Of a DNA stretch of 39,096 nucleotides, positions 1 to 39,096 are shown in pieces. A program made the position numbers and the translations under genes. Each line of letters begins with the position of its first letter. Within the stretch, counting starts at the first letter, position 1. Source of the stretch: a virus; the IMG/VR virus record IMGVR_UViG_3300032134_000008, positions 1 to 39,096 of that record; one strand, given 5' to 3'. The notes beneath the pieces are model-generated. The model was not told where the DNA came from and made no database searches. It worked only from the letters and a program-made list of their open reading frames with translations.

Positions 1-828
1 GCGGATCGATACCCCCTCAGGCTGGCAGACCTTCTAGTAATGTCTCTGAATCCCCGTGAGGGGCCGGAGAAGCCCATCTGGGCCGCTTCTGCGGAGAATA
101 TGGTTGAGGACTTGCCGAATGTCGGACTGCCCGGAGATCGCTTCTACGGGCCTGTGACGCTAGGTGAGGGAGCATGGGCTCCATACACTGGCTCAGTGAT
201 GGCGATTGACCCCTCAGGCCGTGGAGCGGACGAGACAGCGTACGCAGTCGTGAAGATGCTGAATGGCTTCCTGTTCGTCACAGAGGCAGGAGGACTACCC
301 GGAGGATACTCAGAGGACACGCTGAAGAGGCTGGCAATGGTCGCAAAGGAGCAGGAAGTCAACCTGATCCTCGTCGAGAGCAACTTCGGGGACGGGATGT
401 TCTCCCAGTTACTGAAGCCGATACTCGGGAAGATATACAGATGTACGATGGAAGAGGTCAAGCATAGCGTCCAGAAAGAACGCAGAATCTGCGATACTTT
501 GGAACCTCCGATGAACAGCCATAGGCTCGTCATAGACCGTAGAGTCATTGAGAATGACTACGACAGCACCAGACACCTGCCGCCTGAGAAAGCCCTCAGA
601 TACCAGTTGGTGTACCAGATGAGCCGCATCACCCGCGACAGAGGCTCTCTGGCTCATGACGACCGTCTGGATGTCCTCAGCATGGCTGTAGGGTACTGGG
701 CAGAGCAGATGGCTCAAGACGTAGACAAGCAAATACAGACGAGGAAAGACGAGAAACAACGTCTGGAATTGGAAAGATTCATGAACCACTCAACAGGCCA
801 TAAACCCCAGCCACTAAAGTGGATGTAG
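1..828 (+). CDS. terL: Terminase large subunit, C-terminal part (left fragment)
   Basis: This is the nuclease half of the packaging motor that cuts concatemeric DNA and, with its ATPase half, pumps it into the procapsid. The frame is open from base 1, so the gene is cut by the contig edge; the ATG at 40 is internal. It matches T7 gp19 in order: a RYPLRLADLLV-like stretch, EDLPNVGLPGD, the RNase H-fold acidic motif VIDPSGRGADETAYAV, VESNFGDGMF, RICDTLEPPMNSHRLV and ALAHDDRLD-like LAHDDRLDVLSMA near the end. The N-terminal 23 codons lie at 39026-39096 at the other edge; the ATPase middle, roughly 250-300 codons by comparison with T7 gp19, is absent from the window. Family assignment is very sure. 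Confidence 0.96.
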   Translation, partial: ADRYPLRLADLLVMSLNPREGPEKPIWAASAENMVEDLPNVGLPGDRFYGPVTLGEGAWAPYTGSVMAIDPSGRGADETAYAVVKMLNGFLFVTEAGGLPGGYSEDTLKRLAMVAKEQEVNLILVESNFGDGMFSQLLKPILGKIYRCTMEEVKHSVQKERRICDTLEPPMNSHRLVIDRRVIENDYDSTRHLPPEKALRYQLVYQMSRITRDRGSLAHDDRLDVLSMAVGYWAEQMAQDVDKQIQTRKDEKQRLELERFMNHSTGHKPQPLKWM

Positions 829-854
829 ACACTTCAGTCTAATAGGGTGACTTA

Positions 855-944
855 ATGGATACAGAACGTATCTGGGCCGACGGGACTCAGGTGAAAGTCA
901 CCAAGTCTGGCTCCCCTTGTTCTCCACAAATCTGTGGGGGGTAA
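855..944 (+). CDS. Possible 29-residue peptide
   Basis: A short frame starts at ATG 855, eight bases after an AGGG that could act as a weak ribosome site, and ends at TAA 942-944. The peptide begins MDTERIWADGTQVKV and ends in a Cys-containing tail, with no recognisable domain. Its 3' end overlaps the hairpin at 913-948. It could equally be untranslated spacer between terL and the next cassette. Confidence 0.3.
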   Translation: MDTERIWADGTQVKVTKSGSPCSPQICGG

Positions 945-948
945 GGGG
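913..948 (+). other. Stem-loop downstream of terL
   Basis: CCCCTT (913-918) can pair with AAGGGG (943-948), and inside it CTCCACA (922-928) pairs with TGTGGGG (933-939, one G-T pair) around an AATC loop, with a 3x3 internal bulge between the stems. No U-run follows, so it is not a standard terminator. It may be an RNA processing or pause structure near the right end of the genome. Confidence 0.5.
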
Positions 949-1039
949 GGCCTCAAGGATCTTGGTGAAGGATGAGGGTCTTAAAGACTCTTATAGATGA
1001 TACTACTAACTACTTACCTAGCAAACGGAGGTGATATAG

Positions 1040-1198
1040 ATGGCAGAGTTTGTAATGTGTCCAGATTGCATTAAGCAGTACGGAAAGCATGTGATGGAGA
1101 AATACACTCCCTTTACCTCAGAAGTTGAAGAATGCTGTGGTGAGCCAGAAGATTGCGACGAATATGCTGCGGGTAACTGCAAGGTCGTGGAGGACTAG
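1040..1198 (+). CDS. Small Cys-rich protein, possibly zinc-binding
   Basis: A 52-residue protein starting at ATG 1040 behind a near-perfect Shine-Dalgarno site, GGAGGTGAT (1028-1036). It has a CPDC pair (residues 7-10), a CC pair near residue 33 and two later cysteines in an acidic C-terminal half, a layout that suggests metal binding, although no named family is recognised. The stop is two bases before the HNH gene, so the two are probably translated from one message. Such small zinc-type proteins are frequent next to phage terminase genes; a function cannot be read from the sequence. Confidence 0.75.
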   Translation: MAEFVMCPDCIKQYGKHVMEKYTPFTSEVEECCGEPEDCDEYAAGNCKVVED

Positions 1199-1200
1199 AG

Positions 1201-1425
1201 ATGGCTGCTAGGGATTACAAGAAGGAATATAGAACCTTCCACGGTAAGCCGGGGCCAAGGAAAAGACGGGCAGCCGCCAATAGGGCTAGGCGTAAAGTCG
1301 GCCTGAAGAACGGTGACCCGAGAGAAGTAGACCATAGGAGACCAATGACTAAAGGTGGCTCTAACGCTAGAGCGAACCTGAGGATTGTCTCAAGAAAAAC
1401 TAACAGAAAGAAAGGGAGAAAGTAA
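1201..1425 (+). CDS. HNH endonuclease-like protein
   Basis: A 74-residue very basic protein. The N-terminal half (KKEYRTFHGKP followed by Arg/Ala-rich sequence) is typical of small phage HNH proteins, and the C-terminal half carries the HNH pattern: EVDHRRPMTKGG (Asp-His about residue 43), then NARANLRIVS and KTNRKKG supplying the later Asn positions. The Cys pairs seen in larger HNH proteins are absent. HNH proteins next to terL assist terminase cutting in several phages, and the location here fits that role; homing activity is the alternative. The stop TAA shares its last A with the next ATG (TAATG). Confidence 0.8.
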   Translation: MAARDYKKEYRTFHGKPGPRKRRAAANRARRKVGLKNGDPREVDHRRPMTKGGSNARANLRIVSRKTNRKKGRK

Positions 1426-1583
1426 TGCCATCATTTCAAAAGCAGACAGGTGTAAATTATAGAGGAGACCCTACTTACGAAACAGTACGCTACAAGAAGA
1501 AGAGCAGTAGTAGTACGAAAAAGCGACGAAAGCCTCGTCGAAAGGCGAGGACAGACTTAGAGATCCTTGCTAAGCGTAAATAA
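1425..1583 (+). CDS. Small basic protein, unknown function
   Basis: A 52-residue protein translationally coupled to the HNH gene (TAATG overlap) and to the next gene (another TAATG at 1581-1585). The centre is extremely basic, with KKK, a run of four serines and KKRRKPRRKAR, so binding to nucleic acid is a fair guess. No family is recognised. The coupling at both ends and the preserved frame support it as a real gene. Confidence 0.72.
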   Translation: MPSFQKQTGVNYRGDPTYETVRYKKKSSSSTKKRRKPRRKARTDLEILAKRK

Positions 1584-1831
1584 TGCTGTCTCCACCAGTA
1601 CTCATAGAGTGGGTGGATATCTCCAGTTTCGACGGTAGTTGGATGGAGATGTCTGACGCTAGGCAGTACAAACCCCTCACAGTTAAGACCTGTGGGTGGG
1701 TGGTGGCTGAGACTTCAGAATACATAACCCTAGTGTCCTCAGTGTCTGATGACGAGGAGACAACTGGGAGTGTCAATTCGATTCCTAAGGGCTGCGTGGT
1801 GTCTATTACAGCCCTTGGATGTGTGCCTTGA
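1583..1831 (+). CDS. Conserved small phage protein, unknown function
   Basis: An 82-residue protein. The layout VEWVDISSFDGSW ... Cys-GWVV-ET-EYITLVSSVSDDEE ... IPKG-VVSI looks like a widespread small phage protein family whose members carry a SVGWVV-type strand, an ITL-type strand and a C-terminal IPK motif. The family has no known function; it reads like a small beta-barrel. It overlaps the previous gene by one base and the next by 13 bases, so the cassette 1040-2418 behaves as one coupled operon. Confidence 0.75.
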   Translation: MLSPPVLIEWVDISSFDGSWMEMSDARQYKPLTVKTCGWVVAETSEYITLVSSVSDDEETTGSVNSIPKGCVVSITALGCVP

Positions 1832-2418
1832 GAGTCCTAGTTGCGTGTGAGTTTAGTGGGACAGTTAGGGATTCCTTCACAGCCGCAGGACACGATGCGT
1901 GGTCTTGTGACCTACTCCCTACACGTTCTCCGGGGCAGCACTACCAGTGCCCTGTGGAAGACATACTCCCTGAGCATCCTGATGAAAACGAGTGGGACTT
2001 GATGCTCGCGTTCCCTCCATGTACCCACCTTGCTATCGCAGGTGCTAGGTGGTTCAAGGATAAGCAGGAAGAGCAGGCTGTCGCCCTCTCATTCGTGAGG
2101 AGGCTGCTAGATGCTCCGATTCCGCTGATCGCACTTGAGAACCCTGTTTCGATCATATCTACTCGAATCAGGAAGCCTGACCAGATCATTCAGCCTTGGC
2201 AGTTTGGGCATCCTGAGGCAAAGAGAACATGCTTGTGGCTGAAGAACCTGCCCGAACTAGAGCCAACCAACATCCTTCCCCTTCCAGAGAATGGGCGATG
2301 GGCGAACCAGACACCAAGCGGACAGAACAAGTTATTACCGTCGAAAGATAGGTGGATGAAGCGGAGTGTGACCTATTCAGGTATTGCGGATGCTATGGCC
2401 GCCCAGTGGAATGTTTGA
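1819..2418 (+). CDS. Cytosine methyltransferase-like protein
   Basis: A 199-residue protein. Residues 5-20 (RVLVACEFSGTVRDSF) resemble the SAM-binding first motif of C5-cytosine methyltransferases, residues 28-34 are WSCDLLP, and residues 60-71 (DLMLAFPPCTHL) sit where such enzymes have the catalytic Pro-Cys motif. The rest (ARWFK, ENPVSIISTRI, HPEAKRTCLWLKNLP) follows a common phage family. It is short for a full methyltransferase and no clear target-recognition region is seen, so it may be a minimal enzyme or a base-modifying relative. DNA methylation to evade restriction is the usual inference. It ends the right-hand cassette. Confidence 0.72.
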   Translation: MCALRVLVACEFSGTVRDSFTAAGHDAWSCDLLPTRSPGQHYQCPVEDILPEHPDENEWDLMLAFPPCTHLAIAGARWFKDKQEEQAVALSFVRRLLDAPIPLIALENPVSIISTRIRKPDQIIQPWQFGHPEAKRTCLWLKNLPELEPTNILPLPENGRWANQTPSGQNKLLPSKDRWMKRSVTYSGIADAMAAQWNV

Positions 2419-2602
2419 TACAAAAATCTGAGCGGGTATGACAAGGCCCTCGGCCCGCGAGTTTCCCCCGTGGGGGGGTCTGGGCCAGATTCCTGGCATG
2501 GGATGCATGATCCCCCGTTTCAAGGGTGTAGGGGCCTGTAGGCGGGGCAAGTGTCCCGGCATGTGTCCGGGGGTAGGGGGGGGTCTGGATTCTTCCCTGA
2601 TT

Positions 2603-2617
2603 TCGGAGACTCTCCGA
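2603..2617. repeat. 15-bp palindrome, copy 1 (centre C)
   Basis: Perfect TCGGAGA-C-TCTCCGA. The symmetry extends to 10 bases on each side of the centre (2600-2620), one of the two longest arms in the family. Intergenic. Confidence 0.95.
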
Positions 2618-2776
2618 AATGGAAACCGTGCCTTCGTTCGTCGGGGTGTTTATTTATTATTTGGTTTGGATATGCTCCTTGCAATATGCCGATATTTATG
2701 GGAGACTGAAGCCTCGACACTCCCCGAATGAACGGGATGGCAAAGACTCTTTGGAAACCGAATACCATCAGACACT

Positions 2777-2794
2777 CGCCCCGACGTAGGGGCG
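2777..2794 (+). other. Hairpin before the first early gene
   Basis: CGCCCC (2777-2782) pairs with GGGGCG (2789-2794) around a six-base loop, followed by GGATTTATTC. It lies 31 bases before ATG 2826. It could be a weak terminator or a leader structure; the following T-run is poor. Confidence 0.45.
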
Positions 2795-2825
2795 GGATTT
2801 ATTCAACGCCATAGGAGAACACACA

Positions 2826-3569
2826 ATGGCAAAGGCAACAAAGAGCATGCGTTCAACACTGGACGCTGCAAAGAACGTGGACAGCGATGCACACCGTGAC
2901 GCTGACCTGAACGCTCTGACCACGATGGTCAGTGCATGCACCAAGGCGGTTAAAGTCTTCCTTGCAGCACAAGGTGCTGCTTCAAAGGCTGATGCGGCCG
3001 TCGAGAATGCGGGCTTCCTTGCATCCTGTGAAATGGGCCCGCTGTACAATGCCGAGACTTGGCAACGTGCAGCAGACCCGGACAGTGCAACAGGGAAGGC
3101 ATTCGGCAAGTCTGGGTGGACACGATTCGTCCAAGCATTCTTCCCGAACGTGTCACCGGCTACGATTCTGATCTGGAGAAAACTCCATGATGTGAATCAG
3201 ATTCTGGGTGACAATCCTCTGAAGATTCCCAGCGTGTCCGCCATACTCTGGCAGGGTGCAAAGGGAGACGACAAAGCGGCCGATGTGGCCCTCCTTGTCG
3301 AGATCATGCGAGAGCATGGAGAGGATTCCATCGAGAACGCGAAGCATGCCAAGGCTCAGAAGGCTGCCAAGCAGACTCGCAAGCAGTACGAGAAAGCCAC
3401 AAAGAAGGCCAAGGATGCCAAGGCAGCACAAGACGCTGTGATGGCAACACCCTCAGGTCAATGCGAGTACCACATCGGTGCATTCATGAAGGCCTTGTCA
3501 AAGATTGAGGATGCGGATACACGAGCGAAGATTCTCGCCTCAGCACAGGCAACCCTGAAGAACGCCTGA
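2826..3569 (+). CDS. Early protein of unknown function, Ala/Lys-rich
   Basis: A 247-residue protein, first gene of the early region, starting at ATG 2826 behind AGGAGA (2813-2818). It has three visible parts: an Ala-rich helical N-terminus, a more ordered middle (residues about 75-135, with SGWTRFVQAFFPNVSPATIL and LKIPSVSAILWQG), and a long Lys/Ala-rich probable coiled coil (about 165-205) before a short C-terminal region. No family is recognised. As the first early gene with its own terminator at 3592-3626 it is likely to be made strongly soon after entry; host takeover is the usual role of such genes but is not shown here. Confidence 0.85.
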   Translation: MAKATKSMRSTLDAAKNVDSDAHRDADLNALTTMVSACTKAVKVFLAAQGAASKADAAVENAGFLASCEMGPLYNAETWQRAADPDSATGKAFGKSGWTRFVQAFFPNVSPATILIWRKLHDVNQILGDNPLKIPSVSAILWQGAKGDDKAADVALLVEIMREHGEDSIENAKHAKAQKAAKQTRKQYEKATKKAKDAKAAQDAVMATPSGQCEYHIGAFMKALSKIEDADTRAKILASAQATLKNA

Positions 3570-3591
3570 AGGAAAGCATAAGGAAACAAGG

Positions 3592-3626
3592 AACCCCCGG
3601 ACCCCACAGGGAACGGGGGTTTCTTT
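3592..3626 (+). terminator. Rho-independent terminator after the first early gene
   Basis: AACCCCCG (3592-3599) and CGGGGGTT (3614-3621) form a perfect 8-bp stem with a 14-base loop, followed by TTTCTTTA. It lies 22 bases after the stop codon at 3569 and isolates the first early gene. Confidence 0.88.
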
Positions 3627-3681
3627 ATGCGCGGGAATATTGATTTACCTGGGTTCGGCCTATTTTTTTTTGGCTTGAGAA

Positions 3682-3696
3682 TCGGAGAGTCTCCGA
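3682..3696. repeat. 15-bp palindrome, copy 2 (centre G)
   Basis: Perfect TCGGAGA-G-TCTCCGA in the spacer after the terminator at 3592-3626, flanked by AA on each side. Confidence 0.95.
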
Positions 3697-3846
3697 AACG
3701 TGAATCGCGTCGGTATCGGTCGTGATAGCATTATCGTCAGGGTCGCCGGTAGACTTGTCGCTGGCACGCGGTGTGATAGCGATACTCGGGGTCGCTGTCG
3801 CAGTTATCTGGGGAAAGACTTTATTTATTTTAATCATATATGGTCA

Positions 3847-3874
3847 TTGACAAATATGGGGTATCTGGTACAAT
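3847..3874 (+). promoter_or_regulatory. Sigma70-type promoter
   Basis: A perfect -35 box TTGACA (3847-3852), a 16-base spacer and TACAAT (3869-3874). Transcription would start near 3881, upstream of palindrome copy 3 and of the membrane protein gene at 3950. The strong terminator upstream makes a fresh host-type promoter here sensible. Confidence 0.75.
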
Positions 3875-3911
3875 ACTCCTGTGGGTAAAGGTATGCCTAC
3901 ATTCACGAGTT

Positions 3912-3926
3912 TCGGAGAGTCTCCGA
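3912..3926. repeat. 15-bp palindrome, copy 3 (centre G)
   Basis: Perfect copy in the leader of the gene at 3950. After the right arm come a few bases and CAGCCACAGGAGAA, which supplies the ribosome site. Confidence 0.95.
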
Positions 3927-3949
3927 TCTCACAGCCACAGGAGAACGTC

Positions 3950-4195
3950 ATGAAATCTGTACAGATGTTTGTCGTGTATGCCTTGAAGGAAGGCATATTC
4001 TCGATCGCATTCCGGGTGATCTTATTGATCACATATCCTGCGATCCTGTCCATCGCTGTGTTCTACCATCTTCAAGTAAGGTCATTGTGGCCTGAAGAGT
4101 GGTGGGAGTTGGCATGGTGTGGGGTTGCTGCGATCATCCTCGGAATCCTTAGTATCGTAGGCGAGCGAGTCATTCGCTGGCCTGTCATTAGTTAG
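3950..4195 (+). CDS. Small membrane protein with two transmembrane segments
   Basis: An 81-residue protein. The start is ATG 3950 because AGGAGA (3938-3943) lies seven bases upstream; an in-frame ATG at 3893 lacks such a site and would translate through palindrome copy 3. Two hydrophobic segments are clear, about residues 18-41 (FRVILLITYPAILSIAVFY) and 55-73 (WCGVAAIILGILSIVG), joined by an acidic, Trp-rich loop. No family is recognised. Early membrane proteins in phages often act in superinfection exclusion or membrane modification; a holin role is less likely given its early place. Confidence 0.8.
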   Translation: MKSVQMFVVYALKEGIFSIAFRVILLITYPAILSIAVFYHLQVRSLWPEEWWELAWCGVAAIILGILSIVGERVIRWPVIS

Positions 4196-4207
4196 TTAGG
4201 TCTGGAT

Positions 4208-4222
4208 TCGGAGAGTCTCCGA
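4208..4222. repeat. 15-bp palindrome, copy 4 (centre G)
   Basis: Perfect copy between the genes at 3950 and 4280, with symmetry extended by one base on each side (4207-4223). Confidence 0.95.
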
Positions 4223-4237
4223 AATAGGTAGTAGTCG

Positions 4238-4252
4238 ATGGGGACTCTCCGA
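4238..4252. repeat. Degenerate palindrome copy
   Basis: The right arm TCTCCGA (4246-4252) and centre C are intact, but the left arm (4238-4244) matches at only four of seven positions. The right arm sits before CAGCCACAGGAGAA exactly as in copy 3, which suggests decay of a once-complete copy or a functional half-site. Confidence 0.65.
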
Positions 4253-4279
4253 ATCTAGCAGCCACAGGAGAATATTACA

Positions 4280-4651
4280 ATGGAACCTCTCGTACGCACA
4301 CTTGAATACGTCTCAGCACAGACGACGCAGCATCGTGCCAGCATCATGGCGAGGCCTCAGGACACGGGGCATCGTGCTGGTCGGGGCATTGCTCTGGCTA
4401 CTCTTCAACTCGTCTCTGATCGTCTGCTGGAAGAGATCCAGCGGGAGATCGGGAAGGTAGACCGGCTTCACTACACGGACCCCAGAAGACTCCATCGGGA
4501 GCAGCGTATGGAGGAGTGGAATCCTCGCATCGTCAACGCCGAGACCGCGATCAACCTACGTGGCACTGATGAGGAGACCGATGCGGCAGTCGAAGCCGTC
4601 ATGAAGCAGCACGGTCTGAATCAGGTCAAACTGTACGGTGACCCTCAATGA
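4280..4651 (+). CDS. Early protein of unknown function
   Basis: A 123-residue protein starting at ATG 4280, with AGGAGA (4266-4271) upstream. It is Arg/Glu-rich and appears mostly helical, with a basic middle (residues about 66-80, HYTDPRRLHREQRMEEW) and an acidic Thr/Glu stretch near residue 96. No motif or family is recognised. Its leader shares CAGCCACAGGAGAA with the gene at 3950, and a hairpin cluster follows at 4663-4751. Confidence 0.75.
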   Translation: MEPLVRTLEYVSAQTTQHRASIMARPQDTGHRAGRGIALATLQLVSDRLLEEIQREIGKVDRLHYTDPRRLHREQRMEEWNPRIVNAETAINLRGTDEETDAAVEAVMKQHGLNQVKLYGDPQ

Positions 4652-4662
4652 ATCACTGAGCC

Positions 4663-4751
4663 TCGGGGTTTTGTACCAAGCCCCGACACCTTGTCCTGCT
4701 GCTCCTTCAGCAGGCATACTCGGTCTCGGTCCCCGATAAGGGGACGAGGCC
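4663..4751 (+). other. Cluster of three hairpins between early genes
   Basis: Three consecutive inverted repeats: TCGGGG/CCCCGA (4663-4668 with 4681-4686); CTGCTG/CAGCAG (4696-4701 with 4708-4713); and a long one, GGTCTCG plus TCCCC (4722-4734, one bulged G) with GGGGA plus CGAGGCC (4740-4751). Only ATTTCAGT follows the last, so termination would be weak. They may slow transcription or protect or process the message. Confidence 0.6.
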
Positions 4752-4773
4752 ATTTCAGTAAGTAAATCAGTAT

Positions 4774-4788
4774 TCGGAGACTCTCCGA
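4774..4788. repeat. 15-bp palindrome, copy 5 (centre C)
   Basis: Perfect copy, symmetric for one more base on each side (4773-4789), directly before the AGGAGA ribosome site of the gene at 4809. Confidence 0.95.
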
Positions 4789-4808
4789 AACAGCATAGGA
4801 GAAACGTC

Positions 4809-5093
4809 ATGGCAGATTTAGAAAGATTTGACAGAATGAAAGACCTCGAACAGTACTTGCAACTTGTCGATGAGGTCATCGCGTCTGCGTTGAAGTTGAC
4901 GGGGAAGATTGAAGAGTTTAGGGAAGACGCGATCGATGTTGATCCTGATGTCTGGGCAGCAGCCAAGCGTCTTTATGATGACCTCAACTCGGTTGAAGAT
5001 CATGTGAATCCTAAGCCTGACACCGAGCAGCCTCTCTTGAAGTTTGGACCGGGCGGTGACTATGTCACTGAGGTTCACGGGGAGGATGTCTGA
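4809..5093 (+). CDS. Small acidic early protein, unknown function
   Basis: A 94-residue, strongly acidic, mostly helical protein starting at ATG 4809, with AGGAGA (4797-4802) upstream. The segment LEQYLQLVDEVIASALKLTGKIEEF reads as an amphipathic helix pair and the C-terminus is Pro/Gly-rich. No family is recognised. Small acidic early phage proteins are sometimes host-enzyme inhibitors or DNA mimics, but nothing specific shows that here. The stop TGA overlaps the next ATG (TGATG). Confidence 0.75.
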   Translation: MADLERFDRMKDLEQYLQLVDEVIASALKLTGKIEEFREDAIDVDPDVWAAAKRLYDDLNSVEDHVNPKPDTEQPLLKFGPGGDYVTEVHGEDV

Positions 5094-5296
5094 TGCCTAG
5101 CATCCCATCATACTGTCGCTGCGGTAGCGGGAAACCCTCCCGATGGCTCACAGATTCGCAAAACATCCCATTGCGTGGTGTCTGCGATGACTGCGAGGAA
5201 GCAGCAAAGGCGAAGTACGAGCCGTGGGTATTCTCCGGCTACGATCAAGCCTTCCTTGATGAGTATTCAGGTGAGCGTATCGAACCTTTGGACTGA
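5093..5296 (+). CDS. Small zinc-finger-type protein
   Basis: A 67-residue protein coupled to the gene before it. Cysteines are arranged as CRC (residues 8-10) and CDDC (31-34), enough for one zinc site of the ribbon type; the second half is acidic and aromatic (PWVFSGYDQAFLDEY). No named family is recognised. Its stop lies at the left flank of palindrome copy 6. Confidence 0.72.
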   Translation: MPSIPSYCRCGSGKPSRWLTDSQNIPLRGVCDDCEEAAKAKYEPWVFSGYDQAFLDEYSGERIEPLD

Positions 5297-5297
5297 T

Positions 5298-5312
5298 TCG
5301 GAGACTCTCCGA
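5298..5312. repeat. 15-bp palindrome, copy 6 (centre C)
   Basis: Perfect copy just after the stop codon of the preceding gene (TGA 5294-5296), followed within a few bases by structured leader element 1. Confidence 0.95.
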
Positions 5313-5318
5313 TTTATA

Positions 5319-5344
5319 GTGGGCCGCGCATACTTACCACGCGG
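5319..5344 (+). promoter_or_regulatory. Structured leader element, copy 1
   Basis: Begins GTGGGCCGCGCATAC. CCGCG (5324-5328) pairs with CGCGG (5340-5344) around an 11-base loop starting CATACTTACC. The copy at 8025 is identical over 24 bases apart from one C-to-T change that is compensated across the stem. It ends 14 bases before ATG 5359. Confidence 0.65.
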
Positions 5345-5358
5345 GTAAGGACATCACC

Positions 5359-5541
5359 ATGTTAGAGTTACAAGAAGTTCTAGAAGCAGCGGAATGTGAC
5401 GATGGTAGAGGATTCTGTACTGCATGCGGTGAGGAGCATTACAGTTGCGAACCTGACGCTCGTCAGTATGAGTGCCATTACTGCGGCCTGAAGTCGGTCT
5501 ACGGTGCTGCGGAGATTCTACTGATGGGACTATGGCTTTGA
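5359..5541 (+). CDS. Small zinc-ribbon-type protein
   Basis: A 60-residue acidic protein starting at ATG 5359, about 10 bases after GGTAAGGA. The pairs CTAC (residues 20-23) and CHYC (39-42), about 16 residues apart, make a classic zinc ribbon; two extra cysteines are at about 13 and 30. The N-terminus is an acidic helix (ELQEVLEAAE) and the C-terminus is hydrophobic. No named family is recognised. Structured leader copy 1 lies immediately upstream, so expression is likely controlled at RNA level. Confidence 0.72.
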   Translation: MLELQEVLEAAECDDGRGFCTACGEEHYSCEPDARQYECHYCGLKSVYGAAEILLMGLWL

Positions 5542-5548
5542 CATAGCC

Positions 5549-5581
5549 GCCCATCCTCCTCTCTCCTGTGCGTGGATGGGC
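5549..5581 (+). other. Hairpin between early genes
   Basis: GCCCATCC (5549-5556) pairs perfectly with GGATGGGC (5574-5581) around a pyrimidine-rich 17-base loop, eight bases after the stop of the zinc-ribbon gene. It is the first of two hairpins in tandem and no U-run follows. Confidence 0.65.
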
Positions 5582-5586
5582 AGGCA

Positions 5587-5622
5587 GCGACTTCTGGCCT
5601 CCTTCGGGAGGCTGGGAGTCGC
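5587..5622 (+). other. Long UUCG-capped hairpin just before a ribosome site
   Basis: A continuous 16-bp stem (5587-5602 with 5607-5622, including four G-T pairs) capped by TTCG (5603-5606). It ends one base before AAGGAGAA, the ribosome site of ATG 5637. UUCG loops make RNA hairpins very stable, so this should fold in the transcript; it may block upstream exonucleases, be an RNase III site, or position ribosomes. Confidence 0.75.
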
Positions 5623-5636
5623 AAGGAGAAAACCAA

Positions 5637-5825
5637 ATGTATGGAACACCAGTAGCGGACAAAATCAGAACGCTGCTTCTTGAAGATCGAGTTGATCTCG
5701 CTCGGGGAGTTTTGAAGAAATCCCGAGAAGAAGACCTATTCACTGTCGATGGCTGCGTGAACATATACGACATGGTGGCTTGTATTGAATGCTTCCAACT
5801 CCATGAAATGGGAGGCCTCACATGA
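5637..5825 (+). CDS. Small early protein, unknown function
   Basis: A 62-residue protein. The start is ATG 5637 because AAGGAG (5623-5628) lies eight bases upstream, directly after the long hairpin. The sequence is helical (VADKIRTLLLEDRVDLARGVLKK) with a C-terminal part YDMVACIECFQLHEMG containing a CIEC pair. It resembles the 69-residue protein at 6573 in build (charged helix, LLTTDE/LFTVDG-like turn, second helix), so the two may be distant copies. The last codon overlaps the start of the next gene (ATGA). Confidence 0.72.
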   Translation: MYGTPVADKIRTLLLEDRVDLARGVLKKSREEDLFTVDGCVNIYDMVACIECFQLHEMGGLT

Positions 5826-6631
5826 ATGGCCTAGTAATCTACGATGGTCCCAGTCAGTGGGATGATATACCAATCGTTGTCATTGTCACTGGAATATCGA
5901 GACCCTCAAGCAATCCTAAGACTGGACCGATGTTGCAGGCATGGATATTGATGCGAGACATCCACCCGCACGAGGCTGTAGTCTCCGGGGCCGATGAATC
6001 TATATGCGGTCACTGCACCCACAGGCGTGATGAGGAGGGCAACAGGACATGCTATGTGTCCATGAATGCTCCCGGTGCTGTTTGGAAGACATACCGTGCC
6101 GGTAAGTATCGTTCGGTCAGTCCGCGAGAAGCGGGGAGCATGATCGCTCGTCGCAGTCTTCGCATCGGTGCGTATGGTGATCCAGCGATGGCCCCGATCG
6201 ATGTCTGGAGGCAGTTGATTCGTCGCTGCTCAGGGACTACTGGATACACGCATCAGTGGAGGGAGATGCCCGTGGAATATCGGGAGTTCTGCATGGCCTC
6301 GGTGGAAACTGAAGAAGAGGCAGCAGAAGCAATGTCGCTGGGATACAGAACATTCCGGTGCATATCGAAGGAAGAGACCCTGCTGGACAAGGAGATTCTA
6401 TGTCCAGCATCGGAGGAGGCAGGTAAGTTGACTACTTGCGATCGGTGCGGTCTGTGTGGAGGGTCCATGTCAGAGCGTACCAACCGTATTCCCACCATCG
6501 CCATTACGATCCACGGATCGGGGGCGAAGCACTTCAAATCGGAGACTCTCCGAAAAGGCAAGGAGGCCCATTATTCGTTACCAATGGTCGAACAGGTTAC
6601 AGATCGTCAAGTCTTGTCTAAAGACTGGTGA
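5822..6631 (+). CDS. Conserved phage protein with Cys clusters, unknown function
   Basis: A 269-residue protein from a family common in phages. The N-terminus (VVIVTGISRPSSNPKTGPM, WILMRDIHPHEAVVSGAD) leads to a metal-type cluster CGHCTHRRD...RTCYV (residues about 62-78), then a conserved middle (AYGDPAMAP, SGTTGYTHQW, CMASVETEEEA), and a second cluster CDRCGLCGG (206-214). IAITIHGSGAKHF (about 226-238) looks like the family's normal end. The frame then runs through palindrome copy 7 (KSETLRKG) for about 30 further residues and overlaps the next gene, so the tail may be a result of repeat insertion. Function unknown. It overlaps the previous gene by four bases. Confidence 0.85.
   Translation: MNGLVIYDGPSQWDDIPIVVIVTGISRPSSNPKTGPMLQAWILMRDIHPHEAVVSGADESICGHCTHRRDEEGNRTCYVSMNAPGAVWKTYRAGKYRSVSPREAGSMIARRSLRIGAYGDPAMAPIDVWRQLIRRCSGTTGYTHQWREMPVEYREFCMASVETEEEAAEAMSLGYRTFRCISKEETLLDKEILCPASEEAGKLTTCDRCGLCGGSMSERTNRIPTIAITIHGSGAKHFKSETLRKGKEAHYSLPMVEQVTDRQVLSKDW
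6539..6553. repeat. 15-bp palindrome, copy 7 (centre C)
   Basis: Perfect copy inside the 3' end of the gene at 5822, read there as SETLR, and 7 bases upstream of the AGGAGG (6561-6566) that serves the next gene. Confidence 0.95.
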
Positions 6632-6782
6632 CCTGAAGTTAGCAAAGAAGTATGCCAAGGAGATGCTGAACGATCCAGAGTCTCCGTGTTTACTTACGAC
6701 TGATGAGATTGAGTACTTGAAAGTTGTTGCTGTACTCAAGAAACTAGATGATTACATGAAGGGCTTGATAAAGGATATCTAG
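6573..6782 (+). CDS. Small protein with a probable ATT start
   Basis: A 69-residue frame with strong protein character (LKTGDLKLAKKYAKEMLND, LLTTDEIEYLKVVAVLKKLDDYM). No ATG, GTG or TTG lies in frame at a sensible place. An ATT at 6573 sits six bases after a perfect AGGAGG, which makes it the best start; CTG 6639 is the alternative. It overlaps the last 59 bases of the preceding gene in another frame. Two amphipathic helices are likely. No family is recognised; it is similar in build to the 62-residue protein at 5637. Confidence 0.62.
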   Translation: MRYQWSNRLQIVKSCLKTGDLKLAKKYAKEMLNDPESPCLLTTDEIEYLKVVAVLKKLDDYMKGLIKDI

Positions 6783-6783
6783 C

Positions 6784-7125
6784 ATGCCTGATTTAGCAGA
6801 GATTGACAACTATGTACTGAACAAAACCAATCCGGGTTCGGTCAGTGGTTCCATTGTCGGTGAGGATATGCCGAAGTTTCGTCATACCTACATACTGAAG
6901 GGGATACTGTTCGAGATCAAGTGCCCCGGAATGCGGCTGACTGGCAAAGCACCTAAGTGCAGCACAATCATCCGAAAAGAGTTTGGTTTCAAGGGCCGAC
7001 CAATCAAACTGGCCCAACAACTCTTCGACCTTCTGGTCGAGAAACAAGTTCTAGTTCACAAGGAGAACAACGATGGCGATACCGTTACCAGAGAACGTAA
7101 CAACCCAACACCTGAAGTATCTTGA
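6784..7125 (+). CDS. Early protein of unknown function
   Basis: A 113-residue protein starting at ATG 6784, one base after the preceding stop. The middle is ordered (TYILKGILFEIKCPGMRLTG, KCSTIIRKEFGFKG) and is followed by an amphipathic helix LAQQLFDLLVEK. The Arg/Lys-rich IIRKEFGFKGRP could contact nucleic acid. No family is recognised. The last 53 bases overlap the next gene in another frame; the tail after EKQVLVHKEN is low in character and may be less constrained. Confidence 0.72.
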   Translation: MPDLAEIDNYVLNKTNPGSVSGSIVGEDMPKFRHTYILKGILFEIKCPGMRLTGKAPKCSTIIRKEFGFKGRPIKLAQQLFDLLVEKQVLVHKENNDGDTVTRERNNPTPEVS

Positions 7126-7306
7126 TACCCTCAGGGATTCAGGTGTGACAAATATGTTTGGAGCGAGTGCTTATATTGTCGATCGATTTGGGGTTGACAA
7201 GAGAGAAGCGAAAGATATACTTGCTTTCTGGATGAATTCATATCCATACAACTACGACGAAATCGGAGACTCTCCGAATGTCGAGGAGGTTAACAATGAG
7301 TGCTGA
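7073..7306 (+). CDS. Conserved small phage protein
   Basis: A 77-residue protein starting at ATG 7073 behind AAGGAGAA (7060-7067). TLRDSGVTNMFGASAYIVDRFGVDKREAKDILAFWM belongs to a small protein family often seen in phages, with SGVTNMFGA and KREA.. WM as hallmarks; it looks like a compact helical domain. The function is unknown. After ~62 residues the frame runs through palindrome copy 8 (IGDSPNVEE) and ends inside the next gene, so the last 14 residues seem to be added by the repeat and the next gene's ribosome site. Confidence 0.82.
   Translation: MAIPLPENVTTQHLKYLDTLRDSGVTNMFGASAYIVDRFGVDKREAKDILAFWMNSYPYNYDEIGDSPNVEEVNNEC
7263..7277. repeat. 15-bp palindrome, copy 8 (centre C)
   Basis: Perfect copy in the last codons of the gene at 7073 (read IGDSP), 26 bases before ATG 7296 measured from its centre. 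Confidence 0.95.
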
Positions 7307-7670
7307 TCAACTTGCTTCAATACTAAGTGACATGATCGAGAGTTCGATCGATGACTACATGCAGGGCTTTGACTTCAGCAACTGCTATGAGTTCAACTCA
7401 GCAGTTGAGGGTGCGGTCGAGTGTCAGATTGATCGAATGGATCTCCCTGACACTGACTCAATCATGGAGTCCTGCATTGATCTGATGAAAGACCCGTACT
7501 ACTTCATCGAAGCGATGAGAAAGACCGCAGAGTTCCTTGATCATCGCATTGAGTTGATCAGGATATCTGCGGACCAGTCGCGGGACAGAAACAGACTCCA
7601 AAGTGAAGTAGATCGTCTGAAAAAGGAACTAGATTCAAGGATGAAACACTCGTTCGCATCGGATGCGTAA
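7296..7670 (+). CDS. Acidic helical early protein, unknown function
   Basis: A 124-residue protein. ATG 7296 is chosen because GAGGAGG (7283-7289) lies six bases upstream; an in-frame ATG at 7278 lies in the ribosome site itself. The protein is acidic and helical (residues 1-90) with a C-terminal coiled coil (RDRNRLQSEVDRLKKELDSRMK). No family is recognised. It follows palindrome copy 8 and overlaps the preceding gene by 11 bases. Confidence 0.75.
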   Translation: MSADQLASILSDMIESSIDDYMQGFDFSNCYEFNSAVEGAVECQIDRMDLPDTDSIMESCIDLMKDPYYFIEAMRKTAEFLDHRIELIRISADQSRDRNRLQSEVDRLKKELDSRMKHSFASDA

Positions 7671-7688
7671 GGACTCCTTGTGGCGAGG

Positions 7689-7736
7689 GTGGGACGCGCA
7701 TACCCTCTAGGCTGACTTCGGTCAGTAATCACGCGT
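7689..7736 (+). promoter_or_regulatory. Structured leader element, copy 3 (expanded loop)
   Basis: Shares GTGGGACGCGCATAC with copies at 5319 and 8025. ACGCG (7694-7698) pairs with CGCGT (7732-7736). The A-T pair replaces the C-G pair of the other copies, so pairing is kept. The loop is enlarged by an inner hairpin, CTGAC-TTCG-GTCAG (7712-7725). It lies 53 bases before ATG 7790. Confidence 0.6.
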
Positions 7737-7789
7737 AAGTAAACGCACAGTATGTGCAGGATTCTTAACCCCTTTTATGGAGAACTGAG

Positions 7790-8014
7790 ATGAATAGACT
7801 CAGGACTAAAACGTCGGACGCAACGCCCGGCATCTATTGTAGACTTACAGAATCATTGGATCAAGATGTCCGAATGATTCAGTCTGAAACCGCTCGTTTC
7901 ATAGAGAACAACAATCTTCCGGCAACCCCGCCGACGTTGACTGATGTGATCTCCAATCTTGTAAAGCGTGGAGTCACGCAGTACAAGAATGACCGACGAA
8001 ACAAGCAGCACTAA
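7790..8014 (+). CDS. Possible ribbon-helix-helix DNA-binding protein
   Basis: A 74-residue basic protein starting at ATG 7790, behind TGGAGAA. The layout fits a ribbon-helix-helix repressor: a strand GIYCRLTESLDQDVRMI, helix A with SETARFIEN, a Pro-rich turn, and helix B starting PTLTDVISNLVKRGVTQY, which is the usual form of the second helix. This is a pattern match by eye and not a firm family call. Such proteins bind short symmetric operators as dimers, so it is a candidate partner for the 15-bp palindrome. Structured leader elements lie on both sides (7689 and 8025). Confidence 0.65.
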   Translation: MNRLRTKTSDATPGIYCRLTESLDQDVRMIQSETARFIENNNLPATPPTLTDVISNLVKRGVTQYKNDRRNKQH

Positions 8015-8024
8015 TCCTGACAAG

Positions 8025-8050
8025 GTGGGCTGCGCATACTTACCACGCAG
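8025..8050 (+). promoter_or_regulatory. Structured leader element, copy 2
   Basis: Same 24-base core as the copy at 5319 with one difference. CTGCG (8030-8034) pairs with CGCAG (8046-8050): the C-to-T change in the left arm is matched by a G-to-A change in the right arm. It lies 18 bases before ATG 8069, followed by AAAGGAGAAAA. Confidence 0.65.
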
Positions 8051-8068
8051 ACTAAAGGAGAAAATAGA

Positions 8069-8932
8069 ATGTTAGTACCTCAAGCCCCTACCCCCTTCGA
8101 CCCTAAGAACTGGGGAGAGCGGGTAGATATCAAGACAATCTCCCAGTCGAGGATACCTGTTCAAGGCCCAGAGAGTTGGAGACCTCTGCCCCACGGAACC
8201 TACGTCACGATGATCGAGCAGGCGTTCGATCGTCACGGCTTTGAAATCTCAGATCCGGTTCACTACAGAGCGAAGTCCCGACAGAACGAGAAGATCAAGG
8301 ATCAGCCCACGTATGGCAGGTTCTTGTCGCTGTACGGCATCGCTCACCCCGGACTTCCCGATGTTGCAGGCCTCAACTGGGAGTCCGGTTTCGGAAACTC
8401 CTACGATATGAGTACAGCAGCAGGAGGAGGCATCGGTACTCGTTTGCAGGTTTGCAGCAACGGAGAGTACATGGGCTCGATGTTCGGGTTCAAGCGGAAG
8501 CATACTGTCGGCATTGATCGAGAGCGAGAGGGTGCATTTGAGAGCATCTATAGTCTCGTCGATAACTGTGTCGGTCGCCTGCTGACCAGTGCTACTAGTG
8601 TCGCTCAGAAAATCGAGGTTCAGACAGTTACTGAGTGTTCGGATGTCGATGCTCGGTGGGTCATCCTTGAAGCCGCCAAGCGTGGCGTTATTGGAGCGGC
8701 AGCAACCATGCGAGTACTGGAACACTGGGAAACCCCAGAGCATCCTGAATTCAAGGACAGGAATGTCTGGAGCCTCAGGAATGCGTTCACGAGTAATGAC
8801 CGGGGCCAGTCCCTCATGACTCAGAGCGATCGCTTCGGTCGTCTCGGAGGAATCCTCGATGAGCGATTCCAAATCGGAGAGTCTCCGAATCCCGTGACGG
8901 ACGAAGAGGCGTTTGTATCAGCGGATTTCTAA
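8069..8932 (+). CDS. DUF932-type phage protein
   Basis: A 287-residue protein starting at ATG 8069 behind AAAGGAGA. It has the DUF932 build: a middle with GFGNSYDMSTAAGGGIGTRLQVCSN (the family's NS.DKS..AG and VC.N blocks, residues about 113-135), then FGFKRKHT and a long helical C-terminal half (ILEAAKRGVIGAAATMRVLEHW, NVWSLRNAFT). The family is common on phages and plasmids and its function is unknown. Palindrome copy 9 is in frame near the end (IGESPNPVT) and only about 14 residues follow it. It is the last gene of the early block, before the terminator at 8948. Confidence 0.8.
   Translation: MLVPQAPTPFDPKNWGERVDIKTISQSRIPVQGPESWRPLPHGTYVTMIEQAFDRHGFEISDPVHYRAKSRQNEKIKDQPTYGRFLSLYGIAHPGLPDVAGLNWESGFGNSYDMSTAAGGGIGTRLQVCSNGEYMGSMFGFKRKHTVGIDREREGAFESIYSLVDNCVGRLLTSATSVAQKIEVQTVTECSDVDARWVILEAAKRGVIGAAATMRVLEHWETPEHPEFKDRNVWSLRNAFTSNDRGQSLMTQSDRFGRLGGILDERFQIGESPNPVTDEEAFVSADF
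8874..8888. repeat. 15-bp palindrome, copy 9 (centre G)
   Basis: Perfect copy in frame near the 3' end of the DUF932-type gene, read IGESP, about 45 bases before the stop. Confidence 0.95.
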
Positions 8933-8947
8933 GCACCATTTCTGGTA

Positions 8948-9008
8948 GGCGTGAGTCCCTCCTCTGTTTTTCTCAGGCTTGCAGCAGGGGAGGGGCCACG
9001 CCCTTTTT
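8948..9008 (+). terminator. Strong terminator before the integrase
   Basis: GGCGTG (8948-8953) pairs with CACGCC (8997-9002), and CCCTCCTCTG (8957-8966) pairs with CAGGGGAGGG (8985-8994, one G-T pair). CTTTTT follows. It ends the early block; the integrase ribosome site begins at once after it. Confidence 0.85.
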
Positions 9009-9022
9009 AAAGAGGTGAGTAT

Positions 9023-10033
9023 ATGGCGATTGCAAAACGAGGTAAGTCGTGGCAGGTATCTGTATCCCACAAAGGCCGTCGAATTCGGCGGTCATTCCCA
9101 GACTACAAGGATGCTAGAAAGTTTGAGGTTGAGACCCTAGCCGACCTCCTTTCAGGCCGGAAAGAGGATGAAAAAATAACCAAGGTGACTGAGGACGGAG
9201 TTCCCCTCACCTTCGGAGGTATCGCTGACCGTATATGGCTGCTTGAGTGGTCGAAGCAGAAATCCTCCGCCCACACCAAGAAACGGCTACGAGGTGTTCG
9301 AGACTATTTCGGTGAGGGGACGGTAGTGACTGAGATCACATCGTATTCGCTGGAATCATATGTCATCCACCTACAAGAACAGGGGAACGGGCCAGCAACG
9401 ATCAACAGAAAACTCGCAGTAGTCAGTAAGATAATGGGATATGCCCACAAGCATGGCATAATCAATATCAAGCCTACTGCGCCCACCCAGAGGGAACCCA
9501 AAGGCCGTGTTCGGTATTACAGTTTGGTGGAGGAGGCTGAGATAACGGCTGCGATTACGGATGACAACCTCAGCGACTTTTTTATTGTTCTAATAGATAC
9601 CGGAATGCGTAAAAGTGAGGCGTTGGGATTAGAGTGGGGGGATGTTGACTTCAAGAAATCTGAAATAACACTAGGTGACCCTGACAAAATCAAATCATCC
9701 GTGCCAAGGACGATCCCCATGAGTCGCAGGGTCTGTAGTGTCATATCTTCTCGTAGAGAAAGCGTGTTTCGTCCCTTTAAATACACAGTTAACCAAATGG
9801 ATGTGATGTTGAACGAGTTCAAGGCGGAGTCCAACTACACAGGTGAGTTAAAGGCGTTCTTCCATACTTGCAGGCATACTTTCTGCTCTCGCCTGCTCCA
9901 GCGAGGAGTACCCATCACTACAGTTAAGGAATTGGCGGGTCACAGTGACATTAAGACCACGCTCAGATACGCACATCTTGCCCCCAGTAACCACCGGGAT
10001 GCAATTAACACACTGGAATCTAACAGCAACTAA
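9023..10033 (+). CDS. int: Tyrosine-family integrase
   Basis: A 336-residue site-specific recombinase that would insert the phage genome into the host chromosome. Start ATG 9023 has AGAGGTGA (9011-9018) upstream. Residues 1-45 form a basic arm-binding domain (AKRGKSWQVSVSHKGRRIRRSF), about 60-155 the core-binding helical domain, and about 165-330 the catalytic domain with Arg196 (DTGMRKSEALGLEWGDVDF), His281 and Arg284 (HTCRHTF), His307 (LAGHSD) and nucleophile Tyr316 (TLRYAHL). All residues needed for activity are visible. No excisionase or attP was identified nearby. Integrase directly before the RNA polymerase is known in marine T7-like phages. Confidence 0.95.
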   Translation: MAIAKRGKSWQVSVSHKGRRIRRSFPDYKDARKFEVETLADLLSGRKEDEKITKVTEDGVPLTFGGIADRIWLLEWSKQKSSAHTKKRLRGVRDYFGEGTVVTEITSYSLESYVIHLQEQGNGPATINRKLAVVSKIMGYAHKHGIINIKPTAPTQREPKGRVRYYSLVEEAEITAAITDDNLSDFFIVLIDTGMRKSEALGLEWGDVDFKKSEITLGDPDKIKSSVPRTIPMSRRVCSVISSRRESVFRPFKYTVNQMDVMLNEFKAESNYTGELKAFFHTCRHTFCSRLLQRGVPITTVKELAGHSDIKTTLRYAHLAPSNHRDAINTLESNSN

Positions 10034-10056
10034 TCGCTGGTACATTAGGTAGCCCC

Positions 10057-12456
10057 ATGCCTGAGAAACATAATCAATCAAGACTCGAAGAAGAGATGGT
10101 AGATTTAGGCCGTGATCGGTACTACCACAAGATCAAACGAGCCAAGGAGACATCGCTGGAATCCACAACCTCGGTTGGGCAGTATCTACTGGCTGAGGCA
10201 ATCGAGAAACTGGATGAGGCCTTGATCCTTTGGCTGTCTGCTGCGAGGTCTGCTCCCGGTCGCCGCCATCGAGCGTACCAGTTCCTTGAGCAACTACCTA
10301 CTAAGGTAGTCGCGGGGCTGACATCTCGTTGCATCCTTGATTGCATCTCTGTTGAGCGGAAGATCACAAGCACCGCAATGACTGTTGGTCGGCTTCTGGA
10401 AGATGAGTTGAAGTTTCGCTCTCTTCGGGAGAATGAGCCAGCCCTCTGGAATCAGATCAACAGGGTTCTTGACCGCTACAAATCTCAGCAAACTAAATCT
10501 AAGTTCATTAACAACACTGCTAAGTTCCATGAGATTGTCCTACCACAGTGGGATCGGAAGGACACTGGGTCTGTGGGCTTAACATGCATTGAGTTGATGC
10601 GGCAAGCCACTGGAATAATAGACATCAAGACGAGGACCGATCCTCAAGGCAAGTCATATTCCTTCATCTGTCCAACTGACGATCTCATGAAATGGATCAA
10701 GGACACCCATCAATACAACGAAACTTTATCTCCTGTTTGGCTCCCGATGGTAGAGAAGCCTATTGATTGGAATAATCCTCTACTTGGGGGATACCAATCC
10801 ACCTCCTTCCGCCGCCGACCGTTGGTGAAGACTCACGACTCTGCATATCTCGATGAACTGTGCAACACAGATCTGACAGAGATATACACAGCAGTCAACG
10901 CTCTCCAGAGGACGGCATACACAGTCCACGGTCAAGCCCTTGATGTTCTCAAGCACTGCTGGAGGAAGGGTTTAATCGTTGGGGGACTGCCGTCGCTGGA
11001 TGACGAGCCGATCCTGAACAAACCTACAGATATTGCTACGAACAAGGAGTCACGGCGAGCATGGAGGAAGGCGGCTGCCCGGACTCACTTTGAGAACGAA
11101 AGGCAGAAGTCGAAGCGTCTTCAGGTTATGAAGGTGCTGCATCTCGCTGACAAATTCACCAACGACACCATATACTTTCCCCATTCGATCGATTTCAGAG
11201 GACGCACATACCCAAAGCCATATTTCCTACAACCACAAGGTCCGGGGTGGGCGAAGTGCTTATTAAAGTTCGCTGATGGGCTGAAGATGGATGAGGACGG
11301 CGTTAGGTGGCTGTATATCAACGCCGCCAACAAGTGGGGAATGGATAAGGAGCCGTATCTAGAGCGTATTAAGTGGACAGAAGGAAATATGGGGCTCATA
11401 AGGCGGATCGGAGAGTCTCCGATTTCAAATATGACATGGACAGACGCGGATGACCCGTGGGGATTCCTCACTGCTTGTTTGGAGATCAATGAGTTCCATA
11501 ATACTGGTTCAGATTTCATATCAAGGCTCCCCGTGTCTATGGACGCGACCACTCAGGGACTCCAGATATACGCCATGCTTCTGAAAGACCCAATCGCTGC
11601 GATCGCTACCAACGTGCTGCCTACAGACACTCCCGCAGATGTGTACCAGAAAGTGGCTGACATTGTCAGGAAGAAACTCTACAATGATCACCATGACTAT
11701 GGGAAGAAGTGGTTAGACTTCGGAGTTACGAGGAAAACAACCAAGCGGCAGACTATGACTGTTGTCTATTCCTCCACATTCTTCTCATGTCGTGCGTACA
11801 CCACTGAGTGGTTCTATGAAGAACTGAAAATGGGGAGAGTCAACCCGTTTGGGGATGAGACATATCGACCGTGCAACTACCTCGCTGAGTTGATCTGGGA
11901 GTCGATCGGTGAGGTGGTCGCTTCTGCGAGAGTTGGGATGGATTGGATGAAGGAGTCTGCGAAAGTCCTTATTCAGCACGGGATTACCCCACGGTGGACT
12001 ACTCCTCTCGGCTTCCCTGTCAAAATGCACTATGAGAATACGGACAAGTACGCGATTAAAACATTGGTATCTGGAGTACTCAGGCAGCACAGGTTGAGGA
12101 TTCCGAATGGTGATGTGAACAGCCGGAAGACCGTGAACGCCTTCTGTCCCAACTTTATTCACTCATTGGATGGCGTGGGAGGGCTCCTTGGAGCCGTGCT
12201 AAACAGGGCGGTTCTTGAGGACGTTAAATCCGTCATGGCTGTCCATGATTCTCTCTCCGTTCCCGCCCAGAACGTGGACTTGTTTCATAAATGGGTCAGG
12301 GAAGAGACAGTGAAGATGTTCGATGGAAATTTATTGGAGATTCTCAGTATTCAACTGTCTTTATTATTACCGCCGGGAGTGGAACTTCCTATACTGCCTC
12401 GTCAAGGAGAGTTGGATATTTACGAGGTGCTTCGGGCTCCTTATTATTGGAACTGA
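10057..12456 (+). CDS. Single-subunit phage RNA polymerase
   Basis: A 799-residue T7-type RNA polymerase (T7 has 883) that would transcribe middle and late genes. ATG 10057 has a weak ribosome site TTAGGT. Counterparts of the T7 catalytic residues are visible: Asp496 (LPVSMDATTQGLQ; T7 D537), Lys563 (TKRQTMTVVY; K631), Tyr571 (Y639) and Asp731 (MAVHDSLSVPA; D812). Lys-to-Tyr spacing of 8 is the same as in T7. The promoter-recognising middle (residues about 570-700) differs, so promoter sequence should differ too. Palindrome copy 10 is in frame at residues 451-456 (RRIGESPIS) in the segment between two conserved blocks, where T7 has a variable linker. Confidence 0.97.
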   Translation: MPEKHNQSRLEEEMVDLGRDRYYHKIKRAKETSLESTTSVGQYLLAEAIEKLDEALILWLSAARSAPGRRHRAYQFLEQLPTKVVAGLTSRCILDCISVERKITSTAMTVGRLLEDELKFRSLRENEPALWNQINRVLDRYKSQQTKSKFINNTAKFHEIVLPQWDRKDTGSVGLTCIELMRQATGIIDIKTRTDPQGKSYSFICPTDDLMKWIKDTHQYNETLSPVWLPMVEKPIDWNNPLLGGYQSTSFRRRPLVKTHDSAYLDELCNTDLTEIYTAVNALQRTAYTVHGQALDVLKHCWRKGLIVGGLPSLDDEPILNKPTDIATNKESRRAWRKAAARTHFENERQKSKRLQVMKVLHLADKFTNDTIYFPHSIDFRGRTYPKPYFLQPQGPGWAKCLLKFADGLKMDEDGVRWLYINAANKWGMDKEPYLERIKWTEGNMGLIRRIGESPISNMTWTDADDPWGFLTACLEINEFHNTGSDFISRLPVSMDATTQGLQIYAMLLKDPIAAIATNVLPTDTPADVYQKVADIVRKKLYNDHHDYGKKWLDFGVTRKTTKRQTMTVVYSSTFFSCRAYTTEWFYEELKMGRVNPFGDETYRPCNYLAELIWESIGEVVASARVGMDWMKESAKVLIQHGITPRWTTPLGFPVKMHYENTDKYAIKTLVSGVLRQHRLRIPNGDVNSRKTVNAFCPNFIHSLDGVGGLLGAVLNRAVLEDVKSVMAVHDSLSVPAQNVDLFHKWVREETVKMFDGNLLEILSIQLSLLLPPGVELPILPRQGELDIYEVLRAPYYWN
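11408..11422. repeat. 15-bp palindrome, copy 10 (centre G)
   Basis: Perfect copy, symmetric for one further base each side (11407-11423), in frame inside the RNA polymerase gene and read IGESP. Confidence 0.95.
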
Positions 12457-12473
12457 GGAAAGGACTACTCCAC

Positions 12474-13100
12474 ATGAGACGGAAATCAGTGAAAATTACT
12501 ACCCCAACAGGACTCGCTGTGTGGCCCCGGCTGAATGAGCCGGATAACAAGTTTGATAAAGCGAATCCAATCTACCACCTCAAACTCCGACTGAGTCGGG
12601 AAGAGGCTGAAGGCGTTGTCAAGACCATAACACAGGTGCATAAGGATAATCTTGAGGACATCATGAAGGACACAGGTAAGAAGACGGTTAAAGAAGCCCC
12701 CTTCCCTGTGAAGGATGTTGAAGATCAGGATGGAAACCCGACAGGAGAGGTTGAAATCAACTTCAAACTCAAGTCGATCGGTGTGAATGGGGGAGATCGC
12801 TGGGAGCAGCGTCCCAAACTGTTCGATTCTAAGGGCCAGCCTGTTACAGAGATCATTGGAGGCGGGTCTAAAGTAAAAGTCGGAGCGGAAATCATTCCGT
12901 ATTTCGTCGCCTCAATCGGGGCAGGTATTTCTCTGAGACTTAAGGCTGTTCAAGTGATCGAATTGGTCGAGAAAAGCGGCAGTGACTCATTCGATACATG
13001 GGAGTTCAACGAGGAAAAGGGTTTCGTATCAAGTGGCGAAGAGAAAGAAACGGTCACGGCGGAAGTCGAAGCGACCAACGAAGACGGTTTCGACTTCTGA
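12474..13100 (+). CDS. Single-stranded DNA-binding protein (T7 gp2.5-like)
   Basis: A 208-residue protein, start ATG 12474 with AAAGGA upstream, 17 bases after the RNA polymerase stop. It binds ssDNA during replication and recombination. The layout fits gp2.5-type proteins: TPTGLAVWPRLNEPDNKF at the N-terminus, a beta-rich OB-fold middle (VEINFKLKSIGVNG, VGAEIIPYFVASIGAGISLRLKAVQVIELV), and an acidic tail ending GFDF with a terminal aromatic residue, the usual site through which these proteins contact polymerase and helicase. The position right after the polymerase gene supports it. Confidence 0.88.
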   Translation: MRRKSVKITTPTGLAVWPRLNEPDNKFDKANPIYHLKLRLSREEAEGVVKTITQVHKDNLEDIMKDTGKKTVKEAPFPVKDVEDQDGNPTGEVEINFKLKSIGVNGGDRWEQRPKLFDSKGQPVTEIIGGGSKVKVGAEIIPYFVASIGAGISLRLKAVQVIELVEKSGSDSFDTWEFNEEKGFVSSGEEKETVTAEVEATNEDGFDF

Positions 13101-13536
13101 TCTACTGATTGAGAAACACGGAAAAGTCTGGAGGGTCTTCATCCCCATCCCTCCAGTACCCGCCTCTAGGCCTCGGTTTGCGGGGCGGGGGCGGGTGTAT
13201 TATGGGAAGAATTACACAGAATTTCGGAGACTCTCCGATTCCATTTTAGGATCGGCTGAGTTTCCTACGGAGTTCCCCCTTGAGGGTTCTCTTGCAGTAT
13301 CGGCTTCGTTCATTGTAACGAAACCTAAGACGAGTAAACGGACATCGCCTCGCGGTGATGTAGATAACTATTTTAAATCCTTGGACATACTCAACGCAGT
13401 CGTCTGGGGGGATGACGACCAGTTGGTATGGGCCAGCATGTCGAAAGAGTTTGGAGATAATCCGGGTATTAAATTGGAGGTGATGAAAGTTGAACGACTT
13501 CCTGAGACACGAGCCCTGCCCGAAATGTGGGTCTAG
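13033..13536 (+). CDS. RusA-like Holliday junction resolvase
   Basis: A RusA-superfamily nuclease, likely resolving branched DNA before packaging, the job done in T7 by gp3. Visible blocks: IPPVPASRPRFAGRGRVYY (the family's P..K.RPR..GR.Y), GDVDNYFKSLDILNAVVWGDDDQLV with the acidic residues that bind the metal, and a final strand IKLEVMKVE. The start is unsure: GTG 13033 (behind AAAAGGG) gives 167 residues; ATG 12982 is further upstream and no ATG lies between it and the conserved domain, which starts near 13120. Any of these overlaps the SSB gene. Palindrome copy 11 is in frame (FRRLSDS) after the YYGKNYTE block. Confidence 0.85.
   Translation: MAKRKKRSRRKSKRPTKTVSTSDLLIEKHGKVWRVFIPIPPVPASRPRFAGRGRVYYGKNYTEFRRLSDSILGSAEFPTEFPLEGSLAVSASFIVTKPKTSKRTSPRGDVDNYFKSLDILNAVVWGDDDQLVWASMSKEFGDNPGIKLEVMKVERLPETRALPEMWV
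13224..13238. repeat. 15-bp palindrome, copy 11 (centre C)
   Basis: Perfect copy in the RusA-like gene, read in a third frame as RRLSD; all three reading frames are therefore used among the coding copies. Confidence 0.95.
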
Positions 13537-15085
13537 GGACAACCTTGCGAGGTATGCTGACGGTCACGCTTACTGTTTCGGGTGTGACTATTACGAACAT
13601 GGAAATGGAACCAAACGAAAGGAGAACCACACAATGTCTGGATTAATTGGATATGAAGTAGTCCCTCTGAATCGAAGAGGGCTTGATGAGGCCACTTGTG
13701 AGAAGTGGAAGTATGGTGTCGGGATGTATGAAGGTCGCCCTGTTCAGGTCGCCAACTACTTCGACAACACAGGTAGCCCTGTAGCACAGAAACTTAGGTT
13801 TCAGGATAAGACTTTCATGTGGCTTGGAGATGCATCCAAGGCGGGGCTGTACGGCTCTCATCTTTGGAGGGACTCAGGAAAGATGGTGACAATCACTGAG
13901 GGAGAGGTAGATGCTCTCTCCGTATCTCAGGTGTTTAACCTCAAGTGGCCTGTTGTCTCTATTCCTAATGGAGCCAAATCTGCTTCAAAGATTATCGCTA
14001 AGAATCTGGATTGGTTGGAGTCTTTCGAGACGGTGGTTCTGTGCTTTGATCAGGATCAGCAGGGCCGTGAGGCAGCCATCGCGTCAGCCCAGCAGTTATC
14101 TCCCGGTAAGGTCAAGATTGTCACTAGCCTGCCTGAGAAGGACGCTAATGAGTGCCTGATGAGCGGCAGGGTCAAGGAGTTGATCGATGCTGTGTATGGG
14201 GCCAAATCCTTCCGCCCAGATGGTGTTGTACCCGGAGAAGAGGTCTGGGATCTGATCATCAACACCGAAAGGAAGAAATCAATACCCTACCCTTGGCCGG
14301 GACTCAATGATAAGTTGTATGGTATGCGGGGAGGAGAACTTGTGACCCTCACTGCTGGTACAGGTATTGGTAAGAGTAGTGTTGCTCGGGAATTGGCTTT
14401 ATATCTTCTTGAATTCAATCAACGGGTAGGTTACATCGCTCTTGAAGAGAGTATTCAGAAGACTGCTGAACACCTCATGGCTCTTTGGATGGGAGTACCC
14501 CTACCTCAATGGGATGCTCAAGGAATCACAGAGGAAAGGAAGAAGGAGGCCTTTGATAAAACTGCTGGTTCCGGTAATTTGGTTTTATATGATCACTGGG
14601 GTTCGATTGACCCCGCAAACCTACTGAATCGTGTAAGGTACATGGCGAGGGCGATGGAATGTAAGTACATCTTCCTCGATCACCTCTCAATTGTCGTCAG
14701 TGCTTTAGAGGCCGGAGATGAGCGTCGAATGATTGATAACACAATGACTCGACTTCGATCCTTGGTAGAGGAAACCAACACACATCTTGTATTGGTATCC
14801 CATCTACGAAGGCCTGACAGGGGGCACAGCCATGAAGAGGGCGGGGTTACGAGCCTCTCCCACCTCCGAGGCAGCCATGCCATCGCTCAACTGAGTGACT
14901 CTGTCATCGGCTGTGAGCGTGATCAGCAAGATGAGGGTACTTCCCGCCTTCTTACACTCCGTGTTCTCAAGAATCGATTTGCAGGCGAGACCGGAATAGC
15001 CACGACACTGGAATACAACAAGGATTCAGGTAGGTTACATGAGTGGATTACCCCCGAAGTTATCGACATCCCCGGAGTTGGCTAG
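13490..15085 (+). CDS. Primase-helicase (T7 gp4-like)
   Basis: A 531-residue replication enzyme: primase at the N-terminus, ring helicase at the C-terminus. The start is TTG 13490, the first possible codon after an in-frame stop, nine bases after GGAGG (13476-13480). The zinc site uses Cys10, Cys13, Cys29 and Cys32; the TOPRIM part has TITEGEVDALS and VVLCFDQDQQGREAA; the helicase has Walker A GTGIGKSS (290-297), IFLDHLSIV for Walker B, LVLVSHLRRP and KNRFAGETG. A second start, ATG 13634 (residue 49), has AAAGGAG nine bases upstream and would make a form lacking the zinc domain, as in T7 gp4B. It overlaps RusA by 47 bases. Confidence 0.96.
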   Translation: MNDFLRHEPCPKCGSRDNLARYADGHAYCFGCDYYEHGNGTKRKENHTMSGLIGYEVVPLNRRGLDEATCEKWKYGVGMYEGRPVQVANYFDNTGSPVAQKLRFQDKTFMWLGDASKAGLYGSHLWRDSGKMVTITEGEVDALSVSQVFNLKWPVVSIPNGAKSASKIIAKNLDWLESFETVVLCFDQDQQGREAAIASAQQLSPGKVKIVTSLPEKDANECLMSGRVKELIDAVYGAKSFRPDGVVPGEEVWDLIINTERKKSIPYPWPGLNDKLYGMRGGELVTLTAGTGIGKSSVARELALYLLEFNQRVGYIALEESIQKTAEHLMALWMGVPLPQWDAQGITEERKKEAFDKTAGSGNLVLYDHWGSIDPANLLNRVRYMARAMECKYIFLDHLSIVVSALEAGDERRMIDNTMTRLRSLVEETNTHLVLVSHLRRPDRGHSHEEGGVTSLSHLRGSHAIAQLSDSVIGCERDQQDEGTSRLLTLRVLKNRFAGETGIATTLEYNKDSGRLHEWITPEVIDIPGVG

Positions 15086-15350
15086 TAGTAAACCATCAGG
15101 CAGGCCGTGGGATCGGGGGTTTCTTCTCCAGAAGGAGTCCTCAGGAACTTGTCCGCTGACCTACAATGGAAGCCCTGTTCCGTGGAGGGAAATTGCTGAT
15201 TGGATTTCCGATGAAGAGGGTTATTTTGTGTGCGACCAGACAGTCAGGAACAATTTCAATGCTGTACTGGAACGATTGAAGGAAAAAATGCTAGCAGACC
15301 CCTACATAAGGGATTGGTTAGATGACAGGGACATGCTCCCAGAAGGATGA
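15039..15350 (+). CDS. Small protein, possible helix-turn-helix
   Basis: A 103-residue frame overlapping the end of the helicase gene by 47 bases. The conserved-looking part is PVPWREIADWISDEEGYFVCDQTVRNNFNAVLERLKEKM, which reads like a sigma-type helix-turn-helix (WREIADWI followed by CDQTVRNNFNAVLERLK). ATG 15039 is a usable start with AGGTAGG upstream; TTG 15078 is an alternative that avoids most of the overlap. The stop at 15348-15350 overlaps the polymerase leader. The role is unknown; DNA binding is an inference. Confidence 0.7.
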   Translation: MSGLPPKLSTSPELASSKPSGRPWDRGFLLQKESSGTCPLTYNGSPVPWREIADWISDEEGYFVCDQTVRNNFNAVLERLKEKMLADPYIRDWLDDRDMLPEG

Positions 15351-15353
15351 ACA

Positions 15354-17171
15354 TTGGGTACTATAATCTTCGACATTGAAACGAATGGTATTTCAGACTT
15401 TAGGACTCTCTTAGGTTTGAAGACTATTCATTGCATTGGGATGGCTACTCCAGATGGCGAGCCAGAACTCGTTCCTATCGATGAGGCTTTAGAACGTCTG
15501 CGGCTCGCTGACGTTATCGTGGGGCACAACATACAGGACTTCGATGTCAGGGCCATACAGAGGCTTCACCCCGACTGGGCTCCTGAGGGAGTCATCAGGG
15601 ACACGTTGATCATGTCAAGGATGCTGTGGCCGGATGTTCAGAACGAAGACTGGCAGACTCCTGAGTTTCCACGACACTTGGTCGGTAAGTACTCTTTGAA
15701 ATCTTGGGGTGTACGTCTCGGTATTCTTAAAGGTGAATTCGGAGAGTCTCCGAATTGTGATTGGGAGGAGTACACAGAGGAGATGGGTACATATTGCCTT
15801 CAGGACGTTCGGGTCACTCAGGCTCTGTGGGCTAAGATTCAAGCGGAGGAACCCGCCGACCACCCTACGATACTGGAACACGAGTTCGCGGCCATCGTCT
15901 CTCAACAAGAGAGAAACGGATTCGCTTTCGACGCAAACGCGGCTAGAGAACTTGTTTCCACGTTGTCAGGTGAGCAGCAGGAGTTGAAGAAGAGACTACG
16001 AAACGAATTCCCTGCCCAGAGAATTCCAATGAAGACTCCCTCCTATTATCAAGATCCGATCACGGGGGAGAAGGCAGACAGGAAGAAGTTGTTTCCTACA
16101 GCCACCCGAGGGCGGCTCCTCAACGGTCCTCTAAGGTTCAAAGAGGTTCCGTTCAACCCCGGCTCTCGTACTCAGATTGCGAAAGTTCTAAGTGATAAGT
16201 ACGAGTGGGTTCCTGAAGAGTTTACTCCTGACGGACGACCCAAAGTAGATGAGAAGATTCTTAGAAGTCTTGAATATCCAGAGGCTGACTTACTTGTATC
16301 GTATTTGACGATAAGTAAAAGGATAGGACAGATATCTGATGGCAAGGGGTCTTGGCTCAGGGCTGAAGAGAGTGGCCGGATACATGGAAGGGTGAACTCC
16401 TGTGGGGCGGTAACAGGGAGGTGTACTCACAGTAGTCCTAACATGGCTCAAGTGCCTAGGGTTGGGGCTCCTTGGGGCAGAGAGTGCCGTAGTCTCTTTG
16501 TGGCTCCTCAGGGCTACGCCTTGGTAGGGATCGATGCGAGTGGCTTAGAGTTGAGATGCTTGGCTCACTACACAGCACCCTTCGATGGTGGGCACTACAC
16601 TGAAGTAATTCTTCACGGCGATATTCACGAGGCTAACAGGATCGCTGCTGGTCTTCCTGATCGTGACAAATCTAAGACCTTCATCTACGCCCTCCTTTAT
16701 GGTGCTGGCAATACTAAGATCGGCTCAATTGTTGGGGGAGGGTTCACTGAAGGGAAAGCCCTGAAGGAGAAGTTCTACAAGAAGATGTCTTCCCTGAAGA
16801 AGATTCAAGACGGTGTCCAGTATCGACTTAAGACTCAGGACTTCCTTGTCGGGATTGATGGTCGGCAACTTAAAATACGATCGCCTCATAGTGCGTTGAA
16901 TACTCTGTTACAATCCGCTGGTGCAATTGTTATGAAGGAAGCAACGTGTATCCTTCACAGGCTGATCAAGGAGGAGGGTTGGACAGACGCAGATGTGCTT
17001 CAAGTAGCGCACATCCACGACGAGATCCAACTACAGGTTCGTGAAGAAATCGCTGACCATGTCGGGCGGCTTTCAGTACAAGCCATACGCGATGCCGGAG
17101 AGGTGCTTGGTTTCCGCTGCCCACTCGACGGTGAGTACAAAATCGGACGAAACTGGGCTGAAACCCACTGA
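15354..17171 (+). CDS. DNA polymerase, family A (T7 gp5-like)
   Basis: A 605-residue replicative polymerase with proofreading. The start is TTG 15354, six bases after AGAAGGA (15341-15347); no ATG is available in frame. Exonuclease residues: Asp7/Glu9 (IIFDIETNG), GHNIQDFD (57-64) and Asp151 (YCLQDVRVTQ). Polymerase motifs: Asp394 in GIDASGLELRCLAH, Tyr445 in KTFIYALLYGAG (position 762 of E. coli PolA), and Asp556 in VAHIHDEIQLQV. It is about 100 residues shorter than T7 gp5, partly where T7 has its thioredoxin-binding insert. Palindrome copy 12 is in frame at residues 129-134 (KGEFGESPNCDW) in a loop of the exonuclease domain. Confidence 0.97.
   Translation: MGTIIFDIETNGISDFRTLLGLKTIHCIGMATPDGEPELVPIDEALERLRLADVIVGHNIQDFDVRAIQRLHPDWAPEGVIRDTLIMSRMLWPDVQNEDWQTPEFPRHLVGKYSLKSWGVRLGILKGEFGESPNCDWEEYTEEMGTYCLQDVRVTQALWAKIQAEEPADHPTILEHEFAAIVSQQERNGFAFDANAARELVSTLSGEQQELKKRLRNEFPAQRIPMKTPSYYQDPITGEKADRKKLFPTATRGRLLNGPLRFKEVPFNPGSRTQIAKVLSDKYEWVPEEFTPDGRPKVDEKILRSLEYPEADLLVSYLTISKRIGQISDGKGSWLRAEESGRIHGRVNSCGAVTGRCTHSSPNMAQVPRVGAPWGRECRSLFVAPQGYALVGIDASGLELRCLAHYTAPFDGGHYTEVILHGDIHEANRIAAGLPDRDKSKTFIYALLYGAGNTKIGSIVGGGFTEGKALKEKFYKKMSSLKKIQDGVQYRLKTQDFLVGIDGRQLKIRSPHSALNTLLQSAGAIVMKEATCILHRLIKEEGWTDADVLQVAHIHDEIQLQVREEIADHVGRLSVQAIRDAGEVLGFRCPLDGEYKIGRNWAETH
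15739..15753. repeat. 15-bp palindrome, copy 12 (centre G)
   Basis: Perfect copy with symmetry of 10 bases on each side (15736-15756), in frame in the DNA polymerase gene, read FGESPN. It is the last copy in the window. Confidence 0.95.
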
Positions 17172-17517
17172 CGCTGCGTGGGTCGCTGGTCTCATAGATG
17201 GCGAAGCCTGCTTCACCTTCCACAATACCCCCTGTATTTCAATAGACTCAACCTCCCCCAATGTTCTTGAGGAGGTCTACAGGCTGTTCGGCGGTAGGTG
17301 CAGCCCGGTGAACCGTAGAACCTCCATAGGTCGCCCCGTTTTTAGGTGGAGGATCTATGGAGGAAATGCCATACAGGTATGTAAAATCACATACGAGTAC
17401 CTTAAAGACAAGAAGGAGCAGGCTGCTCTTCTTTCCTGTGTGTACAAGTATCCACCAAGATCATCGATGAGGGAAGCGTTGATCAAGCGGATCACAGAAC
17501 TTAAAAGGATTATATAG
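17092..17517 (+). CDS. LAGLIDADG-type homing endonuclease-like protein
   Basis: A protein with one LAGLIDADG motif, AAWVAGLIDGEACFTF (residues about 28-43 from ATG 17092), followed by SIDSTSPNVLEEVYRLFGGR, FRWRIYGGNAIQVC and EALIKRITELKRI, the usual order in single-motif members, which cut DNA as dimers. Homology begins around base 17145, so the start is unsure: ATG 17092, GTG 17128 or GTG 17041, none with a good ribosome site. It begins inside the polymerase gene in another frame. Free-standing homing enzymes beside polymerase genes are a known theme; the intron or intein they spread is not seen here. Confidence 0.72.
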   Translation: MPERCLVSAAHSTVSTKSDETGLKPTDAAWVAGLIDGEACFTFHNTPCISIDSTSPNVLEEVYRLFGGRCSPVNRRTSIGRPVFRWRIYGGNAIQVCKITYEYLKDKKEQAALLSCVYKYPPRSSMREALIKRITELKRII

Positions 17518-17735
17518 TGGTCGATTTACAGTTCGTACAATCAGAAGACATGCTTAAAGAGTTACGGACTCGATTTGATGAGATGATATTTCTAGGGGCT
17601 GCTCAACGGACTAGGCAGACCGAAGACCTTACCGTGTCTTTCTCTGGCTCTTACCACGCCTGTGTAGGGCTGGTGGAGTTAGGAAGACTCGCAATCCAGT
17701 CAGGAGGATCGGCAGATGAGAACTATACTGATTGA
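17517..17735 (+). CDS. Small protein of unknown function
   Basis: A 72-residue protein starting at GTG 17517, seven bases after AAAAGGA and sharing a base with the previous stop (TAGTG). The first half is a charged helix (SEDMLKELRTRFDEMIF), and the second half is small-residue-rich (VSFSGSYHACVGLVELGRLAIQS). No family is recognised. It overlaps the exonuclease start by 20 bases and contains its ribosome site. Confidence 0.68.
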   Translation: MVDLQFVQSEDMLKELRTRFDEMIFLGAAQRTRQTEDLTVSFSGSYHACVGLVELGRLAIQSGGSADENYTD

Positions 17736-18456
17736 TGGTGACATCGTTCTCTATGAGGTAACAACCAAATGCGAAACACCCATCCACTGGGGTGATGATC
17801 TGTGGACACTTCATTCAGACTTCAAGGAAGCCTCCCAAAGGTTTGATTGTTGGATCTCAGATGCAGTCTCCAGACTTGAGGCCGACAAGGTTATAGTAGC
17901 CATATCTGGGAATGAGAACTGGAGGAAGATTGTTCTCCCCACATATAAGAGCAATAGGAAGGCCATTCGTAAACCTCTCGCATTCTACGAACTTAAGCAG
18001 TATTGCAGAGATGTCTACAAGACGTTTGAAATCAACGATTTAGAGGCTGATGATGTTCTTGGGCTGCTTGCTGGGTCGCCGGGATTGGGCAGAATCAAGG
18101 GTGAGAAGATTGTTGTCACTATAGACAAGGATTTGAAGACCATCCCCGGTCTCCACTACAACCCCGGCCACCCTAAGAAGGGCATCATAGAAGTCAATGA
18201 AGAGGAGGCTAACTATAACCACCTCCTACAGACCCTCACAGGGGACGCTGTCGATGGGTATTCAGGATGCCCCGGAGTCGGCCCTGTAAGGGCTCAGAAA
18301 GTGCTAGAGACCCCCTGCTGGGAGTCAGTGGTGGGGGCTTACGAGCATGCGGGGCTCACAGAAGAGGACGCTCTGACCCAAGCGAGGGTCGCTAGAATCC
18401 TTAGGTGGGGAGAATACAACGTCAGTAAGAAAAAAGTGAGGCTGTGGAGCCCATAA
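17716..18456 (+). CDS. 5'-3' exonuclease (T7 gp6-like, FEN/PIN fold)
   Basis: A 246-residue nuclease that removes RNA primers and degrades host DNA in T7-type phages. ATG 17716 follows GGAGG (17703-17707) by eight bases. Metal-binding residues are in place: Asp7/Asp9 (LIDGDIVLY), Glu110, Asp112 and Asp113 (LEADDVLG), Asp137/Asp139 (TIDKDLK) and Asp177/Asp180 (LTGDAVDG). YKSNRKAIRKP (77-87) is the basic arch region and GCPGVGPVRAQKVL (184-197) the helix-three-turn-helix that grips the duplex. It is the last gene of the replication block. Confidence 0.93.
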   Translation: MRTILIDGDIVLYEVTTKCETPIHWGDDLWTLHSDFKEASQRFDCWISDAVSRLEADKVIVAISGNENWRKIVLPTYKSNRKAIRKPLAFYELKQYCRDVYKTFEINDLEADDVLGLLAGSPGLGRIKGEKIVVTIDKDLKTIPGLHYNPGHPKKGIIEVNEEEANYNHLLQTLTGDAVDGYSGCPGVGPVRAQKVLETPCWESVVGAYEHAGLTEEDALTQARVARILRWGEYNVSKKKVRLWSP

Positions 18457-18502
18457 ACGCTCTAACCTCCTACACTGCAACTGTTTATCGTTAAGTTAAG
18501 TC

Positions 18503-18523
18503 GTAAAAGGATGACTATACGGA
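18503..18523 (+). promoter_or_regulatory. Candidate phage RNA polymerase promoter before the head genes
   Basis: The stretch up to GGATGACTATACGGA matches the T7 consensus at about 13 of 21 aligned positions, best at ACTATA-GGA around the start site. It lies in the 67-base gap between replication and head genes, where T7 has a promoter. Without further clear copies in the window this stays weak. Confidence 0.35.
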
Positions 18524-18724
18524 ATGAAAAAAAATAAAACAATGTTTCCGGGTATTCCTGAAGACCTCCTTAGGGAGTTAAATGACAGGTGGCCGGAAAT
18601 GTGCGCAGACATTCAGTGGGACGAAAAGACCGTCTGGTATTCTTCTGGACAGCGGTCAGTAGTCCGATTTCTAAACCAGATTTTCAAAGAACAACGAGAA
18701 ATACAACTCGGGAACAAGGAGTAA
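18524..18724 (+). CDS. Conserved small protein before the portal gene
   Basis: A 66-residue protein. The pattern GIPEDLLRELNDRWPEMCADIQWDEKTVWYSSGQRSVVRFLNQIFKEQRE belongs to a short family repeatedly found just ahead of the portal gene in T7-like phages. It is probably helical; the function is not known to me. ATG 18524 is preceded by ATACGGA; the better AAAAGG is 13 bases away. Confidence 0.75.
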   Translation: MKKNKTMFPGIPEDLLRELNDRWPEMCADIQWDEKTVWYSSGQRSVVRFLNQIFKEQREIQLGNKE

Positions 18725-18727
18725 GTT

Positions 18728-18970
18728 ATGTGTGTAGGCGGAAGCAACAGGGGCGATGCCCCAACCCCAGAACCAGCACCAATACCACCACCACCCCCAC
18801 CTCCTATGACATTGGCTGCTCAACCCATACTGCCAAAGAATCCTGAAGAGAAGAAAGGACAGAAGAGGGTGGTGACAGCGGCTGAGAGGCGACGAAGGGC
18901 TGCTGGCGGCGTTACAGGGAAGCGGAAACTTACCATCGGATATGGTGGCGGCTCTGGAGTTGCTACTTAA
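18728..18970 (+). CDS. Pro-rich small protein before the portal gene
   Basis: An 80-residue protein starting MCVGGSN at ATG 18728 behind GGAGTAAG. It has a Pro-rich stretch with seven prolines in a row (residues about 20-26), a basic helix (TAAERRRRAAGG) and a Gly-rich end (LTIGYGGGSG). No enzyme motif. The MC-G start and low-complexity body resemble the 111-residue protein at 38687. Coupled to the portal gene by TAATG. It may be a minor head or assembly factor. Confidence 0.7.
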   Translation: MCVGGSNRGDAPTPEPAPIPPPPPPPMTLAAQPILPKNPEEKKGQKRVVTAAERRRRAAGGVTGKRKLTIGYGGGSGVAT

Positions 18971-20517
18971 TGCACGACCAAGGAACAATCGCTACTCTGT
19001 ATTCCTCACTGGAAACTCAGCGATCTTCATATCTCGAACGGGGTAGAAACTCTTCCCGTTTGACTATTCCCACAATTCTTCCAGATGATATGACCTCTGG
19101 ACATCAGAAGTTCCCGACCCCATATCAATCTGTCGGCGCACGGGGGGTAAATAACCTAGCCTCTGCTCTCTTATTGAGTCTGTTACCCCCCAATGCCCCC
19201 TTCTTCAGGCTTGTGTTGGACGAGGCGGAGTCAAGGAAGATGGATGCGTTAGACCCCCGCATTAAAACAGAGGTTGAGAAATCCTTGGCTGACATTGAGC
19301 GTGCGGTATCTAGGGAGATTGAAGTAAACAGTATCCGTGTTGGTGCGTTTGAAGCAATCAAGCATCTTATTGTCACTGGAAATGCACTTCTTTACCTCCC
19401 TGATGCGGGCTCAATGAGGGTTATTCACTTAAATCGCTATGTGGTTAAGAGAGACCCGATGGGCACTCCTAACTGCATCATTATCAAAGAGAATATATCT
19501 CCCGCAGTCCTCCCTGATGAACTCAGGGAATATGTAAAGTCGAAATTGGCGGACTACGAGGACACGGTTGAGATATACACAAAGCAAGAAATCATAAATA
19601 ATGACAAGGTAATGGTGATTCAGGAGTGCCAAGGTCGTGTCATCGAAGAAACCAAAAAGATATACCCACTAGAACGGGCTCCATTCATCGCTCTAAGGAT
19701 GATGCGTGTGGATGGGGAATCCTACGGTCGTGGGTATGTCGAGCAATATTACGGAGATTTACAGAGCCTAGAGGGGCTTACTAAGGCCATAGTTGAAGGA
19801 GCAGCAGCCTCTTCTAAGGTTCTGTTTCTTGTCAATCCTAACGGGACCACGAGAGCAAAGACTCTTGCGGAGTCCCCAAACGGAGCAATCAGGGAGGGAT
19901 CAGCAGCAGATGTTAGTGTTCTACAAAGTAACAAAGCGTCGGACTTTGGGGTCGCTCTTAATGCGATGCAGCAAATTAACGATCGTCTCTCGTATGCCTT
20001 CCTCCTTACAGAGTCAACTATTCGTAATGCGGATCGTGTCACTGCCGAAGAAGTAAGACTTGTCACCCTCAGTATTGAGCGTCAGTTGGGTGGAATTTAC
20101 TCGGTATTAAGTCAAGAATTCCAGTTGCCACTTGTCCGGCGGCTGATGGATATCATGGCTAAGAAGAAGAAACTACCCAAGATTCCTGCGGATAAGGTAA
20201 CTCCAACCATTATTACTGGGATTGAGGCTCTGGGACGCGGTAGCGATCTTAATCGACTTGATATTTATCTCTCTGGTATCGCACAAATTCTTGGTCCCGA
20301 GGCTCTTGGACAGTATATTAACATGAAAGAATATATGACTCGACGAGCGTTAGCCCTCGGTATTGAAACAGAAGGCCTCGTCAAGTCCGACGAACAGATG
20401 CAGGCAGAGATGCAACAGCAACAACAGCAGCAGATGGCACAACAGGTTGCCCCTAATGCAATAAATGCAGCATCTGGCATGATGCAACAACAGATGGAGT
20501 CAGCGGCAAATGGCTAA
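18970..20517 (+). CDS. Portal (head-tail connector) protein
   Basis: A 515-residue protein (T7 gp8 has 536) that forms the ring at the head vertex through which DNA passes. The N-terminus is typical: LETQRSSYLERGRNSSRLTIPTI, then PTPYQSVGARGVNNLASALLLSLLPPNAPFFRL; the middle has GRGYVEQYYGDLQSLEGLTKAIVEGAAASSKVLFLVN, and the later part DRVTAEEVRLVTLSIERQLGGIYS. The C-terminus ends in a Gln-rich run (seven Gln near residue 480) and Met/Gln-rich tail. It overlaps the scaffold gene by eight bases. Confidence 0.96.
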   Translation: MHDQGTIATLYSSLETQRSSYLERGRNSSRLTIPTILPDDMTSGHQKFPTPYQSVGARGVNNLASALLLSLLPPNAPFFRLVLDEAESRKMDALDPRIKTEVEKSLADIERAVSREIEVNSIRVGAFEAIKHLIVTGNALLYLPDAGSMRVIHLNRYVVKRDPMGTPNCIIIKENISPAVLPDELREYVKSKLADYEDTVEIYTKQEIINNDKVMVIQECQGRVIEETKKIYPLERAPFIALRMMRVDGESYGRGYVEQYYGDLQSLEGLTKAIVEGAAASSKVLFLVNPNGTTRAKTLAESPNGAIREGSAADVSVLQSNKASDFGVALNAMQQINDRLSYAFLLTESTIRNADRVTAEEVRLVTLSIERQLGGIYSVLSQEFQLPLVRRLMDIMAKKKKLPKIPADKVTPTIITGIEALGRGSDLNRLDIYLSGIAQILGPEALGQYINMKEYMTRRALALGIETEGLVKSDEQMQAEMQQQQQQQMAQQVAPNAINAASGMMQQQMESAANG

Positions 20518-21334
20518 TTATCAGAAGGTAGAAATAGGCGGATCTGAAGAGAATGCTCCGTTTTCTGAGGACGACATTCAGCAACTTCAAGAGGAGTCTG
20601 ATGCTCAGGATCGGGCTACTGAAGAGAAGATGGAGGAAGAGGAGCAGCGAGAGGCTGAATTAGTCGCTGCTGACCGTCCAGAGTGGCTTCCTGAGAAGTT
20701 TGAGACTCCAGAAGACTTGGCTAAGGCATACTCAGACCTTCAGGCTGAGTACACACAGTCTCGTCAGAATTCTACAACTGAAGAGGGCTCCGATGAGGCC
20801 TCGCCTGATAGTGGATCAGACCGAACGCTCAATGATTTTTCAGAATTCAACCAAGAATTCGCGGAGACTGGAGATATTTCAGAGGAAAACCGTAGCAAAA
20901 TTGAGTCGTGGGGGTTGCCCCGCGAGATGATTGATGGCTATATCGACGGTCAGAAAGCCATTCTAGACGGCCACTTCAACTCCATCTACAACGAGGTGGG
21001 TGGTGAAGATAATTATGATGCGATGGTTGAGTGGGCTGGAGACAACCTTCCAGAAGGTGAGCAAGGAGCATTTAATGAGTCAGTAGTGAACGGCACTCCT
21101 GATCAGATGATGTTCGCTATTCGCAGCCTATCCAGTAGGTGGCAGTCTGATGTCGGTCCTGTCGGCAACAGGGAAACCCCCCTACTTCAGGGAAACACTG
21201 GTTATACAGGAGCAGCAGGTGCTTTCCGATCAGTCGCTGAACTGACAGCGGCCATGAAAGATCCTAGGTATAACAAAGATGCCGCCTACAGGAAAGATGT
21301 GGAAATCAGGCTTTCCAATTCTAATATCCTATGA
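20510..21334 (+). CDS. Scaffolding protein (capsid assembly)
   Basis: A 274-residue acidic protein in the gp9 position between portal and capsid. The N-terminal third is highly Glu/Asp-rich and coiled, followed by RPEWLPEKFETPEDLAKAYSDL, a hallmark of T7-type scaffold proteins, then a Ser/Asp-rich linker and a helical C-terminus (GAFRSVAELTAAMKDPRY, KDVEIRLSNSNI) that would contact the capsid. It is needed for procapsid assembly and leaves before DNA entry in the family. It overlaps both neighbours. Confidence 0.94.
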   Translation: MANYQKVEIGGSEENAPFSEDDIQQLQEESDAQDRATEEKMEEEEQREAELVAADRPEWLPEKFETPEDLAKAYSDLQAEYTQSRQNSTTEEGSDEASPDSGSDRTLNDFSEFNQEFAETGDISEENRSKIESWGLPREMIDGYIDGQKAILDGHFNSIYNEVGGEDNYDAMVEWAGDNLPEGEQGAFNESVVNGTPDQMMFAIRSLSSRWQSDVGPVGNRETPLLQGNTGYTGAAGAFRSVAELTAAMKDPRYNKDAAYRKDVEIRLSNSNIL

Positions 21335-21705
21335 GCATCCGAAATTTGTTCCCCTCCTTGCTGCTGCTACTAGGTGGTTGCAGCGTTCTCAGGCCCTCTC
21401 CCTCTTTGAGTCAGCATGTCTCAGGGATCGCTGGAGAGGTGCATGGGACCGGGAGTTTAGCGATGCTGAGTTGGATCGGAGGAGTTGCCACCCTAGCGGG
21501 GATCGCAGCCCTCGTGGTCACCTCTGGCCGTATGGGCTTGAGAGCAGTCATCGCAGGAGTGTGCTTAGTCATCCTGAATTTCGTGATTGCAAACTATTTA
21601 AGTTGGATTCTAATTCCCGTGCTTGTTGCTACGGGTTGCGTCAGCCTCGGCTGGGCGTATGTTACTGTAAGAAAATTGATGAATAAGGATCGTTGTAGTG
21701 GCTGA
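21331..21705 (+). CDS. Membrane protein with lipobox-like start
   Basis: A 124-residue protein coupled to the scaffold gene (ATGA overlap). The N-terminus LFPSLLLLLGGC ends in a lipobox-like LGGC with Cys17, and three hydrophobic segments follow at about 45-63, 72-90 and 92-113. A lipoprotein signal joined to later membrane spans is unusual; the first segment could be a plain membrane span instead. It may belong to the lysis group (holin or spanin-like), but no family is recognised. The ribosome site of the next small gene lies in its end. Confidence 0.72.
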   Translation: MSIRNLFPSLLLLLGGCSVLRPSPSLSQHVSGIAGEVHGTGSLAMLSWIGGVATLAGIAALVVTSGRMGLRAVIAGVCLVILNFVIANYLSWILIPVLVATGCVSLGWAYVTVRKLMNKDRCSG

Positions 21706-21808
21706 TATGCTCGGAACAGCGTGGTGGACCGTGATTTGCGTGGGGATTGGCTTCAGTGCCGGTGTGTACGCAGGCCCATACGTTAAGAAACTCATGTTTA
21801 AATCATAA
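21698..21808 (+). CDS. 36-residue single-span membrane peptide
   Basis: A short frame starting at GTG 21698, eight bases after AAGGA (21685-21689), or at ATG 21707 in the same frame. The peptide has one membrane segment (WWTVICVGIGFSAGVYAG) and a basic end (KKLMFKS). It overlaps the preceding stop. Small membrane peptides in this spot before the capsid gene occur in related phages; the role is unknown. Confidence 0.65.
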   Translation: MADMLGTAWWTVICVGIGFSAGVYAGPYVKKLMFKS

Positions 21809-21830
21809 TCACGACTCAAAAACGATAGAC
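21806..21830 (+). promoter_or_regulatory. T7-promoter-like sequence before the capsid gene
   Basis: TAATCACGACTCA (21806-21818) equals the left half of the T7 promoter (TAATACGACTCA) with one inserted C; the right half reads AAAACGATAGACC with wrong spacing for T7. It may be a real promoter with its own rules or a chance match. The place, ahead of the most strongly expressed gene, is right. Confidence 0.35.
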
Positions 21831-21842
21831 CTATTACATATG

Positions 21843-21961
21843 TGACTGGGTACTCGCACTGCGTGGCTCAGTCATTTCGGGGAGAGATCCCCACAAAGAT
21901 GGTGAGTTGAGGATTCACAGAATCCCGGCCCATTGAGGTGGACAACTGAGACTTCTTAGTT
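21843..21961 (+). other. Structured capsid leader with four hairpins
   Basis: Four inverted repeats in a row: TGACTG/CAGTCA (21843-21848 with 21869-21874), GGGGA/TCCCC with a GAGA loop (21879-21892), GGATTC/GAATCC (21911-21925) and AACTGAG/CTTAGTT (21944-21961). None has a U-run. They end 53 bases before the capsid ATG and fit a stabilised or processed leader. Confidence 0.6.
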
Positions 21962-22014
21962 ACCAAGACACGCCATCATGTATCTTGTTTTAACTTTTAG
22001 AAGGAGTCATTCAA

Positions 22015-23133
22015 ATGGCTTATTATGGCGTAGATCCTTCACGTCTCGGTCAAGTTGCACAGGCCGGTGATGTGGATGCACTATTCCTCAAGGTGTTCTC
22101 GGGAGAAGTCCTGACTACATTTGAGGAAAACAATCTGATGATGCCTCTCCATCGTGTGAGGACAATCAGTAGTGGTAAGAGCGCGCAGTTCCCGACAACG
22201 GGCGTTGCATCTGCTCTCTACCACACCCCCGGAGACAGTCTCTTCGCGGATGACACGGCAGACGGTAACACCTATGCCTCCAAGGTCAACCACGCAGAGA
22301 AGGTCATTTCTATCGATGGTGTCCTGACCTCTTCAGCATTCCTCGCGGATATTGATGAGGCCAAAAATCACTACGAAGTTCGATCGATTTATTCGACCGA
22401 AATTGGACGACAATTGGCTTATGCAGCCGACAAGAACCTTATTCGTTGTCTTGTTGCTGCCTCTGAAACCAATACAGATCGATTTGGTACTGCTGCGGCG
22501 AACACCGCGGCACAGATCGCTAGTCCATATCTTGGTGGTAAGATTCTTGTTGACGGCAGTGCCGCTGACGCTAACGGCGTGACTGAAATCACAGGTGGCG
22601 GCGGAAACTCCGGCACAGTCATAGGAGACGATTGGATTCAATCCCTCTTCACTATGGCTGAACTCATGGATAAGAAGAATGTACCCGCCGAAGGCAGGTA
22701 CGCGATTCTTCCCCCAGATGAGTACTACAAGTTGGTCAACGAGAATCAGGATGCGATCAATCGTGATTACAACCCAGAAGGCAATGGTTCCATTGCTGCT
22801 GGCGTAATCCTCTCGGTTGCAGGTGTCCGAATTCTCAAGAGCAACCATATTCCTCAGACAGATGAGTCTTCTGCTACTAACGTTCACAACAGTGCGCTGA
22901 TCAACAATGATCCGTTTGCTGGTGCTGGTGTTGGTTACGGTGGATATGACTTCAGTGAAATCATTGGTGTTGGCTTCCAGACGGAAGGCCTCGGCACAGT
23001 GAAACTGCTGGATCTTGCAATGGAAAGTGAGTACTACATGGAACGCCTCGGCACGATGCTGATGGCGCGTTATGCGATGGGTCACGGCGTTCTTCGAGAA
23101 GAGTGTTGTTACGCATTTAGTAGCGAGACCTGA
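22015..23133 (+). CDS. Major capsid protein (T7 gp10-like)
   Basis: A 372-residue HK97-fold shell protein (T7 gp10A 345). ATG 22015 follows AGAAGGAG (22000-22007). The N-terminus YYGVDPSRLGQVAQAGDVDALFLKVFSGEVLTTFEENN and the following PLHRVRTISSGKSAQFPTTG are typical for this family. The C-terminus has VGFQTEGLGTVKLLDLAMESEYY and ERLGTMLMARYAMGHGVLREECC. The terminator right after it would keep capsid message high compared with tail genes, as in T7. No frameshift product of the gp10B kind is evident. Confidence 0.97.
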   Translation: MAYYGVDPSRLGQVAQAGDVDALFLKVFSGEVLTTFEENNLMMPLHRVRTISSGKSAQFPTTGVASALYHTPGDSLFADDTADGNTYASKVNHAEKVISIDGVLTSSAFLADIDEAKNHYEVRSIYSTEIGRQLAYAADKNLIRCLVAASETNTDRFGTAAANTAAQIASPYLGGKILVDGSAADANGVTEITGGGGNSGTVIGDDWIQSLFTMAELMDKKNVPAEGRYAILPPDEYYKLVNENQDAINRDYNPEGNGSIAAGVILSVAGVRILKSNHIPQTDESSATNVHNSALINNDPFAGAGVGYGGYDFSEIIGVGFQTEGLGTVKLLDLAMESEYYMERLGTMLMARYAMGHGVLREECCYAFSSET

Positions 23134-23159
23134 TCATATATTGATCTGGTTTGTAGTAT

Positions 23160-23175
23160 ACTCACAAACGTGAGT
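23160..23175 (+). other. Small hairpin after the capsid gene
   Basis: ACTCAC (23160-23165) pairs with GTGAGT (23170-23175) around AAAC, ten bases before the terminator stem. It might protect the 3' end or pause polymerase. Confidence 0.45.
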
Positions 23176-23185
23176 TCTCCTATCG

Positions 23186-23225
23186 GGGGCGGCCCTTCTT
23201 GTTGGGGGGTCGCCCCTCTTTCTTT
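23186..23225 (+). terminator. Terminator after the capsid gene
   Basis: GGGGCGGCCC (23186-23195) pairs with GGGTCGCCCC (23207-23216, one G-T pair), followed by TCTTTCTTT. Same place as the T7 late terminator downstream of gene 10. Tail genes downstream then need read-through or their own promoter. Confidence 0.88.
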
Positions 23226-23242
23226 ATACTTTGGAGTAAACT

Positions 23243-23875
23243 ATGGCAGCAACACGGACATCAGAACTAGAAGCAGTCAACACAATGCTGTCGGCTGTCG
23301 GGGAACCTCCCATTAACTCTCTGGATGAACAGAAGAATGTGGATGCTGCCATTTCTCGGAATATTCTGACAGAGATCAGTCGAGAGGTACAGGCCCACGG
23401 GTGGCACTTCAACACCCAGACTAAGGTTACCTTCACACCTGACAGTACTACTAACTACATAAACCTGACCGACAACATGGTCAGGGTGGACATTGATTTC
23501 TGGGCTAAAGATACTGGTACAGATTCTTTGGCTGATTCTCGGGATGTCACTCAGCGAGGTGGCAGACTCTTTAATCGGTCTGACAATACCTACGAGTTCA
23601 CTAGGGAACTAAAGGCGACAGTTATATACGTCTTAGAGTGGGACGACCTACCTGAGCCCGCTCGTAGATACATCACAGTTCGTGCTGCTAGGATCTTTCA
23701 GGATCGGATGGTTGGATCTCCCTCCCATCACTCCTTCTCCCAAGAGGATGAGGTACGCGCCTTGGCTCTTATGAAGGAGTTCGAGGGAGACACTGCTGAC
23801 TGGTCAATCTTCGGCAACTATGACACATACAGGATTGTTGCTAGAGGTGACGCAGAGCGTCGAGGCACTCTGTAA
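23243..23875 (+). CDS. Tail tubular protein A (T7 gp11-like)
   Basis: A 210-residue adaptor that joins the portal to the tail nozzle. ATG 23243 follows TTTGGAG. The N-terminus TSELEAVNTMLSAVGEPPINSLD is the family hallmark, followed by NVDAAISRNILTEISREVQAHGWHFNT and, later, LPEPARRYITVRAARIFQDRMVGS. The length is close to T7 gp11 (196). The stop shares a base with the next ATG (TAATG). Confidence 0.95.
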   Translation: MAATRTSELEAVNTMLSAVGEPPINSLDEQKNVDAAISRNILTEISREVQAHGWHFNTQTKVTFTPDSTTNYINLTDNMVRVDIDFWAKDTGTDSLADSRDVTQRGGRLFNRSDNTYEFTRELKATVIYVLEWDDLPEPARRYITVRAARIFQDRMVGSPSHHSFSQEDEVRALALMKEFEGDTADWSIFGNYDTYRIVARGDAERRGTL

Positions 23876-26433
23876 TGCCCCTAGTTACTACTAGCGTTCC
23901 TAACCTTGCTGGTGGCGTATCTCAGCAGCCAGCCTCTCAGCGACTTCCTAATCAATGTGAGGCTCAAGAGAACGCTCTGCCGCTGCTGGTGGGCGGTCTC
24001 GTCAAAAGGCCTCCTTTAAACCATGTCGCGGAACTAAAGACGTATGCGGGAGCCTCAGTGGATCTGAGCAGCGTCTTCACGCATTTCGTTACCAGAGATG
24101 CGGACGAAGAATTCATAGTTTCCTTGACGGGAGTCGGGAATACTGTTCTCGTTAATGACACGGCTGGAGACGCTAAGGAGGTCGAGGTTGACCTCGGCTC
24201 TTCTACTTATCTAACTTCAAGTACCCCTCAGTCTTCATTTAGAGCAATCACAATTGCTGATGTTACATTCCTTGTTAACACTTCTATTCCTGTCCAAATG
24301 AAGACGGGTGATGATGATTTGTCCCCGTATTCTCGGGCTCAATCTTCAGCACCCCACGAGGGGCTTGTTTGGATAAAGGTGTCTCAGCAGGGGATAAAGT
24401 TGAGGCTTAACGTCAAGGTAGAAGGCGGCGGTACTGAATGGGCTAAAGTTGAACACACTCCCGCTGCTGACGAAATAGGAACAGATGTATATGCCTACCC
24501 ACCTAACGCTCCTTCAACCACTCAATTAGCAGCCGCATTATCTGACGGGACAAACGTAACGGATTGCGCTGATACAGCCTCTACTGGGACGACAGGTCTT
24601 GAGGGGCTCACTAATTACACCGCCTCAACATCGGGCAGTGTAATCTTCGTACAGAATACTTCTGTAGATTTCAATATCACTACACATGATTCTCTAGGCC
24701 AAACCGCGATGAAAGTAATCAAGGATGAGGTCGCAGATTTTGCAGAACTTCCACCGAATGCTCCAGACGGGATGATCCTCCTAGTCAAGGGGGAACCGGA
24801 ATCTGAGGTAGATGATTACTACGTCAAGTTTGAGACCAACGGTCCAGATGAAGATTTCGGATCTGGCCTGTGGTTGGAAACCATTGGTCCCGGTATTGCA
24901 TACCAGTGGGACTACGATACTCTCCCACACATCCTTATCCGACAGGCTGATGGAACCTTCATGGTTAAGAGGGCTGACGGCACGACTCCGGGTGCGGCTC
25001 CAGATGGCTCTGATTACAGTGGTTTCAAATTCACGCCACGAGAGACCGGGTCTGACCTCACTAATCCGCAGCCGTCCTTTGTTGGCCGGGTGATCACGGA
25101 CATCTCATTCTTCAAGAATCGTCTAGCGATCATGAGCGGAGAAGACTGCGTTCTCAGTGAGGCAGCAGAATTCTTTAACTTCTTCAGAACTACAACGACT
25201 CAGTTGTTGGACACGGCTCCCATTGATGTTGGCGTAGGCGGTACTGAAGTCAATAAGATTGAGAAGGCTACGCCGTTCGCAGACCGCCTAGTTCTGTTCT
25301 CTACTAGAACACAGTTCGTTCTTCAGGGAGAAGCAATCCTGAGTCCGATGACTGCCTCAATCACGCAGGCTACGAATTATGATGTCACTACTTCAGTCAG
25401 CCCCGTGCTTGCTGGTAACGCATTATTCTTTGCCTTTAGCCGTGGGTCTTTCAGCGGTGTTCGAGAATTCTATAAGTCTTCAGAAACCGACATCAAATTT
25501 GAGGCAGTTGAAACGACTTCTCATGCCCCTAAATATATCCCCGGAACAATCCAGAAGTTATCTGTTTCAACTCATGAGGATATTCTAGCAGTCTTATCTA
25601 GGACTCCTACTGTTGGAGGCTCGGGGTTTGACGCGACTACTGATTTGTATATGTATAAGTACTTCTCAACAGACAGAGGTAGGGTGCAAGCAGCGTGGTT
25701 CAAGTTCACTTTCTCAAACTGTGAAGTCCTTGATATGCACTTCGTTACTCAGTCTCTCTATGTAGTGCTGAAACGAGGGACTAAGACGTTCATCGAGAGA
25801 ATGGATCTACAGACGGGTCTGGTAGATACTGGATCAACATATGTAACCACCATTGACCGCAGGACAAAGATCACAGGTCAAAGCGGGTTTACCTTGACTC
25901 TCCCTTATGATGTGGTGGGAGGAGATACCATGCAGGTGGTTTCCTCAGACGGAGAAGTGATGACAATTAAGACCACTGGGACAAACACGATTGAACTCTA
26001 TGAGGAGTTTACCGCATCGGATGTGTTCTATGTAGGTATTCCTTACACCATGCGATACCAGATGACTGAGCCGGTCCTTAAGCGACCTAAGCAAGATGGC
26101 GGCTGGGAGATGATCGCTACAGGTCGTCATCAACTAAGGTATATGACTGTTGTCTACGACGGTACTTCGTACTTTAATATCAGGGTGACTCCAGAGATCG
26201 GAGGAGCCGCTGGAACTGCGACTGATTACCCGTTTAGTGGCCGCTTCCTGTCCGCAGGTGGATTCCTTGGATCAGCCCCCTCAGAGACTGGAGATTTCAG
26301 GTTTCCTGTGTTCGCTCAATCAGATGCTGTTAAGATCGAAATCTTCAATGATTCCCCTCTTCCAAGCAATATCCAGTCAGTTGAATTTGAAGCAAACTAT
26401 GTCTCTCGATCCCAGCCGAGGTTTGGCGGATGA
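23875..26433 (+). CDS. Tail tubular protein B, nozzle (T7 gp12-like)
   Basis: An 852-residue tail tube protein (T7 gp12 794). The N-terminus TSVPNLAGGVSQQPASQRLPNQCEAQENA and the later HFVTRDADEEFIVS, FKNRLAIMSGEDCVLSEA.EFFNFF and FADRLVLFSTRTQFVL blocks are characteristic. The middle is rich in Thr/Ser and beta strands. It forms the hexameric nozzle through which DNA leaves. It overlaps the next gene by four bases. Confidence 0.96.
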   Translation: MPLVTTSVPNLAGGVSQQPASQRLPNQCEAQENALPLLVGGLVKRPPLNHVAELKTYAGASVDLSSVFTHFVTRDADEEFIVSLTGVGNTVLVNDTAGDAKEVEVDLGSSTYLTSSTPQSSFRAITIADVTFLVNTSIPVQMKTGDDDLSPYSRAQSSAPHEGLVWIKVSQQGIKLRLNVKVEGGGTEWAKVEHTPAADEIGTDVYAYPPNAPSTTQLAAALSDGTNVTDCADTASTGTTGLEGLTNYTASTSGSVIFVQNTSVDFNITTHDSLGQTAMKVIKDEVADFAELPPNAPDGMILLVKGEPESEVDDYYVKFETNGPDEDFGSGLWLETIGPGIAYQWDYDTLPHILIRQADGTFMVKRADGTTPGAAPDGSDYSGFKFTPRETGSDLTNPQPSFVGRVITDISFFKNRLAIMSGEDCVLSEAAEFFNFFRTTTTQLLDTAPIDVGVGGTEVNKIEKATPFADRLVLFSTRTQFVLQGEAILSPMTASITQATNYDVTTSVSPVLAGNALFFAFSRGSFSGVREFYKSSETDIKFEAVETTSHAPKYIPGTIQKLSVSTHEDILAVLSRTPTVGGSGFDATTDLYMYKYFSTDRGRVQAAWFKFTFSNCEVLDMHFVTQSLYVVLKRGTKTFIERMDLQTGLVDTGSTYVTTIDRRTKITGQSGFTLTLPYDVVGGDTMQVVSSDGEVMTIKTTGTNTIELYEEFTASDVFYVGIPYTMRYQMTEPVLKRPKQDGGWEMIATGRHQLRYMTVVYDGTSYFNIRVTPEIGGAAGTATDYPFSGRFLSAGGFLGSAPSETGDFRFPVFAQSDAVKIEIFNDSPLPSNIQSVEFEANYVSRSQPRFGG

Positions 26434-27059
26434 TCATTAAAGAATCCATGAGAACAGATGTCGATTATGTTGCAGAGAATATCAGGGAAGCCGATCGGCG
26501 GGAGATCCTAGCCAACTCAGGCAGAACTCCGCATATATCGCTACTGGACGGGTTCAATCACTCAAAACCCTGTGCTTACTCACATGTCATCAACTCTGAG
26601 ACGTTTCCTGCGACAGCCACAACATCTGACATCAAATACGTCGCTGATAACATGCGACAGCCTGACCTTGATGAAATACAGGCTTTGGGGAAACCCGATC
26701 CTCATAAAGCATTAGAGGAGTGTTACCGCGACTCAAAGCCTGAGTGTTACAGTGGTGTTCATAAGAACATCCCTGTATCTATGTTTGGCGTAGTTCCTCA
26801 CCCAGATAATCCTAAGCAAGGGTCTATTTGGCTACTTGGAACCGATCAAATAACGAATGATGTTCCTATCTCATTCTTGAGGTGGAGCAGAGTATTCTTA
26901 CCGACACTCTTAAAAGACTACGAGTTGGTGTCCAATATCGTAGATAAAAGGAATACAATGCATATCAAGTGGATTAAATGGCTAGGATTTTCATTCCTCC
27001 GTGAGGTTATTTACGGACCCGAAAATAGGCCCTTCTATGAATTTGCGAGGTTAAATTAA
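26430..27059 (+). CDS. T7 gp13-like virion protein with duplicated N-terminal unit
   Basis: A 209-residue protein in the gene-13 position. The C-terminal half (GSIWLLGTDQITNDVPISFLRWS, TMHIKWIKWLGFSFLREV) matches the gp13 family, which has a GNAT-like fold; T7 gp13 is only 138 residues. The extra length comes from an internal copy: residues 10-53 and 67-110 align without gaps with 19 identities in 44 (D-Y-VA-N-R at the start, SKP and YS-V at the end). In T7 gp13 is needed for normal virions. It ends one base before the next gene. Confidence 0.85.
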   Translation: MIIKESMRTDVDYVAENIREADRREILANSGRTPHISLLDGFNHSKPCAYSHVINSETFPATATTSDIKYVADNMRQPDLDEIQALGKPDPHKALEECYRDSKPECYSGVHKNIPVSMFGVVPHPDNPKQGSIWLLGTDQITNDVPISFLRWSRVFLPTLLKDYELVSNIVDKRNTMHIKWIKWLGFSFLREVIYGPENRPFYEFARLN

Positions 27060-27060
27060 T

Positions 27061-27753
27061 ATGTGTGAACCCGTCTCTATAACAATGGGTGTACTTGGCG
27101 TTGTCAGCGCAGTCTCTTCTTCTAGTGCTGCTGATAAATCCGCCCGCACACAGCAAAAAAATAACGAGAGGATAACGACATACCAAAACGCAAATATGTG
27201 GAGGGCTGTCGCCTACCAACGTAAACTCGCAAGATGGCAAGAAGATAACTATAAGGCGACAGCGGTTTCCGCACAGGCATCTGCTACAGGACAGTACGCC
27301 GCCGTTATTGAGAAGGTTGGTCAAGTGAGAGACCGGGCATTGTGGGCAATTGAGAGAGCCCACAGGCAGTCTCAGAAAGGCTACTCATTTGTGGGGGCTT
27401 CTGCGTCTGAATCTGGAACTACCGGAAGTTCTGTAATGCTTGCCCAGCAGCAGTATCAACTGGCTGAAGCAAGGTACACACACAACACCTATAAGAACTA
27501 TGAGAATAGCCTGAGGCAATCTGAGAGAGATATGGCTGGTATCCACGCCCATTACCAGAACATCATCAACAGAGCAATGCCTGCTCCTATGCAGGCTGTG
27601 GATGCTCCGATGCCGACTCAACAGGTGGACAGGCCTTCAATGGCTCCATATATGCTTGCGGGTGCAAGTTCGATTATTGGTGCGACAGCATACCAGCAGG
27701 GCATAGATGCCGGATCAATGGACACGGCTGATTATGCCGAGAGGTGGACTTGA
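27061..27753 (+). CDS. Internal virion protein B (T7 gp14-like)
   Basis: A 230-residue protein (T7 gp14 196). It starts MCEPVSITMGVLGVVSAVSSSSAADKSARTQQKN with a hydrophobic N-terminal segment, followed by a long helical middle rich in Gln, Tyr and Arg (YQRKLARWQEDNYKATAVSAQ), a SFVGASASESGTTGSSVMLAQQQ block and a Pro/Met-rich tail. In T7 gp14 is ejected into the cell and forms the outer-membrane part of the channel. Its stop overlaps the next start (TGATG). Confidence 0.9.
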   Translation: MCEPVSITMGVLGVVSAVSSSSAADKSARTQQKNNERITTYQNANMWRAVAYQRKLARWQEDNYKATAVSAQASATGQYAAVIEKVGQVRDRALWAIERAHRQSQKGYSFVGASASESGTTGSSVMLAQQQYQLAEARYTHNTYKNYENSLRQSERDMAGIHAHYQNIINRAMPAPMQAVDAPMPTQQVDRPSMAPYMLAGASSIIGATAYQQGIDAGSMDTADYAERWT

Positions 27754-30700
27754 TGGCTAAATCTAAACGACCACAAGCAGCAAGTGGACAACAAATCTCA
27801 TACGGCGTTTCAGAATCCGGGCCGACGGTTGAGGCTACGACGAACTCTGAAACAATGATTCAGCCGGGATTGGTTGGCGCACCCTCGCCTCCAGCAAACC
27901 TTGCGCAGCCGCAGTTGGAGAGTAATCAGGAGGCTGTAGATAGAGAGAAACTGGCTGTAATAGGGTTCGATGAACTCTCAGACTCTATAAGGGCTAAGGG
28001 AATAGCCGAAGCAAGAGGCATCAACCTAATGCAAGATCCTGAGTTCCTTGCAGAACAAGCCGCTTTATGGGCGGATATGCGTGATTCGGGAGTAAGTTTT
28101 GCTGAGGCTGTTCATGACGGCCTTGTGGATGCCATCCAGCACCCTCGGGTTGCGCCAGAGTTCGCAAGGGCTCTTCAAGAACACGATCTAGCGGACAGGG
28201 CGGCTGCTTGGGACGCACAGCACGAAGCATTCAAACTGGGCGATCCTCGCGCATTAGACATAGATAGAACTATGGAAGCGTTTCACAGTTCTATGGTGGG
28301 CGAAACTCCAGCCATCGCTAGGGTAGATGCTTATGAAAACCACTTCATCCCTGCTCTGGATATCCATGCAAGAAGGTTTAAAGCAAAGCATCAAGACTGG
28401 CTAAGTGAGCGAATGATAACTGAGATCACCACTTCTGCCCAGTCACGCATTACAGACGTAGTTCAGAACTACACTGAAAGCGAGCCTATTACTGTAGTAG
28501 ATCTGACACCTACAAATCCTACTTCTGTAGGAAAATTCGGGCCTAGAGGTGTCGGCGGTTTACCTGCTCTGCCAACTAGGTTTCGTCAAGAAACCCCAGA
28601 AGAGTTTGAGGCAAGAAGGCTCAAGACTGCGGTAGATGCTATTTCGCGGTCTATTGATATGGCTATCGGAGGCCCAATCACTCCTGAGAATTTGAACAAA
28701 ATAACAGGAAAGCAACTCGTAGATTTAGCGGCTGAGGATCCGAGACTTAGTAAAACTGCTGAACTAATACTGAACAAAGCAGTGACAGGACCAGCAGACA
28801 ACCGTGCGCCTCTGCTTGGTGGAGCAATTAAAGAGTATTACAGTCAGAAACAGAAGTCTATCTCAGCGGCTCAGGGAGCCCACTCAACAGCAACAGCCAA
28901 CAGAATATGGACGAGTCAGGCTGATGCCATCGAAACTTCAGTCATTGAAGCGACTGTTGTGAACGCAATTGATGAAGGCCGTCGAGTTGGCGAAAGTGAA
29001 TATCACCTTATGTTCAGGGACATGCTAGAGGGACGGTCTTCTGTAACACTGCCCAACGGCGATGTGCTTTCTATAGATGGTGATAAATATAGACTGTCCC
29101 CCGGCCCTGATTCTGTGGCAACCACAGACAAAATATATGACCCGAAACAGATGGCGAAACAAGCCCGAATACAGTCGTTTGATCAACTTCTCATTGTAAA
29201 CAGAAATATTGCTGCTGACGATCCTAGTTATGCTAACCACACAGATAGCGAAAGAGAAGCAGTTGCGAGAGCCATGACTGCAAGTCAATTAAATGAGGTG
29301 GATTCCCCGACTTCTGAGTCAATACAGAGAACTACCAGATCGATTTCAATTCACCGTGCGGATATCGAAGCACAGCGAGTTGTGGCGGGGGAGGAAACAC
29401 CAGAGACCCTTGCAGCGTTTCAGGATCACTTAGTTTATCTAGAGGCAGTTAGACAGTTCAATCCGAAACTGTTTGATGATCACTTCAATAACGAGGATAC
29501 TAAGTTCTTTTGGGAGACTGCACTGGCAATGAGATACGATCAGATTATGGAAGAATATGGTGGAGGCAGTGGAAAGTCTGTCTATAACCGCTTGGTGGGG
29601 TACGAGGGAGGGTTCTTTCAGTCTGCTACAGATTTCGAGACAGAATGGAGAGAGACGGGTGTGCCGGTTTTGACTACGCATATGAGGAACAACTCTTATT
29701 CAGATCAAGTCCGTGCCCAAAAAAGGATTAGATCAGTCGCTAGAATGCTCCTCGCACTTGGAGTTAAATCAGATTCTGAATCTGCGATCCTGTTGGCAGT
29801 AAACTCATATGAAGAAACACTTATGGACATGGGTGGGATCAAAGTTGATAAAAGTGAAATATCCCCTGATTTGATCGCTGGGAATTTCCCAGCAAACTGG
29901 GAGCAGGAGTGGCACACCAAGGATTGGAATTTCATGGACTTATACGGAGCGCATGGGATTGCAGAGCCAGAGTGGCTACCTGACTGGTTCTCAAGTGTAC
30001 AAGGAGAGAAGGCTCCATTAGCGTGGTCTACATTGACTAAAACGGCTATTGAACTCCCTGCCCTTCTTGATGGTCTGTGGACTTACATTACTGAGGATAA
30101 TGAGGAAGGTATGAACATGATCACGAACACCATGCGAGATGTGGCAGTGGCGGTTCAGCAGGGCGAAATTGAGGGATACAAGCCTATGGCCCTACAAAAA
30201 GTAGTAGATAGAGCAGCACAGGCGTTAGAGACACACCCCCCTGATAAGTGGTCTCTGGAAAACATGACACAGGGAGGGGCGACAATAAATAACATCAAAC
30301 TACAGGTTGCTCCTAAATCTGAAGGTCTTCTATATACCGCTGTTGTAGAACTAAATAACGGCATTTCGCATGAAGTCGGTAATCCCGACAATCACGGTAG
30401 GCCCTTTACTCTGTCTGAAATATCAGAACTTTCAAAACGAATGGAGACTTATATACCGGACAGAACATTCCCTGCAAGCCTCGGGACACGCGCGGTTGAA
30501 GGAGTTTACGGTATGGACGAAATCAAGTTTCTTAACGTCCTTCCACTGGGCGGCACAGCGGAACAGACTCACTTCAGAACAGACCACGGGTGGGTTAGTG
30601 CTGATGAGGCGGTTAGATTCGTGGAAAGTCGAGAGCCTATGGAGCGGCAGATTGGGCTGATTCCACCCTTTATGGAAGAGATCTACAACAAGGTAGACAA

Positions 30701-31226
30701 CACTCGACGTACCCAGACAGAAATAGACAGGCTTATAGAAGCACAAGAAGCCGCTTCCGCTCCTACTCCAATACCAACATCGCAGCCCACGACACAGCAG
30801 TCAATTAGCCACGCTAGTAACGTCGCGGCAGCGGCAAAGCAGGTAGTCACTCAGCCGCAGCCCACACCTACGACTACACCTACTGCTCCGACAGCCAGTC
30901 CATACGCTACCACAGCGGAACTACTAACTTCACAGGGTGTCGATGCTGAAGGGGTTATAGAGTTATGGAAGTCAGTAAAGCCGAAGAGTGCCGGTTTAGG
31001 AACGTTCTCAGATAAACGTATTAAAGAAATCTTTAGAGGCGCGAAAGCCGGTTGGGAAATGAAAGACTTTTATGGAAACTCTCGGCCCGACACGATTCGC
31101 GCAGAAAACGAGTGGAAGGGACTTGAGCCATTACTGGTGGTATTGAGAAACGACAACGCGACAGATGCAGAACTAACTGAAGCGTGGCTAAACTACTTTG
31201 AATCACTTGAGTACAAGAAGAACTAA
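27753..31226 (+). CDS. Internal core protein (T7 gp15-like, enlarged)
   Basis: An 1157-residue protein in the gp15 place (T7 gp15 747). ATG 27753 is preferred over GTG 27744 because it overlaps the preceding stop as TGATG with GAGAGG upstream. Long helical stretches dominate; no peptidase or transglycosylase motif was recognised. Residues about 995-1060 form a Pro/Thr/Gln-rich linker (PTPIPTSQPTTQQS and following), then a compact C-terminal domain. In T7 such proteins make the inner core and are ejected to build the trans-envelope channel. The extra length over T7 is common in marine relatives. Confidence 0.85.
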   Translation: MAKSKRPQAASGQQISYGVSESGPTVEATTNSETMIQPGLVGAPSPPANLAQPQLESNQEAVDREKLAVIGFDELSDSIRAKGIAEARGINLMQDPEFLAEQAALWADMRDSGVSFAEAVHDGLVDAIQHPRVAPEFARALQEHDLADRAAAWDAQHEAFKLGDPRALDIDRTMEAFHSSMVGETPAIARVDAYENHFIPALDIHARRFKAKHQDWLSERMITEITTSAQSRITDVVQNYTESEPITVVDLTPTNPTSVGKFGPRGVGGLPALPTRFRQETPEEFEARRLKTAVDAISRSIDMAIGGPITPENLNKITGKQLVDLAAEDPRLSKTAELILNKAVTGPADNRAPLLGGAIKEYYSQKQKSISAAQGAHSTATANRIWTSQADAIETSVIEATVVNAIDEGRRVGESEYHLMFRDMLEGRSSVTLPNGDVLSIDGDKYRLSPGPDSVATTDKIYDPKQMAKQARIQSFDQLLIVNRNIAADDPSYANHTDSEREAVARAMTASQLNEVDSPTSESIQRTTRSISIHRADIEAQRVVAGEETPETLAAFQDHLVYLEAVRQFNPKLFDDHFNNEDTKFFWETALAMRYDQIMEEYGGGSGKSVYNRLVGYEGGFFQSATDFETEWRETGVPVLTTHMRNNSYSDQVRAQKRIRSVARMLLALGVKSDSESAILLAVNSYEETLMDMGGIKVDKSEISPDLIAGNFPANWEQEWHTKDWNFMDLYGAHGIAEPEWLPDWFSSVQGEKAPLAWSTLTKTAIELPALLDGLWTYITEDNEEGMNMITNTMRDVAVAVQQGEIEGYKPMALQKVVDRAAQALETHPPDKWSLENMTQGGATINNIKLQVAPKSEGLLYTAVVELNNGISHEVGNPDNHGRPFTLSEISELSKRMETYIPDRTFPASLGTRAVEGVYGMDEIKFLNVLPLGGTAEQTHFRTDHGWVSADEAVRFVESREPMERQIGLIPPFMEEIYNKVDNTRRTQTEIDRLIEAQEAASAPTPIPTSQPTTQQSISHASNVAAAAKQVVTQPQPTPTTTPTAPTASPYATTAELLTSQGVDAEGVIELWKSVKPKSAGLGTFSDKRIKEIFRGAKAGWEMKDFYGNSRPDTIRAENEWKGLEPLLVVLRNDNATDAELTEAWLNYFESLEYKKN

Positions 31227-31228
31227 CC

Positions 31229-34200
31229 ATGCCAAATGAGCGACTCCCATTCAGTGCCTATTTGCGCCCGGATCTTCCAGAAGATCGCACCCTTCGGGAG
31301 ATGTACAGGATACGGGAACTAACCCCAGACCCTGACATTGGTTTCTTTGGGAAAGTATATAACGCCTTTGCTGGTGAGACTGTAACTGGTGAGTTGTATA
31401 GGGAGATGACTGGTCCCGATTATGCGGCGACTGGGTATGTCCCCACTCAAGAAGACATTGATCAATATGCTTCTGATTTAGATCCCAGAATAGCCAGCAG
31501 AGTCGCAGCGGGTGTTGGTTCTTTCCCTGAGTTTCTATACGAAACAGATCAGGCTAGACTAACGATGAAGCGTCGTCAAGAGTTGTTCTCAGGAGGGGCT
31601 CTAGGCACAGCAGAGGGCTTTGGGTTGATGTTGCTGGCTGCTGGTGGGGAAGCAATGGCTCTTACGATGCTCCTCGGGGCTCTTGGTCCGGGAGGTGCTG
31701 CGGCAGGGGCAGGCATCGCTGCAACCCGTGTCCATAGAATTAAAGGCATGTTCAAAGCAATGGGCATTGCCACGGCTATTGATGTACCGCTTGAAACAAC
31801 CAGATTTCATTTAGACAAAACACTTCGTCCAGCCGATCTCCTAATTGCTATCGGTGCATCTGCTACGCTTTCGGGAGCGATCGGAGCATGGAAACCACAT
31901 TTGTTTCTTTCAGAAGTTCAGAAAGCCTCTAATATCGCTAAATTGCGAGAGACTGCGGAGGCTGCTAGGGCTATAGGCGATAACGCTGCTGCTGACGCAA
32001 TTGAGGCTTCAATCAAGCAACGAATTAAGGCCGTACCCTTTGATGATGACTTCGATGAAGTCATGGGCTTATCGTCTAAGGATCTCTTTGCTGAAGCGAA
32101 GGCTCGTGGAGTTGAGACGCATGCTCCCTCTAAGAAAAGCCGCTCAGGAAAGGCCCCCCGAAGTAAAGATGACATCCGTGAAGATATTATTGAATCCCGC
32201 CGTAAGGACACAGTTACTCCTGAGCAAGTGGAACGACAAACACTTAGGGACATTGATGCGATGTCTCCTGCGGCCCGTAAACGTACCGCCAGAGACTTAG
32301 GAGTACCAGAAAGTGTAGTCAAACGTGGAGGAAAACGGCTAGTCACCGCCATAGTCAGGGCAAGGAAAAAGGCCGCCGAAGTCGGGCATGTAACAGTGGA
32401 TAAGACTCCAAAACTTCCGAAGGGGGTCAGTAAGTCACTCCGCTCATCTACCTCCGTTAAAAAGGTAAAGGTCACGTTTGCCACACGATTAGAGAAGACC
32501 TTGTGGGCGATTGCTAAGGGACGCAGTCGGGAGACTAAGCACATACTCATTAAGTGGTTTAAAGAGAATGGAGTTGAGAACCCAGAAAAACTCGCTAATG
32601 AATTTGCGGATGAAGTCCTTAGAAGAGCGAGGGCCGCTAAAGAAGGAACCATAGTTGCCGACAGTAGATCCATGACCCTTCCATCTGCTATTCGTAGAAC
32701 AACTGAAGCAGGTGAGTTTACCCCCGGTAAAGGGGAGTCTATATTCGCAACGCGTCGTAGAGTTGACGTAGAGGTTGATGAAGATATCGCTGGTCGTATT
32801 CCTAAATCTCATGAAGAATCTGGACACCACCCAGTCGGAGATGAACCAGACGTAGTTATTATGGCTAATGGAAAGCCGGTAGCCGTAGGCCCGGCAAATA
32901 TGGTCAGAGTAGATGCAGAAGAACTTGCTGGAGATACGGGGAGATATGCGTTATTCGGTCACGGGGAGGGTTTAAGAGATACAATTGCTAGGGGTATAGA
33001 TTTGTTCCCCGGAGATGTGCCGGGACTGAGGCATATCTTTAGGTTTAGTACAACCCTATTCCACCGACTGGCGAGATACCACAGCCCCCTTGTACGAGAA
33101 TGGAATGCAGCGTTTAATCAGAATCCTCGTGGCGGGCATGCGAACTTAGAAACCATTATTCTCATCAACACTGAGCGGCACAAGACTATATTGATGAAAG
33201 TAATGAATAAAGCGAAAGAAGAAGCGCGTGAAGCAGGGTTCAAACTAGAGGACTTAGATATCGTCAGAACCCTTCGATCGGGCGAAGATGGGACCGGCCC
33301 GATGGCGACAGCGGTAAAAGCCCTACGGAAATTTTATGCTGATATGAGGAGTTACGCTGTAGAGGGGAAAGTCTTTACTGACGCTATCCCTGAATCTAAA
33401 AACTACTTTACACGAGCCTACAACACCCGTAAGTTCGTGACGCTAGTTGAAGAATTAGGTGAAGACAATGTCACAGCAATGTTTGCTAGGGCAATCATGA
33501 AACATGAAAATAGTATTGAAGCGGGGCTTACGTTATCCAAAGCGACAAGTATCGCTAAACGGATCGTGACTTACGGAACAGATCCCCAAGGAGCGAGGGA
33601 TTGGAGAGGCACTCAAGTCCTCATGGAGCGGATTAGGAAAGAACTGCTCAAGGATGGAATCGATGAAAGAGAAATCGACGAATTTATGGAAGTCATTATT
33701 CCAAAAATAGACCACCAACCCCACATCTCATACGGTCGTCGAAGAATTGACCTAGATGAAACTCATGTTGAGGTAATAGGTGGTAGGGAAGTTCACCTTG
33801 ATGAATTCTTCAACAACAACATACGGCAGTCCACTGCAAGGTACGCCCAGCGGGTTATTGGAGGAGTAGAGGTCAGGAAGGGGTTGCTTAGAGTATTCGG
33901 TAGAGAAGACATCTCATCCGAAGACGCTATATTAGCCCTTAGAAAGGATGCGAGAGCCAACGGAGCGTCGAACTACGACGTAGAATTTATAGGGGAAGTA
34001 TTTGACCTGCAATACAAAAGGATGACTGGACAGCCTATTTACACCAATGCTCGGATGATGAATTGGATCATGGGTGCGAATGCAATGGGCCAAGGAACTA
34101 TTGGTATGGTTCTAGGACTTGCCCAGATACCTGAGATCGCTTCCATTTTCGCTAGGACTGGTTTTAAAGCGTCGTTACAGCAATTCCCCAGTCTTGAAGA

Positions 34201-35395
34201 GATTGGGAGAATCTTTACGATGGGGCCCCGTGATTTACTTACTGGACGACAGAATTTAGGTTTAGCGAAACTGAAGGATGATATGACCTCAGTCTTGGAG
34301 ACGTTTACAGGAGTCGCTGGTGATTATCCAAGAGGCGATCACTTCATGCGTCGAATGGATGAGATGGGATTTGATGAGGATTACCTTTCGCATGGGGCTC
34401 TGAAATACCTTGAGTATGGAAGGCAGACCGCCGCATTGGTTCCGACTGGAATCATGCCTATGGATACGTTCCTTCGCCGGTGGGCAGTCCGTTCTTCGTT
34501 CCAACACTTCGTAAACACAGCCTACAAGCAGGGGGCAGATGGAAGAATAACGCTCAGTAAGGGGTTCTGGAATAACTCTGCTGTTCGATTTAAGCAACTT
34601 GGAATGTCGGAAGATGACATCAATCGTCTCGCAGTATCACTAAGAGATCCAGAAATTGTCACCACAAGAGCAGGGCTATTCGGGCGGCACACTGTAAAGG
34701 ATATTGATTTAACTAAGGTAAAGGATCAATATATCTTCGATAAATTTGCGATCGCTCTAAGGCGACATACCGACCACATGGTTCAACGACAGTCGTTTTC
34801 AGAATCTCCATTCTGGGTCAACCATCCCGCAGGTAAGTTACTGGCTCAATATCGAGTATTCATGTTGGCCTCAAAATCTAAACAACTCGCAGCGGGGGTC
34901 GCTCGCGGAGACGTTGCCGAAGGAGTCAACGTGGTAGGGTCTGCGGGACTAGGGACGTTAGCATATATCCTTCAGTCTCATTTGAGAGCAGCAGGAATGA
35001 ACGAACACGAGCGAAGAGTATATTTGGAAAAACGATTCGGGCAGGATCAACTGATTAAGGCTGGGATACTTAAAGGTTCTTACTCAACCATATTCCCAAT
35101 GCTAATTGACAGCGGTGCTTGGATGTTCGGACACGAGCCTGTGTTTGATCCGTCAATGAGAACAACAGGACTGGCCGTTGACCCCTTTAAAGGTTCAGTT
35201 ATCTACGATATAGTTTACAATAAAGGCTATAAGGCAACGAGAGAAATTACTGGAGCGTTATTCCGCGACGATACGATGTCTAAATCAGATGTTAGAAATA
35301 TTCAGTCACTTATCTGGCTGACGAAAATACCGGGTTTAGAGCAAACCATTAGCCGGTTATTCATTGACAAACTCAACATACCTAAGAAGGACTAA
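31229..35395 (+). CDS. Internal core protein (T7 gp16-like, without transglycosylase)
   Basis: A 1388-residue protein in the gp16 place (T7 gp16 1318). The N-terminus lacks the lytic transglycosylase domain that opens T7 gp16; it starts instead near the part with hydrophobic segments (FGLMLLAAGGEAMALTMLLGALGPGG, residues about 130-155). Residues about 290-470 are very basic and probably mobile; the later parts (YGTDPQGARDWRGTQVL, TPTG-type LVPTGIMPMDTFLRRW, VMLASKSKQLAAG) follow gp16-type proteins. It is expected to be ejected and to span the inner membrane. It starts two bases after the preceding stop. Confidence 0.86.
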   Translation: MPNERLPFSAYLRPDLPEDRTLREMYRIRELTPDPDIGFFGKVYNAFAGETVTGELYREMTGPDYAATGYVPTQEDIDQYASDLDPRIASRVAAGVGSFPEFLYETDQARLTMKRRQELFSGGALGTAEGFGLMLLAAGGEAMALTMLLGALGPGGAAAGAGIAATRVHRIKGMFKAMGIATAIDVPLETTRFHLDKTLRPADLLIAIGASATLSGAIGAWKPHLFLSEVQKASNIAKLRETAEAARAIGDNAAADAIEASIKQRIKAVPFDDDFDEVMGLSSKDLFAEAKARGVETHAPSKKSRSGKAPRSKDDIREDIIESRRKDTVTPEQVERQTLRDIDAMSPAARKRTARDLGVPESVVKRGGKRLVTAIVRARKKAAEVGHVTVDKTPKLPKGVSKSLRSSTSVKKVKVTFATRLEKTLWAIAKGRSRETKHILIKWFKENGVENPEKLANEFADEVLRRARAAKEGTIVADSRSMTLPSAIRRTTEAGEFTPGKGESIFATRRRVDVEVDEDIAGRIPKSHEESGHHPVGDEPDVVIMANGKPVAVGPANMVRVDAEELAGDTGRYALFGHGEGLRDTIARGIDLFPGDVPGLRHIFRFSTTLFHRLARYHSPLVREWNAAFNQNPRGGHANLETIILINTERHKTILMKVMNKAKEEAREAGFKLEDLDIVRTLRSGEDGTGPMATAVKALRKFYADMRSYAVEGKVFTDAIPESKNYFTRAYNTRKFVTLVEELGEDNVTAMFARAIMKHENSIEAGLTLSKATSIAKRIVTYGTDPQGARDWRGTQVLMERIRKELLKDGIDEREIDEFMEVIIPKIDHQPHISYGRRRIDLDETHVEVIGGREVHLDEFFNNNIRQSTARYAQRVIGGVEVRKGLLRVFGREDISSEDAILALRKDARANGASNYDVEFIGEVFDLQYKRMTGQPIYTNARMMNWIMGANAMGQGTIGMVLGLAQIPEIASIFARTGFKASLQQFPSLEEIGRIFTMGPRDLLTGRQNLGLAKLKDDMTSVLETFTGVAGDYPRGDHFMRRMDEMGFDEDYLSHGALKYLEYGRQTAALVPTGIMPMDTFLRRWAVRSSFQHFVNTAYKQGADGRITLSKGFWNNSAVRFKQLGMSEDDINRLAVSLRDPEIVTTRAGLFGRHTVKDIDLTKVKDQYIFDKFAIALRRHTDHMVQRQSFSESPFWVNHPAGKLLAQYRVFMLASKSKQLAAGVARGDVAEGVNVVGSAGLGTLAYILQSHLRAAGMNEHERRVYLEKRFGQDQLIKAGILKGSYSTIFPMLIDSGAWMFGHEPVFDPSMRTTGLAVDPFKGSVIYDIVYNKGYKATREITGALFRDDTMSKSDVRNIQSLIWLTKIPGLEQTISRLFIDKLNIPKKD

Positions 35396-35398
35396 GAA

Positions 35399-37159
35399 AT
35401 GGCAGACAGTTATACAGACTTCACTAGTCTGACTAGTGACCAACAGAACGGGATATTTACGAATCTTACGACATCCTATATCTCGACAGCGCATTTCTCG
35501 GTCACCCACACCGACGCTGGAACTGGGGTTATTACAGTAATCCCAAACGCGTCACTTACGATCGTTACAACCCCTACACTTAATATTACGGTCACCGCTG
35601 GTCACGCGCTTCTGCCATTTGCGTCCGCCGACCTTGTCCGAGTCAGTAGGACAACCCCAGTCTCCGATCCACAACGAACCTTCTCAGACGGCTCAGTACT
35701 CAAGGCTAGTGACCTGAATACTATGACAAATCAGTTGCTCTTCGGTCTGCAAGAGAACGCTGATGGAGGCGTTGGTTCTCTTCCTCTCGATACTGATGAC
35801 AAATACAACGCTGGCGGCAAGGTAATCAAGAATCTTGGAGAACCTACGCTCTCCAATGAGGCGGTTACTAAGACATATGTAGACAACATGGCGTTATACG
35901 GTTCCGCCTTCGGAGGCGTAAACCCGCAGTCATGGACGTTTACGGCTGCTTCTGGAGACATCAGTGGGAATGACCGAGTGTTCACCTTAGAGACACCGGG
36001 AGCAACATCTACGGAAGACAGTATGTATCTCGTAGAAGCGGGGGGAGTCATGCAGACTCCTGCCGATTACAACGTAACTGAAGTAGGCGGCACGTTTACT
36101 TTGACGATGCTTGATGCTGCTACTGGACAACCCGGCGAGATCGCTAACGGAGTAGTAATTGTCGCTAGGAACTTCGGAGTCTCTAGGAACATCATTATCC
36201 AGCCGTTGACTGCAATAGACGCAGATGATACACCACTGACTCTTAAGGGCTTCTCTGGACAGGCTGCGAACCTCCTAGATTTCAAGGACAACTCCGACAC
36301 GCTGCTGGCTTCTGTGGATAAGGACGGTGACGCGACGTTCCCGACAGTTACTGCATCGACATCTGTGACGACTCCGATAATCGCTTCAGGTACAAACGCA
36401 GTTACTATGCCTAACGAGGTTAATGTAGGTGATTTAGATGTTGCAAGTACAACAACCTCAGGAGCAAAACTAAAAGAGATGGGGGATCGGGGACGACTCG
36501 ATCTTCAGCAAACTGGCAGTGCCGATGCAACCCAAACCGCTTTCCAAGTAAGGCGAGGAACCGATAAAATAGTCGATATGGACTATGGCGGAAACTTGAA
36601 TCTACTCACCGGGGCGTTGCAGTTAGCGGGTAACACCCAAGTTCAGATTCTACAAATTCGAGAGTTAGTCACCACTGGCACTACCAGTTATTACCATTCC
36701 AATACCTCCCATTCCAGTTGGATGGTTTCTGGACTTCAATACCAAATTACTCCAGCAAGGTCCGATTCCACTCTCCTGCTCCTCGCAAATTATCAAATAT
36801 TCTCTCTTATGGCCGATAGTCGAGAGGGCGGCAAGATCAAACATGTAGTCGGCAATACTGCGGCCCCCGGAGGGTACATGGCGGGTGTGGACCACACTGT
36901 GGGAATGGAGCGAATCCAATCTGGTCGATGGACTTACCCCGCACCCGCTGGGGCTACACACGGAGGGATCAACGGTGCTACCAACACTTGTTATGGCGTA
37001 GTACCTTTCAGTGCGATCTACGCTCCGGGCTCGGTAGACCCACTTGTAATTGATGTAGTCCATAAGGCTTACGACACCAATGTAAATTACATAGGTGTTT
37101 ACCACACTGGTACTCAAAAAAGCCACGGAATGGTAATTGAGTACCTCAACCCATCCTAA
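35399..37159 (+). CDS. Tail fibre protein (T7 gp17-like N-terminus)
   Basis: A 586-residue fibre (T7 gp17 553). The first ~150 residues match the virion-binding domain of T7-type fibres: ITVTAGHALLPFASADLVRV, DGSVLKASDLNTMTNQLLFGLQE, and GGKVIKNLGEPTLSNEAVTKTYVD. The rest is beta-rich with low-conservation repeats and a C-terminal domain (about 420-586) rich in Gly, His and Tyr that probably touches the host receptor. ATG 35399 lies three bases after the preceding stop. Confidence 0.92.
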   Translation: MADSYTDFTSLTSDQQNGIFTNLTTSYISTAHFSVTHTDAGTGVITVIPNASLTIVTTPTLNITVTAGHALLPFASADLVRVSRTTPVSDPQRTFSDGSVLKASDLNTMTNQLLFGLQENADGGVGSLPLDTDDKYNAGGKVIKNLGEPTLSNEAVTKTYVDNMALYGSAFGGVNPQSWTFTAASGDISGNDRVFTLETPGATSTEDSMYLVEAGGVMQTPADYNVTEVGGTFTLTMLDAATGQPGEIANGVVIVARNFGVSRNIIIQPLTAIDADDTPLTLKGFSGQAANLLDFKDNSDTLLASVDKDGDATFPTVTASTSVTTPIIASGTNAVTMPNEVNVGDLDVASTTTSGAKLKEMGDRGRLDLQQTGSADATQTAFQVRRGTDKIVDMDYGGNLNLLTGALQLAGNTQVQILQIRELVTTGTTSYYHSNTSHSSWMVSGLQYQITPARSDSTLLLLANYQIFSLMADSREGGKIKHVVGNTAAPGGYMAGVDHTVGMERIQSGRWTYPAPAGATHGGINGATNTCYGVVPFSAIYAPGSVDPLVIDVVHKAYDTNVNYIGVYHTGTQKSHGMVIEYLNPS

Positions 37160-37187
37160 TAACTCTTAATAATAAGGAAACTGAACC

Positions 37188-38261
37188 ATGACCACTAGAG
37201 TCATCAACTCAATGACAACGCTCCTTGTCAAAGACACAGACAAAGCGTCTAAAACCGCTACCACTCCCACAGCCACTGACGAGGGCAAGGTTGTTCAGTT
37301 GGACTCTGCTGGTACTTTCTCTGAAGCGTATGTGCCCAGTCTTGTTGATTTGAACCTTACTGCGCAGTCATCAGACCCTGCAAACCCGGCAAGTCTCAAA
37401 GCGTCTATTTGGATGAGCGACGGAACTGGGGCTGGAGACTCAGGGGATCTCATGGCGAAACTGACAGGCCCGTCTGTGAAGGCAACAGCGACCTTCACTT
37501 TGACAGACAAGCCGAATGAAGAGTCTTGGTTTCAACTGCGAGATGTGGATGGGACAACCCTTAGATTTGAAATCGACAACGAAGAGAACGGTATTCGCGG
37601 GTCATATGCGACCTTTACGTTCACTGATAAACCAGATGAAGGCTCAACGATCAACCTAATTGATGATGACGGAACTTCGGTCACATTTGAGATCGACAAC
37701 GAGGCAGACGGGGTTGGCGTGTCGAACGTGGCTGTTGATGGAATTGCGGCTGCCGGAGGTGGTCTTGTAGGAACAGCGGCAGACCTCGTAGCGAAGATCA
37801 ACGGCCAATCCGCGTTGAATATCACCGCAACAAACCCCAGTTCTGGGAAAGTGGTTCTTATTGGCTCAAAGACTGCCGCAGGTAATACTACGATCGCCTT
37901 AAACAACGCAACTCACTGGAATACTGTTACCAGCGTCAACGTACCTTCCGCATTCCTATATGGCGACAACATCGCAGTTCAAGGGATCGCGGCAGCAGGG
38001 GGATCAGCAGCGGGGACAGCGACAGCGATTGTCAACACCGTGAATGCTCAGTCTACTTTGGACATCACCGCGACCCTGCCGGGCTCGACAAGACCTAATT
38101 TCGAGCAGAACGTAGGGCATACTGTAGGAAATACAACAGTCGTCACAGACAACTCAACCCACTGGGACAGTGTCTGTAGTGTTAACGTCCCTCCAGCGTT
38201 TACTGGAGGAGCAGCAGGAACAACCAAAACAGCCACGATTGTGGACTGGTCAGCCGTCTAA
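37188..38261 (+). CDS. Tail-associated protein with internal repeats
   Basis: A 357-residue protein downstream of the fibre, start ATG 37188 with AATAAGGA upstream. After a fibre-like N-terminus (about 1-95) come two kinds of repeat: A at 101-135 and 141-175 (ATFT-TDKP...DG.....FEIDNE.DG), and B at 182-256 and 263-338 (AV-GIAAAGG..., ...THW-.V.SVNVP-AF). All are beta-rich and Thr/Asn-rich. It is probably a virion surface or fibre accessory protein; binding of host or particle glycans is a guess. The stop overlaps the holin start (TAATG). Confidence 0.8.
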   Translation: MTTRVINSMTTLLVKDTDKASKTATTPTATDEGKVVQLDSAGTFSEAYVPSLVDLNLTAQSSDPANPASLKASIWMSDGTGAGDSGDLMAKLTGPSVKATATFTLTDKPNEESWFQLRDVDGTTLRFEIDNEENGIRGSYATFTFTDKPDEGSTINLIDDDGTSVTFEIDNEADGVGVSNVAVDGIAAAGGGLVGTAADLVAKINGQSALNITATNPSSGKVVLIGSKTAAGNTTIALNNATHWNTVTSVNVPSAFLYGDNIAVQGIAAAGGSAAGTATAIVNTVNAQSTLDITATLPGSTRPNFEQNVGHTVGNTTVVTDNSTHWDSVCSVNVPPAFTGGAAGTTKTATIVDWSAV

Positions 38262-38488
38262 TGGGGGTCACATTGGATAATGAAATATTAATTGCTTTAG
38301 GTCGTCTTGAAGGTAAAGTGGACTCGCTAATAACGAGGCAAGCAATACACGACGAGGAACTTAGCAGACACGACACTAGGCTGAGGAACCTAGAGCAATC
38401 AAGATCATGGCTTTTAGGCGCAACAGCCGCACTAGCGGCGTTCATTTCAATTGTAATCAACTATATCGGAGGTAAATTCGGTGGATAA
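38261..38488 (+). CDS. Holin-like protein (one membrane span)
   Basis: A 75-residue protein. Residues 5-47 form a charged coiled coil (LIALGRLEGKVDSLITRQ, HDTRLRNLEQ) and residues about 49-71 a single membrane span (WLLGATAALAAFISIVINYIGG), the layout of gene-17.5-type holins. The place between fibre and small terminase is the same as in T7. It would permeabilise the inner membrane at lysis. No matching endolysin was found. It overlaps terS by eight bases. Confidence 0.82.
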   Translation: MGVTLDNEILIALGRLEGKVDSLITRQAIHDEELSRHDTRLRNLEQSRSWLLGATAALAAFISIVINYIGGKFGG

Positions 38489-38687
38489 TACATTAGGCGA
38501 TCTACATACCGCCGTAGCAGAAGAACTTCTCCGTCGCGTTCAGTCAGGAGAGGCTCAAGCAGCGGACCTGAACGTCGCCCGTGCTTTCTTGAAGGACAAC
38601 GGTATTGACGTAACCTTGGAACACAGCGACCCCATGCAAGACCTCGTGAAATCTCTGCCCTTTAATGTTGAACTGGAGAGTGCTTAA
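38481..38687 (+). CDS. terS: Terminase small subunit (T7 gp18-like)
   Basis: A 68-residue protein starting at GTG 38481, behind GGAGG (38469-38473). The pattern AVAEELLRRVQSGEAQAADLNVARAFLKDNGID is diagnostic for T7-type DNA maturase A, and the C-terminus DLVKSLPFN is conserved too. It recognises the concatemer and hands it to the large subunit. T7 gp18 has 89 residues, so this one is compact. Confidence 0.92.
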   Translation: MDNTLGDLHTAVAEELLRRVQSGEAQAADLNVARAFLKDNGIDVTLEHSDPMQDLVKSLPFNVELESA

Positions 38688-39022
38688 TGTGTTTCCCTAA
38701 CGCAAGAATCACCGCTGATGCTGGCGGCAAAAGACAGGGCATAAGCCAAGACGGCCCTTCAGAAGCAGAACTGGCAGATCCTGACCGTATTAGTGAAGAA
38801 GCGGATGCGGTGGGGAGGCCTGACTCTGAAAAGGGCGTTCAGTCACTCGAAGACTACTATAAGCGTCGTAAGCGTCTCCGACTTTTAGCGATTGAGATGG
38901 CAAAGCGTGGAGCAGGAGAAGGTGGAGGCTTTGGCCTTCGCCATCAAAGCAATTGGGGCGGTGGTAGCGGTGGTGGCGGCGGTGGAGAAGGCGGTGGACG
39001 GGGCTTGGGCGGTGGAGGTTAA
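38687..39022 (+). CDS. Gly-rich small protein between terS and terL
   Basis: A 111-residue protein coupled to terS (TAATG). It starts MCFPNARITADAGGKRQG, has a charged middle (SLEDYYKRRKRLRLLAIEMAKRG) and ends in an almost pure Gly tail (about 25 residues with Ser and Glu). No membrane span is present, so it is not a clear gp18.5 spanin counterpart. Its MC start and low-complexity tail are like those of the 80-residue protein at 18728. The function is unknown; the 3' end contains the terL ribosome site. Confidence 0.7.
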   Translation: MCFPNARITADAGGKRQGISQDGPSEAELADPDRISEEADAVGRPDSEKGVQSLEDYYKRRKRLRLLAIEMAKRGAGEGGGFGLRHQSNWGGGSGGGGGGEGGGRGLGGGG

Positions 39023-39025
39023 TAG

Positions 39026-39096
39026 GTGGAAGAACAACTTAAAGACTTCCGCAATTTCTTATACCTCGCGTGGGACCACCTCGGTCTCCCAGACCC
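39026..39096 (+). CDS. terL: Terminase large subunit, N-terminal start (right fragment)
   Basis: GTG 39026 lies seven bases after GGAGG (39014-39018). The 23 complete codons read (M)EEQLKDFRNFLYLAWDHLG, like the start of T7-type terminase large subunits. The gene runs off the right edge and its C-terminal part is at 1-828, so the window is a circular or permuted genome opened here with the ATPase part missing. Confidence 0.88.
   Translation, partial: MEEQLKDFRNFLYLAWDHLGLPD

Follow-up and report, generated by a model that had tools for sequence, protein, structure and literature searches.

A predicted 27-nt H-type pseudoknot family, apparently undescribed, at cistron junctions in unrelated phages

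The question raised by this locus is what structure three short repeats between phage genes adopt, and what that structure does there. The window, by which is meant the whole 39,096-nt stretch of DNA that was analysed (IMG/VR record IMGVR_UViG_3300032134_000008), comes from a T7-like phage that encodes a single-subunit RNA polymerase and an integrase, and blastn of its DNA against phage records gave no match. Within it, GTGGGNNGCGCATAC occurs exactly three times, at 5319, 7689 and 8025, always on the + strand, as an earlier note on this DNA had reported. That note had also folded each repeat into a 5-bp stem closing a loop, and the three stems which it quoted (CCGCG/CGCGG, ACGCG/CGCGT and CTGCG/CGCAG) are correct; the stem is real, but it is only half of the fold, the other half having been missed. 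Indeed, bases -1 to 3 pair with bases 13 to 16 in all three copies, such that the repeats, taken with one extra 5' base, are predicted to be a 27-nt H-type pseudoknot and not a plain 5-bp hairpin. The layout comprises a 4-bp S1, an L1 of GG, a 5-bp S2 (NNGCG:CGCNN, with an invariant GCG:CGC core), CA between the two helices, and a short, A-rich L3, usually of 5 nt and ending in (C/A)A. A search with the full model (4-bp S1, GG, GCG, CA, A-CGC and S2) returned three matches in the window, as against one in total from 400 dinucleotide shuffles.

Copy 1 lies at 5318–5344 (S1 5318–5321:5331–5334, L1 5322–5323, S2 5324–5328:5340–5344, CA 5329–5330, L3 5335–5339) and copy 3 at 8024–8050 (S1 8024–8027:8037–8040, L1 8028–8029, S2 8030–8034:8046–8050, CA 8035–8036, L3 8041–8045), both on the + strand. 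Copy 2, on the same strand at 7688–7736, has a long L3 at 7705–7731 (S1 7688–7691:7701–7704, L1 7692–7693, S2 7694–7698:7732–7736, CA 7699–7700), which carries an inserted hairpin with a UUCG tetraloop at 7711–7726 and demonstrates that L3 tolerates such an insertion. The earlier note had given the UUCG hairpin to the third copy and a shared 11-nt loop to the first two; the hairpin is in the 7689 copy, and the loop is common to those at 5319 and 8025. All the neighbouring ORFs are on the + strand. Upstream of copy 1 is an ORF of 67 aa (5093–5296), whose stop codon is 22 nt before the element, and downstream one of 60 aa (5359–5541) of no confident family, its SD sequence AAGGA being 2 nt past the pseudoknot. 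Copy 2 follows an ORF of 130 aa (7278–7670); between copies 2 and 3 is one of 74 aa (7790–8014), with its stop codon 10 nt before copy 3. The ORF behind copy 3 (8069–8932) has no Pfam or PHROG match. The distances to the next ORF start, 14, 53 and 18 nt, agree with the 14–53 bases given previously, but the genes there described as small and early include this third one, which at 287 aa is not small.

A separate repeat is also found in this part of the window: a 15-bp palindrome, TCGGAGA-S-TCTCCGA, is present in twelve exact copies between 2603 and 15753 (at 2603, 3682, 3912, 4208, 4774, 5298, 6539, 7263, 8874, 11408, 13224 and 15739), with none at one mismatch and none beyond 15.8 kb. One of these is directly 5' of pseudoknot copy 1, and a relative, L006, has six. 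They are possibly repressor operators of this integrase-bearing T7-like phage, or RNA hairpins.

Evidence for the fold comes from elsewhere in phage sequence space, where scans of viral contigs find at least hundreds of copies in unrelated phages. The family consensus is 5'-N GUG GG NNGCG CA UAC N [UAH(C/A)A] CGCNN A-3', in which the S1 bases covary. In a relaxed search of element-bearing loci, six copies with an altered GTG or TAC were recovered, and in all of them a change on one side is balanced by one on the other. A dedicated scan, in which both U2 and A14 were required to be changed, found both S1 pairs kept in 42 of 48 sites with an intact S2, of G-C, A-U and C-G types, as against 8 of 55 sites without one, among the matches listed. 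Here the compensation runs across S2, and a simple hairpin is rejected on this ground. Moreover, base -1 was constrained in no scan, and yet the pair -1:16 is formed in 204 of 215 distinct elements among the matches listed, where composition predicts 42%; all four Watson–Crick types are represented (G-C 72, A-U 63, C-G 54, U-A 10), and at the next two offsets pairing falls to chance. For S2, both free positions are paired in 121 of 137 sites in the loci collected from the first IMG/VR scans (ca 14% by chance), and both outer bases in 115 of 122 distinct sites of a scan in which six loop bases were left free, again among the matches listed in each case, so that almost every site of the latter kind is expected to be real. 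In an alignment of 69 sequences, 99.4% of cells are paired and 144 show a double change; covariation scores 0.547, compared with 0.110 after shuffling and no more than 0.092 for slid partners. Some of these aligned pairs were already required when the elements were collected, and the case for the stems therefore rests on the independent tests, that is, the S1 double changes, the S2 outer pairs and -1:16. Single-sequence minimum free energies are uninformative for these elements, since pseudoknots are not modelled. The requirement for an H-type pseudoknot, of two crossing helices each with compensatory changes, is met. Overall, we have very little doubt that the element is a genuine family of RNA pseudoknots, as judged from sequence covariation, its folding in solution being inferred.

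The unpaired bases are no less conserved. When bases 4, 5, 11 and 12 were left free in a scan, GG was found in 54 and CA in 51 of the 57 paired sites, and the combination of the two in none of the 47 unpaired sites. In the scan with six free loop bases, the last loop base is A in 114 of 115 paired sites, and the base before it is C or A. Beyond S2, base 27 is A in 74% of elements.

With regard to its spread, a scan of IMG/VR contigs with the pattern GTGGGNNGCGCATACNNACCACGC returned 17 stretches. Among cultured phages, the element is carried by Rhodococcus phages Francesca and Dorin, Mycobacterium phage Indlulamithi, where it occupies 57713–57738, and Synechococcus phage S-EIV1, and element-bearing phage records mostly contain one to three copies. 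A scan of plasmids found none. A bacterial genome collection gave 77 matches, close to the number expected by chance on our own estimate, and real copies there are few; both S2 outer bases are paired in 33 of 78 sites, against an expected value of about 14%, from which roughly 20 of the genome-collection sites would be real. The IMG/VR contigs are fragmentary and in many cases redundant, and they lack assigned hosts; element counts are lower bounds. Most search patterns contained the core GCG:CGC and GGG/GCGCA letters, and more divergent members of the family may therefore exist. Two loci with several copies each may be recorded here. A small contig of a Fermentithermobacillaceae MAG packs four pseudoknots, with S1 of two types, into 2 kb (L183, G002:C117:3038-5005), which suggests a prophage with the element before successive genes. 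Another locus, L031, has three near-identical elements in 1.5 kb (at 2425, 3178 and 3906); the genes that follow them all differ and have no obvious SD sequence, and two of the three share nearly identical upstream sequence.

The position of the element with respect to genes is equally constrained, even though the ORF calls were mechanical and are noisy. Among 250 elements with enough flanking sequence, 70% have an ORF of at least 60 codons terminating no more than 30 nt upstream (7% of random positions), 73% have the ATG of such an ORF no more than 60 nt downstream (25%), and 56% satisfy both conditions (2%). When the same elements are read on the opposite strand, the stop-side and ATG-side values are 8% and 10%. 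Counted from the stop codon, elements set in sharply at 6 nt and have their mode at 7 nt, with only 2 of about 210 lying closer than 6 nt. From the ribosome footprint, approximately this spacing allows a structure to stay folded before a ribosome which has a stop codon in its A site, and we infer from the 6–7 nt spacing that the knot remains folded beside the terminating ribosome. Intercistronic placement on the coding strand, spaced from the stop codon, is thus as expected of an element that folds on mRNA under translation, and speaks against a DNA cruciform, which had been left open previously. A role in DNA, as cruciform, operator or recombination site, can draw on the short conserved sequence with its dyad-like stem and on its location at gene junctions where the neighbours change, but the strand asymmetry, the stop-codon spacing and the crossed S1/S2 topology make it barely conceivable. 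It is highly probable that the element acts in cis on the mRNA, although such action is inferred.

Several other functions that a structure in this position could have were considered and rejected. Intrinsic termination requires a helix followed by a U-run, and six or more T residues in the 8 nt after S2 are found in only 8 of 272 cases. The 7-nt mode does meet the spacing needed of a recoding stimulator (a pseudoknot 5–9 nt behind the decoded codon); stimulation of stop-codon readthrough or frameshifting is rejected, there being no frame bias and extension lengths being similar in all three frames. There is likewise no general enrichment of a sigma70 promoter that would place the start of transcription at the element, and S-EIV1 has a suggestive TTGATT-17-TATGTA at its copy.

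As to what the element might resemble, none of the 4227 families of Rfam 15 scores above its family cut-off at the elements. To our knowledge, only a few regulatory RNA motifs have been described in phages. Among phage RNAs, the closest in function is the gene 32 pseudoknot of T4-type phages, which is bound by gp32, lies 67 nt 5' of the start codon with an A+U-rich tract, and was considered in a 2010 review possibly the sole viral example in translational autoregulation (PMC3014915). As there, an H-type pseudoknot occupies a phage mRNA leader 5' of the ribosome binding site; the T4 operator, however, is specific to one gene, whereas the elements described here have neither a gene nor a phage protein in common. 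An operator of the gene 32 type would be located upstream of an SSB gene, and in this respect the elements do not fit, their downstream genes being diverse. STAXI RNA (RF01728) is also built of pseudoknot units, some with UUCG insertions, and is linked to mobile-element type genes (PMC2864571), but it consists of tandem repeats with an unrelated consensus (CCAAUG, CUGAGA); it has no match in the window and is excluded by that consensus. The put RNA of HK022, another structured nascent RNA of phage operons, provides a precedent for an antiterminator or anti-pausing element that binds RNA polymerase; put is about 70 nt long, has two stem-loops and is located downstream of early promoters (PMC9378689), and the elements, being 27-nt intercistronic knots and mostly one to three per record, do not fit this description, such that we regard a role of this kind as very improbable. 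The palindromic REP elements are structured RNAs which, similarly to the element, occur shortly after stop codons in polycistronic mRNA; they differ in being repetitive palindromes, not a pseudoknot with conserved loops mostly present in one to three copies per phage record. The knot family is apparently a widespread and undescribed one, with the caveat that only open-access literature was consulted, so that an earlier description elsewhere is not excluded.

The genes which flank the element offer no common theme. Clustering sorts the 256 downstream ORFs into 186 groups and the 211 upstream ORFs into 143; names from Pfam and PHROGs include DNA polymerases, primase, helicase, methyltransferases, integrase, exonuclease VIII, CsrA, glycosyltransferase, NlpC/P60, tail proteins and transposase. 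In one case, at L250:3569-3381 (-), a CsrA homolog stands directly behind a pseudoknot of the GGGGG/CATCC type. At the sensitivity of BLAST, any one protein family is found in at most 7 of 21 whole or near-whole element-bearing genomes, and in at most 9 of 111 neighbourhood groups. The element is thus linked to no single pathway and to no single detectable phage partner, and this diversity, with the absence of a shared phage protein, makes both a gene-specific switch and a phage-encoded partner unlikely. An operator for a phage-encoded RNA-binding protein, acting as gp32 does on its pseudoknot, has a phage precedent (PMC3014915), and some elements follow genes for proteins with an SSB-like DEIPF tail; nonetheless, the lack of any shared family renders it improbable. 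Gene diversity bears equally on the possibility that the knot is a riboswitch, the aptamer of a metabolite common to many hosts, binding of which would alter access to the SD sequence. Compact pseudoknot riboswitches are of similar size and topology, and those of the preQ1-I type share with the element a short H-type knot with an A-rich L3 near the SD sequence. The conserved unpaired bases and the adjoining SD sequence also speak for this reading, but there is no Rfam sequence match, several placements have no SD sequence, and downstream genes as different as those for DNA polymerase, integrase, methyltransferase, CsrA, glycosyltransferase and NlpC/P60 have no metabolic theme, so that the consistent association with a pathway expected of a riboswitch is lacking. 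We consider it distinctly unlikely.

Whether the target of the element is the upstream or the downstream cistron is a question on which the evidence is mixed. Orthologs of 8069–8932 keep the element, and its pairing, in seven relatives (L004, L006, L007, L012, L062, L073 and L378), down to 32% protein identity, with the outermost S2 pair lost in L006, and several of them have non-homologous upstream genes. The earlier note's proposal of a conserved structured RNA would have been refuted by relatives without preserved pairing; the outcome favours structure and, together with the covariation in hundreds of other phages, strongly supports the proposal. Where the preceding gene apparently runs on without a gap, the element is absent before the ortholog. 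In S-EIV1, moreover, ca 450 nt of apparently non-coding sequence lie upstream of the element and a start codon 35 nt downstream. On the other hand, homologous upstream genes with non-homologous downstream genes account for 128 pairs and the reverse for 62, an imbalance which, although the pairs are not independent, may point partly to a 3'-UTR role. The FQDFSTV family, 18 members of ca 100 aa, which contributes to the 128 pairs, is followed by the element, while the next gene varies (methyltransferase, glycosyltransferase or other); these junctions (for example, L111:6136, L047:4475 and L078:3985) look like an insertion site for accessory genes. In one lineage (L019:3425, L020:3751, L060:3094, L107:12075 and L132:11204), the element is followed by a sigma70-like promoter (TTGACA-16/17-TAnnAT) before the next gene, so that here it is outside that gene's own transcript. 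The promoter is very close to the start codon of the gene, a small one of the xVSDxIxxSYMGWM family, which is apparently leaderless in L019 and L020.

The main rival to an effect on translation is a role in mRNA processing or stability. If the knot protected mRNA ends, whether as a cap-like block on the 5' ends that cleavage of the A-rich spacer past the stop codon would create, or as a 3' barrier to exonucleases, the outcome would be differential stability of the neighbouring cistrons. Protection or processing of this kind fits all placements almost as well, suiting both the position in a 5' leader only (S-EIV1) and that in a 3'-UTR only (the L019 lineage), as well as the tight anchoring to the upstream stop codon, the diversity of flanking genes and the compact fold without a U-run. 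It has no need of abutment to an SD sequence, however, and stability alone leaves the conservation of GG, CA, the terminal A and the GCG:CGC core across very different hosts unexplained; we regard it as possible, if somewhat unlikely.

The best mechanism that can be offered is that the knot tunes translation initiation of the downstream cistron. This is inferred and not shown, there being no direct functional data, and we hold it tentatively, with doubts that slightly outweigh our confidence. The knot would fold co-transcriptionally and stay folded next to the terminating ribosome; its conserved GG, CA and A residues may then contact the 30S subunit during initiation, or else a host factor or ligand that is conserved, and this contact would set, insulate or switch expression of the downstream gene. 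Support comes from the SD sequence which, where present, begins 0–5 nt after S2 in 54 of 89 cases, from retention of the element before the 8069 orthologs and from its leader position in S-EIV1. Against it, SD sequences are no less frequent behind elements than before other genes of the same loci (53% versus 44%); replacement of the SD by the element is rejected, and the absence of any sign of it counts against the mechanism. The promoter of the L019 lineage and the 128 versus 62 pairs also count against a downstream effect, and that downstream translation is the main output is held with rather more doubt. The control or processing role envisaged for the repeats in the earlier note remains plausible and unproven.

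That unrelated phages conserve both the sequence and the structure implies a partner which their hosts have in common, or a metabolite, and the presence of the element in so many of them suggests a shared mode of phage gene control. The knot may be a general translation device of tailed phages, in which the bacterial ribosome itself, or else a universal host factor or metabolite, recognises 27 nt at cistron junctions, a conjecture which we think unlikely as matters stand. Cultured carriers, such as Mycobacterium phage Indlulamithi on M. smegmatis and Synechococcus phage S-EIV1, allow the element to be tested directly. As a compact and portable handle on the setting of phage expression in polycistronic mRNA, the knot would offer a new structure or ligand target, and, were the general device borne out, phages of Actinobacteria, Cyanobacteria and other phyla would have in common a regulatory RNA that is conserved in sequence, whatever the genes it serves.
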